A stretch of DNA of 64,000 nucleotides from Parahoeflea alexandrii. GTDB lineage: Bacteria > Pseudomonadota > Alphaproteobacteria > Rhizobiales > Rhizobiaceae. Position 1 is the first letter of the stretch, and each line of letters opens with the position of its first letter. The position numbers and the translations under genes were made by a program. Location: positions 124,001-188,000 of the forward strand of contig NZ_JAAAML010000002.1 of the NCBI RefSeq assembly GCF_024105735.1, written 5' to 3'. The notes beneath the pieces were generated by a model that saw only the letters and a program-made list of their open reading frames with translations, was not told where the DNA came from and ran no database searches. Shown here one piece after another: positions 1 to 64,000 of this stretch.

Positions 1-372
1 ACATGACTTGCCCGGACCGGTCCTGCGATGGCCGGCAGGCCGATCGCACTGACAACGCTTTCAAGAGCTGGACAAGGCAAAAAGCCGCAGCCGGTCACCG
101 CGCGGAATAAGGCAATCCGGCAGCATCGCGCTGCAAGGAAAAGACCACCGCTGTGAGGGACGTTTGCTTCCGTTTTTGCTTCTTGTTTCGCCCTGGCGGC
201 GCCTTGAAGATGTCAGTAATAAAATATGTATCACAAAAAATGGTGTAAATCAATGATTTGCGCGAGCCCTCCCAAAGGCTGGCGCAAATCGTGCCGCGAT
301 TTGGTTAATCGTGCGGCGGTGCAACGGCCCCAACGCCGCGTTGCAGCAAAATCCTGACCGTCTCGGGCCCTG
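1..372. other. Intergenic region left of fdxA
   Basis: I find no convincing reading frame here. In many Hyphomicrobiales a carD-like gene lies beyond fdxA on the same strand, so this may be the carD promoter region, but that gene would be outside the window. The AT-rich stretch at about 216-250 is promoter-like only in composition. The hairpin at 255-290 is listed separately. Confidence 0.4.
255..290 (-). terminator. Hairpin after fdxA, putative terminator
   Basis: GATTTGCGC (255-263) pairs perfectly with GCGCAAATC (282-290), and the stem is extended inward by AGCC/GGCT. It lies about 80 bp past the fdxA stop in the direction of fdxA transcription. A T-rich tract follows only about 15-20 nt later, so intrinsic termination is plausible but not classical. 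Confidence 0.5.
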
Positions 373-711
373 TCAGTCGCCTTCGCCGGGCTCCGGAGAG
401 AAGTACTTCTCGAACTTGCCTTCCTGGCCGTCGAATTCCTTCGCGTCGTCCGGGGCTTCACGTTTGATTGTGATGTTCGGCCATTTGTCGGCAAATTCAG
501 TGTTGACCTCGAGCCACTTTTCAAGCCCGGGCTCGGTGTCCGGCTTGATGGCTTCGGCGGGGCACTCGGGCTCGCACACGCCGCAATCGATGCATTCGTC
601 AGGATGAATGACCAGCATGTTCTCGCCCTCGTAGAAACAATCCACCGGGCAGACTTCAACGCAATCCATGTATTTGCAGCGAATGCAGTTATCAGTCACC
701 ACATAGGTCAT
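373..711 (-). CDS. fdxA: Seven-iron ferredoxin FdxA
   Basis: This 112-aa protein is a small cytoplasmic electron carrier. The sequence shows the full 7Fe set: Cys9, Cys17 and Cys50 fit the [3Fe-4S] cluster, and Cys21, Cys40, Cys43 and Cys46 fit the [4Fe-4S] cluster (CIDCGVC near residue 40). The acidic C-terminal tail of about 50 residues and the overall length are normal for the family. An AGGAGA ribosome site precedes the ATG. It lies on the same strand as the S4 protein and helicase but 335 bp beyond them, so it probably has its own promoter. Its redox partner cannot be inferred from the context. Confidence 0.96.
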
Positions 712-1046
712 ACGTCTCTCCTGAGGCTCCTAAGACGCCGCGCGTTCAATCAAACGCGCAAAAGGACGCCTTAGCACTTAAAACTGCTGCATATGCGGTT
801 CGGCCAGATTGGCTCCTGCTGGACCACAGATACATCATTTTCAGAGCGTCACAGCGGACATCGCGCTCAAGAGAGCAAAGCCGCAGCTGTCACGATCAAC
901 GGCGGTGAGGTACCGGCTTTGACGCCGTATTGCAAGACATCAGATGCCGCCAAAGCGCCGCAGCAAGGCGCTCGCGGAGAAACCTCGCTCCCCATGCGCC
1001 GGATTGGCGAATGAGCTTCTCCTCAGTGTCATAGGTCAAGACAATT
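712..1046. other. Intergenic region between fdxA and the S4 gene
   Basis: This 335-bp stretch should hold the fdxA promoter and the end of the S4/helicase transcript. Short open frames on the plus strand (793-1014, 944-1243) have no recognisable protein features and overlap the S4 gene. I see no RNA gene or repeat. Confidence 0.5.
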
Positions 1047-1436
1047 TCATGCGTCATCGTCCGAATTACGAAACTGATCTATTTTTCGCCGGTCACGCTT
1101 GGTCGGCCGGCCTGAACCGGGCTCGCGCTGCGCCGCTACCGTTTCGGCCTTGCTTGCCTCGGTCGGTTTTGGCGTCAGGTCTTCGTACAGCAGTTGCGCT
1201 TCAGGTGCCGGTCCACGGCGATGGCCACAGCCAAGGATTTTGAGCACCAGGATCCGCCGCTCAAGCGAGATGGTCAGGACATCACCCGGCTTGATCTGCG
1301 CGCTGGGCTGATCGATCTTCTCCCGGTTGACCCTGACATTGCCGCCGGAAACGAATTTTCCGGCGAGCGTTCGGGATTTCAGGATTCGGGCGAAGAACAG
1401 CCATTTGTCGATCCGCTGTCTTTCGCTCTGCTCCAC
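1047..1436 (-). CDS. S4-domain RNA-binding protein (Hsp15/HslR-like)
   Basis: This 129-aa protein has an S4 RNA-binding fold in its first ~65 residues: RIDKWLFFARILKSRT, then the VRVNREKI strand and the KPGDVLTISL turn. Family members such as E. coli Hsp15 bind stalled 50S subunits carrying peptidyl-tRNA. The C-terminal ~50 residues are basic and low in complexity, as usual for RNA binders. The start is a GTG at 1436, only 11 bp after the helicase stop, so the two genes are almost certainly co-transcribed. The pairing of helicase and S4 protein suggests a shared RNA-handling role. The exact target is not known from sequence. Confidence 0.85.
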   Translation of the reverse strand: MEQSERQRIDKWLFFARILKSRTLAGKFVSGGNVRVNREKIDQPSAQIKPGDVLTISLERRILVLKILGCGHRRGPAPEAQLLYEDLTPKPTEASKAETVAAQREPGSGRPTKRDRRKIDQFRNSDDDA

Positions 1437-1447
1437 CAGACCCGTGC

Positions 1448-4400
1448 CTATTTCTTCAGCTGGTCACGCAAGGCTGCCAGAGCTGCGAAGGGCGAATCCG
1501 GATCGATCGGCTTCTCCTTGCGCTGCGGCCGGTCGTTGCGGTTGCCACGGTTCGCATCACCGCCGTGGCCTGGCTTGTTGCCATGTCCGCCCTTGCCGCC
1601 CCGGCCGGGTCCGCCCTTGCCCTGGTGTCCCGGCTTTCCGCGGTGGCCCCGGTTGGGACGGCCCTCGCCATCGGCTGCAGCTTCGCCATCCTGCTTCTCG
1701 CCGGACCGGGCGTTGCGGTTGCCACCGTCGCGACGGCCTCTGCCTTCACCGGGCGCATTGCGCGGCCCGCGCTGCCCGTCCTGACGGCCGCCCGGCCGCC
1801 ACAGCAGCACCGGACGCGGCGCTTCCGCTTCTTCAGCAATGTCAGCCTGTGCGGCATCACCTTGAGGCGCCTCGGTCTCACCGGCAGCACTTTCGGCTGC
1901 CGCCTCGGCCGGCTGGGCCGTTGGTGCGTTATCGGCCGCGGGGGATTGCGCGGCATCGGAAGCAGCTTCGCCAGTGGCGTCTTCGGAAGTTTCCGCTGAG
2001 GTCGAAGGTTCTTGGGCCGGTGCGGCGGGCTTGAGCGGGCGGTCCGCGGCAGTTCGCGAAACCACGACTTCAACCTTGGGGCCCTCGGGAGTTCCACCAG
2101 CGGTTTCCGCCTGCGCGGCCTCGAGACCGGCAAGATGAACCTGCGCCTCTTCGGCAGGAACCGCGTCCGCGCGATAACCGAGCCCCTTGAGGATTTCCTC
2201 GATGTCGTCCTGGGTGGCGCCGAGAATGGAAAGCATTCCGGTCGTGGTGATGAAGCGCCGGCCATCATAGGCCGCTTCAGGACGCGTCCCTTGCGTGCCC
2301 GGCTTCCACTGCAGCGCCGGCCGGATCAGATCCGCCAGCCGCTCGAGAATGTCGATGCGCACGGCGCGCTTTCCAAGAAACCGGAAGCCGGCCAGGCGAT
2401 AGAACTCGCGGTCGATTTCGGGATCCGTGGCGACAGATGTGCGGCCAGCGGCCAGCAGCGGTGTCACGTCGCCATAACCGGGCTTCGAAAACCCGTCATT
2501 GGCAAGCGCCCACAACAGCGTCACCAATTCGGCCGGCGCCGGCTTCAGCAAAGCCGGCATGAAGATGTGATAGGCGCCGAAACGGATGCCGTATTTGCGC
2601 AAGGATGCGCGCGCCGACTGATCAAGGTCCTTGATCATCTCGGCCACGTCGCGGCGGAACAGGACGCCGAGGCTTTCGGCCAGCCGGAAAGCCAGTCCGC
2701 GCGCCAGTCCGTCAAGATCCTCGGCGCGGGTCAGATCGTCGAGCGGCTTGAGCACCGTGGCGATATGGTGATTGACGAACCGGTCGATGCGCGCGGCGAC
2801 GAAATCCCGGGCGGTCCCGGTCAGCTGTTCGTCGGCCAGCAGGATCGTGCGCGGCTTGAGAATGTGATCGCCGCTTGCGAGCTTGGCAACGGGATCGCCC
2901 AGCCAGCGCACGGTGCCATCCGCCCCGATGGCGAAATCGGAATTGCCCGAGGCATGCAGCCGTGCTGCCCGCGCTTCGAATTCCAGCGCCAGCGCCTTCT
3001 GCGCGGCAGCCAGAACGGCCTTTGCGTCCGGCCCGTCCGCCGAGCTATCCGGCATGAACCGGAATCCGGCCAGTTGTCCTACGTGGTGACCTTCAACAAA
3101 GACATCACCGTTCACACTGATTTCAGCTTCGAGCATCGCGTTCTCTCTCAGGCGCCTCATGAGCACAGATGTCCTGCGGTCAACAAAGCGTTTCGTCAAC
3201 CTTTCATGCAACGCATCGGACAAACGGTCCTCAATTTCACGCGTCTTTTCCTGCCAGTGTGTCGGATCGGCAAGCCATTCAGGTCTGTTGGAAACATAGG
3301 TCCATGTCCGGATCTGAGAGATCCGGGCCGACAATGTGTCGATTTCTCCGTCTGTGGAATCGGTGCGGCGGACCTGTTCGGCGAGGAAATCCTCGTTCAC
3401 CGACCCGGTGCGGATCAGGTCCCGGTAAATCGTGGCAATCAGGTCGGCATGCTGTGCCGGAGCGATCCGCCGGTAATCCGGCAGCGAGCACACATCCCAC
3501 AGGGTGGCGACCCCTTGCGGCGTGCTGGCAAGGTCGCGCACCTCGAAATCATTGACCAGGTGCTCGAGCGCGCGCTGGTCGACCGCCGGCAGAGCCCGGG
3601 TCAGTCCCTGCACTGCCGGAATCTGCTCGAGACTCGCCTGCAGCGATTTCAGACTGGAGAAATCGAGCTGCTTGGATCGCCATTGCAGGATCTTGACCGG
3701 CTCGAACACATGGCTTTCAAGCCTTTGGACCAGATCATCGGGCAGCGGGTGAACCTGGCCTGTGACGCCAAACGTGCCGTCGCGCAGGTGGCGGCCGGCA
3801 CGGCCGGCGATCTGGCCGAATTCCGAAGCCGTAAGTTGCCGGTAGGAAAAACCGTCGAATTTCCGGTCCTGGGCAAAGGCAACATGATCGACATCGAGGT
3901 TGAGCCCCATGCCGATGGCGTCGGTGGCCACCAGGTAGTCGACATCGCCGTTCTGGTAGAGCTCGACCTGGGCATTACGGGTGCGCGGGCTGAGTGCCCC
4001 CAGAACAACCGCCGCTCCGCCACGCTGGCGCCGCACAAGTTCGGCGATCGCGTAGACCTCGTCGGCCGAGAACGCCACGATGGCCGAACGCCGCGGCAGC
4101 CGCGTGATCTTCTTCGAGCCTGCGTAATGCAGCTCCGACAGGCGCGGACGCTCGACGATTGTGATCCCCGGCAGCAATTGCTCGAGAATGCCGCGCACCG
4201 TTGCCGATCCGAGCAGCAGCGTTTCCTCCCGGCCGCGCAATGACAGGATTCGGTCGGTAAAGACGTGGCCGCGTTCAAGATCTCCGGCAATCTGCACTTC
4301 GTCGATGGCGACAAAGGCGGCATTGGTTTCCTGCGGCATCGCCTCGACGGTGCACACCGAGTAGCGTGCGCCCGGCGGCGTGATCTTTTCCTCGCCGGTG

Positions 4401-4618
4401 ACCAGCGAGACATGGCTTAGCCCGACCTTTTCGACCATCCGCCCGTAGACCTCGCGCGCCAAGAGCCGCAGCGGCAGTCCGATAACGCCCGACGAATGCG
4501 CCGCCATCCGCTCGATGGCGAAATGCGTCTTGCCGGTATTGGTCGGTCCCAGCACGGCAGTGACACCGCGCCCGGACAGGATCAATGGTTTCGGGGGATG
4601 GCTGGGGAAAGCGGGCAT
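1448..4618 (-). CDS. Suv3-like DExH RNA helicase with low-complexity tail
   Basis: The 1056-aa protein is a superfamily 2 helicase of the alphaproteobacterial MgpS/Suv3-like type. Walker A (GPTNTGKT) is near residue 25, the DExx box is IDEVQ near 105, and the motif VI-like region QIAGRAGRHLRDG is near 270. The last ~220 residues are an Ala/Glu-rich stretch followed by a Gly/Arg/Asn/Lys-rich tail, typical of disordered RNA-binding regions. I place the start at the ATG at 4618 because an upstream in-frame extension to 4717 has no homology character and enters the repeat array. The S4 gene follows within 11 bp. Family members act in RNA unwinding or decay; the substrate here is unknown. Confidence 0.9.
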   Translation of the reverse strand: MPAFPSHPPKPLILSGRGVTAVLGPTNTGKTHFAIERMAAHSSGVIGLPLRLLAREVYGRMVEKVGLSHVSLVTGEEKITPPGARYSVCTVEAMPQETNAAFVAIDEVQIAGDLERGHVFTDRILSLRGREETLLLGSATVRGILEQLLPGITIVERPRLSELHYAGSKKITRLPRRSAIVAFSADEVYAIAELVRRQRGGAAVVLGALSPRTRNAQVELYQNGDVDYLVATDAIGMGLNLDVDHVAFAQDRKFDGFSYRQLTASEFGQIAGRAGRHLRDGTFGVTGQVHPLPDDLVQRLESHVFEPVKILQWRSKQLDFSSLKSLQASLEQIPAVQGLTRALPAVDQRALEHLVNDFEVRDLASTPQGVATLWDVCSLPDYRRIAPAQHADLIATIYRDLIRTGSVNEDFLAEQVRRTDSTDGEIDTLSARISQIRTWTYVSNRPEWLADPTHWQEKTREIEDRLSDALHERLTKRFVDRRTSVLMRRLRENAMLEAEISVNGDVFVEGHHVGQLAGFRFMPDSSADGPDAKAVLAAAQKALALEFEARAARLHASGNSDFAIGADGTVRWLGDPVAKLASGDHILKPRTILLADEQLTGTARDFVAARIDRFVNHHIATVLKPLDDLTRAEDLDGLARGLAFRLAESLGVLFRRDVAEMIKDLDQSARASLRKYGIRFGAYHIFMPALLKPAPAELVTLLWALANDGFSKPGYGDVTPLLAAGRTSVATDPEIDREFYRLAGFRFLGKRAVRIDILERLADLIRPALQWKPGTQGTRPEAAYDGRRFITTTGMLSILGATQDDIEEILKGLGYRADAVPAEEAQVHLAGLEAAQAETAGGTPEGPKVEVVVSRTAADRPLKPAAPAQEPSTSAETSEDATGEAASDAAQSPAADNAPTAQPAEAAAESAAGETEAPQGDAAQADIAEEAEAPRPVLLWRPGGRQDGQRGPRNAPGEGRGRRDGGNRNARSGEKQDGEAAADGEGRPNRGHRGKPGHQGKGGPGRGGKGGHGNKPGHGGDANRGNRNDRPQRKEKPIDPDSPFAALAALRDQLKK

Positions 4619-4709
4619 GTCGTCCGTATTCAGGTCAGGTCGCGCGTTACCTATCACATCGGAGAAGGCGAAACAGGGGCTAATCGCAAAGAACCCGAAG
4701 ACTCGCAAT

Positions 4710-4981
4710 TTAACCATTGGAACAGTCGCGGAACGAATCGGCGACGAATCAATGACTCGTCCTGATTCCGGCTTTGTTCACCCCCATATCTGCCCTGCGT
4801 GACCATCCACGACACCATATGCTGAATCGCCCTCGCAGCGATTCCGCCAAGCAGCCCCGGTTGCGTTAACCTTTCAAATCCACGCCGCTCCGCAAGGTGG
4901 TCAGTCAGCCGCTCATTTTAAGAGTTTATCAATATTTCCAAATACTTCTTTAATCAGTTACCCGGTCTTTGAACGATCGGA
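4710..4981. repeat. Tandem ~280-bp repeat, unit 1 of 3
   Basis: The unit begins with TTAACC at 4710. The 20-bp block GAACGAATCGGCGACGAATC lies at 4731-4750, TTTGTTCACC at 4773, and GTTAACC at 4865. These offsets are the same in units 2 and 3. The distal half is AT-rich and resembles unit 2 (CAGCCG-TCA-TTTT, TTCCAAA-ACTTC). No protein is encoded. It lies immediately upstream of the helicase start. Confidence 0.85.
4720..4734. promoter_or_regulatory. LexA-like box, repeat unit 1
   Basis: GAAC-AGTCGCG-GAAC is a perfect match to GAAC-N7-GAAC, the reverse complement of GTTC-N7-GTTC, the LexA box described for Alphaproteobacteria. It lies about 100 bp upstream of the helicase ATG. Function is inferred. 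Confidence 0.5.
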
Positions 4982-5269
4982 TTAACCTTCGGAACAGCGG
5001 TGGAACGAATCGGCGACGAATCATTGACCTGGCCCGGTTGGCCATTTGTTCACCACAACATATGGATTCTCGCCCACCATGCTGCCACTAGTCTTGGACA
5101 GTCGGCACCACGGTATCGACGCTGCCCAACCCGAAAATTAACCTTTGCCGTTTGCTGCGCTTGCCAAAATCATCTGTCGATTCCTTCGCCACCCATTCTC
5201 AGCCGTTCAGATTTTGTTAAACATTCCAAACACTTCGTAAAGGCATTTGGTGGCATTTTCCGGTTCCTG
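4982..5269. repeat. Tandem ~280-bp repeat, unit 2 of 3
   Basis: TTAACC starts at 4982, the shared 20-bp block is at 5003-5022, TTTGTTCACC is at 5045 and (A)TTAACC at 5138. The spacing from TTAAC to the 20-bp block and from the block to TTTGTTCACC matches unit 1 exactly. Sequence between the blocks has diverged strongly. Confidence 0.85.
4992..5006. promoter_or_regulatory. LexA-like box, repeat unit 2
   Basis: GAAC-AGCGGTG-GAAC keeps the same spacing and the same position within the repeat as in unit 1. Confidence 0.5.
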
Positions 5270-5440
5270 TTAACTTCCGGAACAGCGCTGGAACGAATCG
5301 GCGACGAATCAGCTTCAAGCGGGATTTCCCGGTTTGTTCACCACCAGATCTTGTGATTTGGCCCGCGTCGCCATCTATTGAGCTGCTGAAAAAGGTGAGA
5401 ATGAAAGGGTTGACACCCGGTTCCGTTAACCTTTGCGGTT
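5270..5440. repeat. Tandem ~280-bp repeat, unit 3 of 3 (partial)
   Basis: TTAAC starts at 5270, the 20-bp block is at 5291-5310, TTTGTTCACC at 5333 and GTTAACC at 5425. The unit is cut short by the 3' end of the GST gene, which ends at 5452 on the minus strand, so the AT-rich distal half is missing. Confidence 0.8.
5280..5294. promoter_or_regulatory. LexA-like box, repeat unit 3
   Basis: GAAC-AGCGCTG-GAAC again occurs at the same position within the unit. Confidence 0.5.
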
Positions 5441-5451
5441 CCGGCCGGGAC

Positions 5452-6165
5452 TCATCCGGTCTGCTTCCGTCGCAGGACCTCCCGCAACGATGCCTCGATC
5501 TGCCCACCACACCATGCGTCTCCGAATGCCGCGTCGCTCCGGGACCTGAGCTCAATCTGGGAATCAATCGCCGCAATCCGGTCCGTAAGCCCGGCAATCG
5601 CCGGGGCATGACGGTCCAGCACCGGCCTGAGCGCGGGCAGCTTTGCGGTCATCGTGCCCCACAATGTTGAAGTTACGAGATCAGCCAGCCCCGGGGCATC
5701 ACCTCCCAGCATGAATCCGGAACTCACCCTCACGCCGTAACGCCAGCCGGTCTCCTCGAAAATTCCCATCCAGCGATGCAGTCTCGGTAGAAAATCCGCC
5801 CACGCCGCGTCCGTCCACATCTGCGCGCCATTGTACCGGGTCATCTCGTAGAGCACGTCATTGGCGTCGCATACGACCTTGAGGCACATCGCCCGTGTCG
5901 CGGGATCGGTTCCCGTCAAGTCGTGCTTTTCGCCAAGAAAGCTCAGGATCGCCGGCATCTGGGAAACATGGATGTTGCGCTGATGGTCCGTCAGAACCGG
6001 TGGTCCCATATGCGCGATCAGCTGTTCGCCCGGCGGTGATGTTCTTTGCGCAAGCGACGCCTCATATCCGGCCTCCTCCCAGACGCAGCCGATATGGGCA
6101 AGAACGGACCGGACGAACTGACCGCGGAATTGGATGGGCCAGTAGTAGAGCGTGTAATCAGTCAC
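5452..6165 (-). CDS. Glutathione S-transferase-like protein
   Basis: The 237-aa cytoplasmic protein begins with a thioredoxin-fold strand (YTLYYWPIQFRGQFVRSVLA) and carries the cis-proline segment GPPVLTD near residue 55, followed by an all-alpha C-terminal half. This is the GST layout. The usual SxAI-type segment appears as SQMPAILSFLG. I chose the GTG at 6165, which has an AAGGAG site about 8 bp upstream; a longer in-frame extension to 6246 lacks a ribosome site. The substrate cannot be predicted. It is separated from phaB by a terminator and ends at the repeat array, so it appears to be a single transcription unit. Confidence 0.72.
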   Translation of the reverse strand: MTDYTLYYWPIQFRGQFVRSVLAHIGCVWEEAGYEASLAQRTSPPGEQLIAHMGPPVLTDHQRNIHVSQMPAILSFLGEKHDLTGTDPATRAMCLKVVCDANDVLYEMTRYNGAQMWTDAAWADFLPRLHRWMGIFEETGWRYGVRVSSGFMLGGDAPGLADLVTSTLWGTMTAKLPALRPVLDRHAPAIAGLTDRIAAIDSQIELRSRSDAAFGDAWCGGQIEASLREVLRRKQTG

Positions 6166-6248
6166 TGCCGATCTCTCCTTTAACTGGGCTTGTCCCGATC
6201 CGGATCCCCGACAGCAAGAAGGCCTCAGCAGAACATTCATTCCCAAAT

Positions 6249-6280
6249 CAAAACGCCCGGCAGTTTCCCGCCGGGCGCAA
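6249..6280 (-). terminator. Intrinsic terminator of phaB
   Basis: CGCCCGGC (6254-6261) pairs with GCCGGGCG (6270-6277). In the direction of phaB transcription the stem is followed by GTTTTG. It lies about 25 bp after the phaB stop. Confidence 0.8.
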
Positions 6281-6304
6281 ATCCTTCAGACCGGGCCATT
6301 GTGA

Positions 6305-7030
6305 TCAGCTGAAATACTGACCGCCATTGGCCGAAATCGTCGAGCCGGTAACAAAGCCCGCATCCTCGGACGCCAGGAAAACCACACAGCGTGCGATTTC
6401 TTCGGGCTCGCCGAGACGGCCCACCGGGATCTGCGGAATGATGCGCTCTTTAAGCACAGTCTCGTCGATGGCGCGCACCATGTCGGTGCCGATATAGCCC
6501 GGGCAGATCGCATTGACGGTGATGCCGGCACGCGCGCCTTCCTGGGCCAGCGCCCGGGTGAAGCCGATGTCACCAGCCTTGGCGGCGGAATAATTGACCT
6601 GGCCTGCCTGCCCCTTCTGACCGTTGATCGAGGAGATGTTGATGACGCGGCCATATTTGCGCTCGCGCATGCCGCCCCAGACCGGGTTGGTCATGTTGAA
6701 CAGGCCGGTGAGGTTGGTGTTGATCACCTCGTTCCACATCTGCGGCGTCATCTTGTGGAACATGCCATCGCGGGTGATGCCGGCATTGTTGACCAGCACC
6801 GCCACCGGACCGAGATCAGCCTCGACCTGGGCGATTCCAGCAACGCAGGCATCATAGTCGGCGACCGACCATTTATAGGTCTTGATCCCGGTCTCTGCGG
6901 TGAACTTCGCGGCCGCCTCGTCATTGCCGGCATAGTTGGCGGCGACCGTATAGCCCGCCTGCTTCAGTGCGATTGAAATTGCCGCCCCGATCCCGCGTGA
7001 CCCTCCCGTCACGATTGCTACTTTACTCAT
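6305..7030 (-). CDS. phaB: Acetoacetyl-CoA reductase PhaB
   Basis: This 241-aa short-chain dehydrogenase reduces acetoacetyl-CoA to (R)-3-hydroxybutyryl-CoA with NADPH, the second step of polyhydroxybutyrate synthesis. The sequence shows the Rossmann motif TGGSRGIGAA near residue 8, NNAG near 86, and the catalytic Ser plus YxxxK (NYSAAKAG near 150). The PhaB-typical INGQKGQAGQ segment separates it from the related FabG. The start at 7030 has a GAGGAG site; an in-frame start five codons earlier is less likely. It lies downstream of phaA on the same strand with a strong hairpin between them. Confidence 0.95.
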   Translation of the reverse strand: MSKVAIVTGGSRGIGAAISIALKQAGYTVAANYAGNDEAAAKFTAETGIKTYKWSVADYDACVAGIAQVEADLGPVAVLVNNAGITRDGMFHKMTPQMWNEVINTNLTGLFNMTNPVWGGMRERKYGRVINISSINGQKGQAGQVNYSAAKAGDIGFTRALAQEGARAGITVNAICPGYIGTDMVRAIDETVLKERIIPQIPVGRLGEPEEIARCVVFLASEDAGFVTGSTISANGGQYFS

Positions 7031-7095
7031 GCTGCTCCTCCTCAAGGATCACTTTTGACACTCTGTTGTCCGTCTTGAGCGGACTTGATCTAACC

Positions 7096-7126
7096 GGCGC
7101 GCTGGCTGGCTTCGAACCAGCGCGCC
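7096..7126 (-). terminator. Hairpin between phaA and phaB
   Basis: GGCGCGCTGG (7096-7105) pairs perfectly with CCAGCGCGCC (7117-7126), 17 bp after the phaA stop. There is no T-run. It could lower phaB expression relative to phaA or protect the phaA mRNA 3' end. Confidence 0.55.
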
Positions 7127-7142
7127 TGCCTCCCCTTCAGTC

Positions 7143-8318
7143 TCAGCCGCGCTCGACGCAGAGCGCCACGCCCATGCCGCCGCCGATGCACAGCGTCGCA
7201 AGACCCTTCTTGGCGTCGCGGCGGGCCATTTCGAACAGCAGCGTGTTCAGGATCCGCGCACCCGATGCACCGACCGGGTGACCGATGGCAATCGCGCCGC
7301 CATTGACGTTGACGATCGCCGGATCCCAGCCCATGTCCTTGTTGACCGCACAGGCCTGCGCAGCAAACGCCTCGTTGGCTTCCACCAGGTCGAGGTCGCT
7401 GACGCTCCAGCCGGCCTTTTCCAATGCCTTGCGCGACGCCGGGATCGGGCCGGTGCCCATGATCTGCGGGTCAACGCCGGCGGTGGCCCAGGAGACGATC
7501 CGTGCCATCGGTGTGATGCCGCGCTTGGAAGCTTCGGCTTCGCTCATCAGCACGGTGGCGGCAGCGCCGTCATTGATGCCCGATGCGTTGGCGGCGGTCA
7601 CGGTGCCTTCCTTGTCGAACGCCGGGCGCAGCTTGGAGATGCCCTCGATGGTCACGCCATGCTTGATGTACTCGTCTTCCTCGACGACCGTGTCACCCTT
7701 GCGACCCTTGATGGTGACTGCGGCGATCTCATCCTTGAACTTGCCGGCCTTCTGCGCCGCTTCTGCCTTGTTCTGCGAATTGACGGCAAAGGTGTCCTGC
7801 TCGTCGCGCGAAAGCTGCCACTGCTTGGCAACGTTCTCAGCGGTATTGCCCATCAGGTAGTTGTAGAAGGCGTCGGTCAGCGCATCATGCATCATGGTGT
7901 CGACCATGTTGGCCGCCCCCATCTTCACGCCGTTGCGCAAATGCATTGCGTGAGGCGCCATCGACATCGATTCCTGACCGCCGGCAACGATGATGTTGGC
8001 GTCGCCCGAGCTGATCTGCTGCATGCCGAGCGCCACCGCGCGCAAGCCGGAACCGCACAGCTGGTTGAGGCCCCAGGCTGTTGCTTCCTGCGGAATACCG
8101 GCAGCCATCGCTGCCTGCCGCGCCGGGTTCTGGCCCTGGCCCGCGGAGAGAATCTGGCCGAGGATGACCTCGTCGACTTCTTGCGGCGCAACACCGGCGC
8201 GTTCAAGCGCTGCCTTGATGGCGACTGCGCCCAGATCATGGGCGGCAACGGAAGACAGAGCGCCGTTGAAAGACCCGACCGGAGTGCGGGCGGCACTGGC
8301 GATAACGATAGAACTCAT
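7143..8318 (-). CDS. phaA: Acetyl-CoA acetyltransferase PhaA
   Basis: This 391-aa biosynthetic thiolase condenses two acetyl-CoA to acetoacetyl-CoA in the cytoplasm. The nucleophilic cysteine lies in [11 protein letters not shown] near residue 88, the histidine in [14 protein letters not shown] near 348, and the second catalytic cysteine in LCIGGGMG near 378. Length is exactly that of the PhaA family. It starts at 8318 opposite phaR and is followed by phaB, the standard rhizobial order. The region 8319-8563 between phaA and phaR must hold both promoters and would be the place to look for PhaR binding. I could not identify a clear operator there. Confidence 0.96.
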
Positions 8319-8563
8319 GATGGATTTTCCCTGTCATGTATTGTGAAAAGCTGTTCTGAACGTGCAGGAGCTTGCTGTTCCTGTCAAATCCCCGAACACC
8401 GAATATTCCATGCAATCGGTTAAATCAGGACCATAGTCTGACGATTCCCGGTCGCTTTCACCGCATTGCACAAAGGATTTGTCTTTATCAACGGTTTTCG
8501 CCTACAGTCTGGGGCCACGAGGCGGGGATCCGGTCTGGGGAGACCATTTGAGGAGAGTGAAGA

Positions 8564-9157
8564 ATGGCGAAGAACAGCGGCACCATCACCATCAAGAAAT
8601 ACGCCAATCGACGACTCTACAATACCGGCACCAGCACCTATGTGACGTTGGATGACCTGGCGGTCATGGTCAAGAAGGGCGAGGACTTCGTTGTCCTCGA
8701 CGCCAAGAGCGGCGACGACATCACCCATTCGGTTCTGACCCAGATCATCTTCGAGCAGGAATCAAAGACCGGCAACACGCTCCTGCCCGTCTCCTTCCTC
8801 CGGCAGCTCATTTCCGTCTATGGCGACCAGTTGCAGATGGTTGTGCCGAGCTATCTCGAACACTCCATGTCCGCCCTGACAGAGCAGCAGGAGCAGGTCC
8901 GCGCCCAGATCACCAAGTCCTTCGGCGACAACCCGATGGCCCGCAACATCCAGCTGCCGATCCAGCTTGTCGAGGAACAGGTCCGCCGCAACACCGAGAT
9001 GTTCCAGAAGGCGATGCAGATGTTCTCGCCCTTCGCGCTGGCCCATTCAGCGCCATCGGAGGAAGCGCCGAAAAAATCCGACACCTCGAAGGATATCGAT
9101 GAGCTCAAGTCGCAGCTCAAGCAGCTTCAGGACAAGATCAACTCGATCGACAGCTGA
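8564..9157 (+). CDS. phaR: Polyhydroxyalkanoate synthesis repressor PhaR
   Basis: The 197-aa regulator carries the PhaR N-terminal DNA-binding domain (ITIKKYANRRLYNTGTSTYVTLDDL, residues 7-31) and the PHB-accumulation domain (LPVSFLRQLISVYGDQLQMVVPSYLEHSM, about 76-104). The C-terminal ~40 residues form a charged coiled coil. Family members bind both their operator and nascent polymer, releasing phasin and PHB genes when polymer appears. It is transcribed away from phaA and phaB with a GAGGAG site before the ATG. No PHA synthase or phasin gene lies in this window, as is common in rhizobia, where phaC is elsewhere. Confidence 0.95.
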   Translation: MAKNSGTITIKKYANRRLYNTGTSTYVTLDDLAVMVKKGEDFVVLDAKSGDDITHSVLTQIIFEQESKTGNTLLPVSFLRQLISVYGDQLQMVVPSYLEHSMSALTEQQEQVRAQITKSFGDNPMARNIQLPIQLVEEQVRRNTEMFQKAMQMFSPFALAHSAPSEEAPKKSDTSKDIDELKSQLKQLQDKINSIDS

Positions 9158-9324
9158 CCTTCGCAACGCCCGGGCAGTCCATTAGAGAACAAGTTCAGGT
9201 CGATTATTTCCCTCAGGGCAAAACAGCTTTCGCTATCCGCCTGTCGCAAACCGGTGGCGCGCACGCCGAGGGAACGCCTATAAGCGTGTCATCCGTTCCC
9301 GACACAGACCCGAAAGGCAATCCC

Positions 9325-9756
9325 ATGACCGAACTTACCCTGGCCAAGTCACTCAAGATCATCGACAGCGCGCTGGCGAAAGGCAAGGAACTCGGCCTCA
9401 AGCCGCTTGCGGTGGTCGTGCTCGATGCCGGCGGTCACCTCAAGGCATTCCAGCGCGAGGACGGGGCGTCGATGATGCGGTTCGAGATTGCCAGCGGCAA
9501 GGCCTATGGCGCGCTTGCGCTTGGCGTCGGGTCGCGCTGGCTCAATGCCCAGGCCGAAACCCGGCCGCATTTCCTGGAAGGCCTCTCGGCCGTTTCCGGC
9601 GGCAAGATCGTCGCCATTCCCGGCGGCGTTCTGGTCAAGGATTCCACCGGTGCCATCATCGGTGCCGTCGGCATCACCGGTGATACGTCCGACAATGACG
9701 AGATCGCCGCGATTGCCGGTATCGAGGCCGCCGGCTTCACGCCGGACGCAGGCTGA
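9325..9756 (+). CDS. GlcG/HbpS family protein (DUF336)
   Basis: The 143-aa protein matches the GlcG/HbpS fold: an N-terminal helix (LAKSLKIIDSALAKGKELGLKPLAVVVLDAGGHLKAF), a central glycine-rich region, and IPGGVLVKDSTGAIIGAVGITGDTSDNDE. The final motif is the family hallmark. Some members bind haem extracellularly or accompany glycolate genes, but many are cytoplasmic with unknown roles. There is no signal peptide from the ATG at 9325. An in-frame start at 9286 is possible but adds only a Pro/Asp-rich tail. It is monocistronic; a hairpin follows 18 bp after the stop. Confidence 0.8.
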   Translation: MTELTLAKSLKIIDSALAKGKELGLKPLAVVVLDAGGHLKAFQREDGASMMRFEIASGKAYGALALGVGSRWLNAQAETRPHFLEGLSAVSGGKIVAIPGGVLVKDSTGAIIGAVGITGDTSDNDEIAAIAGIEAAGFTPDAG

Positions 9757-9773
9757 CCCCGCGCGCAACCACC

Positions 9774-9804
9774 AGAGCCGGTCATCTTTAGGATGATCGG
9801 CTCT
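9774..9804. repeat. Solo hairpin related to the 13988-14145 element
   Basis: AGAGCCGGTCATC pairs with GATGATCGGCTCT around a TTTAG loop, with one G/T difference. The arms share GAGCCG-TCATCTTTAG with the terminal inverted repeats of the element at 13988-14145. It sits between two convergent genes and could serve both as a bidirectional terminator. There is no T-run. Confidence 0.65.
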
Positions 9805-9816
9805 GGGATTGCCGGG

Positions 9817-10221
9817 TTACAGCCCGATCGAGACGTCCCGGCCTGCGGACCGGATCGAGACGGAAAATCCGGCAATCACATCGATGAATGCGATCACCAT
9901 CAAAATGAAGAAAACCTGGGTTGCGGCATCACGTACCAGCAGGAACTCGACCAGGAAGGCCACGAAAACGAACATCGACAGCATGTGATCGATCACAGAC
10001 CAGGGTCCGGTCCGCGTTGCCTTCAGCACTTCGATGAACAGCAACACCAGCGCGACCACGATCAGCAGGTCGCCCATGCTCATCGTCCAGGTCGCACCCG
10101 ACATCATCGACGTCGAAAAGATCGTCGTCTGCAGTTCGGCGATACCGCCGCCGAGCAACCCTATCATGACCAGATTGTACCCGATCAGTGGCACGATCAT
10201 CAGCGGAATAGCGGCAAGCAT
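9817..10221 (-). CDS. Small inner-membrane protein, four helices
   Basis: From the ATG at 10221 the protein has 134 residues and is mostly hydrophobic, with four likely membrane helices: residues 2-24 (LAAIPLMIVPLIGYNLVMIGLL), 45-65 (MGDLLIVVALVLLFIEVL), 79-95 (MLSMFVFVAFLVEFLLV) and 100-120. Other starts up to 10299 are possible, but this one begins at the first membrane segment. I do not recognise a named family with confidence. It is convergent with the GlcG-like gene and lies beyond pyc on the same strand with a ~220-bp gap, so it is probably transcribed alone. Confidence 0.6.
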   Translation of the reverse strand: MLAAIPLMIVPLIGYNLVMIGLLGGGIAELQTTIFSTSMMSGATWTMSMGDLLIVVALVLLFIEVLKATRTGPWSVIDHMLSMFVFVAFLVEFLLVRDAATQVFFILMVIAFIDVIAGFSVSIRSAGRDVSIGL

Positions 10222-10438
10222 GGAAAACCTCGGAATGGAATGAGCGACACCGGCCCTTGCGGCCAGCGCGACCATGCGAAATCCATCCGCCAAGCGCAAG
10301 CGCTTCGATCAGAACTTTATCATATTCGTGTCTTCGGCTGCCCGGCAGATCTGCCGGGCCGGTTCGGGCCCGCTGTCAGCCGCGCCGCACCAACGCCGCG
10401 GCTTGCTGTTGATGGCCGCCGGATGACCGGCGACAATC

Positions 10439-13400
10439 TCAGGCATAGACCACGAGAAGATCCTTTGCATCGATCTGGTCCCCGGTCCTGACCAGGACCT
10501 CGGCCAGCGTGCCATCGCGCTCGGCGTGGATCGCCGTTTCCATCTTCATCGCCTCGATCGACACCAGCACATCGCCGGCGGTAACGTCCTGGCCGGCGGT
10601 GACCGCAACGGTCGAAATCACCCCGGGCATGGGTGCCGCCACATGCGCGTCGTTGCCGGCTTCCGCCTTGCGCCGCGCCGCCGACCCCGATGCGCCATGC
10701 GCCCGGTCCGGCACCTTCACCCGCCTCGGCTGGCCGTTGAGCTCGAAGAACACGGTGACCATGCCCTTGTCGTCCGGCTCGCCCTGGGCGAGATTCTGGA
10801 TCACCAGCGTCTTGCCCTTCTCGATCTCGACAAACAGCTCGCCGCCAACCGGGATACCGTAGAAATAGGCCGGCGTCGGCAGCATGCTGACCGGTCCATA
10901 GGTTTCCGTTGCCAGAGCAAAATCGGTGAACACCTTCGGATACATCAGGTAGGAGGCAAACTCGTTCTCGCTGATCTCGCGCTCGAGCTTGGTCTCGATT
11001 TCCTTGCGTTCGATCTCGAGATCCGCATCCGGCAGAAGCGAGCCCGGACGCGCGGTATAGGCTTCATCGCCCTTGAGCACCTTGCCCTGCAAAGCCTTCG
11101 GCCAGCCCGATGGCGGCTGCCCGAGATCGCCGCGCATCATCGAAACCACCGAATCGGGGAAGGAAACATCCTTGCCGGGGTTCTCCACATCCGCGACACT
11201 GAGATCCTGGCTGACCATCATCAGCGCCATGTCGCCCACCACCTTGGAAGACGGCGTCACCTTGACGATGTCGCCGAACATCTGGTTGGCATCGGCATAG
11301 GCCTGCGCCACTTCATGCCAGCGGGTCTCGAGTCCCAGCGAGCGCGCCTGCTCCTTCAGATTGGTGAACTGGCCGCCCGGCATCTCGTGAAGATAGACTT
11401 CCGAGGCCGGTCCCTTGAGGTCGCTCTCGAACGCCGCATACTGGTTGCGCACCGCCTCCCAGTAGAACGAGATCCGCCGGATCCACTCGGTATCAAGACC
11501 AGGATCGCGCTCGTGGCCCTTTAGCGCCTCGACGATCGAGCCCAGGCACGGCTGCGAGGTGTTGCCGGAAAGCGCGTCCATGGCGGCATCGACCGCGTCG
11601 ACGCCGCTGTCGACCGCCGCCAGCACCGTCGCTGCCGAGATCCCCGACGTGTCATGCGTGTGGAAATGGATCGGCAGGTCGGTGGCCTCGCGCAACGCCT
11701 TGAACAATTGCCGCGCCGCGGCCGGTTTCAGCAGCCCGGCCATGTCCTTGACCGCGATGATATGGGCGCCGGCCTTTTCCAGCTCGGCCGCAAGCGCGGT
11801 GTAGTACTTCAGGTCGTATTTCGGCCGGGCCGAATTGAGAATGTCGCCGGTGTAGCAGATCGTTGCTTCACACAGCTTGTTCTCCTCGCACACAGCGTCC
11901 ATCGACACGCGCATGTTCTCGACCCAGTTCAGGCAGTCGAACACGCGGAACAGGTCGATCCCGCCCTGCGCCGCCTGGCGCACAAAATGCTTGACCACAT
12001 TATCGGGATAATTCTTGTAGCCGACGCCATTGGCGCCGCGCAGAAGCATCTGCAACAGCAGGTTCGGCGCGCCCTGCCGCACCATTTCGAGCCGTTCCCA
12101 CGGATCCTCGGTCAGGAACCGCATCGACACGTCAAAGGTCGCTCCGCCCCAGCACTCCAGCGACAGGAGGTCAGGCAGCGCCCGGGCATAGGCACCGGCG
12201 ACGGCTGCAATGTCGTGTGTCCGCATCCGGGTGGCGAGCAGCGACTGGTGGCCGTCACGCATCGTCGTATCGGTCATCAGCACCCGCTTTTGCGCCCGCA
12301 TCCAGTCGGCAAACCCCTTCGGCCCAAGCTGGTCGAGCCGCTGCCGGGTGCCATCTACCACCGGCATGTCGACATGCGGCACCCGCGGCGGCGCCGCATC
12401 GGCCGCCGGCAATGGACGTCCCTTGGTCTCGGGATGGCCATTGACGGTCACGTCCGCCAGATAGGTCAGAAGCTTGGTGGCGCGGTCCTGACGCTTGACC
12501 TGCTCGAACAGTTCCGGCGTCGAATCGATGAAGCGCGTCGTGTAGGTGTTGTTGCGGAACTCCGGGTGACCGATGATCGCCTCGAGGAAGGTCAGGTTGG
12601 TGGCCACGCCACGTATGCGGAATTCCCGCAGTGCCCGGTCCATCCGGTGAATGGTTTCCTCCGGCGTCGGCGCCCAGGCCGTAACTTTCTCAAGCAGCGG
12701 ATCGTAAAAGCGTGTGATCACCGCTCCCGAATAGGCCGTACCGCCATCAAGCCGGATGCCGAAGCCGGTGGCGCCGCGATAGGCGGTGATGCGGCCATAG
12801 TCCGGAATGAAATTCTGCTCCGGGTCTTCCGTGGTAATGCGGCACTGCAGTGCATGGCCGTTGAGCCGGATGTCGGCCTGCGCCGGAACGCCCGATTCCG
12901 GCGTGCCGATGACGGCGCCTTCGAGGATGTGGATCTGCGCCTTGACGATATCGATGCCGGTCACTTCCTCGGTCACCGTATGTTCGACCTGGATGCGCGG
13001 ATTGACCTCGATGAAGTAGAAGGCACCGGTGTCGATATCCATCAGGTATTCGACTGTGCCCGCGCCGACATAGCCGGTGGCATTTGCGATCTTGAGCGAG
13101 TAGGCCGCCAGCTCCTGCCGCTGGGCCTCCGTAAGGTAAGGGGCGGGGGCGCGCTCGACAACCTTCTGGTTGCGGCGCTGCACCGAGCAGTCGCGCTCGA
13201 ACAGATGCACGGCATTGCCATGTGTGTCGCCGAGAACCTGGCTTTCGACATGGCGCGCCCGCTCCACCAGCTTTTCGAGATAGACTTCATCCTTGCCGAA
13301 CGCCGCCTTTGCCTCGCGCTTGGCTTCGGTGACTTCGCGGGCCAGGTCCTTCGGGTCGCGAATGGCACGCATGCCCCGGCCACCCCCGCCCCACGAGGCC

Positions 13401-13897
13401 TTCAGCATGACCGGATAGCCGATCTCGTCGGCCATTCGTGCGACTTGGTCCATGTCGTCGGGAAGCGGCTCGGTAGCTGGTACCACCGGCACTCCAATCT
13501 CGATCGCCAGGTTGCGTGCCGCCACCTTGTTGCCCAGCCGGCGCATGGTCTCCGGCCTGGGGCCGATGAAGATGATGCCGTTCTCGGCGCAGGCATCGGC
13601 GAATTCCGGGCTTTCGGACAACAGGCCATATCCCGGATGGATCGCATCCGCACCCGACAGCTTTGCAACGCGGATCACCTCGTCGATCGACAGGTAGCTT
13701 TCGATCGGACCAAGATCCCGTTCCAGGTGAGGACCACGGCCGACCTGGTAGGATTCATCCGCCTTGAAGCGGTGCAGTGCAAGCTTGTCTTCTTCCGCCC
13801 AGATCGCGACGGTTTTCATCCCCAGTTCGTTGGCGGCGCGAAACACGCGAATGGCAATTTCCGAACGGTTGGCGACAAGAATCTTGGAAATCGGCAC
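10439..13897 (-). CDS. pyc: Pyruvate carboxylase
   Basis: The 1152-aa enzyme carboxylates pyruvate to oxaloacetate with ATP and bicarbonate. In order it shows the biotin carboxylase/ATP-grasp region (KILVANRSEIAIRVFRAANE at the N terminus; GGGGRGMR near 190; ERDCSVQRRNQK near 240), the carboxyltransferase domain (TDTTMRDGHQSLLATR near 545, metal-binding HFHTHDTSG near 745), the allosteric linker region, and the C-terminal biotinyl domain with AMKMET, Lys about 1118. The GTG at 13897 is preferred: it has GGGAG 7 bp upstream and starts at the conserved PISKILVANR. A TTG start 19 codons upstream would run through a hairpin. Confidence 0.97.
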   Translation of the reverse strand: MPISKILVANRSEIAIRVFRAANELGMKTVAIWAEEDKLALHRFKADESYQVGRGPHLERDLGPIESYLSIDEVIRVAKLSGADAIHPGYGLLSESPEFADACAENGIIFIGPRPETMRRLGNKVAARNLAIEIGVPVVPATEPLPDDMDQVARMADEIGYPVMLKASWGGGGRGMRAIRDPKDLAREVTEAKREAKAAFGKDEVYLEKLVERARHVESQVLGDTHGNAVHLFERDCSVQRRNQKVVERAPAPYLTEAQRQELAAYSLKIANATGYVGAGTVEYLMDIDTGAFYFIEVNPRIQVEHTVTEEVTGIDIVKAQIHILEGAVIGTPESGVPAQADIRLNGHALQCRITTEDPEQNFIPDYGRITAYRGATGFGIRLDGGTAYSGAVITRFYDPLLEKVTAWAPTPEETIHRMDRALREFRIRGVATNLTFLEAIIGHPEFRNNTYTTRFIDSTPELFEQVKRQDRATKLLTYLADVTVNGHPETKGRPLPAADAAPPRVPHVDMPVVDGTRQRLDQLGPKGFADWMRAQKRVLMTDTTMRDGHQSLLATRMRTHDIAAVAGAYARALPDLLSLECWGGATFDVSMRFLTEDPWERLEMVRQGAPNLLLQMLLRGANGVGYKNYPDNVVKHFVRQAAQGGIDLFRVFDCLNWVENMRVSMDAVCEENKLCEATICYTGDILNSARPKYDLKYYTALAAELEKAGAHIIAVKDMAGLLKPAAARQLFKALREATDLPIHFHTHDTSGISAATVLAAVDSGVDAVDAAMDALSGNTSQPCLGSIVEALKGHERDPGLDTEWIRRISFYWEAVRNQYAAFESDLKGPASEVYLHEMPGGQFTNLKEQARSLGLETRWHEVAQAYADANQMFGDIVKVTPSSKVVGDMALMMVSQDLSVADVENPGKDVSFPDSVVSMMRGDLGQPPSGWPKALQGKVLKGDEAYTARPGSLLPDADLEIERKEIETKLEREISENEFASYLMYPKVFTDFALATETYGPVSMLPTPAYFYGIPVGGELFVEIEKGKTLVIQNLAQGEPDDKGMVTVFFELNGQPRRVKVPDRAHGASGSAARRKAEAGNDAHVAAPMPGVISTVAVTAGQDVTAGDVLVSIEAMKMETAIHAERDGTLAEVLVRTGDQIDAKDLLVVYA

Positions 13898-13921
13898 GAA
13901 GAGGCTCCCGGGTTTGGGCAA

Positions 13922-13950
13922 GAAAAGCGGGGCCTCAACGAGCCCCGCCT
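13922..13950 (-). terminator. Terminator-like hairpin in the pyc leader
   Basis: GCGGGGC and GCCCCGC pair across a CTCAACGA loop. On the minus strand the stem is followed by TTTTCTT. It lies 30-50 nt upstream of the pyc GTG. It may end luxR transcription or act as an attenuator in the pyc leader. Confidence 0.6.
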
Positions 13951-13987
13951 TCAATCATTAGCGCCTGTTTTGCTGCAGTGCAAATTG

Positions 13988-14145
13988 GAGCCGATCATCT
14001 TTAGATGGAATTGTTTGAACGCCGGGATTTCGAGATCTGGCCAGAAGCGTGCAGCGACGCGGCGCAAGCGCCGTTAGCCTCGCGCGACGCAGTCCAGGGC
14101 GCAAAAGGCCAGGTTCAAACAATTCCAGCTAAAGATGATCGGCTC
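13988..14145. mobile_element. MITE-like element with 33-bp inverted repeats
   Basis: The left arm 13988-14020 and right arm 14113-14145 are inverted repeats of 33 bp with one mismatch (GAGCCGATCATCTTTAG at each tip, AATTGTTTGAAC inside). The ~92-bp centre is GC-rich with further small inverted repeats and no reading frame. The whole can fold into one long hairpin. The tip sequence recurs as the hairpin at 9774-9804. It lies between luxR and pyc, and the luxR stop codon straddles its edge. Confidence 0.75.
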
Positions 14146-14888
14146 TAGGAGATGAGCCCGAGCCGGAAGGCGATCGCCACCACGTGATGGCGATTCTTGG
14201 CCTGCAATTTGTCCTGGATGCCGTTCATGTACCAGTCGACCGTGTGCGCCGAAAGGCCCAGCGTGGCGCCCATTTCGTTGGACGTCATGCCGTAGCCCAG
14301 ATACTCGAGCGTTTCCATTTCACGCCGCGTCAGGGGCATTGTCACCGGTCGGCTGATCCGCTCGTGCGCATCCGGATCGAGTGCCTCGAGCAGTTCCCAG
14401 AACGCCTTTTTGGCCAGCGCATCCATCATCGCCATTTCCGACGGGGACAACTCGACCGGACGGCCCGCGACTGTCAGGACGCCGACCAGGCCACGCCGGC
14501 CGTGGACAGGAAACGCATATCCGTCCTCAAGGCCGAAACGGCGGGCATCGGCCATCATTCGCTGCATCCGCTTGTGGTGGGGGTCTTCCTTGAAGGCTTC
14601 CATCGGCTCGCGCCAGCGATAGCCGCGCTGGCTGTGCCCCAGATAGCGGACAATCGGATCGATGGTTGCGTATTTCCGTTTCACATAGAGGTCGGGCCAG
14701 CCCTTGGGCCACTGCCCTTCGAGCATGATATCGGAAGCCGGACTCTCCGGTCCGGGTTGCCGCACCAGTGTGAAATAGTCAAATCCGAGCCGGCTGACAA
14801 CATCGCGGATCCGGGCGCGAATGCTCTCTGCGCCTTCCTCTTCGTTTCGTTCAGCATCAAGAAACTGCAGAACGGCGTTCATTTCCAT
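14145..14888 (-). CDS. LuxR-family autoinducer-binding regulator (orphan)
   Basis: This 247-aa regulator has an N-terminal acyl-homoserine-lactone-binding domain and a C-terminal LuxR helix-turn-helix (LTRREMETLEYLGYGMTSNEMGATLGLSAHTVDWYMNGIQDKLQ, about 190-233). The invariant ligand residues are present: W and Y in WPDLYVKRKY near 66-70, the DP pair in TIDPIVRY, and W near 91, so signal binding is plausible. There is no luxI-type synthase in the window, so it is an orphan here. The start has a GGGGGAG site. The TAG stop is formed at the junction with the inverted-repeat element at 13988-14145. Targets are unknown; pyc is the nearest downstream gene. Confidence 0.88.
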   Translation of the reverse strand: MEMNAVLQFLDAERNEEEGAESIRARIRDVVSRLGFDYFTLVRQPGPESPASDIMLEGQWPKGWPDLYVKRKYATIDPIVRYLGHSQRGYRWREPMEAFKEDPHHKRMQRMMADARRFGLEDGYAFPVHGRRGLVGVLTVAGRPVELSPSEMAMMDALAKKAFWELLEALDPDAHERISRPVTMPLTRREMETLEYLGYGMTSNEMGATLGLSAHTVDWYMNGIQDKLQAKNRHHVVAIAFRLGLIS

Positions 14889-15050
14889 AATCTCCCCCAG
14901 AGGACCATATCCGGCGACTGTCGCTAAAAAATCAGTAATATTTGCCAGTAAAATCAGCTTTCAAAGCGCATTGTAATCCTAAATCTTGCAGTTGCGCCAG
15001 TATTTCTTTGCAATCTCACCACGAGGAAGCGAGTGGGTTCCGCTCCGCCA

Positions 15051-15086
15051 CAAAAAACCGGCCCGCGCAGCAGGCGCAGGCCGGTT
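15051..15086 (-). terminator. Intrinsic terminator of the 15-23 kb operon
   Basis: AACCGGCC (15056-15063) pairs with GGCCGGTT (15079-15086). On the minus strand the stem is followed by TTTTTTG. It lies about 25 bp after the alcohol dehydrogenase stop. Confidence 0.85.
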
Positions 15087-15111
15087 CGGTCAGGGTAGGG
15101 ATCGTCAGGGA

Positions 15112-16257
15112 TCAGATGCAGGCTTCGAACAGTGCCTTGGTATTCTCGGATGTCATCTCTACCGGATTGCCGCCGGCGCTCGGGTCTTCCAGCGCCATCG
15201 CCGTCATCTCGTCGATCCGGTCGCGGCCTACGCCAAGTTCGGCCAGCTTGTCCGGAACGCCGAGGTCGGCCCTCAGCTGGAGCACATAATCGTAAAACCC
15301 GTCGAAACCGCCGGAGATGCCCATGTAGGCCGCAGCCCGGGCGATGCGCTCCTCGATGACGGGGCGGTTCATCCTGAGCACCGGCGGCATCACCACCGCA
15401 TTGGTCATGCCATGATGGGTATTGTAGACCGCACCCACCGGATGCGACAGCGCATGGATGGCGCCGAGCCCTTTCTGGAACGCGACAGCGCCCATGGCGG
15501 CCGCACTCATCATTTCCGCGCGAGCGTCCAGGTTTGAGCCGTCAGCCACCACCAGCGGCAGGTTTTCCTTCACCAGCCGCATGCCCTCGAGCGCGATGCC
15601 CTGGCTCATCGGATGGTAGAACGGCGAGGAATAGGCTTCCAGGCAATGCGCGAACGCATCCATGCCGGTGCCGACCGTAATGATCTTCGGCATCCCGACG
15701 GTCAGTTCAGGATCGCAGATCGTCACAGCCGGAAGCAGCTTCGGATGGAAGATGATCTTCTTGACGTGCGTCACCGAATTGGTCAGCACCCCTGCCCGGC
15801 CGACTTCCGAGCCGGTGCCCGCGGTCGTCGGCACGGCGATGATCGGCGCGATCGTGTCGGCATTGGCGCGGGTCCACCAGTCGCCGATATCCTCGAAATC
15901 CCAGACCGGACGGGTCTGCCCGGCCTGAAAAGCGATCAGCTTGCCCAGATCGAGGCCCGAGCCGCCACCGAAGGCGATGACACCGTCGTGGCCGCCAGCC
16001 TTGAACACGGCGACACCGGCCTCGAGGTTCTTCTCGTTCGGGTTCGGATCGACTTCCGCGAACATTGCCCGGCCAAGGCCAGCGGCTTCCAGAAGGTCGA
16101 GTGCATTGACCGTGATCGGCAGCGAGGCAAGCCCCCGGTCGGTGACCAGAAGCGGCTTCTTCATGCCCGCGGCCGCGCAGGCCTCGGCAAGTTCGGAAAT
16201 GCGGCCAGCCCCGAAACGGATGGCTGTCGGATAGGACCAGTTGGCGCGCGGGCTCAT
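15112..16257 (-). CDS. Iron-containing alcohol dehydrogenase
   Basis: This 381-aa group III (Fe-dependent) alcohol dehydrogenase has the NAD-binding GGGSGLDLGK near residue 95 and the iron-binding histidine signature ending in HALSHPVGAVYNTHHGMTNAVVMP near 255-280. It should interconvert a primary alcohol and aldehyde in the cytoplasm. The ATG at 16257 overlaps the stop of the preceding aldehyde dehydrogenase as ATGA, so the two are translationally coupled. It is the last gene of the seven-gene operon and is followed by a terminator. The coupling to an aldehyde dehydrogenase and a glutamyl ligase suggests that the alcohol is part of the imported substrate or its glutamyl conjugate. Confidence 0.92.
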   Translation of the reverse strand: MSPRANWSYPTAIRFGAGRISELAEACAAAGMKKPLLVTDRGLASLPITVNALDLLEAAGLGRAMFAEVDPNPNEKNLEAGVAVFKAGGHDGVIAFGGGSGLDLGKLIAFQAGQTRPVWDFEDIGDWWTRANADTIAPIIAVPTTAGTGSEVGRAGVLTNSVTHVKKIIFHPKLLPAVTICDPELTVGMPKIITVGTGMDAFAHCLEAYSSPFYHPMSQGIALEGMRLVKENLPLVVADGSNLDARAEMMSAAAMGAVAFQKGLGAIHALSHPVGAVYNTHHGMTNAVVMPPVLRMNRPVIEERIARAAAYMGISGGFDGFYDYVLQLRADLGVPDKLAELGVGRDRIDEMTAMALEDPSAGGNPVEMTSENTKALFEACI

Positions 16258-17642
16258 GCGGATTTCTTTCTCAGATGGTAGGATTTGGGACGGGTGAGAT
16301 TGTGGAAGCCGATTTCCGACAGCGAGCCACCGCGACCGGTGGCCTTGCAGCCGGTCCAGCACAGCGCCGGGTCGAGATAATCCGCCCGGTTCATGAATAC
16401 CGTGCCGGTCTCGATCTCGGCGCCGATGCGCGCTGCCCGCTCGGCGTCATTGGTCCACAGCGAGGCAGTCAGGCCGAACTGGCAATCATTCATCAGCGCA
16501 AGTGCCTGCTCATCACTGTCGACCGGCATGATCCCGACAACGGGGCCGAAGCTTTCATCACGCATCACCCGCATGTCGTGGGTCACGTCGACCAGCACCT
16601 GCGGCATCAGGTAGGCGCCGCCGTCATCGGCCGGAAACAGCTTCGGATCGATCAGCCCGCGCGCGCCTTGCGCAATGGCCTCCGCCGTCTGTGCCCGGAC
16701 TTCCTGCGCGAAGCGCACATTGGCCATCGGCCCGATGGTCGTCTCCTTGTCGAGCGGATTGCCGAGCTTGAGGCCCGACGAGACCCAGGCCGCGGCCTTC
16801 TCGACAAAGGCATCATAGAGCGGGCGGGCGACGTAGAGCCGTTCGATGCCGCAGCAGCACTGCCCGGCATTGAACATGGCGCCATCCATCAGCACGTCGA
16901 CGGCCCAGTCGAGATCGGCGTCTTCCATCACGTAGCCGGGATCCTTGCCGCCGAGCTCGAGGCCCATGCCGGTGAAGGTACCGGCGGCGGCCCGCTCGAT
17001 CGCCTTGCCGCCACCGACCGAGCCGGTGAAATTGATGAAATCGAAGCTGCCGGACGAAATCAGCTTCTCCGACCCCTGGTGGTCGAGGAACAGATTGATG
17101 AACACGTCCTCCGGCACACCCGCCTCATGGAAGGCGCGGACCATACGTTCGCCCACCAGCAGCGTCTGTGTCGCATGCTTGAGCACCACCGTGTTTCCGG
17201 CGATCAGCGCCGGAGCAACGGTGTTGATCGCTGTCATGTAGGGGTAGTTCCAGGGCGCGATGACGAAGACCACACCATGCGCCTCGCGCACGATCCGGCG
17301 TTCGAACTGGGCCGAGTTCTCGATCTCGATCGGCGCCAGCGCCCGCGCGGCAATCTCGGCCATGTAGTTGGTGCGCTCGTTGACGCCGCCGAACTCGCCG
17401 CCATAGCGCACGGGCCGGCCCATCATCCAGGCCAGTTCCGGCACCACTTCGTCTTGCATTTCTTGGAGCCGGGCGACGCCCGCCCGGACCAGGGCGATGC
17501 GCTCTTCAAGCGAACGTCGGGCCCAGTCCTTCTGCGCCTTGCGCGACCGGGCGACGGCGGCTGCCGCATCATCCACGCCCATGACCGGGCGCTCGGCATA
17601 GACCGACCCGTCAACCGGCGATATCAGTTTCAAACTGCTCAT
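16254..17642 (-). CDS. NAD(P)-dependent aldehyde dehydrogenase
   Basis: The 462-aa enzyme belongs to the aldehyde dehydrogenase superfamily and oxidises an aldehyde to the acid. Visible landmarks are the cofactor region VIAPWNYPY near 134, NFTGSVGGGKAIERA near 205, the glutamate in GLELGGKDPGYV near 232, and the nucleophile in FNAGQCCCGIERLYV near 267, where three adjacent cysteines occur. The start at 17642 has a GAGGGAGA site; an upstream start at 17699 would add a tail of non-family character. It lies between the glutamine-synthetase-like gene and the alcohol dehydrogenase, with which it overlaps by 4 bp. Confidence 0.93.
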   Translation of the reverse strand: MSSLKLISPVDGSVYAERPVMGVDDAAAAVARSRKAQKDWARRSLEERIALVRAGVARLQEMQDEVVPELAWMMGRPVRYGGEFGGVNERTNYMAEIAARALAPIEIENSAQFERRIVREAHGVVFVIAPWNYPYMTAINTVAPALIAGNTVVLKHATQTLLVGERMVRAFHEAGVPEDVFINLFLDHQGSEKLISSGSFDFINFTGSVGGGKAIERAAAGTFTGMGLELGGKDPGYVMEDADLDWAVDVLMDGAMFNAGQCCCGIERLYVARPLYDAFVEKAAAWVSSGLKLGNPLDKETTIGPMANVRFAQEVRAQTAEAIAQGARGLIDPKLFPADDGGAYLMPQVLVDVTHDMRVMRDESFGPVVGIMPVDSDEQALALMNDCQFGLTASLWTNDAERAARIGAEIETGTVFMNRADYLDPALCWTGCKATGRGGSLSEIGFHNLTRPKSYHLRKKSA

Positions 17643-17717
17643 TGCTTGGTCTCCCTCAGGCGGCCTTCCCGTGTCTGGGCAGTGCCGGCCATCATACATG
17701 TCTGTTGCGTCTGCCGG

Positions 17718-19082
17718 TCAGGCGCGCTCGAAACCGCGGGCGATTTCCCAGTCGGTTACGGCCTTGTCGAATTCTTCCTGTTCCCACTCCGCGCAGCGCA
17801 CATAGTGGTCAACCACGGCATCGCCCAGGGCCTCCCGCAGCATTTGCGAGTTCCGCAAGGTTTCCGTCGATGCCCGCAAGGTCGAGGGGATGTGCTTGGC
17901 GTTCGCATTTTCGTAGATGTCACCGGCCGTCGGCGGCGCCAGTTCGAGCTTGTTCTCGATACCCTTGATTCCAGCCGCCAGCAGCGCCGCCTGGGCAAGA
18001 TAGGGGTTCATGTCCGAGCCGCCGATGCGGCATTCGACACGCACCGCCTTGGTGCCCTCGCCGCACAGGCGGAAACCGGCGGTGCGGTTGTCGACCGACC
18101 AGACCGCGCGGGTTGGCGCAAAGGTGCCCTTCATGAAACGCTTGTAGCTGTTCACATAGGGCGCCAGGAACCAGGTGTAGTCCGAGGCGTACTCGATCAG
18201 ACCCGCCATGAAGTGGCGCATCAGCTCGGACATGCCGTACTCGCCGTTCCCGTCGCGGAACGCGGGCTCCTTGCCGCTCCACAGCGACATGTGCACATGC
18301 GACGACGAGCCCACCTTGTTTGCGTTCCACTTCGGCAGGAAGGTGACCGAACGGCCATTGGCCCAGGCAATTTCCTTGACCGCGTGCTTGGCAATGGTGT
18401 GATGGTCGGCGCAATCGAGCGCTTCCGAGTAACGGATGTTGAGCTCTTCCTGGCCGGTCTCGGCTTCGCCCTTCGAGTTTTCGATCGGAATGCCGGCGGC
18501 AAACAGATGGTTGCGTACCGGGCGCATGATGCTCTCTTCCTTGGTCGTCTGCAGGATGTGGTAATCCTCGTTATAGGCGCTGATCGGGGTCAGCTCGCGG
18601 TAGCCCGAGCGGGCGAGATCGCGAAAACTCTGCTCGAACAGGAAGAACTCGAGCTCTGTCGCCATCATCGCCTCGTAGCCCAGTTCCTTCAGCCGGGCGA
18701 TCTGCACTTTCAGGATCTGCCTCGGCGATTGCGGTACCGGCTTGTGGGTATTGTGATCAAGAAGGTCGCACAGCACCATCGCCGTGCCTTCCAGCCACGG
18801 CACCCGCCGCAGGGTGGAAAGGTCGGGCTGCATCACGTAGTCGCCATAACCCGCCTGCCAGCTGGTCGTCGCATAGCCGTTCGGCGTCGCCATTTCGAGG
18901 TCCGTCGCCAGCATGTAGTTGCAGCAATGGGTTTCCTTGTGGCTCGACTCGATGAAGTTCTGCACATGGAAACGCTTGCCCATCAGGCGGCCCTGCATGT
19001 CGACACAGCACACCAGCACGGTGTCGATATCGCCGGAGCCTGCGGCAGATTTCAGCTCATCGAAGGTAAGGTTTCCAGCCAT
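17718..19082 (-). CDS. Glutamine-synthetase-family gamma-glutamyl ligase
   Basis: The 454-aa protein belongs to the GlnA/PuuA/GlnT superfamily. It has the N-terminal beta-grasp segment (VLVCCVDMQGRLMGKRFHV, residues 22-40), the metal and glutamate residues in ATELEFFLFEQ near 140, the ATP region KVGSSSHVHMSLW near 260, and the arginine-containing VRVECRIGGSDMNPYL near 350. It lacks the C-terminal adenylylation loop of GlnA type I, and its context is catabolic, so it probably ligates glutamate to an amine other than ammonia, as PuuA or IpuC do. The amine is unknown. It is the fifth gene of the operon. Confidence 0.85.
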   Translation of the reverse strand: MAGNLTFDELKSAAGSGDIDTVLVCCVDMQGRLMGKRFHVQNFIESSHKETHCCNYMLATDLEMATPNGYATTSWQAGYGDYVMQPDLSTLRRVPWLEGTAMVLCDLLDHNTHKPVPQSPRQILKVQIARLKELGYEAMMATELEFFLFEQSFRDLARSGYRELTPISAYNEDYHILQTTKEESIMRPVRNHLFAAGIPIENSKGEAETGQEELNIRYSEALDCADHHTIAKHAVKEIAWANGRSVTFLPKWNANKVGSSSHVHMSLWSGKEPAFRDGNGEYGMSELMRHFMAGLIEYASDYTWFLAPYVNSYKRFMKGTFAPTRAVWSVDNRTAGFRLCGEGTKAVRVECRIGGSDMNPYLAQAALLAAGIKGIENKLELAPPTAGDIYENANAKHIPSTLRASTETLRNSQMLREALGDAVVDHYVRCAEWEQEEFDKAVTDWEIARGFERA

Positions 19083-19145
19083 GTGATCTGATCCTGGTAA
19101 GCGGCCCCCGGGGGCCGGGATTTCGTGATGCGCTGTAGCGGCAAT

Positions 19146-19175
19146 CCGCCCCCCGGCGCAAGCCGGGAGGCGGCG
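19146..19175 (-). promoter_or_regulatory. Hairpin between TRAP binding protein and ligase genes
   Basis: A GC-rich stem (CCGCC-CCCGGC with GCCGGG-AGGCGG) closed by a GCAA tetraloop lies in the 112-bp gap between the TRAP binding-protein gene and the ligase gene. Similar hairpins often stabilise the binding-protein mRNA or reduce read-through. Confidence 0.45.
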
Positions 19176-19194
19176 ATTTCAAAGGTCCGCGCAA

Positions 19195-20247
19195 TCAGCT
19201 TTCGCCGTAGGGGAATCCAGCGGCATTGATGACGCTGTTGTATTCCTTGAAGATCGAGATGACCTTTGCCTTGGTTTCGCTTTCCGCGGCAATCTCGTCC
19301 CAGAACACCTTGGCGGCGTCTTCGACCTGTTTCCAGTCGGAGGCCGGAACCGAGCGCAGCTGCAGCTTGTCGCCGGTGGCGCGCAGCTTGGCTTCGCCGC
19401 CCCAGTACCACTGGTTGCGGAACGTGTGGGTCGCTTCCATACAGGAAATGTAGAGCGCCTTGAGGTGTTCCGGCAGCGCGTTCCACTTCTCCTCGTTGGC
19501 GAACCAGGAACCGATCCAGGCGCCGGAGATGTTGTTGGTCAGGAAGTAGTCGGTCACATCGGCCCAGCCGACCGTGTAATCTTCGGTGATACCCGACCAT
19601 GACATCCCGTCGAGTTCGCCGGTCTGCACCGCAACTTCGGCGTCCTCGTAGGGAATCGACACCGGCACCACACCGAACTGGGTGAGGAAGCGGCCGGCGG
19701 TCGGGAAGGTGTAGAGCTTCAGACCGTCGAGATCTGCAACGCTGGTGATTTCCTTCTTGGTGTTGAAGTTGCACGGATCCTGGCCCGCAGCCGAAAGCCA
19801 GACAACGCCGGTACCCGAATAGGCTTCACGCCAGATGTCGGCCAGACCGTATTGCTGGAACAGCACCGGCACATCGAGGATCGAACGCGTTGCGAACGGG
19901 AAGTAGCCGCCGAACAGACCCACTTCCACGGGTGACGCCATCGAATCATCATCCGAATGCACCGCATCGATGGTGCCCGCCTGCATGGCGCGGAACAACT
20001 CGCCAGTCGGCACGATCTGGTCTGCGAAGAACAGCTCGATCACCATCTCGCCATTGGCCGCCTTGTTGAAGGCATCGACGAAAGGCTGGGTCACATACTG
20101 GCCCAGTGTCGCGCCTGCATATGTCTGCATGCGCCAGCGGATCGGCTCCTGCGCAATCGCCGGCGGTGCGGCGAGCGCTGTTCCGGCTGCCGCACCGGCG
20201 GCAACGCCGGCCTTGGTCAGAAATTGACGCCTCTTGATATTGCTCAT
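19195..20247 (-). CDS. TRAP transporter substrate-binding protein (DctP-like)
   Basis: The 350-aa periplasmic protein delivers substrate to the DctQM permease encoded upstream. It starts with a twin-arginine signal (KRRQFLTKAG, cleavage likely after APPAIAQ near residue 27). The mature part has DctP-family features such as IELFFADQIVPTGELFRAMQAGTIDAV and the conserved specificity segment DLDGLKLYTFP near 175. The start at 20247 has an AAAGGAG site. TAT-exported DctP proteins in this subgroup often bind organic anions or pyruvate-like compounds. Here the operon suggests a nitrogen-containing or glutamyl-conjugable substrate, but the ligand is not predictable from sequence alone. Confidence 0.9.
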   Translation of the reverse strand: MSNIKRRQFLTKAGVAAGAAAGTALAAPPAIAQEPIRWRMQTYAGATLGQYVTQPFVDAFNKAANGEMVIELFFADQIVPTGELFRAMQAGTIDAVHSDDDSMASPVEVGLFGGYFPFATRSILDVPVLFQQYGLADIWREAYSGTGVVWLSAAGQDPCNFNTKKEITSVADLDGLKLYTFPTAGRFLTQFGVVPVSIPYEDAEVAVQTGELDGMSWSGITEDYTVGWADVTDYFLTNNISGAWIGSWFANEEKWNALPEHLKALYISCMEATHTFRNQWYWGGEAKLRATGDKLQLRSVPASDWKQVEDAAKVFWDEIAAESETKAKVISIFKEYNSVINAAGFPYGES

Positions 20248-20290
20248 GCTGTTCTCCTTTTTGGTTTCGTCTTCTTCGGATGTGCTCACT

Positions 20291-21625
20291 TCAGCCCTGG
20301 AGTTTGCCCCGGAATTGCTCGGGCAACCACAGTGCGATTTCCGGGTACATCATCACGATCACCAATGTGAGCAGCATGACCGCGACGAAGGGAATGACGG
20401 ACACATAGATATGGCGCAGCTTGATCTCCGGCGGCGCCATGGCCCGCATCAGGAACAGGTTGTAGCCGAACGGCGGCGTCATGTAGGCGATCTGGCAGGT
20501 GATGGTGTAGAGCACACCGTACCAGACCAGATCGAAGCCGAGGATCTTGACCAGAGGCACGTAGAGCGGAGCCACGATCACCAGCATTGCCGTGTCGTCA
20601 AGGAATGTCCCCATCAGCAGGAAGCTCAACTGCATCAGGATCAGCACGTGCCAGGGCTCGAGACCGAGCTGGCCGAGGAAGAAATTCTCGATCGCGCGCA
20701 CAGCACCCAAACCGTCAAACACCGCGCCGAAACAAAGTGCGGCCAGAATGATCCACATGAACATGCAGGAGATGCCGAGCGTCTTGCGCATGACGTTCTC
20801 CATCACCTCCCGGGACAGTCGTCCCTTGATGAAGGCAGCGGCCATCGAGGCCAGCGCGCCCACGGCCGAGCTTTCCACCAGGCTGGTGTAGCCCATCAGG
20901 AACAGCCCGTTCATCAGGAAGAAGATCATGAACGGCAGGAAGCCGGCGCGCAGCAGGCTGATCCGCTCCTTCCAGGTAATCGCGTCGCGCTCGGCCTTCG
21001 GCAGCGGCGGCCCCAGATGTGGTTGCAACTGGCAGCGGATGGCGATGTAGAGAATGAACAACCCCGCCATCAGCAGACCCGGAAACACCCCGGCAAGCCA
21101 CAGCTGGCTCACCGGCTGCCGTGCGATCATGCCGTAAAGCACCAGCACCACCGACGGCGGAATCAGGATCCCGAGCGAGGATCCGCCCTGGATCACCCCG
21201 GTGATCATCACCTTGTCGTAGTTGCGCCTGAGCAACTCAGGCAGCGCGATGGTCGCGCCGATCGCCATGCCGGCAACGGACAATCCGTTCATTGCCGAAA
21301 TCACCACCATCAGGAAGATCGTGCCGATCGCCAGCCCGCCCGGAACCGGCCCGAACCAGACATGAAACATCCGGTAGAGATCGTCCGCGATCCGGCTTTC
21401 CGACAGCATGTAGCCCATGAAGATGAACATCGGCAGCGTCAGCAACGGATACCATTTCATCAGCTTGATCGATTGCGTGAACGCGATCTCGACACCGCCG
21501 GTGCCCCACAGCGGCAGCGCAGCGATCACGGCGACAGCACCGATGACGCCGAACACACGCTGTCCGGTCAGGAGCAGCGCCATCATCGAGGCGAACATGA
21601 ACAGCGCGATAAGTTCGTAGCTCAC
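20291..21625 (-). CDS. dctM: TRAP transporter large permease DctM
   Basis: The 444-aa protein is the 12-helix permease subunit of a tripartite ATP-independent periplasmic transporter. Hydrophobic segments run through the whole length. Family landmarks include the LTLPMFIFMGYML segment near 58, GGSSLGILIPPSVVLVLYG near 145 and DDTAMLVIVAPLYVPL near 345. It uses a GTG start that overlaps the DctQ stop as GTGA, so the two are translated in step. It imports substrate with Na+ or H+ symport. The three TRAP genes stand between the amidohydrolase and the ligase. Confidence 0.94.
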   Translation of the reverse strand: MSYELIALFMFASMMALLLTGQRVFGVIGAVAVIAALPLWGTGGVEIAFTQSIKLMKWYPLLTLPMFIFMGYMLSESRIADDLYRMFHVWFGPVPGGLAIGTIFLMVVISAMNGLSVAGMAIGATIALPELLRRNYDKVMITGVIQGGSSLGILIPPSVVLVLYGMIARQPVSQLWLAGVFPGLLMAGLFILYIAIRCQLQPHLGPPLPKAERDAITWKERISLLRAGFLPFMIFFLMNGLFLMGYTSLVESSAVGALASMAAAFIKGRLSREVMENVMRKTLGISCMFMWIILAALCFGAVFDGLGAVRAIENFFLGQLGLEPWHVLILMQLSFLLMGTFLDDTAMLVIVAPLYVPLVKILGFDLVWYGVLYTITCQIAYMTPPFGYNLFLMRAMAPPEIKLRHIYVSVIPFVAVMLLTLVIVMMYPEIALWLPEQFRGKLQG

Positions 21626-22149
21626 AGGCCGGCCTCGCTTGCATGGTTTACGCTGACACCGCGCAGGAACAGAATGTCACGGAAGAGCTCGGCCACGGTC
21701 TGCAGCAGCATGAGCAGAATACCGATGACAGCGACGACCTTGACCGGCCACATATAGGGCCGCCAGACCGAATGCGCCCGCTCGCCCCACTCGATGGCAT
21801 AGGTCGTGCTTGAGATGCCGCCATAGAGCAGGACGCAGAGATAGAAGATCAGGAACAGCACCGTGACGGAATCGATCGCCGCCTTGCGCCTTGGAGACCA
21901 CATGCCGTAGATCAGGTCCATCCGCACGTGATCGCCCATCTGCATCGAATAGGCGCCGCCAAGCAGGTAGTAACCGACCATGATGAACTGGGCGAACTCG
22001 AGCGTCCAAAGCGCCGGCGATCCGGCATACTTCGTCACCGACGACCAGAACAAGACGCCCATCAGCGCAAAGATCAGATACATCGCAAAGCGCCCGACAC
22101 GCCTGTTGAAGGTATCGACGATCCGGATATAGCGTTCCATGAAACCCAT
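21622..22149 (-). CDS. dctQ: TRAP transporter small permease DctQ
   Basis: The 175-aa protein has four membrane helices, about residues 20-38, 53-72, 95-115 and 138-160, in the usual DctQ layout with the conserved WTLEFAQFIMVGYYLLGGAYSM region in the second. It supports DctM in the inner membrane. The start is placed at the ATG at 22149; a nearby in-frame ATG three codons later is also possible, and a longer extension to 22197 overlaps the preceding gene's end. It is followed by dctM with a 4-bp overlap. Confidence 0.9.
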   Translation of the reverse strand: MGFMERYIRIVDTFNRRVGRFAMYLIFALMGVLFWSSVTKYAGSPALWTLEFAQFIMVGYYLLGGAYSMQMGDHVRMDLIYGMWSPRRKAAIDSVTVLFLIFYLCVLLYGGISSTTYAIEWGERAHSVWRPYMWPVKVVAVIGILLMLLQTVAELFRDILFLRGVSVNHASEAGL

Positions 22150-22197
22150 TATCGTCCGGCCCCCGGGCAACGCCTTTTCTCCACCGGAATGGCGCAC

Positions 22198-22992
22198 TCA
22201 CGCATGAAGATGTCCCCCTTCTGTTTTCAGCCGTTCCACTGAAACGGCGAGAAGCTCGGCGATATGCCCGGCCCATTGCTGCTGGCCGGCATTATCGGAA
22301 ATGAGATCATTGCGGATCTCGAGCATGACGTTGGCGATTTCCCGGGTCAATCCATGACGCTTGAGCGTATGGGTCACGCCGTCCGCAGGCCCATAGGGAT
22401 AGTTCCGGCTGACCTTTTCAAGCTTCATCGACGCGGCTGCCTCAAGCATCCCATCGGCGAGCCGGCGGTCTTCATCGTGCAGTATTCCCAAAAACCCTTC
22501 GCGCGGCCTGCCAAAATAGACTGGCGTAAACGAATGGATGGTGACAAGCACCACGCTGCGACCCTGCGCCAGCCGCGCATCGATCAGCGCATCGATAGCC
22601 TGATGAAACGGATGGTACAGTGCCCTGGCCCGGCGCGCCTTGTCCTCGGCGCTGAGCCCGGCATTGCCCGGGATCTCGTAGATCTCGCTTTGCTCGGGAT
22701 AGGCGCCGGCAGATTCCGGCGGGCGGTTGCAATCATAGGCAAGCCGTGAAAACCGCTGCAGGACAAGCGCGGCATCAAGGCGCTCCGACACCAGCTCCGC
22801 CACGCGCTCGGCGCCGATGTCCCAGGCGATGTGGCTTTCCAGCGCTGCGCCATCGAGCCCCAGGGTGCCGAGCGACTTCGGCATGGTTTTCGACGCATGC
22901 TCGCAGATCAGCACAACGTCGCTTGCCCCGCCGGGACGCAGCACGGCAAAGGCAGGCCCCTCTGATGGTTCGATCAGCGTTTCGTCGTGCAT
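22198..22992 (-). CDS. N-formylglutamate amidohydrolase-family protein
   Basis: This 264-aa protein belongs to the N-formylglutamate deformylase (HutG/FGase) family. Motifs include ICEHASKTMP near 29, the metal-site DIGAERVAELV near 58, SRLAYDCNRPPES near 81, and VTIHSFTPVYFG near 150. Characterised relatives hydrolyse N-formylglutamate to glutamate and formate. No histidine-degradation genes are nearby, so here it may cleave another glutamate amide. It is the first gene of the operon and is transcribed away from the RpiR regulator. The 127-bp promoter region contains two inverted repeats, listed separately. Confidence 0.87.
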   Translation of the reverse strand: MHDETLIEPSEGPAFAVLRPGGASDVVLICEHASKTMPKSLGTLGLDGAALESHIAWDIGAERVAELVSERLDAALVLQRFSRLAYDCNRPPESAGAYPEQSEIYEIPGNAGLSAEDKARRARALYHPFHQAIDALIDARLAQGRSVVLVTIHSFTPVYFGRPREGFLGILHDEDRRLADGMLEAAASMKLEKVSRNYPYGPADGVTHTLKRHGLTREIANVMLEIRNDLISDNAGQQQWAGHIAELLAVSVERLKTEGGHLHA

Positions 22993-23049
22993 TCGGTAAC
23001 GGGTCCCCGGCTGCCATGGGCGGCAAATTTCCTATTCGTAACATTGATT

Positions 23050-23075
23050 AGGATTGCTCTTCCTTTGTCAATCCT
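23050..23075. promoter_or_regulatory. Inverted repeat AGGATTG-N12-CAATCCT
   Basis: A perfect 7-bp inverted repeat with a 12-bp spacer lies between the divergent amidohydrolase and rpiR-type genes. It is a candidate operator for the adjacent regulator. Confidence 0.45.
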
Positions 23076-23090
23076 GTAATTTTTATTACA
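23075..23090. promoter_or_regulatory. Palindrome TGTAATTTTTATTACA, likely operator
   Basis: TGTAAT and ATTACA form a perfect palindrome with a TTTT centre, 30 bp upstream of the rpiR ATG and about 85 bp upstream of the amidohydrolase start. Its position suits control of both genes by the RpiR protein. Binding is inferred. Confidence 0.5.
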
Positions 23091-23119
23091 TATTTCGGAG
23101 TTCTGGAACGGGGATCGAC

Positions 23120-23965
23120 ATGGCCATTCGCGAACAGGTTCAGACAGCACTGGGAACCCTGCCCGGCGCCGAGAAGAAAATCGCCCACGCCTTCCTTGCC
23201 AATTATCCCAGCATCGGCCTGTCGACGATCGCCGAGCTTGCAGCACTTGCCGGTACCAGTGCCCCGACGGTGCTGCGCTTTGTCTCCCGGCTGGGTTTCG
23301 AATCCTATCCCGAGTTCCAGCGGGTGTTGCGCAACGATGTGCAGGCGCAGCTGATGTCGCCGCTCGAACGCGCCCGCACCACCGGGCCCGACATCGACAA
23401 TCCGGCGCTCAAGGCCAGTTTTGCCGGCATCACGGCCAATCTCGCGGCCACACTGCGGGCAGTACCCGAAAGCGAGTTCGAGGCCGCCTGCGACTTGCTC
23501 TCCGATCACAAGTCCGCCTGTTACTTGCTGGGTGGCCGGTTCACAGATACCATCGCCGCCTACATGGCTGCGCATCTGCAGATCATCCGTCCGAATGTCA
23601 GGCATTTTGACGGGCAGACATCGACCTGGCGCGACCAGCTGCTCGATGTGCGCCCCGGCGATGTCGCCGTCCTTTTCGATATCCGCCGTTACCAGTCCGA
23701 CCTGGTCCGTCTGGGAGAACTGCTCGTCGAGCGCAAGGCCCGCATCCTGCTGATCACCGATCCCTGGCTGTCGCCGATCGCCCGCTCGGCGCGTGTGGTG
23801 CTGCCCTGCGTGGTCGACGCCAACCGCACCTGGGATTCGAGCATCACCCTGATGGCGGTCGCAGAAGCGCTCATCGACCGGGTCTCCCGCGCCCAGTCTG
23901 AAGCGGCGCGCGCCCGCATGCAGGCGCTCGAAGACATCCACTGGAACAACCTCCCAGGCCGGTGA
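23120..23965 (+). CDS. MurR/RpiR-family transcriptional regulator
   Basis: The 281-aa regulator has an N-terminal RpiR helix-turn-helix (LPGAEKKIAHAFLANYPSIGLSTIAELAALAGTSAPTVLRFVSRLGFESYPEFQ, about 12-65) and a C-terminal SIS domain (residues ~125-260; YLLGGRFTDTIAAYMAAHLQ, LFDIRRYQSDLVRLGELLVERKARILLITD). SIS domains bind phosphosugars or other small ligands. The ATG at 23120 starts the conserved MAIREQ segment; an in-frame ATG at 23054 lies in the operator region and is less likely. It is divergent from the seven-gene TRAP/ligase operon and is the obvious candidate regulator of it. Confidence 0.92.
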   Translation: MAIREQVQTALGTLPGAEKKIAHAFLANYPSIGLSTIAELAALAGTSAPTVLRFVSRLGFESYPEFQRVLRNDVQAQLMSPLERARTTGPDIDNPALKASFAGITANLAATLRAVPESEFEAACDLLSDHKSACYLLGGRFTDTIAAYMAAHLQIIRPNVRHFDGQTSTWRDQLLDVRPGDVAVLFDIRRYQSDLVRLGELLVERKARILLITDPWLSPIARSARVVLPCVVDANRTWDSSITLMAVAEALIDRVSRAQSEAARARMQALEDIHWNNLPGR

Positions 23966-24073
23966 TGTTATCATTCATGCCTGCGCGGGCATGCCTGCAC
24001 GGGAACCATCAGACGGGCGGCGGGCAACGTGAGCAAGCTTGCGCAAACCGGCGCTATCCACTACCCATCGAAC

Positions 24074-24403
24074 ATGGATCAGCAAACCGCATTGGACGCC
24101 TTTTCGGCCCTCAGTCAGGAAACAAGACTCGCCGTTTTCCGGCTGCTCGTATCCGCCGGTCCTGAAGGCATGACCTCGGGCGAGATCGGCGAAAGCCTGA
24201 ATGTCCGCCAGAACACCATGTCGACCAATCTCGGCATTCTGCTCAAGGCCGGACTGGTGCGGCGCGAACGCGACGGACGCAATGTCCGCTATCATGCCGA
24301 TCACACAGGCATCAGCGGTCTTCTCGGTTTTCTGCTGGAAGACTGCTGCGGCGGCAACCCCGACCTCTGCCAGCCCATCATCCGCCAGCTGTCCTGCAAC
24401 TGA
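24074..24403 (+). CDS. ArsR-family transcriptional regulator
   Basis: From the ATG at 24074 this 109-aa protein is a winged-helix ArsR/SmtB repressor (DAFSALSQETRLAVFRLLVSAG; MTSGEIGESLNVRQNTMSTNLGILLKAGLVRRERDGRNVRYHAD). The C terminus carries CC and further cysteines (EDCCGGNPDLC), like rhizobial ArsR proteins thought to sense arsenite or other thiophilic metals. No arsenic resistance gene is adjacent, so its target is not local or is the gene itself. A GTG at 24029 would add 15 residues; I prefer the family-typical start. Confidence 0.82.
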   Translation: MDQQTALDAFSALSQETRLAVFRLLVSAGPEGMTSGEIGESLNVRQNTMSTNLGILLKAGLVRRERDGRNVRYHADHTGISGLLGFLLEDCCGGNPDLCQPIIRQLSCN

Positions 24404-24411
24404 TTACGCTG

Positions 24412-25209
24412 TCAGGGCGAAGACGTCGCCCGCCGGTACAGGTGCCAGGTCGCATGCCCCATCACCGGCAGCACCAAGAGCAGCCCGGCAAACACCGGGA
24501 CGAGTGCCACCAAGGTGCACACGCCGACGATGAAACCGAAGCCCAGCATCGGCAGTGGATTCTTCACCACGGTCGCGATGCTTGTGATCATGGCCGTGAC
24601 GAAATCGACTTCCCGCTCGGCCAGCATCGGCAGCGCGATCACCGTTGTAGAAAACAGCACCGTCGCCAGGAACGCCCCGACAAGCGTGCCGACCATCAGG
24701 AATCCCCAGCCTTCCGGCGTCGACAACACGATATCGACAAACCGGTCCCAGCTGGAGAACGACTTGAAGCCCAGAAACAGCGCCAGCAGCAGGCGAACCT
24801 GGTAGACCCAGATCCAGAAGATGAACATCACCACGAAGGCCATCCAGCCAAGCTGCCGCTCGCGCTGGTAGAAGACCTGCGCCAGAACGCCCTTTGCGGT
24901 GATCGGCTCACCCATCCTGCGCCGGCGGCTGACTTCGTAGAGTCCCACCGCGACAAACGGGCCAAGCAGCGGAAATCCGATGGCCAGCGGGATGATCATC
25001 CATGGCGATCCGATGCGCGTCAGAAACGCCAGGATCAACAGGCCGCCGGCCATGTAGATCGCCCCGAAAAAAAGGCCGTAGCCCGGATGCGCCTTGAAGT
25101 CGTTCCAGCCGTCTTTCAGGCTCTCGCGCACATCATCCAGCGAGAGTTCCCTGATATGCGGCGCGCCCGCCGGATTGTCTCGAACCAGTTCCCCTGTCTT
25201 GTTGGGCAT
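24412..25209 (-). CDS. DUF2189 membrane protein
   Basis: The 265-aa inner-membrane protein has about six hydrophobic segments, beginning with GLFFGAIYMAGGLLILAFL near residue 45. The N-terminal IRELSLDDVRESLKDGWNDFKAHPGYGLFFGA is typical of DUF2189, a family often annotated as related to cytochrome c oxidase subunit I but without haem-ligand evidence. The ATG at 25209 has a GGGAGGA site; the frame stays open far upstream, but that extension lies in the intergenic region. A FixK/FNR-like site is centred about 70 bp upstream. Function unknown; an oxygen-related membrane role is only inferred. Confidence 0.75.
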   Translation of the reverse strand: MPNKTGELVRDNPAGAPHIRELSLDDVRESLKDGWNDFKAHPGYGLFFGAIYMAGGLLILAFLTRIGSPWMIIPLAIGFPLLGPFVAVGLYEVSRRRRMGEPITAKGVLAQVFYQRERQLGWMAFVVMFIFWIWVYQVRLLLALFLGFKSFSSWDRFVDIVLSTPEGWGFLMVGTLVGAFLATVLFSTTVIALPMLAEREVDFVTAMITSIATVVKNPLPMLGFGFIVGVCTLVALVPVFAGLLLVLPVMGHATWHLYRRATSSP

Positions 25210-25273
25210 GATGTCCTCCCTCATTCCCCCTCGAACCAATGTGCAATTGTGCCCAACCACGCATGCTTCGACA

Positions 25274-25287
25274 ATGATCCTGATCAA
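25274..25287. promoter_or_regulatory. FixK/FNR-like anaerobox
   Basis: ATGATCCTGATCAA matches the FixK/FnrN consensus TTGATC-NN-GATCAA at all but the first position. It lies between the divergent DUF2189 gene (65 bp upstream of its ATG) and tspO (190 bp upstream of its ATG). Its distance suits activation of the DUF2189 gene under low oxygen. Confidence 0.5.
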
Positions 25288-25476
25288 CAAAGCGGCATAT
25301 CCCGGTCGAGGAAAGGAATTCCGCCGTATCGGTATCGGCAGCACATCGCGCATTCCCACGCTGCGTGGCCGTCCGGTCTGGTAAAATCGCGGGAAAACAC
25401 TACTTATGGTGGGCACGCCGCGATCCCGGTTCTGCCTTCTGCCTGCGATCGTCGAGAGCCAGACCGGGAGTATCAC

Positions 25477-25932
25477 ATGTCCGCCATCATCATTGCAGTG
25501 CTGGTCCTTGCCACCGCGTCGACCGGCGCCCTGTTCAAGCCGGGAGAATGGTATCAGGAACTGCGGCGCCCCAGCTGGACGCCGCCCAACTGGGCCTTCC
25601 CCGTTGTCTGGAGCATACTTTATCTGGCAATCGGCTTTGCCGGCTGGCTGGTGTGGGAAGCGCAGGGCATGGGGCTCGCAATCGCCTTGTGGCTTGCCCA
25701 ACTGGTCTTTAATGCCGCCTGGTCATGGCTGTTCTTCGGACGCAAGCGTATGGATCTGGCATTCGTGGATGTCTGCCTCCTGTTCCTGACCATCATTGCC
25801 TTCATTCTCGCTGCCGCTCAGGTTTCGCAAACAGCCGCCCTGCTGTTCCTGCCCTACGCGGCCTGGGTCGCGACAGCGGCAACTCTCAACCGTGCCGTCT
25901 GGCGCCTCAATCCCGATGCCGCCCCGGCCTGA
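25477..25932 (+). CDS. tspO: TspO/MBR-family tryptophan-rich sensory protein
   Basis: The 151-aa protein has the five-helix TspO layout and its hallmark aromatic signature: KPGEWYQELRRPSWTPPNWAFPVVWSILYLAIGFAGWLVW (about 21-60), then LWLAQLVFNAAWSWLFFGRKR. TspO binds porphyrins and cholesterol-like ligands. In Rhodobacter and rhizobia it modulates tetrapyrrole traffic and responds to oxygen or nutrient status. The start at 25477 has a GGAG site. The frame is open far upstream over the DUF2189 gene, but this is the shadow frame. It is divergent from DUF2189 across the anaerobox. Confidence 0.92.
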   Translation: MSAIIIAVLVLATASTGALFKPGEWYQELRRPSWTPPNWAFPVVWSILYLAIGFAGWLVWEAQGMGLAIALWLAQLVFNAAWSWLFFGRKRMDLAFVDVCLLFLTIIAFILAAAQVSQTAALLFLPYAAWVATAATLNRAVWRLNPDAAPA

Positions 25933-26082
25933 AGCCACGGAAAGATATCGTCACGGATGAGGTCGCCATTGGCTCTGCCTGTACAGGTTCCAGCCATCAA
26001 ACCGCTTCCATTTCACACTCCCGCGTTTTAGGAAGTGAGCACACCGGAGGCCCGGCCTTCCCAGATCGCAACCGAGGCAAGC

Positions 26083-27324
26083 ATGACCAGTTCCCCCTTC
26101 GTTGTACCGCAGGCCCGCCGCGGCAGTGTCGCAGTCGACGTCGGCGGCGTTATCGTGGGTGGTGGCGCACCCGTGGTGGTGCAGTCGATGACCAACACCG
26201 ACACCGCCGATATCGACGCCACCGTTGCCCAGGTCGCAGCCCTGCACCGCGCCGGCTCCGAGATCGTCCGGATCACCGTCGACCGCGACGAGAGCGCTGC
26301 CGCGGTCCCGAAGATCCGCGAGCGCCTCGAACGGCTCGGTCTCGATGTGCCGCTGGTTGGCGATTTCCATTACATTGGCCATACCTTGCTCGCCAACCAC
26401 CCTGCCTGTGCCGAAGCGCTGGCGAAGTACCGGATCAACCCGGGCAATGTCGGCTTCAAGGACAAGAAGGACCGGCAGTTCATCGAAATCATCGAAATGG
26501 CCATCCGCTACGACAAGCCGGTCCGTATCGGCGTCAACTGGGGCTCACTCGACCAGGTCCTGCTGACGCGGCTGATGGACGAGAACGCCGCCAACGGATC
26601 GCCGCTGAGCGCCCGCGATGTCACCCGCGAAGCGATCATCCAGTCGGCGCTGCATTCGGCGGCTCTGGCCGAGGAAACCGGCCTGCACCGCAATCGCATC
26701 ATTCTCTCCGCCAAGGTCAGCCAGGTGCAGGATCTGATCGCCGTCTATTCCGAACTGGCGCGCCGCTCCGACCACGCGCTTCATCTGGGCCTCACCGAGG
26801 CCGGCATGGGCTCGAAGGGCATCGTCGCCTCCTCCGCGGCCATGGGAATCGTCCTGCAGGCGGGCATCGGCGACACCGTCCGTGTCTCGCTGACGCCGGA
26901 GCCCGGAGGCGACCGGACCCGCGAAGTCATCGTCGCCCAGGAACTGCTGCAGGTCATGGGCTTCCGGCAGTTTGTGCCGGTGGTCGCCGCCTGCCCCGGC
27001 TGCGGCCGCACCACCTCCACCGTGTTCCAGCAACTGGCGCGCACCATCGAGGATGATCTGAGACGCAACATGCCGCTCTGGCGTGACAAATATCCGGGAG
27101 TCGAAGGACTTCAGGTCGCCGTCATGGGCTGCATCGTCAACGGTCCCGGCGAATCCAAGCATGCCGACATCGGCATCTCGCTTCCCGGAACGGGAGAGAG
27201 CCCCGCCGCACCGGTCTTCATCGATGGCAAGAAGGCCGCAACCCTGCGCGGCCCGAAGATAGCCGATGATTTCCAGGCCATGGTCGCCGATTACATCGAG
27301 AAGCGCTTCGGCGCGTCCGCCTGA
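26083..27324 (+). CDS. ispG: 4-hydroxy-3-methylbut-2-enyl-diphosphate synthase IspG
   Basis: The 413-aa iron-sulfur enzyme converts ME-cPP to HMBPP in the MEP isoprenoid pathway. The N-terminal TIM-barrel begins [22 protein letters not shown] near residue 35. The [4Fe-4S] ligands are in the C-terminal domain: CPGCGRTT (two Cys, near 305) and [19 protein letters not shown] (third Cys, plus the conserved Glu). The ATG at 26083 is preceded by GAGG; the GTG at 26035 would add 16 residues without family support. It converges on the hybrid kinase gene with a 41-bp gap. A prenyl synthase gene lies 2.6 kb further along. Confidence 0.96.
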
Positions 27325-27365
27325 CAGTATCCGCGGGACGGACTTGCCGGTCGCACCGGCGGCAT

Positions 27366-29855
<2,490 letters not shown>

Positions 29856-29967
29856 GTCTCTGGCAACATCCGTTTGACCGGATATTGCCGCGAGATCGTT
29901 AATTAAAAACCTACAGGCGAGCACTTCCTTGAGGTTTAGACCGGCGCGAGATCCCCCGACACCGGGA

Positions 29968-30885
29968 TCAGCTCTCCCGTCTGGCGATGAAACGTGCAGC
30001 CTGCCGCAATGTCTCGGCTTCTGGTCCAAACGGCTCAAGCAGGGCTGCCGCTTCCTCCACCAGCCCGTCAAGCCTTTGCCGCACGGCGGCAACGCCATGC
30101 AGCGAAACCAGCGTTCCTTTGCCCCGTCCGGCGTCCTTGCCCGCAGCCTTGCCAAGGGTCGCCGTATCGGAGGTCACATCGAGCAGGTCGTCGGCCAGCT
30201 GAAACGCCAGTCCGACGATCTCTCCGAACCTGGTCATCCGGGCCAGTGTTTCGTCATCGGCCCGCGCGGCAAGAGCCCCTGCCGCACAGGCATAACGCAG
30301 AAGCGCGCCGGTCTTCATCGCCTGCAGCCTGACGATACCCGCCTCGTCCGGCGTTACCCTCTCCGCATCCAGGTCGAGCGCCTGGCCTCCGACCATGCCG
30401 CCGATACCGGCCGCCCGCGCCAGCTGGTTGACCAGCTGCAACCGGGCTTCCGCCGGCAGCGCAGTCTCCGGCGACGACAGGATGTCGAATGCCAGTGTGA
30501 GCAGTGCATCCCCGGCGAGAATCGCCGTTGCCTCGTCAAAGGCGACATGCACCGTCGGCTGACCGCGTCTGAGATCGTCGTCATCCATCGACGGCAGGTC
30601 ATCGTGAATGAGCGAGTAGCAGTGAATGCACTCGAGTGCTGCAGCAACGCGCATGGCAGCGGGTTCGGGCGCACCGAGAAGACGTGAAGTCTCGACAACC
30701 AGGAATGGCCGCAACCGTTTTCCACCGTTGAGAACGCCATGCTGCATCGCTGCAAGCAGGTGAGCCGGACGGGCGATTTCTCCGTCAAGCAGGGTATCTG
30801 ACAGCAGCGCTTCAAGCGTTGCCGCCACCTTTTGCGCGGTGGTTTCAAGCCGCGCGGCGAAGCTATGGGTCGAATCCGGGTTCAT
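29968..30885 (-). CDS. ispA: Polyprenyl (farnesyl) diphosphate synthase
   Basis: The 305-aa trans-prenyltransferase elongates DMAPP with IPP to farnesyl or geranylgeranyl diphosphate. The first aspartate motif is [14 protein letters not shown] near 93, the GGKRLRP motif near 54, and the second aspartate motif QLADDLLD near 232. The FARM with two residues inserted and length near 300 fit the bacterial IspA type. The ATG at 30885 is the family-like start; the frame continues upstream through the opposite mtgA gene. The ribosome site is weak. It is divergent from mtgA. Product chain length is not certain from sequence alone. Confidence 0.88.
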
Positions 30886-31065
30886 CGCGATCTCATGCCA
30901 TGCGGTGATGCGGGCGGCAACGGTTTGTTTGACGCTTTCTCCCTTGGTGACAGTCAGCGGCTTCTCGCAGATCCGGGCTGCACTGGTCTGGTCTTGAGCC
31001 GGCAAGATCGCTATGCACGCAAGGCAGACTTCCCGGACACGGTCTTGCGCAAACAGGAAAACCAG

Positions 31066-31812
31066 GTGGCCAGACAGAAAACCAGCCCGACCTCGAGGTC
31101 GCCGCAAAAACCGGGCAAGCCGCCACGCCGCTCCCTGCTGCGGCGGCTGCTGCTGTGGTGCCTTGCCCTTGTTCTTTTGCTGCTGTTGCTGCCCTACCTG
31201 CTGATCCCGCTCTACAAGCTGCCGGAGATCCGTCCGGTCTCCACGCTGATGCTCGCCGAAACCCTTTCCGGCCGCGCCTATGAACGCCAATGGGTCGGTT
31301 TCGATGACATCGCCCCGGTTCTGGTGCAATCGGTGATGATGTCGGAAGACGGCCAGTACTGCGCCCATTCCGGCGTCGACTGGGAGGCGCTCAATCTCGT
31401 CATTGACGATGCTCTGGAGGGCGAGGTCACCCGCGGCGCCAGTACCATTCCGATGCAGACGGCAAAGAACCTGTTCCTGCCTTCCACCCGGTCGGTTCTG
31501 CGCAAGGCACTGGAGATTCCGATCGCGATGTGGATGGACGTTGTCTGGTCAAAACGACGGCTGATGGAGATCTATCTCAACATCGCCGAATGGGCGCCGG
31601 GCATCTACGGCATCGAGGCGGCCTCACAGGCCTATTTCGGTGTCCCGGCGGCAAAGCTCTCGGCCCGACAGGCGGCATTGCTTGCGGTCACCCTGCCCAA
31701 TCCGATCAAGCGCAACGCCGCCAACCCGTCGCGCGGCATGACCCGGCTGGCCGGCGTCATCGAGAAGCGCGCCAGCCAGTCCGGAGCCTACATCAAATGC
31801 CTTTATGATTGA
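31066..31812 (+). CDS. mtgA: Monofunctional peptidoglycan glycosyltransferase MtgA
   Basis: The 248-aa protein polymerises lipid II glycan strands at the outer face of the inner membrane. It has a basic N terminus, one TM helix ([23 protein letters not shown]), and the GT51 domain: [16 protein letters not shown] with the catalytic Glu near 100, [15 protein letters not shown] near 135 and [30 protein letters not shown]. The GTG at 31066 with AGGA 7 bp upstream gives a family-typical length; the open frame starts earlier at 30832, inside the opposite ispA gene. It has no transpeptidase domain, as expected for MtgA. Confidence 0.9.
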
Positions 31813-31887
31813 GTTCAATCGAATTGGCTTTTCCGGCCGTTTTGCGCGTGCCAGATATTGGCAGCCAATCAGCACAAGGTACCCGAC

Positions 31888-32535
31888 ATGACCGACCCGG
31901 TTCTCTACATCGGCAACAAGAACTATTCATCCTGGTCCTTTCGCCCCTGGATCGGAATGCGCACCGCCGGCATCGCCTTCGAGGAGAAGCTGGTGCCGTT
32001 CGACATGGGCGCCGGCAATCCGGCGTTCAAGGCGTTTTCGCCGACCGGCAAGGTGCCGGTCCTGGTCGATGGCGATGTGACCATCTGGGAATCGCTCGCC
32101 ATCCTCGATCATGTCGCCCGCAGGCACCCTGAAGCCGGGCTCTGGCCTGAAAACTTGAACGACCGCAGCAAGGCGATGGCGATGAGTTCGGAAATGGTGT
32201 CGTCCTTCTCCGCCCTTCGCTCGGCCTGCCCGATGAACATGCGCCGCGAGCGCAAGCCGATCGAAACCACCCCTGCCATTCTTGCCGACGTGGCCCGCAT
32301 CCAGTCACTATGGAGCGGCTGCCTTGAGAACAGCGGCGGCCCGTTTCTGTTCGGCGCGTTTTCGATTGCAGACGCCATGTTCGCTCCGGTGGTCAATCGT
32401 CTTGATGTCTACGCCTTCGAGACCGGGCCGGTCGTGACGGACTACATGGCGCGGATGAAGGCGCTGCCGGCCTGGCGCGAGTGGGAAGCCGCGGGCCGGG
32501 CGGAGCCCTGGGTCGTCGCCGAGGACGAAGCATGA
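31888..32535 (+). CDS. Glutathione S-transferase-family protein
   Basis: The 215-aa protein is a clear GST: N-terminal thioredoxin fold (VLYIGNKNYSSWSFRPWIGMRTAGIAFEEKLVPF), the cis-proline KVPVLVDG near 53, and the glutathione-binding IWESLAILDHVA near 64. The C-terminal helical domain contains FSIADAMFAPVVNRL, the conserved N-capping box. The serine pair in YSSWSFRP is the likely catalytic centre. It starts at 31888 with an AAGG site. It lies between mtgA and rpmF without tight coupling. Its substrate is not predictable. Confidence 0.88.
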   Translation: MTDPVLYIGNKNYSSWSFRPWIGMRTAGIAFEEKLVPFDMGAGNPAFKAFSPTGKVPVLVDGDVTIWESLAILDHVARRHPEAGLWPENLNDRSKAMAMSSEMVSSFSALRSACPMNMRRERKPIETTPAILADVARIQSLWSGCLENSGGPFLFGAFSIADAMFAPVVNRLDVYAFETGPVVTDYMARMKALPAWREWEAAGRAEPWVVAEDEA

Positions 32536-32599
32536 GGCTCTTGCCTCGGTGAGCAGCGATGGCATGGCCGAGCGTGAGTCAAAAAAACACGCGCACCGC

Positions 32600-32628
32600 T
32601 GGTCAAACCTGCAAATGCCATGTATAAG
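32600..32628 (+). promoter_or_regulatory. Putative sigma-70 promoter of rpmF
   Basis: TGGTCA and TATAAG are separated by 17 bp and lie about 85 bp upstream of the rpmF ATG. The -10 matches five of six consensus positions and the -35 four of six. Confidence 0.4.
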
Positions 32629-32715
32629 CCCGGCAAATTTCCGAAATCGGCATGTGTCAGTTTCGGCCCTTGGGTCGACCTTTGGACATGCCTGTACGCT
32701 CAATAGGAGTTTATA

Positions 32716-32901
32716 ATGGCTGTTCCGAAGCGCAAAACCACCCCATCCAAGCGCGGCATGCGCCGTTCCGCTGACGCCCTCAAGGCCCCGACCTATGTCG
32801 AGGACAAGAATTCCGGCGAACTGCGCCGCCCGCACCACATCGATCTGAAGACAGGCATGTACCGCGGCCGTCAGGTGCTGACGCCGAAGGAAAGCGCATA
32901 A
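32716..32901 (+). CDS. rpmF: 50S ribosomal protein L32
   Basis: This 61-aa basic protein is L32 of the large ribosomal subunit. [18 protein letters not shown] at the N terminus and the [19 protein letters not shown] region are diagnostic. It lacks zinc-binding cysteines, as in other Alphaproteobacteria. An AGGAG site sits 8 bp before the ATG, and a strong terminator follows. In many bacteria rpmF precedes plsX and fabH; here it stands alone, which is the usual rhizobial arrangement. Confidence 0.97.
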
Positions 32902-32924
32902 GCTTTCTCAAAGCTTTGATGGCT

Positions 32925-32956
32925 TGAAAGCCGGTCCTCGCGGGCCGGCTTTTTTC
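32925..32956 (+). terminator. Intrinsic terminator of rpmF
   Basis: AAAGCCGG (32927-32934) pairs with CCGGCTTT (32945-32952), and the T-run TTTTTT continues to 32955. Confidence 0.92.
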
Positions 32957-33021
32957 GTTTGCCCGGCGGCTTGCGAGCCCCCGCCTGGGGAGACCCGCCT
33001 CACCAACAAGGGCCTGAAACG

Positions 33022-33054
33022 CAAAACGCCCGGGAACCGAAGTTCCCGGGCGAA
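33022..33054 (-). terminator. Intrinsic terminator of the cold-shock gene
   Basis: CGCCCGGGAAC (33027-33037) pairs perfectly with GTTCCCGGGCG (33042-33052). On the minus strand the stem has a TTCG loop and is followed by TTTTGC. It lies about 50 bp after the csp stop. Confidence 0.92.
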
Positions 33055-33102
33055 TTCAACTCAGAGCGACCAGCCTAACCAGCCAACCTCTGGTGTGGCT
33101 TT

Positions 33103-33312
33103 TCAGGCAGCTTCGATGGTCGAAACTGCAGTCTTGCCTGTGCGGCGGTCTTCGGCGGTGTCGAAGGAAACCTTCTGGCCTTCGGCCAGACCGCGCATGC
33201 CAGCACGCTCAAGTGCAGTTGCATGGACGAAAACGTCCTTGCTGCCGTCGTCAGGTGCGATGAAGCCGAAGCCCTTTTGATCATTGTAGAATTTAACGGT
33301 ACCGGTTTTCAT
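33103..33312 (-). CDS. Cold-shock-domain protein (CspA-like)
   Basis: The 69-aa protein is a single cold-shock domain that binds single-stranded RNA and DNA. Both RNP motifs are visible: KGFGFIAP near 13-20 and DVFVHATAL near 26-34. It begins [12 protein letters not shown], a family-typical start. The 267 bp upstream to the desaturase stop hold its promoter and probably a long leader; I cannot tell whether it is cold-inducible. Rhizobial genomes carry several such paralogues, so I give no numbered symbol. Confidence 0.95.
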
Positions 33313-33579
33313 GGGGGAAGTCCTTTATGTCCATGAATGTAATTTCCGGCGCAAGCGCTCTTCAAAGCGCTCGGCGCAGGCGTTCGTCATCGAGTTTAAG
33401 TGAAGTGTTGAGCGTGTCTCCGCCTCGGGCGGTGAGCGACCAAGTCGTCCGGTCCAAAAATCGATAGGCAGTTCATACACTGGTTTTCGCTTCAACACAA
33501 GCAAAAGCGCGATCACCGCCCGAGCAGGCCGCAGATCCCGGCCCGCCAGCATGATCCTGCCTCGCAATACCGGTCCCGA

Positions 33580-34602
33580 TCAGGCTGCAACAGCCATACC
33601 TGCGACCCGATCACGCACCGCGCGGAACGGCACCAGCTGCCGCCGCTCTTCGTCCCACAGCGCCAGCGGCACGCAACGCAAGCTCTGCCAGAATGTCAGC
33701 CGGCCAATCTCGGCCAGTTCCGGAAAATCCTTGAGAACCTGCGGCAGACGATAGAATGGAATCCGGCTCGACAGGTGGTGTACATGGTGAATGCCGATAT
33801 TGCCCGTCATCCACATCAGCGGCTTGGGGAGATCATAGAATGAACTGCCGTGCAGGGCGGCATATTCGCGTTCCCACTCCGGCGCATGATCCCAATGGGT
33901 CGGATCGAACTGGTGCTGCACATAGAACATCCAGACACCGATCGAGGCGCCGATCAGCATGATTGGCAAATGGATGATCAGGAATGCCTTGAAACCGACA
34001 AGCAGACCAAGCGCGACCCACATCACCACGATCGCAAGGTTGGTCGCCATCACGCTCTTCCAGGACATGAGCCCGTCCTTCAGCGCGGTGACTGGCAGAC
34101 GGTGCTGCAGCATGAAGATGAAGGCCGGTCCCAGTCCGAACATGACCAGCGGATGCCGGTAAAGCCGGTATTTCCAGCGCCCGGCATTCGACAGGGCCAG
34201 GTATTCCTGAACGGTCAGCGTATCGATATCGCCGATGCCGCGCCGCTCGAGATTGCCCGAACCGGCATGATGGATCGCATGCGAACGCCGCCAGTAGTCA
34301 TAAGGGGTCAGCGTGATCACGCCGAGGACCCGTCCGACCCGGTCATTCCATTTCGCGGTGGTGAACATCGAGCCGTGACCGCAGTCATGCTGGATGATGA
34401 ACAGGCGCACCATGAGAAAGGCTGCCGGGATCGCCAGCGCCAGGGTCAGAAGGATGCTGTAGGAGAGGGCAAACCACATCAGCGCCCAGACAGAAACCAG
34501 AAGTCCGAAGGTCAGCACCGTCTCGAATGCGCTCCGCCCATCACTCGGCAACCTGTAGGGTTGCAGACGCCGCACCCACTCCCGCGCTGATCCTGTCACC
34601 AT
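33580..34602 (-). CDS. Membrane fatty acid desaturase
   Basis: The 340-aa inner-membrane protein has the three histidine boxes of acyl-lipid desaturases: HDCGHGS near 72, HAIHH near 107 and HHVHH near 275. Hydrophobic segments of about 20 residues flank the first and third boxes. It should introduce a double bond in acyl chains with a di-iron centre and an electron donor such as ferredoxin. The ATG at 34602 has GGGAG upstream; an in-frame extension to 34716 is possible. It lies next to the cold-shock gene on the same strand, which fits a membrane-fluidity role but is not proof. Confidence 0.88.
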   Translation of the reverse strand: MVTGSAREWVRRLQPYRLPSDGRSAFETVLTFGLLVSVWALMWFALSYSILLTLALAIPAAFLMVRLFIIQHDCGHGSMFTTAKWNDRVGRVLGVITLTPYDYWRRSHAIHHAGSGNLERRGIGDIDTLTVQEYLALSNAGRWKYRLYRHPLVMFGLGPAFIFMLQHRLPVTALKDGLMSWKSVMATNLAIVVMWVALGLLVGFKAFLIIHLPIMLIGASIGVWMFYVQHQFDPTHWDHAPEWEREYAALHGSSFYDLPKPLMWMTGNIGIHHVHHLSSRIPFYRLPQVLKDFPELAEIGRLTFWQSLRCVPLALWDEERRQLVPFRAVRDRVAGMAVAA

Positions 34603-34826
34603 CCGTAATTCTCCCGAAATTGTTCCTCGTCTGCCGGATATTATTGACTGCACCGGCACATAGTTGCGGGGGCCATACCACGCCGCTTCGTCAAACGGCA
34701 TCTTTTTCTCGGACAATCACCAACTCACGATGTGTCACATCGTCACTGCAAGTGTTACCAGTGGCCGGATTTACGTGGCGACCAAAGCGGCCTAGGAAAT
34801 TTAAATCGATTGAACCGGAGTCCTGA

Positions 34827-36026
34827 ATGTCGACCTCCAGCCTTGTTGCGCCACCGATGCTGTCTCCGCAGCGTCTGGCCGTCTCGCTCATGTTCCTGGC
34901 CAATGGCTTCGTGGTCGGCAGCTGGGCTCCCAAGATTCCCGAATTTGCCGCACGTCTGCAACTCGACGAAAGCGAACTCGGCCTGATGATCATGTGTTTC
35001 GGTATCGGCTCGCTTTGCGCCATGCCCGCTGTCGGCGCCATGATCTCCAGAGAAGGCTCACGCCGGTTGATGCTTCTGGTGGCGTCGGCGACGGTCCCCT
35101 GCCTGCTGCTCGTCACCTTGGCGCCTTCAATCTGGACCGCCGCGCTCGCACTGTTCCTGATGGGCGGCATGATCGGCGGCATGGATGTCGCCATGAATGC
35201 CAATGCGGTGGAGGTGGAGAAACGCCAGGGACGGGCCATCATGTCTTCCTGTCACGGCTTCTGGAGCCTTGGCGGCGTCGCCGGTGCCGCCCTGGGCGGC
35301 GTTCTGATCGAACTCTACGGGGTTCAGCTTCACGCCGTCATAGCCTGCCTGCTGACAGCCGCGGCCTTGGCGATTGCCTGGCCCCGGGCTCTCGCCGATC
35401 CCCCGCACCGGGAAGTGCCGGGGGCGGAAGGTTCCCTCGCAACGGCTCCCCGGCCAGGCCTGCTTGCGGCCGGCGCCACCGTCTGGCTGACCGGCATCAT
35501 CTGCCTGATCGTGATGACGCCGGAAGGCGCCATTCTCGACTGGGGTGCGCTCTACCTGCGTCAGGAACTCGGTGCTGACCCGGCGCTGTCGGGCCTTGCC
35601 TTCGGCGCCTTCTCCGCTGCCATGGCGCTGATGCGGTTTCTCGGCGATCTGGTGCGGGACCGCTTCGGCGCGGTCAGGACCTTCAGGGTGTCAGCGGTTC
35701 TGGCCATGATCGGCCTCACCATGGCCGGCCTGGCGCAATCGCCCCAGATGGCGATCCTTGGCTTCGCGATTGCCGGACTGGGCTTTGCCAACACCGTGCC
35801 GATCGCCTTTTCAGCCGCCGGCAACCTGCCGGGACTGCCACAGGGACTGGCAATCTCCGTGGTCACCTTCATGGGTTACTCGGGCATACTGTTTGCGCCC
35901 TCGGTGATCGGCTTTATCGCCGAGCACACCGGTTTTGCGGCGATCTACCTGGCGCTTCCAGTGTTCGTGATCATGCCGCTGGTCTTCTCCGGCCTGATGC
36001 GGCATGCCGACCGCCAGAAAGCCTAG
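34827..36026 (+). CDS. MFS transporter
   Basis: This 399-aa major facilitator protein has 12 predicted membrane helices in two halves. The N-terminal half has NGFVVGSWAPKIPEFAARLQLDESELGLMIMCFGIGSL, a pattern seen in a YbjJ-like subgroup of unknown substrate. The second half has the loop DRFGAVRTF, the counterpart of the conserved interhelix motif. The TAG stop is shared with the stop of the opposite isomerase gene in a CTAG tetranucleotide, so the two genes overlap tail-to-tail. It could be a sugar or drug exporter; context gives no decision. Confidence 0.88.
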   Translation: MSTSSLVAPPMLSPQRLAVSLMFLANGFVVGSWAPKIPEFAARLQLDESELGLMIMCFGIGSLCAMPAVGAMISREGSRRLMLLVASATVPCLLLVTLAPSIWTAALALFLMGGMIGGMDVAMNANAVEVEKRQGRAIMSSCHGFWSLGGVAGAALGGVLIELYGVQLHAVIACLLTAAALAIAWPRALADPPHREVPGAEGSLATAPRPGLLAAGATVWLTGIICLIVMTPEGAILDWGALYLRQELGADPALSGLAFGAFSAAMALMRFLGDLVRDRFGAVRTFRVSAVLAMIGLTMAGLAQSPQMAILGFAIAGLGFANTVPIAFSAAGNLPGLPQGLAISVVTFMGYSGILFAPSVIGFIAEHTGFAAIYLALPVFVIMPLVFSGLMRHADRQKA

Positions 36027-36799
36027 CCGCCGCGCAGCGCAGCCAGCCAGCCGAGCCCGTCGACGGTACCGGCCCTTGGCCGGTATTCACAGCCGACAAA
36101 TCCCGCGTACCCAAGCTCGTCCAGGGCCTTGAGAATCCGGAGATCGTCGAGTTCACCGGATCCCGGCTCGTTGCGGGCGGGCACCGAGGCGATCTGGACA
36201 TGTCCGATCACCGGCATCAGCGATTTGAGCCCGGTCAGCACGTCGCCACGCAGGATCTGCCGGTGATAGATGTCGAATTGCAGTTTCACGCCGGGGTGGC
36301 CGAGAGTGTCGATCAGTTCTGCGGCGCGCTCGAAATCATCAAGGAAATAGCCCGGCATGTCGCGCCCGTTGATCGGTTCGATCATGATCGTCACGCCCTG
36401 TTCCGCAGCTGCATCGGCGGCAAAGGCAAGCTGCTCCCGGTAGCAGGCCTGGTGCACCGGGTCTGCCGCATCGGCAATCCCGGCCATCATGTGCAGCCGC
36501 GGAGTTCCGATGACAGCTGCGTAGTCGAGCGCCGTCCGCACCGACTGGCGAAACTCGGCCTTGCGCCCGGGCAGGGCCGCAAGCCCCCTTTCGCCCGCTT
36601 CCCACCTGCCCGGCCAAAGATTGAAAAGCACCTGTTCAACGCCCGCCCGGCGGCACCATTCGGCAATATCCTTGGCCGGATAATCATAGGGAAACAGGAA
36701 CTCCACCGCATCGAACCCCGCATCCGCCGCCGCCCGGAACCGCTCGGGAAACGCATGTTCGGTGAACATCATCGACAAATTGGCGGCAAAACGCGGCAT
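36023..36799 (-). CDS. otnI: Hydroxypyruvate isomerase/OtnI-family sugar isomerase
   Basis: The 258-aa TIM-barrel isomerase belongs to the Hyi/OtnI group: MPRFAANLSMMFTEHAFPERFRAAADAGFDAVEFLFPYDYP at the N terminus, IEPINGRDMPGYFL near 142, QFDIYHRQILRGD near 177 and IGHVQIASVPARNEPG near 207. The metal-site Glu, Asp, His and Glu (GCEYRP) are present. OtnI interconverts 2-oxo- and 3-oxo-tetronate in threonate or erythronate breakdown; Hyi acts on hydroxypyruvate. The presence of otnK and otnC 7 kb away supports OtnI, but it is not in their operon. It is separated from the HypD-like gene by a terminator. Confidence 0.78.
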   Translation of the reverse strand: MPRFAANLSMMFTEHAFPERFRAAADAGFDAVEFLFPYDYPAKDIAEWCRRAGVEQVLFNLWPGRWEAGERGLAALPGRKAEFRQSVRTALDYAAVIGTPRLHMMAGIADAADPVHQACYREQLAFAADAAAEQGVTIMIEPINGRDMPGYFLDDFERAAELIDTLGHPGVKLQFDIYHRQILRGDVLTGLKSLMPVIGHVQIASVPARNEPGSGELDDLRILKALDELGYAGFVGCEYRPRAGTVDGLGWLAALRGG

Positions 36800-36898
36800 C
36801 GGCAGCTCTCACGGAATCACGGATCTTGCCGCGTGTTGCGTGTCCAGCGCGGCGGCACATGTTTCGCCGGAACCGCCCCTCGACACAAGTGCGCAAGA

Positions 36899-36935
36899 GA
36901 AAACCGCCGGATCAGGCTGCGATCCGGCGGTTTGA
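36899..36935 (-). terminator. Intrinsic terminator of the HypD-like gene
   Basis: AAACCGCCGGATC (36901-36913) pairs perfectly with GATCCGGCGGTTT (36921-36933). The outer AAA/TTT pairs provide the T-run on the minus strand. Confidence 0.9.
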
Positions 36936-36985
36936 ATGTCGGCAGGAATTGTCAGCGGCGCCGAAACGGCTACCGGCCGGGCCCT

Positions 36986-37921
36986 TCAGACGTTCCAGTT
37001 GGCATACCAGCTCTTGAACAGCTGATACTGGGTCTCGGCATATTGCCGCTGCGAATCCGTCAGCGCGTCGGTTTCGTTGAAGTGCAGGGTGTATTCGGTG
37101 TCGCCATTGAGCACCATCAGGTGCTTGTAATAGAGAACCAGGTCCGCGCCCTCGTCAAACGAGGACAGCACCCCCAGCGCCTCCTCCAGTTCCTTGGCCT
37201 GAACCCGTGCTTTGGCGTCGCCTGTCGCCGCCTTCTTGCACAGATCGACCAGGTGCAGGACTTCGCGCGGCAACGCATTGCCGATGCCGGTGATCGCGCC
37301 GGTGGCGCCGCAATTGACGAAGCCGTGATAGACATTGGTGTCGACGCCAACCATCAGCGTGACGCTGTCATCCGCCGAGGTGATGTTCTCGGCCGCGTAG
37401 CGCAGGTCCGCCGCACCGCCAAACTCCTTGAAGCCGATCAGGTTGGGATGGTCCTTCCTGAGCGCGAAGAACAGCTCGGCACGGGTCGCAAAACCGTAAT
37501 AGGGGCTATTGTAGATCACCGCAGGCAGCTCGGGCGCCGCCGACAGGATCGCCCGGAAATGCGCCGACTGGGCCCCCGCCGAACTGCCGCGCGACAGCAC
37601 CCGCGGGATAACCATCAGCCCTTTCGCGCCAACTTTCGCGGCATGCGCCGCATGCGCCACTGCCAAGGCACTGTTGATCGCGCCGGTGCCGACCACGGTC
37701 GGAATGCCCGCGGCGACAAGCCGTTCGACGCCTTCCATGCGCTGCGCGTCGGTCAAGAGCGGCCAGTCGCCCATCGACCCGCAATAGACCACCGCCGACA
37801 TGCCGGCGGCGATCAGTTCCTTGCCCTTGCGCACCAGCGCGTCGAAATCCGGCGTCCGGTCAGCCTTGCAGGGTGTCATCAGGGCCGGCATGCAGCCGGT
37901 GAAGATCGAGTTGTCCATCAT
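36986..37921 (-). CDS. DapA-family deaminase, HypD-like
   Basis: The 311-aa protein is a class I aldolase-fold member of the DapA superfamily. The Schiff-base lysine is in LIGFKEFGG near 165 and the tyrosine in AVIYNSPYYGF near 137. The sequence closely follows the rhizobial HypD type (Delta1-pyrroline-4-hydroxy-2-carboxylate deaminase), recognisable by MPALMTPCKADRTPDFDALV, YCGSMGDWPLLT and DLVLYYKHLMVLNG. HypD releases ammonia in hydroxyproline breakdown, giving 2-oxoglutarate semialdehyde. A GntR gene lies upstream on the same strand. Other hyp genes are absent, so the assignment is by similarity only. Confidence 0.75.
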   Translation of the reverse strand: MMDNSIFTGCMPALMTPCKADRTPDFDALVRKGKELIAAGMSAVVYCGSMGDWPLLTDAQRMEGVERLVAAGIPTVVGTGAINSALAVAHAAHAAKVGAKGLMVIPRVLSRGSSAGAQSAHFRAILSAAPELPAVIYNSPYYGFATRAELFFALRKDHPNLIGFKEFGGAADLRYAAENITSADDSVTLMVGVDTNVYHGFVNCGATGAITGIGNALPREVLHLVDLCKKAATGDAKARVQAKELEEALGVLSSFDEGADLVLYYKHLMVLNGDTEYTLHFNETDALTDSQRQYAETQYQLFKSWYANWNV

Positions 37922-38051
37922 GTGTTTCCTTTGATTTCAATGAACCCGCATCCGAGGCTTGAGGTCTGGTGTCCCCCCGGAACGTCGGCGACCCATGCGG
38001 CTGAGATCTGGCCACAAGCCGTTACGACCGATGATATCGTATTGTATATTC

Positions 38052-38063
38052 ATTGTCGACAAT
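38052..38063. promoter_or_regulatory. Palindrome ATTGTCGACAAT, likely GntR operator
   Basis: A perfect 12-bp palindrome lies 130 bp upstream of the HypD-like start and just after the gntR stop. TTGTC-GACAA resembles operators of FCD-type GntR proteins. Confidence 0.5.
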
Positions 38064-38136
38064 TGATGTTGCCGGACACCAACGCGCATTGCGATCAAGA
38101 CCGGCGCATGAACACATCAGCGATGTCCTGTCGGGT

Positions 38137-38859
38137 TCAGAGGCTTATGTCGGCGTTCAGCCGGCGGTCCTCGGTGATGTAGGTCTGGATCTGCCGCACG
38201 ATCTGCTGTGCATGCGCCTGGGCGATCCGGTCGGCCGCCTCGATATCCTGCCGGTCGATCGCCGCGATCATGTCCTCGTGCTCCTGCAGGTAGACCCGCG
38301 GCAAGGCATCATTGTGCGATGAATAATAGAGCCGCAGCAGCCGGCGGCCTTCGTCCAGCAGCCGGCTGAAAAGATCGGTGTAGTAGCGGTTGCGTCCCGC
38401 CTGCGCGATCCGCACATGGAAATTGCGGTTGACCTCGATCATCGCTGGCACATCGCGCGCCTCGACGGCCAGCGTATAACCCCGCTGCAATTCACGGATC
38501 GCTTCCAGGTCATCTTGCGTCCGGCTTGCCGCTGCCAGCCGCGTCGTCACCCGGTACATCAGCGACAACGCGTCGAAGAACTGCGACAGGTTGGGAAAAT
38601 CGATCGGCGCGACAATGGTGAACCTGTTGGGCAGTGTCACCACCAGCCCTTCACCGGCGAGCTTGACCATCGCCTCGCGCACGGGGGTCCGGGAAATGCC
38701 GAACCGCTCGGCGAGCTTGACCTCGTCAACCGGGCTGCCTGGCTCCAGTGTCAGGTTGAGGATCTCGTGCCTGAGCGTCTCGTAGACCGCACCGACACCC
38801 TGACCGCGCTTGCGCTTTGCATCGGGAAGCTGCACCGGACCCGGTTCGTCAAGGCTCAT
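38137..38859 (-). CDS. GntR-family regulator (FCD type), HypR-like
   Basis: The 240-aa protein has an N-terminal GntR winged helix (VYETLRHEILNLTLEPGSPVDEVKLAERFGISRTPVREAMVKLAGEGLV, about 25-72) and a C-terminal all-helical FCD ligand domain with the metal-binding Asp/His residues (NRNFHVRIAQAG near 145; EHEDMIAAIDRQD near 195). Its position upstream of the HypD-like deaminase suggests control of it. The start at 38859 has GGAG close by. Four 16-bp tandem repeats begin 9 bp upstream of the ATG, listed separately. Confidence 0.88.
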   Translation of the reverse strand: MSLDEPGPVQLPDAKRKRGQGVGAVYETLRHEILNLTLEPGSPVDEVKLAERFGISRTPVREAMVKLAGEGLVVTLPNRFTIVAPIDFPNLSQFFDALSLMYRVTTRLAAASRTQDDLEAIRELQRGYTLAVEARDVPAMIEVNRNFHVRIAQAGRNRYYTDLFSRLLDEGRRLLRLYYSSHNDALPRVYLQEHEDMIAAIDRQDIEAADRIAQAHAQQIVRQIQTYITEDRRLNADISL

Positions 38860-38867
38860 CTCTCACT

Positions 38868-38931
38868 CCAGTTTCCCGTCCTGCCAGTTTCCCGCCCGGC
38901 CAGTTTCCCGCCCGGCCAGTTTCCATCCGCC
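38868..38931. repeat. Four tandem 16-bp repeats
   Basis: Units CCAGTTTCCCGTCCTG, CCAGTTTCCCGCCCGG (twice, identical) and CCAGTTTCCATCCGCC follow one another without gaps. The array lies in the 5' leader of the gntR gene next to its ribosome site. Confidence 0.9.
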
Positions 38932-39208
38932 AGGCTGCCCGGACAGAATTCGACGACTCACGACAATTCAGGATAGCGACCGGACGACATATCTACGGAC
39001 AACGGCATGGAGGGTCAATTATTCCGCAAAGCCGCCCCATCCGCCACAGGACCCCACCATTTCTCTTCACGAAACCGGCTCATGCGCCAAATCCTCAAAT
39101 AAGAGAGATATTGTACGACATCAAACCATATTCGCAGACAGGGTTGCCATGGCCGGCACAGCCAGGCAGCCGGGCATGAAAACGGAGAAGCTGAGACCGG
39201 CAAACCCG
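38932..39208. other. Intergenic region before gntR
   Basis: Together with the tandem repeats this makes a 349-bp gap between the GGDEF-EAL stop and gntR. It should hold the gntR promoter. Short overlapping frames on the plus strand have no protein character. I see no terminator for the GGDEF-EAL gene. Confidence 0.4.
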
Positions 39209-41059
39209 TCAGGCAGTAGTGCGCAGCTGCGCCTCACCATTCACCGCCCTGGATTTTCCGCCATCGACTGATCGCAGCAGGGTTGCGATCGTCTCGCTAT
39301 CGACGGGACGGAAGTAATGATAACCCTGAGCCAGAGGACAGCCGATCTCGAGCAGCCGCTCCGCCTGTTCGGCGGTTTCGATCCCTTCGGCGATGATGCC
39401 GACTTGCATCTTCCGCGCCATGCTGATCAGGGCCTCGACAATGGCTCCACAGGCCATGTCCGTGAGCAGGCTGTCGACAAAGGACTTGTCGATCTTGATG
39501 TAGTCGACCGGAAAATCCTTCAAATGACTGAGCGAGGCAAAGCCGGTGCCGAAGTCGTCCAGCGCAACCTGCAGGCCCAGCGCTCTCAGACGCGCCACCT
39601 GGCTCGCCACGCTCTGGTCCATGAGCACATTCTCTGTCACTTCGATCTGGAGATAGGACAGTGGGACACCGTGCCTCCGGAAGGCCGCCTGCAGACGCTC
39701 CTCGAGATCGCCGCGCTGAAAATCAACCGTTGAAAGGTTGAGCGCCACATGGCGCAGTCCAAGCCCTTCGTCGATCCAGCCACGCATCGCGCTGGCAATC
39801 TGTTCCAGCATGCAGCTGGCCAGGCGAAACGCATTCTTGGAATCGGTCAGCCCCATGGAAAAGGCGCCGGCGCTGATGATCTCTCCCTCATCGGTGCGGA
39901 TCCGGGCAAGCGCCTCCACCCCGACGATCTTGGCGCGGCGGATACAGATCACCGGCTGGAAATGGGCAAAGACCCGGTTCTCATCCAGCGCCTTGCCCAG
40001 CAGTGCGGTCTGTTCGGTGCGGCACTGGATTGCGGTGCGCAATCCTGGGTGAAAGTGGATGTATCCGCCTCGGGCGGTGCTCTTCGCGTGATAAAGCGCC
40101 AGATCGGCATTCTGACGCAGCTCGTTGGCGCTGATGCCATCCATCTTGCTCACAACCCCGCCAATGGTGACTTGCGGCACGATCGTGTTGCCATCACATT
40201 CGCAGGCGGGCTCCATCCGGTCCAGCAGCCGCTGCGCGAGCATGGCAAGGTGGTCGGCATCGTCACAGCGGGGACAAATCACGGCAAACTCGTCTCCACC
40301 AAGCCGGTAGACGCTGACGCCGGGGCCCAGACTGGCAAGCCGGCGCGCAATCTCGCGGATCAGGGCATCCCCCACGGAATGCCCCATGCTGTCATTGACC
40401 TGCTTGAGATTGTCCATGTCGAGCAGGAGCAGGCCGAACCGGCGCTGCTGAACGCTCATGGTTTGAGTAAGCTCCTGGTCAAAAGCGTAACGGTTGGACA
40501 GGCCGGTGAGCTGATCGTGATAGGCCAGGTGCTGCAGCTTGCTGCTGACTTCCGCCCGTTCCATGGCGATTGAGCAGAGATGGACACAGGTGTCGACCAG
40601 CTGGCGCTCCATGTCGGTCGGCCCGCGCGGTTCGCTGTAGTAGAATGCAAAGGTGCCAACCACCCGGCCCTCGGGTGACTTGATAGGGCTGGACCAGCAG
40701 GCCTTCAGTCCCAGCGGAAGCACAAGATCAGTGAAGCCGTTCCAGCGGAAATCAGTCTCGATATCGATGGCTTCGACCGGAACACCGAGATAGGCAGCCG
40801 TGCCGCAGGATCCGACCTCCGGCCCGATGGCAATGCCATCGATCGCCTCACCATAGGATTGGGGCAGGCTTGGCCCGGCAACCGGATGGATCAGACCTTC
40901 GCTGTCGACCGCTGCGATCGTGCAGATCGCACCCGGCGCAAGAGTCTCGGCACGCCGGCACAATACATCAGCAACACTGCCGAAGTCCGTGCCCGTGGCA
41001 ACGGCCTCCAGTATCTCGTTCTGCAATGCAGACAATTCGAAGCTAAGTCCGGGTTGCAT
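39209..41059 (-). CDS. GAF-GGDEF-EAL cyclic-di-GMP protein
   Basis: The 616-aa cytoplasmic protein has an N-terminal GAF domain (about 20-165, with the Cys-containing GSCGTAAYLG), a GGDEF domain (185-340) and an EAL domain (350-600). The cyclase active site is intact (RLGGDEFAV near 254), so diguanylate cyclase activity is possible. The phosphodiesterase residues are also present: EAL within GVEALARI, NLS, EVTEN, DDFGTGFAS, KIDKSF and AEGIET. No RxxD inhibitory site is obvious. The net activity may depend on the GAF ligand. No adjacent partner gene suggests a pathway. Confidence 0.94.
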   Translation of the reverse strand: MQPGLSFELSALQNEILEAVATGTDFGSVADVLCRRAETLAPGAICTIAAVDSEGLIHPVAGPSLPQSYGEAIDGIAIGPEVGSCGTAAYLGVPVEAIDIETDFRWNGFTDLVLPLGLKACWSSPIKSPEGRVVGTFAFYYSEPRGPTDMERQLVDTCVHLCSIAMERAEVSSKLQHLAYHDQLTGLSNRYAFDQELTQTMSVQQRRFGLLLLDMDNLKQVNDSMGHSVGDALIREIARRLASLGPGVSVYRLGGDEFAVICPRCDDADHLAMLAQRLLDRMEPACECDGNTIVPQVTIGGVVSKMDGISANELRQNADLALYHAKSTARGGYIHFHPGLRTAIQCRTEQTALLGKALDENRVFAHFQPVICIRRAKIVGVEALARIRTDEGEIISAGAFSMGLTDSKNAFRLASCMLEQIASAMRGWIDEGLGLRHVALNLSTVDFQRGDLEERLQAAFRRHGVPLSYLQIEVTENVLMDQSVASQVARLRALGLQVALDDFGTGFASLSHLKDFPVDYIKIDKSFVDSLLTDMACGAIVEALISMARKMQVGIIAEGIETAEQAERLLEIGCPLAQGYHYFRPVDSETIATLLRSVDGGKSRAVNGEAQLRTTA

Positions 41060-41277
41060 GAGCTGTTCCTTTGCTTACACCTCGACACAAAAGCAAAAGC
41101 TAATGTGGATTCTCTTTACACGAACCCAGATTGCGCATTTTCGAGCCAATCTCCCGCGGAAGGTTGCATGGTGGTTAACAGATGTTTACACCATTGGCGC
41201 GAGAAAATCGGCCGTGCAACACACCGCTCCTTGCGCGCAGGCAATGGCTGCATATAGACTCCCGTTGAGGTACACAC

Positions 41278-41883
41278 ATGTCAGAAGACCTGAGGCTTTC
41301 CAGCCCTTCCGCCCTGCGCAATCGCGGCCCGATCACCGAAGTGTTGCGCAATATCCTGCCTGAAAGCGGAACTGTTCTGGAGATTGCCAGCGGCTCCGGC
41401 GAACACGTCACCTCTTTTGCAGCCTCGTTTCCCGCACTGACCTGGCAGCCCTCAGACCTCTCGGTGCAAGCACGCACATCCATATCGCAATGGATTGAAG
41501 CGGAAGCGGTGGCCAATGTTCTGCCGCCACTCGATCTGGATGCTGCGAGCGGCACCTGGCCGGTTGACCATGCTGATGCGATCATGGCCATCAACATGAT
41601 CCACATCAGCCCCTGGCAGACAACTGAAGGGTTGCTGAAGGGAGCAGGCAGATGTTTGCCTTTAGGCGGCCTGCTCTTTCTCTACGGCCCCTTCCGGCAT
41701 GAAGGGCACCCTTTTGCCCAAAGCAATATCGATTTCGACACGAGCCTGCGCGCCCGCGATCCCGCCTGGGGGATTCGCAAGCTGGAGAACGTGGCGAGCC
41801 TCGCCGGACAGTCTGGCCTGATCCTGACCTCGGTCATCGAGATGCCCGCAAACAATCTCTCGGTCGTCTTCCGGCGGCAGTAG
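41278..41883 (+). CDS. SAM-dependent methyltransferase-like protein (DUF938)
   Basis: The 201-aa protein is of the DUF938 family and has a Rossmann SAM site: VLEIASGSGEHVTSFAASFP near 33-52, with the acidic SDLSVQA strand end near 60 and INMIHISPW near 106. The C-terminal half has the family motif LFLYGPFRHEGHPFAQSN and MPANNLSVVFRR. No substrate has been settled for the family as far as I know. It is monocistronic and followed by an intergenic mosaic repeat. Confidence 0.85.
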   Translation: MSEDLRLSSPSALRNRGPITEVLRNILPESGTVLEIASGSGEHVTSFAASFPALTWQPSDLSVQARTSISQWIEAEAVANVLPPLDLDAASGTWPVDHADAIMAINMIHISPWQTTEGLLKGAGRCLPLGGLLFLYGPFRHEGHPFAQSNIDFDTSLRARDPAWGIRKLENVASLAGQSGLILTSVIEMPANNLSVVFRRQ

Positions 41884-41926
41884 AGCCACCGCCAGAAGGA
41901 TTGTGTCGTACCGGTTCATGTCGCGT

Positions 41927-42028
41927 TAGAGCGTGCAGCGGTTTTGCGACAATCACTTGCAGAGAATAGAGGCAAGCGCGCGCCTGAAACCGGTGCCAAA
42001 TGAGACGCTTGGCGAGTGATGCGCTCTA
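41927..42028. mobile_element. RIME-like intergenic mosaic element
   Basis: The 102-bp element is bounded by TAGAGCG (41927-41933) and its exact inverse CGCTCTA (42022-42028). Inside it are imperfect inverted copies of ATCACT-GC and GGTTT/AAACC. The terminal TAGAGC and the GCGGTTTTGCG interior resemble rhizobial intergenic mosaic elements. It carries no frame. Its right end supplies the TAG stop codon of the rhodanese gene. Confidence 0.65.
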
Positions 42029-42628
42029 GGTGCCCTCGCCGGTAACGCTCAGGCCCAGCACCCGCCAGCTCTGCATGCCGCCGCGATAGTAGAAGATGCG
42101 CTCGGCCGGATAGCCTGCAGCTATCATGGCGCGGATCGCGGTCGGAGACTGGCCACACCACAACCCGTTGCAGAACAGCGCCACCCGTTTGGCATTTTCA
42201 CAGTCCCAGCCATCGAAATCCGGTTCGCAGCCAAGCTGGCTCAACCGGTCACCCGTCTCGGTGTAGGGCAGATTGATAGCGCCCGGAATCGACCCGCCGC
42301 GGAACCAGTCGACCGTGCGGCTGTCGACGACGATCGCCTCCGGATCCTTGAGCATGTCGATCAGTTCGACCTCTCCGATCGTCGTCACCCCTTCCGCCGG
42401 CGAGATCGGCTGGATGCAGAACGGCGGACACGCCCGCGAAGTGCGGGCAAACTCACCGGTGATTTCGTGCTCCTGATCCTGGATCCGGCGTATCTCCACC
42501 GGCCCTTCTTCGGTCTCCACGGTGACGCTCTGCATCTCCGACGTGATCCCGACCTTTAGCTCCTCGGCTGCCACCGACCCGCCAAGCGCCATCAGTGCAA
42601 AGCCAATAACGGTGAAATATCTGATCAT
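42026..42628 (-). CDS. Exported rhodanese-domain protein
   Basis: The 200-aa protein has a Sec signal peptide (MIRYFTVIGFALMALGGSVA, cleavage before AEELK). The rhodanese domain (about 95-195) contains VVDSRTVDWFRGGSIPGAINLPY and the active-site loop CNGLWCGQSPTAIRAMI, with the cysteine of the loop as sulfur carrier. Periplasmic single-domain rhodaneses are often tied to sulfur or quinoprotein dehydrogenase systems; no such genes are near. The ATG at 42628 has GGGAGGA upstream. The last codons read into a RIME-like element that provides the stop codon, so the original C terminus may differ. Confidence 0.85.
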   Translation of the reverse strand: MIRYFTVIGFALMALGGSVAAEELKVGITSEMQSVTVETEEGPVEIRRIQDQEHEITGEFARTSRACPPFCIQPISPAEGVTTIGEVELIDMLKDPEAIVVDSRTVDWFRGGSIPGAINLPYTETGDRLSQLGCEPDFDGWDCENAKRVALFCNGLWCGQSPTAIRAMIAAGYPAERIFYYRGGMQSWRVLGLSVTGEGT

Positions 42629-43037
42629 GTGATCCTCCCTTGAAAGGACAACACATAGCAGGTTCTTTATATGATAGTGAAGACCATCAGGAGCCCTGTG
42701 GGGGCTCGTGCCCCACAGATTGAGAGCCTTGGCGACCGGAAACACGTGGTCCGGTCAGTTCACTCGCGGATACATCTGCGGCAGAGAGAAGCGGATATTG
42801 ACGCAGACCTTGCCGAACGAGGTTGTTGAAACGCCTTGGATCACGGAAGGCGCTTTATTGCATCGCTCACCAAGCACCTGCTCCTCTACCTTCACTGAAC
42901 AACTGATATAGTGCCAGTTCGGTCATCCGGGACGGCTGTAGCTCTTCCTGAAACCAGGCATTGCTGATGGCTGCGCGGAAGGCCGATTTCAGAGGTCTGA
43001 ACGTCTGCAATTCTTGCCCGGTTGCTGGTCAGAAAAC
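42629..43037. other. Intergenic region between rhodanese and otnC
   Basis: This 409-bp stretch holds the rhodanese promoter and a hairpin, CTGTGGGG (42696-42703) with CCCCACAG (42711-42718). Short frames on both strands (42708-42911 plus, 42892-43116 minus) have no ribosome site or recognisable domain. On the minus strand between about 43040 and 42800 fragments in shifted frames look protein-like, so decayed coding DNA is possible. Confidence 0.4.
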
Positions 43038-43682
43038 CTACCAGCTGACGTCGAACCTTTCGGCGAGATCCGATACCTGCGCTTGTGTCAGCAATGTCGG
43101 TGAAAGACCTCGGCACAGAAGGGTTAGTTTTGCCGCTTCCTCCAACTCTTCCATCGCATAGACGGCCGCGTCGAGATCCTTGCCGCAGACCACCGGTCCG
43201 TGATTGGCGAGAAGCACCGCGGATCGCTTGCCAAGCAGGCCTCTAACGGCGTCACCCATGGCCGGATCGCCCGGCATGAAATAGGGCAGCAGCTTGACCC
43301 GGCCGAGCTTCATCACGCTGTAGGCGGTGATCGGCGGGATCACATTGTCCGGGTCGGTTTCCGGCAGCACCGAAAGAACCACAGAGTGGCAGGAATGCAG
43401 ATGCACCACGGCGCCCGCGCCATGCCGGGTTTCGTAAAACGCGCTGTGCAGCGGAATCTCCTTGGTCGGCGCGTCGCCGCTGACCAACTGGCCCGACGTG
43501 TCTATGAGACTGATGCGCCCCGGATCGATGAACCCCATGCTTGATCCCGTCGGCGTCACCAGCAGCCGGCCATCCGACAGGCGCACCGAGATGTTGCCGG
43601 AAGAGCCGTTGGTCAGGCCGCGATCGAACATCGATTTTGCCCAGCGGGCGATCCCGTCACGCGCCTTGGTTTCCTCGCTCAT
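43038..43682 (-). CDS. otnC: 3-oxo-tetronate 4-phosphate decarboxylase OtnC
   Basis: The 214-aa protein is a class II aldolase/adducin-family metal enzyme. It shows LTNGSSGNISVR near 23, the active Glu in PTKEIPLHSAFY near 74, the metal-binding HLHSCHS near 94-100 and LLANHGPVV near 157. Next to OtnK it fits OtnC, which decarboxylates 3-oxo-tetronate 4-phosphate to dihydroxyacetone phosphate. Its ATG overlaps the OtnK stop as ATGA, showing translational coupling. It is the last gene of the cluster operon. Related class II aldolases act on fuculose or ribulose phosphates, so the call rests on the OtnK neighbour. Confidence 0.87.
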   Translation of the reverse strand: MSEETKARDGIARWAKSMFDRGLTNGSSGNISVRLSDGRLLVTPTGSSMGFIDPGRISLIDTSGQLVSGDAPTKEIPLHSAFYETRHGAGAVVHLHSCHSVVLSVLPETDPDNVIPPITAYSVMKLGRVKLLPYFMPGDPAMGDAVRGLLGKRSAVLLANHGPVVCGKDLDAAVYAMEELEEAAKLTLLCRGLSPTLLTQAQVSDLAERFDVSW

Positions 43683-44908
43683 TGATCCCCCGCAAGCCTT
43701 GCCATTGCCGTTGTGAAAAAATCCTTGTCACCGAAATTGCCGGATTTCAGCGCAATCGCCAGCGCCCGGTCGTCGACCCGCAGAGCCGGTACACCGGCGG
43801 CAAGCCGGCCCCCGACGCCCAGTGTCCCGGCCCCGATGCCCTTGACGACGGCCCCGGAGGTTTCGCCCCCGGCGGAGACAATGCGCGCGATCCCGCGACC
43901 CACCAGTTCCGCGGCGAGGTCACGGAACAAAAGCTCGATCCGCTCTGCCACAACGTCGCGGCCATACCGCTCCTGCGCAGCCTTGACGGCTTCGGGATCA
44001 GCCGACGAATAGACCAGCGGTGCGTCATGCGACTGGGCCATGACCCAGTCGGCGGCGCTTTGCGCAGTGTGGGTGCCGTTCATGACATCGTCGGCGGTCA
44101 ATTCCAGCGACGGGGTGAGGTCTCTGTAAGTGCTGATTTGCGCCCGCGTGGCCAGCGAGCAGGACCCCGACAGCACAACGCCCTTCCCGGCAACTCCGGC
44201 CCAGGACGGCGAGCCCGGTTGGAAACCGAAATTCAGCGGCAGACCCAGCGCGATGCCGGAGCCGCCGCAGAGCAGTTTGCGCCCCTTTGCAGCGGTGCCG
44301 ATCGTGTGGAGATCCTCATCCTGAATGGCGTCGACAATGAACATCGCTCTCAGCGCAGCAAGCGCATCGGACACTTGCGCGGCTCCTTTGGACACTGTCA
44401 GGAATGGTACATGCGCCACCGGCCAGCCGGTCTGCCGTCCAAGCACCCGCCTCAGGTCCGGATCGGTCATCGGTGTGAGCGGATGGTTCTGCATGCCGCT
44501 CTCACTGAGCAGCGTGTCCCCGACGAACAGATGCCCCTGGTAGACACTCCTCCCATTTTCCGGAAAGGCCGGGCAGACAATCACCGACGTTTCGCCCAGA
44601 CGCTCGGCCAGGGCTTCAACCACCGGGCCGATATTGCCCGCTTCGGTGGAATCGAAGGTCGAGCAGACCTTGAAGACGATTTGTCCCGCACCCTTGTCCG
44701 TCAGCCAGTCGCAGGCCTTCAGCGATTGCTCGACCGCCTCAGCCACCGGCGCGGTGCGGGATTTGAGAGAGATCACGGCCGCATCGCAGTCTGGACACTC
44801 CTGTTCCGGTATCCCAGCCAGCAAAAGCGTTTTCATCCCGGCTTCGGCGAGCGTCAGGGCAATGTCCGACGCCCCGGTGAAATCGTCGGCGATAACACCG
44901 ATCTTCAC
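43679..44908 (-). CDS. otnK: 3-oxo-tetronate kinase OtnK (DUF1537)
   Basis: The 409-aa kinase is of the two-domain DUF1537 family that phosphorylates four-carbon sugar acids. The N-terminal substrate domain has GVIADDFTGASDIALTLAEAG near 4-24 and VCPAFPENGRSVYQGHLFV near 144-162. The C-terminal nucleotide domain has LSGSCSLATRAQ near 246 and VSAGGETSGAVVKGIG near 344. It starts with GTG overlapping the lactonase stop as GTGA. Together with OtnC this gives the two final steps to dihydroxyacetone phosphate. The isomerase OtnI is encoded 7 kb away. Confidence 0.92.
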   Translation of the reverse strand: MKIGVIADDFTGASDIALTLAEAGMKTLLLAGIPEQECPDCDAAVISLKSRTAPVAEAVEQSLKACDWLTDKGAGQIVFKVCSTFDSTEAGNIGPVVEALAERLGETSVIVCPAFPENGRSVYQGHLFVGDTLLSESGMQNHPLTPMTDPDLRRVLGRQTGWPVAHVPFLTVSKGAAQVSDALAALRAMFIVDAIQDEDLHTIGTAAKGRKLLCGGSGIALGLPLNFGFQPGSPSWAGVAGKGVVLSGSCSLATRAQISTYRDLTPSLELTADDVMNGTHTAQSAADWVMAQSHDAPLVYSSADPEAVKAAQERYGRDVVAERIELLFRDLAAELVGRGIARIVSAGGETSGAVVKGIGAGTLGVGGRLAAGVPALRVDDRALAIALKSGNFGDKDFFTTAMARLAGDQ

Positions 44909-45699
44909 AGCGTGAACTCCCTTGCAGGACCGCGGTCGAGCCTGACGGCATAGTCCGGCCCCGCACGCTCGAACAGGTTCATCACCAGCGGGTCATGGCC
45001 CGGAATGAGCAGGCTGCGATGGCTGGCCAGCGCCTGTATCCGGTCAAACCCCTCCAGCATGTTCTGCAGATCGACCACGATCGGAAACGGTTTGCGGGCA
45101 AACACGTTTTCATAATAATGCGCAGCATCCGATGCCAGGCAGAGCCATCCGGATGTGGTTCGCACCCGCACCGCCTGCAGCCCGCGCGAATGCCCGCCGA
45201 TGCAATGCACCGTGACGCCCTCGGCAACTTCACCGTCGCCATCGTGAAACACCACCCGCCCCGAATAGACCCGCTTGACCGCCTCGCAGACATGATCGGC
45301 TGAAAACGGCATCCGCAGCGTGTCATGGCACATGCACGGCCCGGTGGCGTAGGCCATTTCGGCGGCCTGCAGATGAATGGTGGCATTGGGAAACTGGCTG
45401 AGACCACCGGCATGATCATAGTGCAGATGGGTGACGATCAGGGTGGTAATATCCTCTGGCTTGAGGCCGATGCCTCCCAGCGCAGCCGCCGGTTCGCGGA
45501 TGATCGGCCGATCCCGGCGCCGGGCCTCGGCTTCATCGTAACCGGTGTCGACCAGAATGACCTGATCACCGGATTTCAGCACCCAGATGAAATAATCCAT
45601 CTCATGCGGCTGGTCGTGGTTGTCGTCGAAGATGAAGCTGTCCTTGCGCGTCCGGCTGTTCCGGTCGGCATATTTCAGCGCATAGACTTCCCAGTTCAT
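44905..45699 (-). CDS. Metallo-beta-lactamase-fold lactonase-like hydrolase
   Basis: The 264-aa protein belongs to the MBL superfamily. The metal motif HLHYDHAGGL is near residue 91, with further ligands in GGHSRGLQ near 169, ASDAAHYYE near 190 and IPGHDPLV near 234. The overall layout (VDTGYDEAEARRRDR, then HLHYDH) resembles AttM/AhlD-type N-acyl-homoserine lactonases. In this operon a sugar-lactone hydrolase is more likely, opening a tetrono- or similar lactone before oxidation and phosphorylation. It overlaps both neighbours by 4 bp. Quorum quenching cannot be excluded. Confidence 0.85.
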   Translation of the reverse strand: MNWEVYALKYADRNSRTRKDSFIFDDNHDQPHEMDYFIWVLKSGDQVILVDTGYDEAEARRRDRPIIREPAAALGGIGLKPEDITTLIVTHLHYDHAGGLSQFPNATIHLQAAEMAYATGPCMCHDTLRMPFSADHVCEAVKRVYSGRVVFHDGDGEVAEGVTVHCIGGHSRGLQAVRVRTTSGWLCLASDAAHYYENVFARKPFPIVVDLQNMLEGFDRIQALASHRSLLIPGHDPLVMNLFERAGPDYAVRLDRGPAREFTL

Positions 45700-45986
45700 T
45701 GATGCACCGTGGCAAAGGTCCGCACGTCCTTGTCTTCGATCATCGCCCCGACCGCACTGTCGAACCGCTTGTAGTGCGGCGTCTGGCGGTGCGCATCAAA
45801 ACCGGCGAGACCGGAATAGACTTCGTAGAGAAACACGGTGCCGGGTTGGTCTGCGTCGGTGCAGACGTCGAACTGATGGCACTCGGGTTCGTCCGCGACC
45901 GAGGCACGCGCGTTCTCCAGCATCAGCGGCATGAACCGGTCCATCTGGCCAGCCTTGATCTTGAACGTCACGACAACAGCAAACAT
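45696..45986 (-). CDS. ABM-domain protein, LsrG-like
   Basis: The 96-aa protein is one antibiotic biosynthesis monooxygenase (dimeric alpha-beta barrel) domain: FAVVVTFKIKAGQMDRFMPLMLENARASVADEPECHQFDV, then FLYEVYSGLAGFDAHRQTPHYKRF. The HxxTPHY pattern resembles LsrG, an isomerase in AI-2 sugar breakdown, rather than true monooxygenases. In a sugar-acid operon an isomerase or mutarotase-like role is plausible. It overlaps the lactonase gene by 4 bp and follows dctM by 11 bp. Confidence 0.8.
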   Translation of the reverse strand: MFAVVVTFKIKAGQMDRFMPLMLENARASVADEPECHQFDVCTDADQPGTVFLYEVYSGLAGFDAHRQTPHYKRFDSAVGAMIEDKDVRTFATVHQ

Positions 45987-45997
45987 GATTACCTCAC

Positions 45998-47281
45998 TTA
46001 GCGGAAAAGATGGACCATCGTCATGGAGACCGCGGGAACGTAGGTGACCAGCAGCAGCGCACAGATGGCGGCGAAATACAGCATGCCCATTCTGCGGGCG
46101 ATGGAAAGCACCCCGACACCTGATATTCGCGAGGCGACATAGAGCGTGGCACCCACGGGCGGCGTAAACAGACCAACGGCGACATTGCAGGTCATGATCA
46201 CTCCGAGGTGCACAGGATCAATCCCGAAGGCCTGCGCGGTTGGCAGGAACAGCGGCGCGGTCAGCAGGATGGCCGGCACCGGATCGAGCACCAGACCGAG
46301 AACCAGCAACACCAGATTGACCAGGATCAGAAACACCCAAGGGCTCGAGGACAGGTCCTGGACAAAACCGACCAGCACCTGCGGCATCTGCTCGAGCGTA
46401 ATCAGCCAGCCCAGAACCGTTGTCGCGCCAATCACCACCATCACCGTGGCGCTGGTCACGAACGCATCGATCATCAGTTGCGGCAGATCCCTGATCCGGA
46501 AATCGCGGTAGATGAAGATCGTCACTACCAGCCCGTAGACAACGGCCAGGGCGGCCGCTTCGGTGGGCGTTACCCAGCCGCTGAAGATGCCGCCAAGAAT
46601 GAGGATCGGCATGAACAGCGCCGGCGCGGTCCCAACAAAGGAGCTCCACAATTCAGCCCGCGTGGTGGTGCGCCCCCCGGGATCGCAGCCGGTGGACTTG
46701 CCGACATAATAACAGACCGCCATGAAAGCCACGCCGAACATGATCCCCGGAACCATGCCGGCGAGAAACAGATCGGCGACGGAAACATTGCCGACAAAGC
46801 CATAGATCAGCATCGGGATCGAGGGCGGAATGATGATTCCGATGGTGCCCGCGGCAGCCACGAGGCCGGCGGCAAACGCCTTGTTGTAACCTTCTCTGGC
46901 CATGTTCTTGATCATCACCGAGCCGATGGCCGCACTGTCAGCGATGGCCGATCCGGAAATGCCGCCGAAGATCATCGAGGCGCCGACCACGACCATGCCC
47001 AGCCCGCCCGGCATGAAGCCGAAGGCTGCCCGGGCGAAGCCGATAATGCGCAGGCCCACGCCGCCGCGGCTCATCAGTTCGCCGGCAACGATGAACAGTG
47101 GAATGGCAAGGAAATGATTGGGCTCAACCCCGCCAATGAAATTGAGGTAAAGCGCCTGCAGCGGATAGCCCAGATCAAAAACAATGATCGGCAGCACGGC
47201 GGTTAGCAGGATCGCCCAGACCAGCGGCATACCCAGAAACACGGTGATCAGAAACACCGCAACGACAAACAGCAGGATCAC
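45998..47281 (-). CDS. dctM: TRAP transporter large permease DctM (second system)
   Basis: The 427-aa integral membrane protein has the 12-helix DctM pattern. Landmarks are FLAIPLFIVAGELMSRGG near 58, GGISGSAIADSAAIGSVM near 105, AAGTIGIIIPPSIPMLIYG near 145 and LDPVPAILLTAPLFLPTAQAFGIDPVHLGVIM near 350. The GTG start overlaps the DctQ stop as GTGA. It is distinct from the permease at 20.3 kb: the two are only family-level relatives. The operon partner genes suggest a sugar acid or lactone as cargo. Confidence 0.94.
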   Translation of the reverse strand: MILLFVVAVFLITVFLGMPLVWAILLTAVLPIIVFDLGYPLQALYLNFIGGVEPNHFLAIPLFIVAGELMSRGGVGLRIIGFARAAFGFMPGGLGMVVVGASMIFGGISGSAIADSAAIGSVMIKNMAREGYNKAFAAGLVAAAGTIGIIIPPSIPMLIYGFVGNVSVADLFLAGMVPGIMFGVAFMAVCYYVGKSTGCDPGGRTTTRAELWSSFVGTAPALFMPILILGGIFSGWVTPTEAAALAVVYGLVVTIFIYRDFRIRDLPQLMIDAFVTSATVMVVIGATTVLGWLITLEQMPQVLVGFVQDLSSSPWVFLILVNLVLLVLGLVLDPVPAILLTAPLFLPTAQAFGIDPVHLGVIMTCNVAVGLFTPPVGATLYVASRISGVGVLSIARRMGMLYFAAICALLLVTYVPAVSMTMVHLFR

Positions 47282-47826
47282 AGCACGGCTCCCGTGTCGG
47301 CGCCATCGACATGATGCGCAATCGGCGGATCCTGGCGATCGGGCGGCGAGCGCCAGTCATGCACCATATTGAACAGATGGAAGATCAGCGACAGCGCGAT
47401 GCCAACCGGCATCGAGGCATAGAGAAAGCCGACCGGCCAATACAGCACCGTTGTCCGCTGCGCCCAGGTGTGACTTGAGATCGAGTAGCCTTCGAAAATC
47501 AGGCTCGCCATCATCACCAGCACCACGATGTTGATCGCGGCCAAGAGAAAACGATGCGCGCCTTGCGGCACAAACAGCTCGACAATTTCAGTCACGCGCA
47601 TGTGCGCGCCGCGAGCAATCGCTGCCGCGCATCCGAGAAATGTCGTCCAGAGCAGAAGGAACGCTGTCACTTCCAGCGACCAGGCCAGATCGAACCCTGC
47701 AGCGCCTCTGAGTGTTGCATTGACGAAAACAAGTGTCACGATCGACAGCCCGCCAAGTACGAGGATCATGTCGATCAGGCTGGAGAGAAGACGCAGCGGA
47801 AGCGGATAGATTGCCCTGTAGTCCAT
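47278..47826 (-). CDS. dctQ: TRAP transporter small permease DctQ (second system)
   Basis: The 182-aa protein has four hydrophobic helices in DctQ style (about 14-36, 48-68, 90-110, 133-155). The first is followed by GFDLAWSLEVTAFLLLWTTFLGCAAAIARGAHMRVTEIVE, the conserved cytoplasmic-loop region of the family. It works with the DctM encoded immediately downstream and the binding protein upstream. The gene order here is P-Q-M, as in many sugar-acid TRAP systems, whereas the 20-kb system has Q-M-P. Confidence 0.9.
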   Translation of the reverse strand: MDYRAIYPLPLRLLSSLIDMILVLGGLSIVTLVFVNATLRGAAGFDLAWSLEVTAFLLLWTTFLGCAAAIARGAHMRVTEIVELFVPQGAHRFLLAAINIVVLVMMASLIFEGYSISSHTWAQRTTVLYWPVGFLYASMPVGIALSLIFHLFNMVHDWRSPPDRQDPPIAHHVDGADTGAVL

Positions 47827-47891
47827 GCCAAATTCCCGGAGAAAGGATCAGGACCCGAAGGCCCTGATACAGGTTGCAGACAGAACGAAAC

Positions 47892-48896
47892 CTATTTCGC
47901 CGGCATCATCTCGCGGATTTTGGCAGCATCGGCCAGAACCTTGTCAACGGCCTCCGCGCCATAGACATCCCGCGCCTTGTCATAGACCGATGCGACAGCA
48001 TCGCGGAACGGTCCGATTTCAGGTGTTGAAACCTTGGCGCCGGCAGCTGTCATTTCTTCAAGCTGCGCATTGACCGAGTTCTTGACCAGATCGCGGCTGA
48101 ACGCGGAAGAATCGGCGGCCGCCTTTCTGAAGGCTTCCTTGTCTGCATCCGAGAAGCTCTGCCAGGTCTTTTCAGACACAGTCAAAGGCAGCGGGCTGTA
48201 AACATGACGCGTCAGGGTGATATAGGGCGCAACCTCGTAGAAGCGGAGCGACTTGATGGTATCGACCGGGTTTTCCTGACCGTCGACCGTACCCTGCTGA
48301 ATTGCGAGATACACATCGGTGATCGGCATCACCACGGTCTGGAAGCCGACGGCTTCCATGGTCCAGCGGATCATGTCGTTCGGAAACACGCGCATCTTCT
48401 TGCCGACCGCATCCGCGGGTGATGTCAGCGGGTCCTTGGTGGTGTAGCTGCGGAAACCGGCTTCCCAGGTCGACAGCACCCGGAAACCGACTTCCGGCAG
48501 CTTGGCAAATTCGCCCTTGAGCCATTCGGAATTGTCATAGAACTCCCAACCCTGCTCATAGGTATCAACCAGGAACGGCATTGCGGTGAGGTTCAGCGAG
48601 GTCAGGTGCGTGGCGTAGGAACCCGTCGCCGAAACCGTGAAATCAACACCACCGAGCTGCAGCTGCTCGATGGCCTTCGGGTCATTGGCGAGTTGGCCAG
48701 CGGGGAAGATACGGACTTCATACCGGCCTTCCGTGTACTCCTTGACCTTCTCGGCAAAAACCTCTGCCGCCGCCTGGCGGGACCCGCCGGGATTGTCGGT
48801 GTGGCTGAACTTCAGCACCGTTTGAGCGAGCGCTGATGTGGCGAACCCACCCATCAATGCGGTGGTGACGGCCAGCGTCTTGATCAGAGTATTCAT
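47892..48896 (-). CDS. dctP: TRAP substrate-binding protein DctP (second system)
   Basis: The 334-aa periplasmic protein has a Sec signal peptide (MNTLIKTLAVTTALMGGFAT, cleavage after ALA before QTVLKF). The mature protein shows the DctP pattern: LKFSHTDNPGGSRQAAAEVFAEKVKEYTEGRYEVRIFPAGQL, the conserved Arg in GKKMRVFPNDM near 176, and AIQQGTVDGQENPVDTI near 212. The NP and QENP segment is frequent in binders of sugar acids. It is the first gene of the minus-strand cluster and is divergent from the dehydrogenase gene across a likely GntR operator. Confidence 0.93.
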   Translation of the reverse strand: MNTLIKTLAVTTALMGGFATSALAQTVLKFSHTDNPGGSRQAAAEVFAEKVKEYTEGRYEVRIFPAGQLANDPKAIEQLQLGGVDFTVSATGSYATHLTSLNLTAMPFLVDTYEQGWEFYDNSEWLKGEFAKLPEVGFRVLSTWEAGFRSYTTKDPLTSPADAVGKKMRVFPNDMIRWTMEAVGFQTVVMPITDVYLAIQQGTVDGQENPVDTIKSLRFYEVAPYITLTRHVYSPLPLTVSEKTWQSFSDADKEAFRKAAADSSAFSRDLVKNSVNAQLEEMTAAGAKVSTPEIGPFRDAVASVYDKARDVYGAEAVDKVLADAAKIREMMPAK

Positions 48897-48932
48897 GTTT
48901 TCCTCCCAGGCAAAAAACCGTGTTGCAATTAT

Positions 48933-48948
48933 TTAACGTATACATTAA
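48933..48948. promoter_or_regulatory. Palindrome TTAACGTATACATTAA, likely GntR operator
   Basis: A 16-bp near-perfect palindrome centred on GTATAC (only the C/A pair differs) lies 37 bp upstream of the dctP start and 75 bp upstream of the dehydrogenase start. FCD-type GntR regulators often bind GTATAC-centred sites. Confidence 0.55.
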
Positions 48949-49022
48949 AAAATTCATTGTCAAATTCGTTTTGCAGCCAGATCCGGTGCCACAGTTACCG
49001 GTTCATCATTCAGGGGAAATTC

Positions 49023-50117
49023 ATGGTCCAATCATTCGAAATCGCGGTTTTCGAAGGCGACGGGATCGGGCCGGAAATCACAGCGCCGACCATCCGCATC
49101 CTGGAAGCCCTGACAAACGGGCAGGATGATTACCAGCTTGCATTCACCATGGCCCCGGCCGGTGCCGCCCTCTACGCCGCAACCGGTGAAGCGCTGCCGT
49201 CCGCCTCGATGGAAACGGCTCGTCGTGCCGACGCCATCCTGCTTGCAGCCATGGGGCTGCCCTCCGTTCGCTACAAGGACGGGACCGAGATCTCGCCACA
49301 ACTGGATCTGAGAATCGAGCTCGACCTGTTTGCGGGCGTGCGCCCGGTTCGGGTGGTTCCAGGCCAACCTACCCCGCTCAAGCTGTCGGGCGGCCAGACG
49401 ATCGACTTCGTGCTGATCCGGGAAAGCACCGAAGGCCTGTTTCACTCGAAGGGAAAGGGCGAGGTCACCCGTGATGAAGCGCGCGAGACTCTTCTGATCA
49501 CCCGCAAGACCAGCGAGAAGCTGTTCCGCTTTGCCTTCGACTATGCCGAACAACGCAAGGCGCTGGGCACCGGCAAGGGCCGGGTAACCTGCGTCGACAA
49601 GGCCAACGTGTTTCGCGCCTTCGCCTTTTTTCGCGAGATCTTCGATAGCGTTGCCAGGGACTATTCCCAGCTGACCGCCGACCATGCCTATGTCGACGCT
49701 ACCGCGTTGTGGATGGTTGAAAAACCCTGGCTCTTCGATGTCATGGTGACGGAGAACATGTTCGGCGACATCTTGTCGGATCTCGGAGCCGGGATCATGG
49801 GCGGGCTGGGCTTGGCTCCCTCAGCCGATATCGGGCATAAGCATGCCGTGTTTCAGCCGTGCCATGGCTCCGCACCGGATATTGCCGGCAAGGGCCTGGC
49901 CAATCCATTCGCGATGATCCTGTCAGCCGCCATGATGCTTGACTGGCTGGGCACAAAGCACAACATCGAGCAGATGATTTCCGATGGAGCTTTACTGCGC
50001 GACGCCGTTTACAAGGTGGTCGCTAATGGGAGCGTCCTTACGCGCGACCTTGGCGGAACCAGCAGCACGGAAACCGCCGCTGATGCGGTTCTGGAAGAAA
50101 TCACAGCAAAGGCGTGA
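49023..50117 (+). CDS. Isocitrate/isopropylmalate dehydrogenase-family enzyme
   Basis: The 364-aa protein belongs to the beta-decarboxylating dehydrogenase family (isopropylmalate, isocitrate, tartrate). It shows [21 protein letters not shown] at the N terminus, the substrate arginines in [18 protein letters not shown] near 90-110, [14 protein letters not shown] near 130, the Lys/Asp in VDKANVFR near 186, the metal-site aspartates in [13 protein letters not shown] near 243, and [15 protein letters not shown] near 281. In this cluster it more likely oxidises a sugar acid, as tartrate dehydrogenase does, than leucine intermediates. The ATG at 49023 has AGGGGA upstream. Confidence 0.88.
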
Positions 50118-50119
50118 TC

Positions 50120-51136
50120 GTGGAAAAAACCTTGCGGGTCGCCTGTCTGGGCGCGGGATATTTCAGCCAGTTTCACTTCGACGCCTGGGAACGGATTGAA
50201 GAGGTGGAACTGGTCGGCATTGCCGACCGGAACATCGACAAGGCCCGGCCGTCTGGCCATCCGGCGTTCATCAATCTCGAACAGATGCTCGAAGCGACGT
50301 CTCCCGATCTTCTCGATATCATCGTACCGCCTCACACCCATCTGGACACGATCAGGGTTGCGCTTGATCATGGCGTCAAGGCCATCATCTGCCAGAAACC
50401 GTTCTGCGCCTCCCTTGCGGAAGCCAGGACTGCTGTCTCTCTTGCTGCGAAAGCGGGGGTTCCGCTGATCGTGCACGAAAACTTCCGTTTCCAGCCCTGG
50501 TACCGGGAGATGGCCCGTTCCCTTGCCGCCGGCGACATCGGTGATGTCCATCAATTGACCTTTCGCTTGCGCACAGGCGACGGCCAGGGTCCCGAAGCCT
50601 ATCTCTCGCGCCAGCCCTATTTTCAGAAGATGGAGCGCTTTCTCGTCCACGAAACCGCGGTGCACTGGATCGACACTTTCCGGTTTCTGCTCGGGGACAT
50701 CCGGGCAGTCTATGCCGATCTGAGAAAGATGAACCCGGTGATCGCAGGTGAGGATGCCGGTTACATCATTTTCGATTTCGATCACGGCGTCCGGGCCATC
50801 TTCGACGGCAACCGGCATCTCGATCATGCAGCCGAGAACACCCGCACCACTCTGGGAGAGGCAATTCTGGAAGGCACCACCGGAACGATCACCCTGTCCG
50901 GCAACGGCGCCTTGCATCTCCGCCCCTTCGGCGAGAATGCAACCCGGACCCTGCAGGAACCAATCGCATGGCGCGGCTTTGCCGGCGATTGCGTGTTTGC
51001 GCTTCAGCGTCATGTCGTCGATGGTCTGCTGGAAGGGCGACCATTCGAAAATACTGCAGCCGATTATCTTCGTGTTATAGAGATCGAGGAAGCGATCTAC
51101 CGGTCAGCAAGCGAGGGTCGGAAAGAAGGGGTCTAG
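50120..51136 (+). CDS. Gfo/Idh/MocA-family oxidoreductase
   Basis: The 338-aa protein has a Rossmann NAD(P) site (LRVACLGAGYFSQFHFDAWERI), the family EKP motif in the form CQKPFCASLAEA near 92, and the C-terminal alpha/beta domain with HENFRFQPWYREM near 118 and the HETAVHWIDTFRFLLG segment near 175 carrying the catalytic histidine. I prefer the GTG at 50120, which has AAAGG 7 bp upstream; a GTG at 50114 overlaps the preceding stop. It should oxidise a sugar or sugar acid. It is the second gene of the plus-strand unit, followed by gntR. Confidence 0.88.
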   Translation: MEKTLRVACLGAGYFSQFHFDAWERIEEVELVGIADRNIDKARPSGHPAFINLEQMLEATSPDLLDIIVPPHTHLDTIRVALDHGVKAIICQKPFCASLAEARTAVSLAAKAGVPLIVHENFRFQPWYREMARSLAAGDIGDVHQLTFRLRTGDGQGPEAYLSRQPYFQKMERFLVHETAVHWIDTFRFLLGDIRAVYADLRKMNPVIAGEDAGYIIFDFDHGVRAIFDGNRHLDHAAENTRTTLGEAILEGTTGTITLSGNGALHLRPFGENATRTLQEPIAWRGFAGDCVFALQRHVVDGLLEGRPFENTAADYLRVIEIEEAIYRSASEGRKEGV

Positions 51137-51137
51137 A

Positions 51138-51812
51138 GTGTCCGTGGAAGCAAAGTCAAAGTCTCACAGCATTCGGGCGGTGGATGCACTCAGAGCGTTG
51201 ATTTTTGCGGGCGAACTGCCTCCTGGATCGGATCATCTTGAAAGCGAACTGGCGGAAAAACTCGGAATGTCGAGAACACCGGTCCGGGAGGCCACACTTG
51301 TTCTCGAATCGCAAGGACTGCTCGAAGTCCGTCCGCGCAAGGGCGTCCGGATATCGGCCCTGTCCGCCGATGACATGCGTGAAATCTACGAGGTGCTGAC
51401 CGAACTCGAGAGCCTCGCCGCATCGCTTGCCGCCGACGCCCATTATTCCGAACAGGAATTGTCCCGGCTCAAATCGGCCACACTCGAAATGGAAGCCAGT
51501 GTCGCGGCCAATGACCGTGAAGGCTGGGCCCGCGCCGACGCCGCCTTCCACGACGAGCTGGTCCGCCTGGGCGGCAACAAGAGGATCCAGACCATCGTTT
51601 CCAATTTCAACGACCAGGTCCGGCGAGCGAGAGCCCTGACGCTGCACATGCGGCCGATGCCTAAGAAATCCAACGAGGACCACCGCGCGCTCTACGAAGC
51701 CATAGCCAAGGGTGATTCCACGGCTGCACGGAAGATCCACTGGCGGCACAGGACCGAAGCAAAAGACATGCTGATAAATCTGTTGAACCAGCACGGGCTT
51801 CGCCGGGTCTGA
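51138..51812 (+). CDS. GntR-family regulator (FCD type)
   Basis: The 224-aa regulator has a GntR winged helix (RAVDALRALIFAGELPPGSDHLESELAEKLGMSRTPVREATLVLESQGLLEVRPRKGVRI, about 13-71) and an FCD domain with the metal-binding pattern ADAAFHDELVRLGGN near 132 and NEDHRALYEAIAKGD near 178. It starts with a GTG one base after the oxidoreductase stop, with AAGGGG upstream. It is the likely local repressor of the divergent TRAP/otn and dehydrogenase units through the site at 48933-48948. Confidence 0.92.
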   Translation: MSVEAKSKSHSIRAVDALRALIFAGELPPGSDHLESELAEKLGMSRTPVREATLVLESQGLLEVRPRKGVRISALSADDMREIYEVLTELESLAASLAADAHYSEQELSRLKSATLEMEASVAANDREGWARADAAFHDELVRLGGNKRIQTIVSNFNDQVRRARALTLHMRPMPKKSNEDHRALYEAIAKGDSTAARKIHWRHRTEAKDMLINLLNQHGLRRV

Positions 51813-52124
51813 ACTGGCACTTGCTGCGAAGGCGAGCAAAGGCCGCAGTGACTAAAATTCGCGAGACGGTCCCGACCGGGAAGACGGCTGAATATCGGTC
51901 ATCGGTTGTGGCCGAGAACTTGGCTCCATTCTCGAGAATATGGACGCGTGCCGCATGCGGCGGCAAACGCACAAGCGCTGCCCTTTTCTGTGAGCGCGGC
52001 GTCTTTCGCGCCACATGATAATGTCCGCCCCAATGCGTTGTGTACCGCCTTTGTGCACCAAAACAGCAGTTGCGAATCCCTGAAACTCAACAAGTTGAGT
52101 GTTTTCAATGTCTTCAGGGGCAAA
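51813..52124. other. Intergenic region before tRNA-Ser
   Basis: I see no gene in these 312 bp. A small hairpin, ACTCAA-CAAG-TTGAGT at 52085-52100, lies just past the 3' end of the tRNA and may end its transcription. Short frames here are shadows. Confidence 0.4.
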
Positions 52125-52214
<90 letters not shown>

Positions 52215-52331
52215 GCGTCTTTGGTCGGCGCAGCATCACTGCGCGGGCGCTTCCATAACCTCGCAGCGCCTGTTGCACAAGAGGGAAGTTTGCCTGTCTG
52301 CTGCCAAACCGGGCCGAACCGCCAATTTGGC

Positions 52332-52360
52332 TTGACTCAAGACCCCGTCTCACGTATCTC
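52332..52360 (+). promoter_or_regulatory. Putative promoter of rplU
   Basis: CTTGAC, the typical rhizobial -35 (TTGACT at 52332-52337), is followed after 17 bp by TATCTC. It would give a leader of about 175 nt before rplU. The rest of the 52216-52542 gap shows no gene. Confidence 0.45.
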
Positions 52361-52542
52361 GCGACCCGAATGCGGCGTGGGGCTTCCTGCGCCGTTGGCC
52401 TTTGTCTGGGCAAACCGCAGGAGCGGATCCCTGGCAGGCTTCACCCGGCAGTGTCCCCCGCTGGACCCGGCCGATCCGTTCCGACTGGCAAAAAGACGGC
52501 CCGCCGCAAGGCGAGAGCCGGACGAACACGAAAGGACAAAAG

Positions 52543-53166
52543 ATGTTCGCAGTCATTAAAACAGGTGGCAAGCAGTACCGCGTCGCCGCCAATGACGTTC
52601 TGACGATCGAAAAGCTCGAGGGCGCCGCTGGCGACACCGTCGAGTTCAACGAAATCCTCATGGTCGGCGAAGGCGCCGGCGCAACCGTTGGCGCACCTTT
52701 CGTCGAAGGCGCCATGGTCGTTGCCGAAGTTGTCGAGCAGGGCCGCGCCCGCAAGGTCATCGCCTTCAAGAAGCGCCGCCGGCAGAACTCCAAGCGCATT
52801 CGCGGTCACCGTCAGCACCAGACCGTCGTCAAGATCACCGACATCCTGACCGGTGGCGCCAAGCCGTCGAAGAAGGCTGCCGCCAAGAAGGAAGCTGCAC
52901 CCAAGGCAGAAGCTCCGGCAAAGACCGAAGCCGCCGCAACCGCAGCACCCTTGTTCACCGCCCCGGCGGGCGAGCCCGACAATCTGACCAAGATCAAGGG
53001 CATCGGCCCGGTCGCAGCCGGTCAGCTCAACGAGCAGGGCATCACCACCTTTGCCCAGGTTGCCGCTCTGAGCGACGCCGACATCACCCGCATCGACGAA
53101 GCCATGCCGTTCAGCGCCGACCAGATCTCGGACTGGCGCGAGCAGGCCAAGGCTCTCGCGAAGTAA
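52543..53166 (+). CDS. rplU: 50S ribosomal protein L21 with C-terminal extension
   Basis: The first ~103 residues are L21: [27 protein letters not shown] at the N terminus and [31 protein letters not shown]. The protein is 207 aa, twice the usual length. An Ala/Lys-rich linker (110-145) leads to a ~60-residue domain, [36 protein letters not shown], which is a helix-hairpin-helix-type fold found at the end of several alphaproteobacterial L21 proteins. An in-frame extension upstream is ruled out by the L21 start. rpmA follows 78 bp later, the standard order. Confidence 0.96.
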
Positions 53167-53244
53167 TCAACCGCCCGTTCGGGCCCTGGCGGCCAAAAGC
53201 CGCAAACAGACAATCGCCCTTGAGGGCGGAACAGGAGCAGACCC

Positions 53245-53514
53245 ATGGCACACAAAAAAGCTGGCGGTTCCACGCGCAACGGTCGCGATTCGAACTCCAA
53301 GCGTCTCGGCGTGAAGAAGTTCGGCGGCGAAGCTGTCATTGCAGGCAACATCATCATTCGTCAGCGCGGAACCAAGTGGCATCCGGGCACTGGCGTCGGC
53401 ATCGGCAAGGATCACACCATTTTTGCCGTAGAGCCGGGCAATGTTGACTTTCGCAAGACAGCCAACGGCCGAACCTATGTGTCCGTTATCGCGAAAGCCG
53501 AAGCAGCGGAATAA
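53245..53514 (+). CDS. rpmA: 50S ribosomal protein L27
   Basis: The 89-aa protein is L27, whose N terminus reaches the peptidyl-transferase centre. [47 protein letters not shown] is diagnostic. The methionine is followed directly by AHKK, so there is no cleaved N-terminal extension of the kind seen in Firmicutes. It is co-transcribed with rplU and is followed by a terminator. Confidence 0.97.
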
Positions 53515-53585
53515 GCCGGATCGCATTATGCAAGCCGGCGTCTCATCGACCCGGGCCTTGCAAGGCACCTCCGGAACACCGGACG

Positions 53586-53623
53586 AAAAAAGGGGAGATG
53601 GGACGCCATCTCCCCTTTTTCTT
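53586..53623 (+). terminator. Intrinsic terminator of rplU-rpmA
   Basis: AAAAAGGGGAGATGG pairs with CCATCTCCCCTTTTT around a GACG loop (arms 53587-53601 and 53606-53620), followed by CTTTG. Confidence 0.92.
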
Positions 53624-53645
53624 TGTCCAGAACCGGAGAACGACC

Positions 53646-54335
53646 ATGAGACAGGATACACCCAGCAGCCCTAGCGTCAGTGCGCGGGCACCCAGAGACA
53701 ACCTCAGTGACTGTACGAGCGCGAGCGACACGGAAAGCTTCGAACGGACCGCGTCAAGCTATGACTGCCCCGTTCTGTTGACCGAACACCTCGTCCTGCG
53801 CGCGCCCCACGCCGAGGACATCGACGCCATTGCCATTCTCGCCGACAATCCGGCCATCGCCACCATGGTATCGCGCATTCCGCACCCCTATAACCGCGCG
53901 GACGCCGAAACCTTTGTGCGAGCCTCCGCCAAACGCGGGAATGGCAATTGCGTCTATGCCATCACCGAGACCGAAACCGGCAAGTTGCTCGGTTGCTGTT
54001 CGCTGGAAACCGCCTCGGACGGAAAGGCGCTTGAACTGGGCTACTGGGTCGGTGAGCCGTTTTGGGGGCGCGGCATCGCCACCCAGGCCGTCCACGCCCT
54101 TGTTGACATGGCCTTCCGCACCCGCGAGATCGAGCATATCGACGCCCGCTGCCGGGTCATCAACCCTGCTTCCCGCCGGGTGCTGCAGAAAAGCGGCTTC
54201 CAGTTCCAGGGAACCGGCATGATCAACGTTCTGGCCATCAACGCCAGCGCCGCGGTTGAATGGTTCCGGCTCGACCGCAAGACCTGGGTCTCGCTGATCA
54301 GCTGGTCGAACGAGAGCCGCACCAGGACCCGGTAG
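53646..54335 (+). CDS. GNAT-family N-acetyltransferase
   Basis: The 229-aa protein has a ~40-residue polar N-terminal tail and then a GNAT domain of the RimJ/RimL type: LLTEHLVLRAPHAEDIDAIA near 45, YAITETETGKLLGCCSL near 105, the acetyl-CoA loop VGEPFWGRGIATQAVHALV near 138, and HIDARCRVINPASRRVLQKSGFQFQG near 168. It probably acetylates a protein N terminus or small amine. The ATG at 53646 lies after the rpmA terminator and has a GGAGA site. It stands alone downstream of the L21-L27 unit and upstream of the DUF3833 gene. Confidence 0.88.
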   Translation: MRQDTPSSPSVSARAPRDNLSDCTSASDTESFERTASSYDCPVLLTEHLVLRAPHAEDIDAIAILADNPAIATMVSRIPHPYNRADAETFVRASAKRGNGNCVYAITETETGKLLGCCSLETASDGKALELGYWVGEPFWGRGIATQAVHALVDMAFRTREIEHIDARCRVINPASRRVLQKSGFQFQGTGMINVLAINASAAVEWFRLDRKTWVSLISWSNESRTRTR

Positions 54336-54413
54336 CTCGAAAACCTTGCTGCCCGACCAATCCGGCTTGCACGGGGTGGCGTAGAAGGATCATGACACCG
54401 AAAGGATTTCGCC

Positions 54414-54941
54414 ATGACCCTTCTGCGCCCTCTTGCTCTCCTGCTGTTTGCAGCCTTCACGTCTGCGCCCGCCTATGCCGCCGATCTCAGGCTTGAGGAT
54501 TTCTTCAAGGGCAAGACCTATGCCTATGGCTCGTTTGGCGCCATCAACGGCACCAGCCGCAGCTTCCGCGTCGATCTGACCGGCCATGTTCGCGGCAAGG
54601 TTCTCACCCTGCGCGAGGATTTCCGCTACGACGACGGCGAGCGCGACACCAAGACATGGGTCTTCACCCGCACCGGGCCGAACACCTATTCCGGCACCCG
54701 CGAAGACGTGCTGGGCGAAACCACCGTCCGCCTGTCTGGCAACACCGCCCGCTTCACCTACCGTGTGGATCTCAATCCCGGCGGCAAGCCCAACATCGTC
54801 CGCTTCCACGACAAGCTCGTGCTGAAGGACGACGGCACCCTGCGCAACACTGCGCTGGTGACCAAGTTCCTGCTGCCGGTGGCCCGGGTCAAGGTCAATT
54901 TCGCCCCGACGCTTGCAGGCGCACAGGCCATCAAACCCTGA
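54414..54941 (+). CDS. Exported DUF3833 protein
   Basis: The 175-aa protein starts with a Sec signal (MTLLRPLALLLFAAFTSAPAYA, cleavage before ADLRLED). The mature part has the DUF3833 pattern LEDFFKGKTYAYGSFGAINGTSRSF, then LREDFRYDDGERDTKTWVF and an antiparallel strand-rich remainder, suggesting a lipocalin-like barrel. There is no lipobox cysteine, although many members are lipoproteins. The role is unknown. The start is preceded by AAAGGA. It lies between the GNAT gene and obgE. Confidence 0.82.
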   Translation: MTLLRPLALLLFAAFTSAPAYAADLRLEDFFKGKTYAYGSFGAINGTSRSFRVDLTGHVRGKVLTLREDFRYDDGERDTKTWVFTRTGPNTYSGTREDVLGETTVRLSGNTARFTYRVDLNPGGKPNIVRFHDKLVLKDDGTLRNTALVTKFLLPVARVKVNFAPTLAGAQAIKP

Positions 54942-55074
54942 CGGATCCGGAGCTGAACCCGCGAACCGGGGCGCAATAGGCTTTGACCTCGCGCCTCCGG
55001 GCGTTTATCGATGCGCCCAAAGCCGGAGGCTCACGCCGCTCCGGCTGCCTCGCGTTGAAAGCCCGGATCGGTAA

Positions 55075-56130
<1,056 letters not shown>

Positions 56131-56132
56131 AG

Positions 56133-57254
56133 ATGGCAGGCAATCGCAAACCCGTTGCCGCGCACAAGCGCATTGTCATCAAGATCGGCTCGGCGTTGCT
56201 GGTCGACCGCGCCAGTGGTCTGAAGGCTGCATGGCTCGAATCCCTCTGTGCCGATGTCGCTGAACTGAAGCAATCCGGGGCAGAGGTCCTGGTGGTCTCT
56301 TCCGGCGCCATCGCCATGGGCCGCACCGTGCTTGGCCTGCCCCCTGGACCGCTCAAGCTCGAGGAAAGCCAGGCCGCCGCCGCCGTCGGCCAGATCGCGC
56401 TCGCCCGCGCCTGGTCCTCTAGCCTCTCAACCCACGGCATTGTCGCGGGGCAGATCCTGCTGACGCTGGGCGACACCGAGGAGCGGCGGCGCTATCTCAA
56501 TGCGCGCGCCACCATGGCCGAGTTGATGCGCCATGGCGCGGTGCCCATCATCAACGAGAACGACACCGTCGCCACCAGCGAAATCCGCTATGGCGACAAT
56601 GACCGGCTTGCCGCCCGCGTCGCCACCATGGCCGGAGCCGACCTCTTGGTGCTGATGTCCGACATCGACGGGCTTTACACCGCCCCGCCGCATCTCGATC
56701 CCGACGCCCGCTTTCTTGAAACCATCGACGCGATCACGCCGGAGATCGAGGCCATGGCGGGTGACGCAGGCTCCGAGCTGTCGCGCGGCGGCATGAAGAC
56801 CAAGATCGACGCCGGCAAGATTGCCACCGGCGCCGGCTGCGCCATGATCATCGCCTCGGGCAAGACCGATCACCCGCTGTCGGCCATCGACAAGGGTGCG
56901 CGATCGAGCTGGTTCCAGCCCTCCGGCACACCGCAGTCGGCGCGCAAGGTCTGGATCGCCGGACAGCTCGAACCCGCAGGCAGGCTGAGCATCGATGCCG
57001 GCGCCGAAAAGGCGCTGCGCTCCGGCAAGAGCCTGCTGCCGGCGGGCGTCCGCTCCGTCAGCGGCAACTTCCACCGCGGTGACCCGGTCGCCGTGTGCGA
57101 TGCGTCCGGGCGCGAGATTGCCCGTGGTCTCAGTGCCTATGACGCCGACGAGGCGCGCCGCATCGCCGGCCGCAAGTCGGCCGAGATCGAGGCCATCCTC
57201 GGCTATGCCGGCCGCGCCGCCATGATCCACCGCGACGACATGGTTATCGGCTGA
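56133..57254 (+). CDS. proB: Glutamate 5-kinase ProB
   Basis: The 373-aa enzyme phosphorylates glutamate, the first step of proline synthesis. The amino-acid kinase domain runs from [14 protein letters not shown] near 10 through [17 protein letters not shown] near 53, [25 protein letters not shown] near 138, and [17 protein letters not shown] near 215. The C-terminal PUA domain (about 280-360) is present. The gene starts 2 bp after obgE and is followed by proA within 83 bp. Feedback control by proline is a family property mediated by the kinase domain. Confidence 0.97.
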
Positions 57255-57337
57255 ACCGGCCAGACCGGCCTCCCGTCTTTACGCCGTCCCGCCGATTGCG
57301 TAAGAAACCTGCCTGATTGCACGCCGGGAGGAGCGCC

Positions 57338-58621
57338 ATGCTCGACAAGACCGTGAGCCAAGCTGACATCGCTGCACTGATGGCCGACATCGGCCGCCGG
57401 GCGAAGGCCGCCGCGCGACCGCTTTCGATTGCCCTGACGGATCAGAAGAATGCCGCGCTCAACGCCATGGCTGACGCGATTTCCGCACGCCGCCAGGCAA
57501 TTCTCGACGCCAATGCGCTTGATGTCGAAGCCGCGCTCGCAAGCGATATGGCGGCTTCCTTTGTCGATCGGCTGAAACTCGATGACAGCCGCATTGACGC
57601 GATCAACGACGGTATCCGTGCGATTGCTGCGCTTCCTGATCCGGTCGGCGATGTCATTGCTGAATGGGATCGTCCCAACGGGCTCAGGATCGAACGCGTC
57701 CGCACCCCGCTCGGTGTCATCGGCGTGATCTATGAAAGCCGCCCCAATGTCACCGCCGACGCCGGCGCCCTGTGCCTGAAGGCCGGCAACGCCGTCATCC
57801 TGCGCGGCGGATCGGACTCGTTCCATTCCTCCCGCGCCATCCATGCCTGCCTGGTCGAGGGTCTGGAAAGCGCCGGCCTGCCCGCCGACGCCATCCAGAT
57901 GATCCCGGTCAGCGACCGCGCCGCCGTCGGCGAACTGCTGACGGGTCTGGGTGGCACGGTCGATGTCATCGTGCCGCGTGGCGGCAAGAGCCTTGTTGCC
58001 CGCGTCCAGGCCGACGCCCGGGTGCCGGTCTTCGCCCATCTTGAGGGCCTGTGCCATATCTATGTCGACAAGTCCGCCGATCCGGCCATGGCCCGCGCCA
58101 TCGTGGTCAACGCCAAGATGCGCCGCACCGGCATTTGCGGGGCCGCCGAAACCCTGCTGCTCGACAGCGCCATGGACCGTGCGCTTGCAGCCGACATCCT
58201 GGCCGATCTGACGGCTGCGGGCTGCGAAGTACACGGAGACAATGCGGTCATCAACCTGATGCCCGCCGCCACCCCGGCGACCGAGGACGACTGGCGCACC
58301 GAATATCTCGATGCCATCATCGCAGCGCGGTTTGTCGACGGCATTGATGGCGCCATCGACCATATTGCTCAGTGGTCATCCAGCCACACCGAAGCGGTTA
58401 TTGCCGAGGATCCGGCCGTGGTCGAGCGCTTCTTCACCGAAGTGGATTCCGCCATCCTGCTGCACAACGCCTCGACCCAGTTCGCCGATGGCGGCGAGTT
58501 CGGCATGGGCGCGGAGATCGGCATCGCCACCGGCAAGATGCATGCGCGCGGACCGGTCGGCGTCGAGCAACTGACCTCGTTCAAGTACCGCGTGCGCGGC
58601 ACGGGCCAGATCCGGCCTTGA
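57338..58621 (+). CDS. proA: Gamma-glutamyl phosphate reductase ProA
   Basis: The 427-aa enzyme reduces gamma-glutamyl phosphate to glutamate semialdehyde with NADPH. It has the ALDH fold: [42 protein letters not shown] near 125-165, [11 protein letters not shown] near 212, and the catalytic cysteine in [16 protein letters not shown] near 270. HVSTQF-type C-terminal region is [32 protein letters not shown]. The ATG at 57338 with GGGAGGAG is clearly the start. It overlaps or abuts nadD. Confidence 0.97.
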
Positions 58622-58656
58622 ACGGAAAACCCGCCAGGGTCCCATCCTACCTGAAG

Positions 58657-59262
58657 ATGCCGCATGTCGAGCCGGGCATGAGCGTCGGCCTGTTCGGCGG
58701 GTCGTTCAACCCGCCGCACCAGGGCCACGAACTGGTGGCCGAAATCGCGCTGCGCCGTCTCGGCCTTGATCAGCTGTGGTGGATGGTGACGCCCGGAAAT
58801 CCGCTGAAGAATCACGACGATCTGGCGAGCCTCGACGAACGCGTGGCGCTCAGCCGGCGGATGGCGCCTGGTCCGCGGGTCAAGGTCACCGCCTTCGAGG
58901 CTGCTTACAAGCTGCATTACACCGCCCAGACGCTGGCCTTCGTCAAGGCCCGCAATCCCGGCATCAACTTTGTCTGGATCATGGGTGCGGACAATCTCAG
59001 GCACTTCCACAAGTGGCAGAACTGGCGCGGCATTGCCCGCACCTTCCCGATCGCGGTGATCGACAGGCCCGGCTCCACGCTGGCCTATCTGTCCTCGAAG
59101 ATGGCCAAGACTTTCAGCCACGCCCGCATCGATGAAGACGACGCGGCGATCCTGCCCTTTCTCAGGGCCCCTGCCTGGACCTTCATCCATGGTCCGCGTT
59201 CGTCGCTGTCTTCCAGCGCCATCCGCAATGAGCGCGCCACGAATAAGACCGCTGCATCTTGA
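58657..59262 (+). CDS. nadD: Nicotinate-nucleotide adenylyltransferase NadD
   Basis: The 201-aa enzyme adenylates nicotinate mononucleotide in NAD synthesis. The nucleotidyltransferase motif is VGLFGGSFNPPHQGHELVAEIAL (the PPHxGH signature), followed by WWMVTPGNPLK, the substrate-binding WIMGADNLRHFHKWQNW near 108, and the C-terminal SSLSSSAIRNE. The start is uncertain: the ATG at 58657 is the best by family, while a TTG at 58618 overlapping the proA stop would add 13 residues. rsfS follows, as in many bacteria. Confidence 0.93.
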   Translation: MPHVEPGMSVGLFGGSFNPPHQGHELVAEIALRRLGLDQLWWMVTPGNPLKNHDDLASLDERVALSRRMAPGPRVKVTAFEAAYKLHYTAQTLAFVKARNPGINFVWIMGADNLRHFHKWQNWRGIARTFPIAVIDRPGSTLAYLSSKMAKTFSHARIDEDDAAILPFLRAPAWTFIHGPRSSLSSSAIRNERATNKTAAS

Positions 59263-59359
59263 AAAACCTCTCTGTCCGTGACTATCTTCATGGTGCGTTG
59301 CACGCGCGTTGAAGCGCGCAACGGTTGTTGGACTGTTCAGGACAAGGAAAGGAACCACT

Positions 59360-59773
59360 CTGAGAACAGAACACGCGAAGGGAAACGCCGAAGGCGGTTT
59401 CTCGAAAGCAACGGGAAGCGGCGAGCAGGCCGCTCTGCGTCAGCTTGAACTGGTCCGCGACAGCTTGGCGGACTCCAAGGCAGAAGACATCGTAGCCATC
59501 GACATTGCAGGCAAATCGGCGCTGGGCGACCACATGGTCGTGGCCTCCGGCCGGTCAAGCCGTCATGTCGCATCGATCTGCGATCGCCTGATCAGCGACC
59601 TGAAGGATGCCGGTTTCGGCAATCCGCGGGTTGAGGGTCTTGCGACCGGCGATTGGGTGCTCATCGATGCTGGCGATGTCATCATTCATGTTTTCCGCCC
59701 CGAAATCAGGGAATTCTACAACATCGAGAAGATGTGGCAGACCCCCGAGATCGAAGACGGAAAGCTGCACTGA
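59360..59773 (+). CDS. rsfS: Ribosomal silencing factor RsfS
   Basis: This protein of about 137 aa binds L14 and blocks subunit joining when nutrients are low. The RsfS core is visible: LVRDSLADSKAEDIVAIDIAGKSALGDHMVVASGRSSRHVASICDRLI, VEGLATGDWVLIDAGDVIIHVFRPEIREFYNIEKMW. No ATG or GTG lies in frame before the core. A CTG at 59360 is preceded by AGGAAAGGAACC at ideal spacing and may be the real start. The alternative is TTG at 59309, which adds 17 residues and has no good site. Confidence 0.9.
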   Translation: MRTEHAKGNAEGGFSKATGSGEQAALRQLELVRDSLADSKAEDIVAIDIAGKSALGDHMVVASGRSSRHVASICDRLISDLKDAGFGNPRVEGLATGDWVLIDAGDVIIHVFRPEIREFYNIEKMWQTPEIEDGKLH

Positions 59774-59908
59774 CCGGTAGCGACTGAACGGCCACCGAGG
59801 CCTTCACGACTGCTGGTCCCGACGATCAGGTTTGCGCCGCCCGGGTCATGCGTGACAGGGCGGCCGCAGGGTATGTTGCGCTGATCCGGAAACAGAAACA
59901 CGGTTGCC

Positions 59909-60391
59909 ATGCGCATCACCCTCTTTGCCGTCGGACGGCTCAAGGCAGGCCCAGAAAGCGAGCTTGCCAGCCGCTATCTGGATCGCTTCGCCAAATCCGG
60001 CGGCGCGCTCGGGCTCGATTTCGCCCGGACTATCGAGGTGGCCGAAAGCCGTGCCTCGACCGCCGAGCAGCGCAAGCGCGAGGAAGCGGCACAGCTGACC
60101 CGCGCCATGCCCGAAGGGGCGGCGCTGATTCTTCTCGATGAACGCGGCAAGACACCCGATTCGCCCGGCTTTGCCGACACGCTGGCACGGCTGCGCGACG
60201 ACGGCCGGCGCGACCTGGTCATCGCCATCGGCGGCGCCGACGGCCTCGACCAGGATCTGCATGCCAAGGCTGACGCCGTCATCTGCTTCGGCCGGATGAC
60301 CTGGCCGCACCAGCTGGTGCGCATCATGGCCGCGGAGCAGCTCTACCGCGCGGCAACGATCCTCTCGGGTCATCCCTATCACCGGGCATGA
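59909..60391 (+). CDS. rlmH: 23S rRNA pseudouridine-1915 methyltransferase RlmH
   Basis: The 160-aa SPOUT-class methyltransferase modifies pseudouridine 1915 in helix 69 of 23S rRNA. It begins MRITLFAVGRLKAGPE and has the family motifs LILLDERGKTPDSPGFA near 73, IAIGGADGLDQDLHAKAD near 105 and the C-terminal SAM-knot region ITFGRMTWPH-like ICFGRMTWPHQLVRIMAAEQLYRAATILSGHPYHR. It follows rsfS with a 135-bp gap, the usual order. Confidence 0.96.
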   Translation: MRITLFAVGRLKAGPESELASRYLDRFAKSGGALGLDFARTIEVAESRASTAEQRKREEAAQLTRAMPEGAALILLDERGKTPDSPGFADTLARLRDDGRRDLVIAIGGADGLDQDLHAKADAVICFGRMTWPHQLVRIMAAEQLYRAATILSGHPYHRA

Positions 60392-60512
60392 CCGCCGCAT
60401 GATATCGGCGAACAGCCGGCTTCCACCGCGGCATCAATGGCTCTCAAAGAATTGATCCGCCGCGGCATCATGGTTCATGGAGCCTTAACGCGGAATTCGC
60501 TAGAGTGACGCA

Positions 60513-61958
60513 ATGCGCAGCTCCCGATCCGCACACACAACGCCCGGCACAGCATGCCCTGTGCGAGGTCGCAGCGTGTCGGTGATCCCGTTCCTGCGCA
60601 ATTCCTTCGTGCTCGGACTGGCCGCCTTCATGCTGTTGGCGCAATCTGCGCTGATCCCCGCGCGAGCCACCGACGCCAACGAACCCGAATCCTCAAGCGT
60701 CGCGTCCGATCTCGAACAGGAACAGGAAGCCAGCCGGCTGGAACTTCGATCCGTCGCGGACGAGGCGGAACTGGCGGCCAAGGCCCTCGCGGCCCTGGAA
60801 GGCGATATCGCGGCTCTTCGGGCCGACCAGCAGGAGTTAGATCGCAAGATTACCGAAACGGCGGCCCGGCGGACGGATCTGGACCAGCGAATCACAGCCG
60901 GCGAACAATCCATGACCGGCCTGTCTGAGCGACAGGAATCGGTACGGCTGTCGCTTCTGTCACGCCGTTCCGTACTGGCCGAAGTGCTCGCGGCTTTGCA
61001 GCGCATCGGCCGCGATCCGCCACCGGCGCTGCTGGTCAGCCCCGAGGATGCGCTCTCATCGGTCAGGAGCGCCATCCTGCTCGGCGCTGTGGTTCCCGAG
61101 ATCCGTGCCGAGACGGCCGCCCTTGCTGCTGACCTGAAAGAACTGGCCACACTGCGCCAGGCCATTGCCAGCGAGCGGGTCTCGCTTGCCGCAGCGCTTG
61201 AACAGAACGCCGCCGAGGAGCAGCGTCTTGCCAACCTCGCCGCGGAAAAGGCTGCCCTGCAGGAAGAAAGCCAGCGCCGGCTGGACCGCGAGCGCCAGCG
61301 GGCCGAGGCGCTTTCAGTGCGCTCAAGCGAGCTCGAATCGGTCATCGCCTCGCTGGCCGAGGAAATCGTCTCGCTCAGGGAAGCTGCCGAAGCCGCCCGC
61401 AAGGCCGAGGAAGAGCGGCAGCGGCAGCTCGCCGAACGGCTCGAGCGCGCCCGCGCCTTCGCCGCCGTCGCCGTGCCCGACAAAAACCGCATTATGCCCG
61501 CATATCAGTTCTCGAAATTGTCGGGCACGCTGTCGCATCCGGTGAAGGGAGAGACCGTGCGTCACTTTGGTGCGGATGACGGCACCGGCCACACCCTTGC
61601 GGGTGAGGTTCTCGCCACCGATCAGGGCGCGACCGTACACGCCCCGGCCGATGGCTGGATTGCCTATGCCGGCCCGTTCCGCAGCTACGGCCAGGTGGTT
61701 ATCATCGATACCGGAGAAAACCACCACGTGGTTTTGGCCGGAATGGAACAAATCAAGGTCGCAGCCGGGCGTTTCGTGGTTTCCGGCGAGCCCGTGGCCA
61801 CCATGGGACAGACGAGATTTGCAGGTTCTGCGGCTTTGTCGCTGGCATCGGAGCGTCCAACGCTCTACATTGAAATCAGGAAAGACGGTCAACCGGTCGA
61901 TCCGCGGTTGTGGTGGAACGACGATATGTCTTCAAGAAAGGCAAGCAATGATACGTAA
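60513..61958 (+). CDS. EnvC-like murein hydrolase activator
   Basis: The 481-aa exported protein has an N-terminal hydrophobic segment (FVLGLAAFMLLAQSALIPA, about 32-50), a long coiled coil (about 65-330, rich in EAAAL-type heptads) and a C-terminal LytM/M23 domain (about 350-470). The LytM domain keeps the fold (ATVHAPADGWIAYAGPFRSYGQVVIIDTGENHHVVLAGM), but the zinc-ligand pattern HxxxD and HxH is not intact, as in E. coli EnvC, which activates amidases instead of cutting peptidoglycan itself. It overlaps ctpA by 11 bp. Role in cell separation is inferred from the family. Confidence 0.9.
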   Translation: MRSSRSAHTTPGTACPVRGRSVSVIPFLRNSFVLGLAAFMLLAQSALIPARATDANEPESSSVASDLEQEQEASRLELRSVADEAELAAKALAALEGDIAALRADQQELDRKITETAARRTDLDQRITAGEQSMTGLSERQESVRLSLLSRRSVLAEVLAALQRIGRDPPPALLVSPEDALSSVRSAILLGAVVPEIRAETAALAADLKELATLRQAIASERVSLAAALEQNAAEEQRLANLAAEKAALQEESQRRLDRERQRAEALSVRSSELESVIASLAEEIVSLREAAEAARKAEEERQRQLAERLERARAFAAVAVPDKNRIMPAYQFSKLSGTLSHPVKGETVRHFGADDGTGHTLAGEVLATDQGATVHAPADGWIAYAGPFRSYGQVVIIDTGENHHVVLAGMEQIKVAAGRFVVSGEPVATMGQTRFAGSAALSLASERPTLYIEIRKDGQPVDPRLWWNDDMSSRKASNDT

Positions 61959-63270
61959 GGTGACACTATTGGCAGTAGGCGCTCTGATGGGCGCAACCGC
62001 CGTGAGCGCGATCAACTCCTATGGCGGTTCCGCCAACGCGGCAGGAACCGAAACCTATCGTCAGCTCGCCATTTTCGGCAATGTCTTCGAGCGGGTCCGC
62101 GCCCAGTATGTGACCCCACCGGAGGAAGACAAGCTGATCGAGAAAGCCATCGACGGCATGCTCACCTCGCTTGATCCGCATTCGAGCTACCTCAACCAGG
62201 AAGCCGCGGATGACATGCGGACCCAGACCCGCGGTGAATTTGGCGGACTGGGCATCGAGGTCACCATGGAGGATGAGCTGGTCAAGGTCATCACCCCGAT
62301 CGACGAGACGCCTGCCGCCCGTGCCGGGGTCCTTGCCGGTGACTTCATCTCCGAAATCGACGGCGAGCCGGTTCGCGGTCTGTCGCTCGGCGAGGCCGTG
62401 GACAAGATGCGCGGTCCGGTCAATACCTCGATCGAACTGACCGTTCTGCGCGAAGGTGCCGACCAGCCGATCAAGATCAAGGTTGTCCGCGACATCATCG
62501 CCGTCAAGGCGGTCCGCTACCGCGTCGAGGACGATCTGGGCTATCTCCGGGTGATCTCGTTCACCGAGAAGACCTATGACGACCTCTCCGATGCCATCGA
62601 GAAGATCTCCGACGAGATCGGCGAGGACAAGCTCAAGGGCTTCGTGCTCGACCTGCGCCTCAATCCGGGCGGTCTGCTCGACCAGGCGATCAGCGTGTCC
62701 GACGCCTTCCTTGATCGCGGCGAGATTGTCTCGACCCGCGGCCGCAATCCCGAAGAAACCCGGCGGTTCAACTCCCGTCCGGGGGATCTTACAGGCGGCA
62801 AGCCGGTCATCGTCCTGATCAACGGCGGTTCGGCCTCGGCTTCCGAGATCGTCGCCGGCGCGCTGCAGGATCACCGGCGGGCGACTGTTCTGGGGACAAG
62901 GTCCTTCGGCAAGGGCTCCGTGCAGACGATCATACCGCTCGATGCCAAGACCGCGCTCAGGCTGACCACGGCGCTTTATTACACGCCGTCGGGCACCTCG
63001 ATCCAGGGCACCGGCATCAAGCCCGACATCCGTGTCGAGGAGCCGGTTCCCGAGGAACTGCGTGGCCGTGTGAAACCATCCGGCGAGAGCGCGCTGCGTG
63101 GCCATATCCAGGGCGAGAACGAGGACGAGGAAGGCTCCGGCTCGATCGCCTATGTTCCGCCGGATCCGAAGGATGACGTTCAGCTGGGCTACGCAATGGA
63201 CCTTCTGCGCGGCGTCAAGACCGATCCGGCCTTCCCGCCCAATCCGGATCAGGCGTCGATCAAGAACTGA
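61948..63270 (+). CDS. ctpA: C-terminal processing peptidase CtpA
   Basis: The 440-aa serine protease has a signal peptide (MIRKVTLLAVGALMGATAVSA), a PDZ domain (about 85-165, GGLGIEVTMEDELVKVITPIDETPAARAGVLAGDFI) and the S41 protease domain (about 190-360). The catalytic serine is in NGGSASASEIVAGAL near 295 and the lysine in GTRSFGKGSVQT near 320. It acts in the periplasm on protein C termini. The ATG at 61948 has AAAGG upstream and lies in the last codons of the EnvC-like gene, so translation is coupled. The C-terminal 50 residues are acidic and variable. Confidence 0.95.
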   Translation: MIRKVTLLAVGALMGATAVSAINSYGGSANAAGTETYRQLAIFGNVFERVRAQYVTPPEEDKLIEKAIDGMLTSLDPHSSYLNQEAADDMRTQTRGEFGGLGIEVTMEDELVKVITPIDETPAARAGVLAGDFISEIDGEPVRGLSLGEAVDKMRGPVNTSIELTVLREGADQPIKIKVVRDIIAVKAVRYRVEDDLGYLRVISFTEKTYDDLSDAIEKISDEIGEDKLKGFVLDLRLNPGGLLDQAISVSDAFLDRGEIVSTRGRNPEETRRFNSRPGDLTGGKPVIVLINGGSASASEIVAGALQDHRRATVLGTRSFGKGSVQTIIPLDAKTALRLTTALYYTPSGTSIQGTGIKPDIRVEEPVPEELRGRVKPSGESALRGHIQGENEDEEGSGSIAYVPPDPKDDVQLGYAMDLLRGVKTDPAFPPNPDQASIKN

Positions 63271-63369
63271 CGATCCCGTTTTTCCGCCGCCCCGTTTGCA
63301 AAGCTTCGGCTTGCATGCGGGGCGGCGGACTGATTCAATCAGGCCTCATCGGGATTCGGACCAAACATC

Positions 63370-64000
63370 GTGGACGACAAGATCCATCAACCGCTGGGGC
63401 AGAACCGCAAACCAGGGAGCAACCGGGCTGCACGCTCTGGCCATTCCTGGGCCAGCCTGCTGCTCGTCTCAGTCGCCATCTGTGCCGTCATCGGCACTGC
63501 CGGGTGGATGGCATTGTCAGGCGGCCGCATCGAGGGTGGCAATACCGTCGTCATGCTTGAACAGCCCGAACCGGCCACGACCGCGGACCCCGCGGGGAGC
63601 ACGGACGGGCAACCGCCAGCGCCCGGCGCTTCCGGCACGCCGGTCACGACGCCCCGGACCGATGGCGGGCTCAACAGCCTGCACGGACGATCGGGCGCCG
63701 AAATCTCGACAACGCTTGGCGAAAACGGTGAGGAGATCAACAAGATCACTCCGGTCAAACGGCCGGACAACCGGCCCGTCCTGCTCAATCCTCCCGGAAG
63801 GGTGGGGCAGAACCCGCGCCTGGCTCATCTGCCTGACCCGATGGTGACCGAAGAAACAGCCATGGGGCCACTACCGGTGCGCGGCGCCGATGGTGAGCGC
63901 GCCTTCGATATCTATGCACGGCCGTGGTCGGGAGCGCGCGGGACCCGCGTGGTGATCGTCGTCGGAGGGCTGGGTCTCAGCCAGACCGGTACGCAATACG
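63370..64000 (+). CDS. Divergent polysaccharide deacetylase (DUF610/YibQ), partial
   Basis: The frame opens at a GTG at 63370 and runs off the window after 210 codons without a stop. It has a cytoplasmic tail, one TM helix near residues 26-48 (WASLLLVSVAICAVIGTAGW), a long Pro/Thr-rich linker, and the beginning of the domain near residue 180 (DIYARPWSGARGTRVVIVVGGLGLSQTGT). VVIVVGGLGLS is the family start of YibQ-like deacetylases. The order EnvC-ctpA-this gene is the usual one in Hyphomicrobiales. The enzyme's target is not known, and catalysis has not been shown for the family as far as I know. Confidence 0.85.
   Translation, partial: MDDKIHQPLGQNRKPGSNRAARSGHSWASLLLVSVAICAVIGTAGWMALSGGRIEGGNTVVMLEQPEPATTADPAGSTDGQPPAPGASGTPVTTPRTDGGLNSLHGRSGAEISTTLGENGEEINKITPVKRPDNRPVLLNPPGRVGQNPRLAHLPDPMVTEETAMGPLPVRGADGERAFDIYARPWSGARGTRVVIVVGGLGLSQTGTQY

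Follow-up and report, generated by a model that had tools for sequence, protein, structure and literature searches.

Gene neighbourhood of the array

The array described here lies within a 64,000-nucleotide stretch of the Parahoeflea alexandrii genome (the window, meaning the whole stretch of DNA analysed), where the minus strand carries, in order, phaA (assigned by its reading frame only), phaB, a GST gene, the array, a Suv3-like helicase, an S4-domain protein and a FdxA-type ferredoxin (Table 1). Given this gene order, the array constitutes the 5' region of the helicase gene cluster. The original prediction, made from the sequence of the window, described three non-coding units of fixed internal architecture between the GST and helicase genes, and this geometry is confirmed letter for letter. 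In each unit the 22-mer GGAACGAATCGGCGACGAATCA begins 20 bp after the start of TTAAC, and TTTGTTCACC follows exactly 21 bp beyond the 22-mer; the distance to the trailing (G/A)TTAACC block, initially put at 92-93 bp, is refined to 92 bp, start to start from TTTGTTCACC. The non-coding character of the units also holds, since the gap shows no conserved reading frame: even the best frame stays open in just 72 of the 149 first units and in 96 of the 157 others, which speaks against coding sequence as an explanation.

Table 1. Coordinates of the array units, their sequence blocks and the neighbouring genes in the window
Feature	Position	Strand	Basis or remark
CarD and sigma-70-family (RpoH-like) gene, just outside the window after fdxA			PF02559/PF21095; Sigma70_r2/r4 in locus L299
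FdxA-type ferredoxin	373..711	minus	PF11953, PF00037
S4-domain protein, next after the helicase	1047..1436	minus	PF01479
Suv3-like helicase adjoining the array	1448..4618 (probable start 4618)	minus	PF22527 DEXQc_Suv3 E 9.1e-27, PF00271
Unit 1, helicase-proximal; conserved block, TTAAC through ATNTG element	4710..4793		Profile of 298 units
Unit 1 GAAC-N7-GAAC	4720..4734	minus	Form of the alphaproteobacterial LexA box GTTC-N7-GTTC
22-mer GGAACGAATCGGCGACGAATCA, units 1, 2 and 3	4730..4751; 5002..5023; 5290..5311		Identical in the three units
Unit 1 site A, YGATTCG	4734..4740	minus	Extended GcrA motif form, includes GANTC
Unit 1 site B, YGATTCG	4745..4751	minus	11 bp from site A
Unit 1 extra GANTC: GACTC (4754), GATTC (4764)	4754..4768		Retained chiefly in helicase-proximal units
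TTTGTTCACC, units 1, 2 and 3	4773..4782; 5045..5054; 5333..5342		TTTGTTC is the inverted partner of GAACGAA
Unit 1 second block CACCATATGCTGAATCG	4813..4829		Conserved chiefly in first units
Trailing block (GTTAACC in unit 1), units 1, 2 and 3	4865..4871; 5137..5143; 5425..5431
Unit 2	4982..5065		Repeat search and profile of 298 units
Unit 2 sites A and B	5006..5023	minus
Unit 3	5270..5353		Repeat search and profile of 298 units
Unit 3 sites A and B	5294..5311	minus
GST gene	5452..6246	minus
tRNA-Ser (CGA)	52125..52214	minus

A repeat search of the window returned a single family, consisting of three 83-nt copies with 76% and 70% identity to copy 1 and spacings of 272 and 288 bp. Matches to the core with at most three mismatches number three in the window, as against 0.03 expected from 100 shuffles. 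The whole 4.9-Mb genome likewise contains three core matches, all of them inside the array, and none to the reversed pattern. Dispersed RIME-like repeats occur in many copies across a genome, and a dispersed intergenic repeat of this kind is rejected because the only three core matches genome-wide are all in the array. Seven of the 15 places in the window with TTAAC or GTTAA fall in 4701-5500.

The association with the helicase extends well beyond this genome. We counted 216 loci (203 distinct first-unit sequences) that have a unit and no less than 350 bp to its left; 11 more loci were cut off. In 210 of the 216 the helicase starts on the left side of the first unit, on the minus strand and always in the same orientation; the six loci without a helicase at the expected place are L197, L213 (which has a partial match), L223, L279, L295 and L296. 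Helicase identity ranges from 50 to 100%, and the distance from core to helicase from 46 to 1746 bp (median 155), with distances extrapolated to query residue 1; in L283, the locus at the lower limit, a fitting ATG lies about 100 bp from the core and not 46. Outside the source genome, the helicase is the neighbour in 21 of 23 element-bearing genomes of the class. Array and helicase stay together while GST and phaB come and go; between the array and phaB, GST gave a tblastn match in 8 of the 18 genus loci and in none of the other-genus loci for which flanks were fetched. An ATG in the helicase frame lies at 4717 inside unit 1 (the complement of TTAACCAT), where a longer frame would begin, and an automatic start call could thus extend the helicase into the array.

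Anatomy of the module

In 207 units from the family, and in the set of 298 units, the module shows one order of elements: TTAAC, 4 bp, GGAAC, 6 bp, GGAACGAATC(G/A)GCGACGAATC(A/G), a variable stretch with a fixed TT, TTTGTTC and the CNNAANATNTNG element. The units displayed from BLAST-derived loci agree in spacing to the base, with L010, L011 and L020 short by a single base; the class-wide gapped pattern itself requires fixed spacing. Information content in the 298 units reaches 2 bits in the core and falls to 0.0-0.2 at -60..-23 and +150..+229. The original view that the blocks are under strong selection and do not reflect a recent duplication is supported.

The left side of the module is an 11-bp direct repeat, its left half-sites recurring every 11 bp. 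YGATTCG is found on the minus strand at site A in 318 and at site B in 372 of the 377 distinct units, although the conservation of CGAATC is inflated in these counts because the units were gathered with patterns or a matrix that contain it. Site B was also seen in 14 of the 20 BLAST-derived loci, namely those whose units were displayed, and three AT-rich genomes (L283-L285) have lost site A. Among the 207 family units, core positions 9 and 20 are nearly always a purine, as the Y of the GcrA motif demands, and the N of both core GANTC sites is nearly invariant. A constraint set purely by methylation would not account for this fixed N and is disfavoured on these grounds.

Among 187 first and 190 other units, the GTTC of the TTTGTTC block is present in 183 and 187, and TTAAC or GTTAA occurs at +100..+200 from the core in 144 and 172, respectively; an exact TTAAC at -21 is found in only 80 of the 187 first units. 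First units often add GAGTC, GACTC and GATTC, plus a second block, CACCANATGCTGAATCG, near +82. Of 187 first units, 142 and 125 have the extra GANTC sites at the positions equivalent to 4754 and 4764 of unit 1; among 191 others the numbers are 17 and 5. Over five positions the mean number of GANTC sites is 3.8 in first and 1.9 in other units. The other units begin with CGTTAACC.

The 187 distinct loci comprise 49 with one unit, 96 with two, 33 with three, seven with four and two with five, all lower bounds, the flanks being limited. Of 176 inter-unit spacings, 48 measure 271-273 bp and 44 measure 282-284 bp; helical phasing was considered and rejected, the 51 unique spacings having no significant period. 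In six loci (L051, L074, L075, L083, L104 and L141) a further unit stands 636-1753 bp away from the adjacent one, as though genes or some other DNA intervened.

Distribution of the module in Alphaproteobacteria

Close relatives had been proposed as the place to look for the blocks, and they are not absent there: the core 20-mer, with at most two mismatches, occurs in 198 of 297 family genomes and in 79 of 109 genera, with one match to the reversed control among the 297. Across the class the same strict pattern is found in 6 of 289 genomes (reversed control, 1), and four of the five matches outside the source genome (L054, L055, L056 and L058) fail to score as units. The gapped pattern of invariant positions recovers 24 of 385 sampled class genomes, from 11 families including that of P. 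alexandrii, with one match to the reversed control. The family and class samples behind these counts are draws, with some genomes in two collections, and pattern searches overlook diverged elements.

With the whole intergenic region as query, matches were obtained in all 18 genomes of the genus (the source included), in 3 of 7 from the rest of the family and in none of 16 from other families. The exact gapped pattern occurs in at least 119 stretches of named genomes, and the genera among the matches listed are Rhizobium, Ensifer, Agrobacterium, Mesorhizobium, Brucella, Bartonella, Labrenzia, Methyloceanibacter, Cohaesibacter and Brevundimonas. The window is close to Hoeflea, and a Hoeflea halophila record (L175) carries three units with spacings of 271 and 288 bp. 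Copies of the control element thus occur at the same gene in distantly related alphaproteobacteria, and the module appears to be deeply conserved and tandemly amplified in Rhizobiales. A non-coding element that can be recognised at one gene from AT-rich alphaproteobacteria with genomes of 1.3-1.4 Mb to the rhizobia is unusual in bacteria. In the text of the literature that we searched, we found no description of the array.

Predicted role in control of the helicase cluster

Direct observation covers where the array lies, how many copies it holds, the rigid geometry within the units, the phylogenetic depth and the motifs present. Regulatory proteins most likely dock on the array, which probably acts at the DNA level as a control module of the helicase cluster. 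Among the three roles that had been suggested initially, that of a regulatory array for the helicase fits best, the helicase being the gene beside the first unit in nearly all loci; a triplicated small-RNA gene finds little support, and a chromosome-maintenance site at the origin none.

As to the proteins involved, the GANTC content of the array points to GcrA and CcrM as candidates. GANTC sites have a density of 15.6 per kb in the gap between GST and helicase and of 1.4 per kb in the rest of the window; published Ensifer genomes are reported to have 0.90-1.83 per kb (PMC8725594). In 157 arrays GANTC occurs 1344 times, compared with 395 (sd 19) in shuffles, a 3.4-fold excess, and GATC lies below its shuffles (287 vs 398). 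GcrA (PF07750) is encoded in 24 of 24 element-bearing genomes and in 221 of 361 other genomes of the class, an association confounded by phylogeny, as the 24 come from 11 families, that of the source included. In the source genome the intact GcrA gene lies at G000:C7:1030587-1031111, and G000:C1:885016-885480 holds another GcrA-family match, weaker than the first and containing a single TGA.

The sites A and B correspond to YGAKTCG, the extended motif reported for GcrA activation in Caulobacter in PMC7987155, which also describes Brevundimonas GcrA as having no preference for an extended motif. This motif is shared with GcrA/CcrM promoters such as Caulobacter ctrA P1, podJ and mipZ (PMC4287350, PMC7987155). 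The array differs from these promoters in having two to five GANTC sites packed into a rigid block of 84 bp, of which there are up to five copies, and in lacking a recognisable promoter, whereas in Caulobacter more than one GANTC within 50 bp is found at only 11 of 96 such start sites (PMC4287350). In the text of section 11 of PMC7987155 the helicase is not named. No sigma-70-like promoter match was found in 4560-5470, a zero that is uninformative because only 0.6 were expected in shuffles, and no conserved -10 or -35 element could be seen by eye.

We propose that each unit is a DNA module for several proteins and that the array forms the regulatory head of the helicase-S4-fdxA-carD cluster. 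CcrM would methylate the GANTC sites, which would become hemimethylated upon passage of the replication fork; GcrA, together with sigma-70 RNA polymerase, would read the paired YGATTCG sites and so time transcription of the cluster to replication. A second protein would read the GAAC half-sites, and CtrA may read the TTAAC half-sites. In Rhizobiales the module would have been duplicated, with the helicase-proximal copy keeping most GANTC sites and the outer copies keeping the core. We consider this reading as a whole evenly balanced between right and wrong. GcrA/CcrM as the main reader of the module is the leading candidate, though we would rate it a little short of an even chance.

A GAACRAA-binding protein may be a reader of the module as well. 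A bolder version, which we put forward tentatively and think somewhat unlikely, is a class-wide nucleoprotein switch in which a dedicated protein on the GAACRAA half-sites and GcrA on methylated GANTC would gate the helicase-S4-ferredoxin-CarD cluster by fork passage, the dose being set by the number of tandem modules. The cluster holds an RNA helicase and CarD, a general regulator of RNA polymerase, so a switch there that responds to the cell cycle or to damage would couple RNA turnover and transcription as a whole to replication. Existing alphaproteobacterial ChIP, start-site or methylome data can, moreover, be queried directly with the exact pattern of the module.

Comparison with LexA, CtrA and CenR sites

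The main rival to GcrA and CcrM is LexA, whose dimers would sit on GAAC-N7-GAAC and on a right-hand [GA]TTC-N7-GTTC and keep the helicase repressed as long as the DNA is undamaged, with the overlap of GANTC being incidental. First units resemble alphaproteobacterial LexA boxes (GTTC-N7-GTTC) in their 11-bp direct repeat of GAAC half-sites, which is near-universal there: GAAC-N7-GAAC is exact in 172 of 187 first units, 154 of the 187 have [GA]TTC where it is expected on the right, and GTTCN7GTTC occurs 232 times in 157 arrays, compared with 3.6 in shuffles. The degenerate LexA motif, moreover, easily overlaps GANTC sites, according to section 11 of PMC7987155. However, retention in outer units is poor (the exact left box is found in only 55 of 190 other units), further conserved blocks are present, and the composition of the spacer differs. 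GTTC-N7-GTTT/C lies about 170 bp upstream of recA in six of eight genomes, and while five of these six sequences have an A/T-rich spacer, as judged by eye, that of the LexA-form boxes in the units is not. Nor does LexA track the element, since 23 of the 24 genomes with the element and 23 of the 26 without it have a LexA match, and a 99% complete genome (G564) bears the element without a LexA match. The LexA reading also leaves the conserved CGAATC outside the half-sites unexplained. We regard it as unlikely.

CtrA (TTAA-N7-TTAA) and CenR (TGA-N8-TGA; PMC9275681), both of the OmpR family, bind direct repeats about one helical turn apart, and such repeats occur in the array too. The TTAAC half-sites flanking the units are likewise shared with the CtrA type of site, and the repeat ACGAATC-N4-ACGAATC differs from the CtrA form. 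A full CtrA operator at the unit is not supported, as TTAA-N7-TTAA is found within 45 bp before the core in 0 of 187 first and 0 of 190 other units; elsewhere in the 157 arrays full CtrA sites number 32, compared with 2.0 in shuffles. The S. meliloti gene SMc00651 may, we presume, belong to the helicase gene cluster. It is named together with a CtrA motif in a passage of PMC3616915.

RNA structure and chromosome position

A quite improbable alternative is an RNA element, either small-RNA genes in tandem or a portion of a long leader of the helicase, with base pairing between GAACRAA and TTYGTTC. Across 42 diverse sequences, 95.2% of the cells in the proposed helices are paired, compared with 93.8% in shuffles, with a covariation score of 0.097 as against 0.068; none of 500 shuffles reached the covariation or the pairing value, and slid versions of the helices score lower. 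The pair between columns 5 and 45 appears as GU, GC and AU without mispairs, and one AT-rich clade switches A-U to U-A. However, changes on both sides amount to three cells in one clade at one pair, and related sequences can exceed all shuffles. Covariance, an originally proposed check, gives weak but not zero evidence: the score on 42 sequences stands above the shuffles, whereas 361 units agree with independence. Numbered from 0, the pair 5-43 is disrupted in 39 of these units, and A-C is found twice at 4-44, compared with about 1.3 under independence.

RNAalifold gives no real fold for 149 and 157 units on either strand (0.0 to -2.0 kcal/mol) and no pairs on the class alignment of 42 sequences, and no Rfam match was obtained up to an E value of 1. 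Terminator-like sites are slightly in excess on the minus strand (5 of 186 arrays, compared with 1.4 in shuffles) but not on the plus strand (1 of 186, compared with 1.3), which weakens an explanation of the units as intrinsic terminators. Tandem arrays of regulatory small RNAs are known, as with LhrC of Listeria, and share tandem diverged copies with the array, which differs in having few terminators and neither a conserved RNA body nor a consensus fold. With no fold, no Rfam match, few terminators and weak covariation, little speaks for the small-RNA gene that had been suggested. We favour proteins on DNA over RNA, a preference to which the rigid spacing, the 11-bp repeats and the inverted GAACRAA half-sites lead us.

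Least probable, and in our view very improbable, is a chromosome-level element away from oriC, for example an initiator-titrating site or a marker of the origin-proximal region. The array is present at one place in the source genome and lies about 180-460 kb from parS in nine genomes (a tenth has no parS match), a similarity in distance that may be plain synteny; and GANTC, TTAAC, the IHF-like WATCAANNNNTTR (14 vs 3.1) and TTATNCACA (9 vs 1.1) exceed their shuffles in 157 arrays, although TTATNCACA is found in only nine of them. Against such a role, the array is tied to the 5' side of one gene even where GST and phaB come and go, and G306 shows no change of KOPS-like polarity at the array (131 kb).

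An origin of replication at the array is not supported, and neither is the suggested role in chromosome maintenance at the origin, given the distance to parS in the nine mapped genomes and the polarity in G306; as GC skew has no clear switch, the case rests on parS and on the KOPS-like motif in this one genome. With a form of the motif that we take to be KOPS-like, the scan of G306 gave minus-strand matches on both sides of the array (0 plus and 16 minus in seven windows, 1-260 kb), a mixture at 280-900 kb and a predominance of plus at 1.2-2.7 Mb, the exception being one window at 4.94 Mb. In Mesorhizobium and relatives, the second units of L144, L174, L004 and L117 carry DnaA boxes resembling TTATCCACAG or TTGTCCACAG just after the core block.
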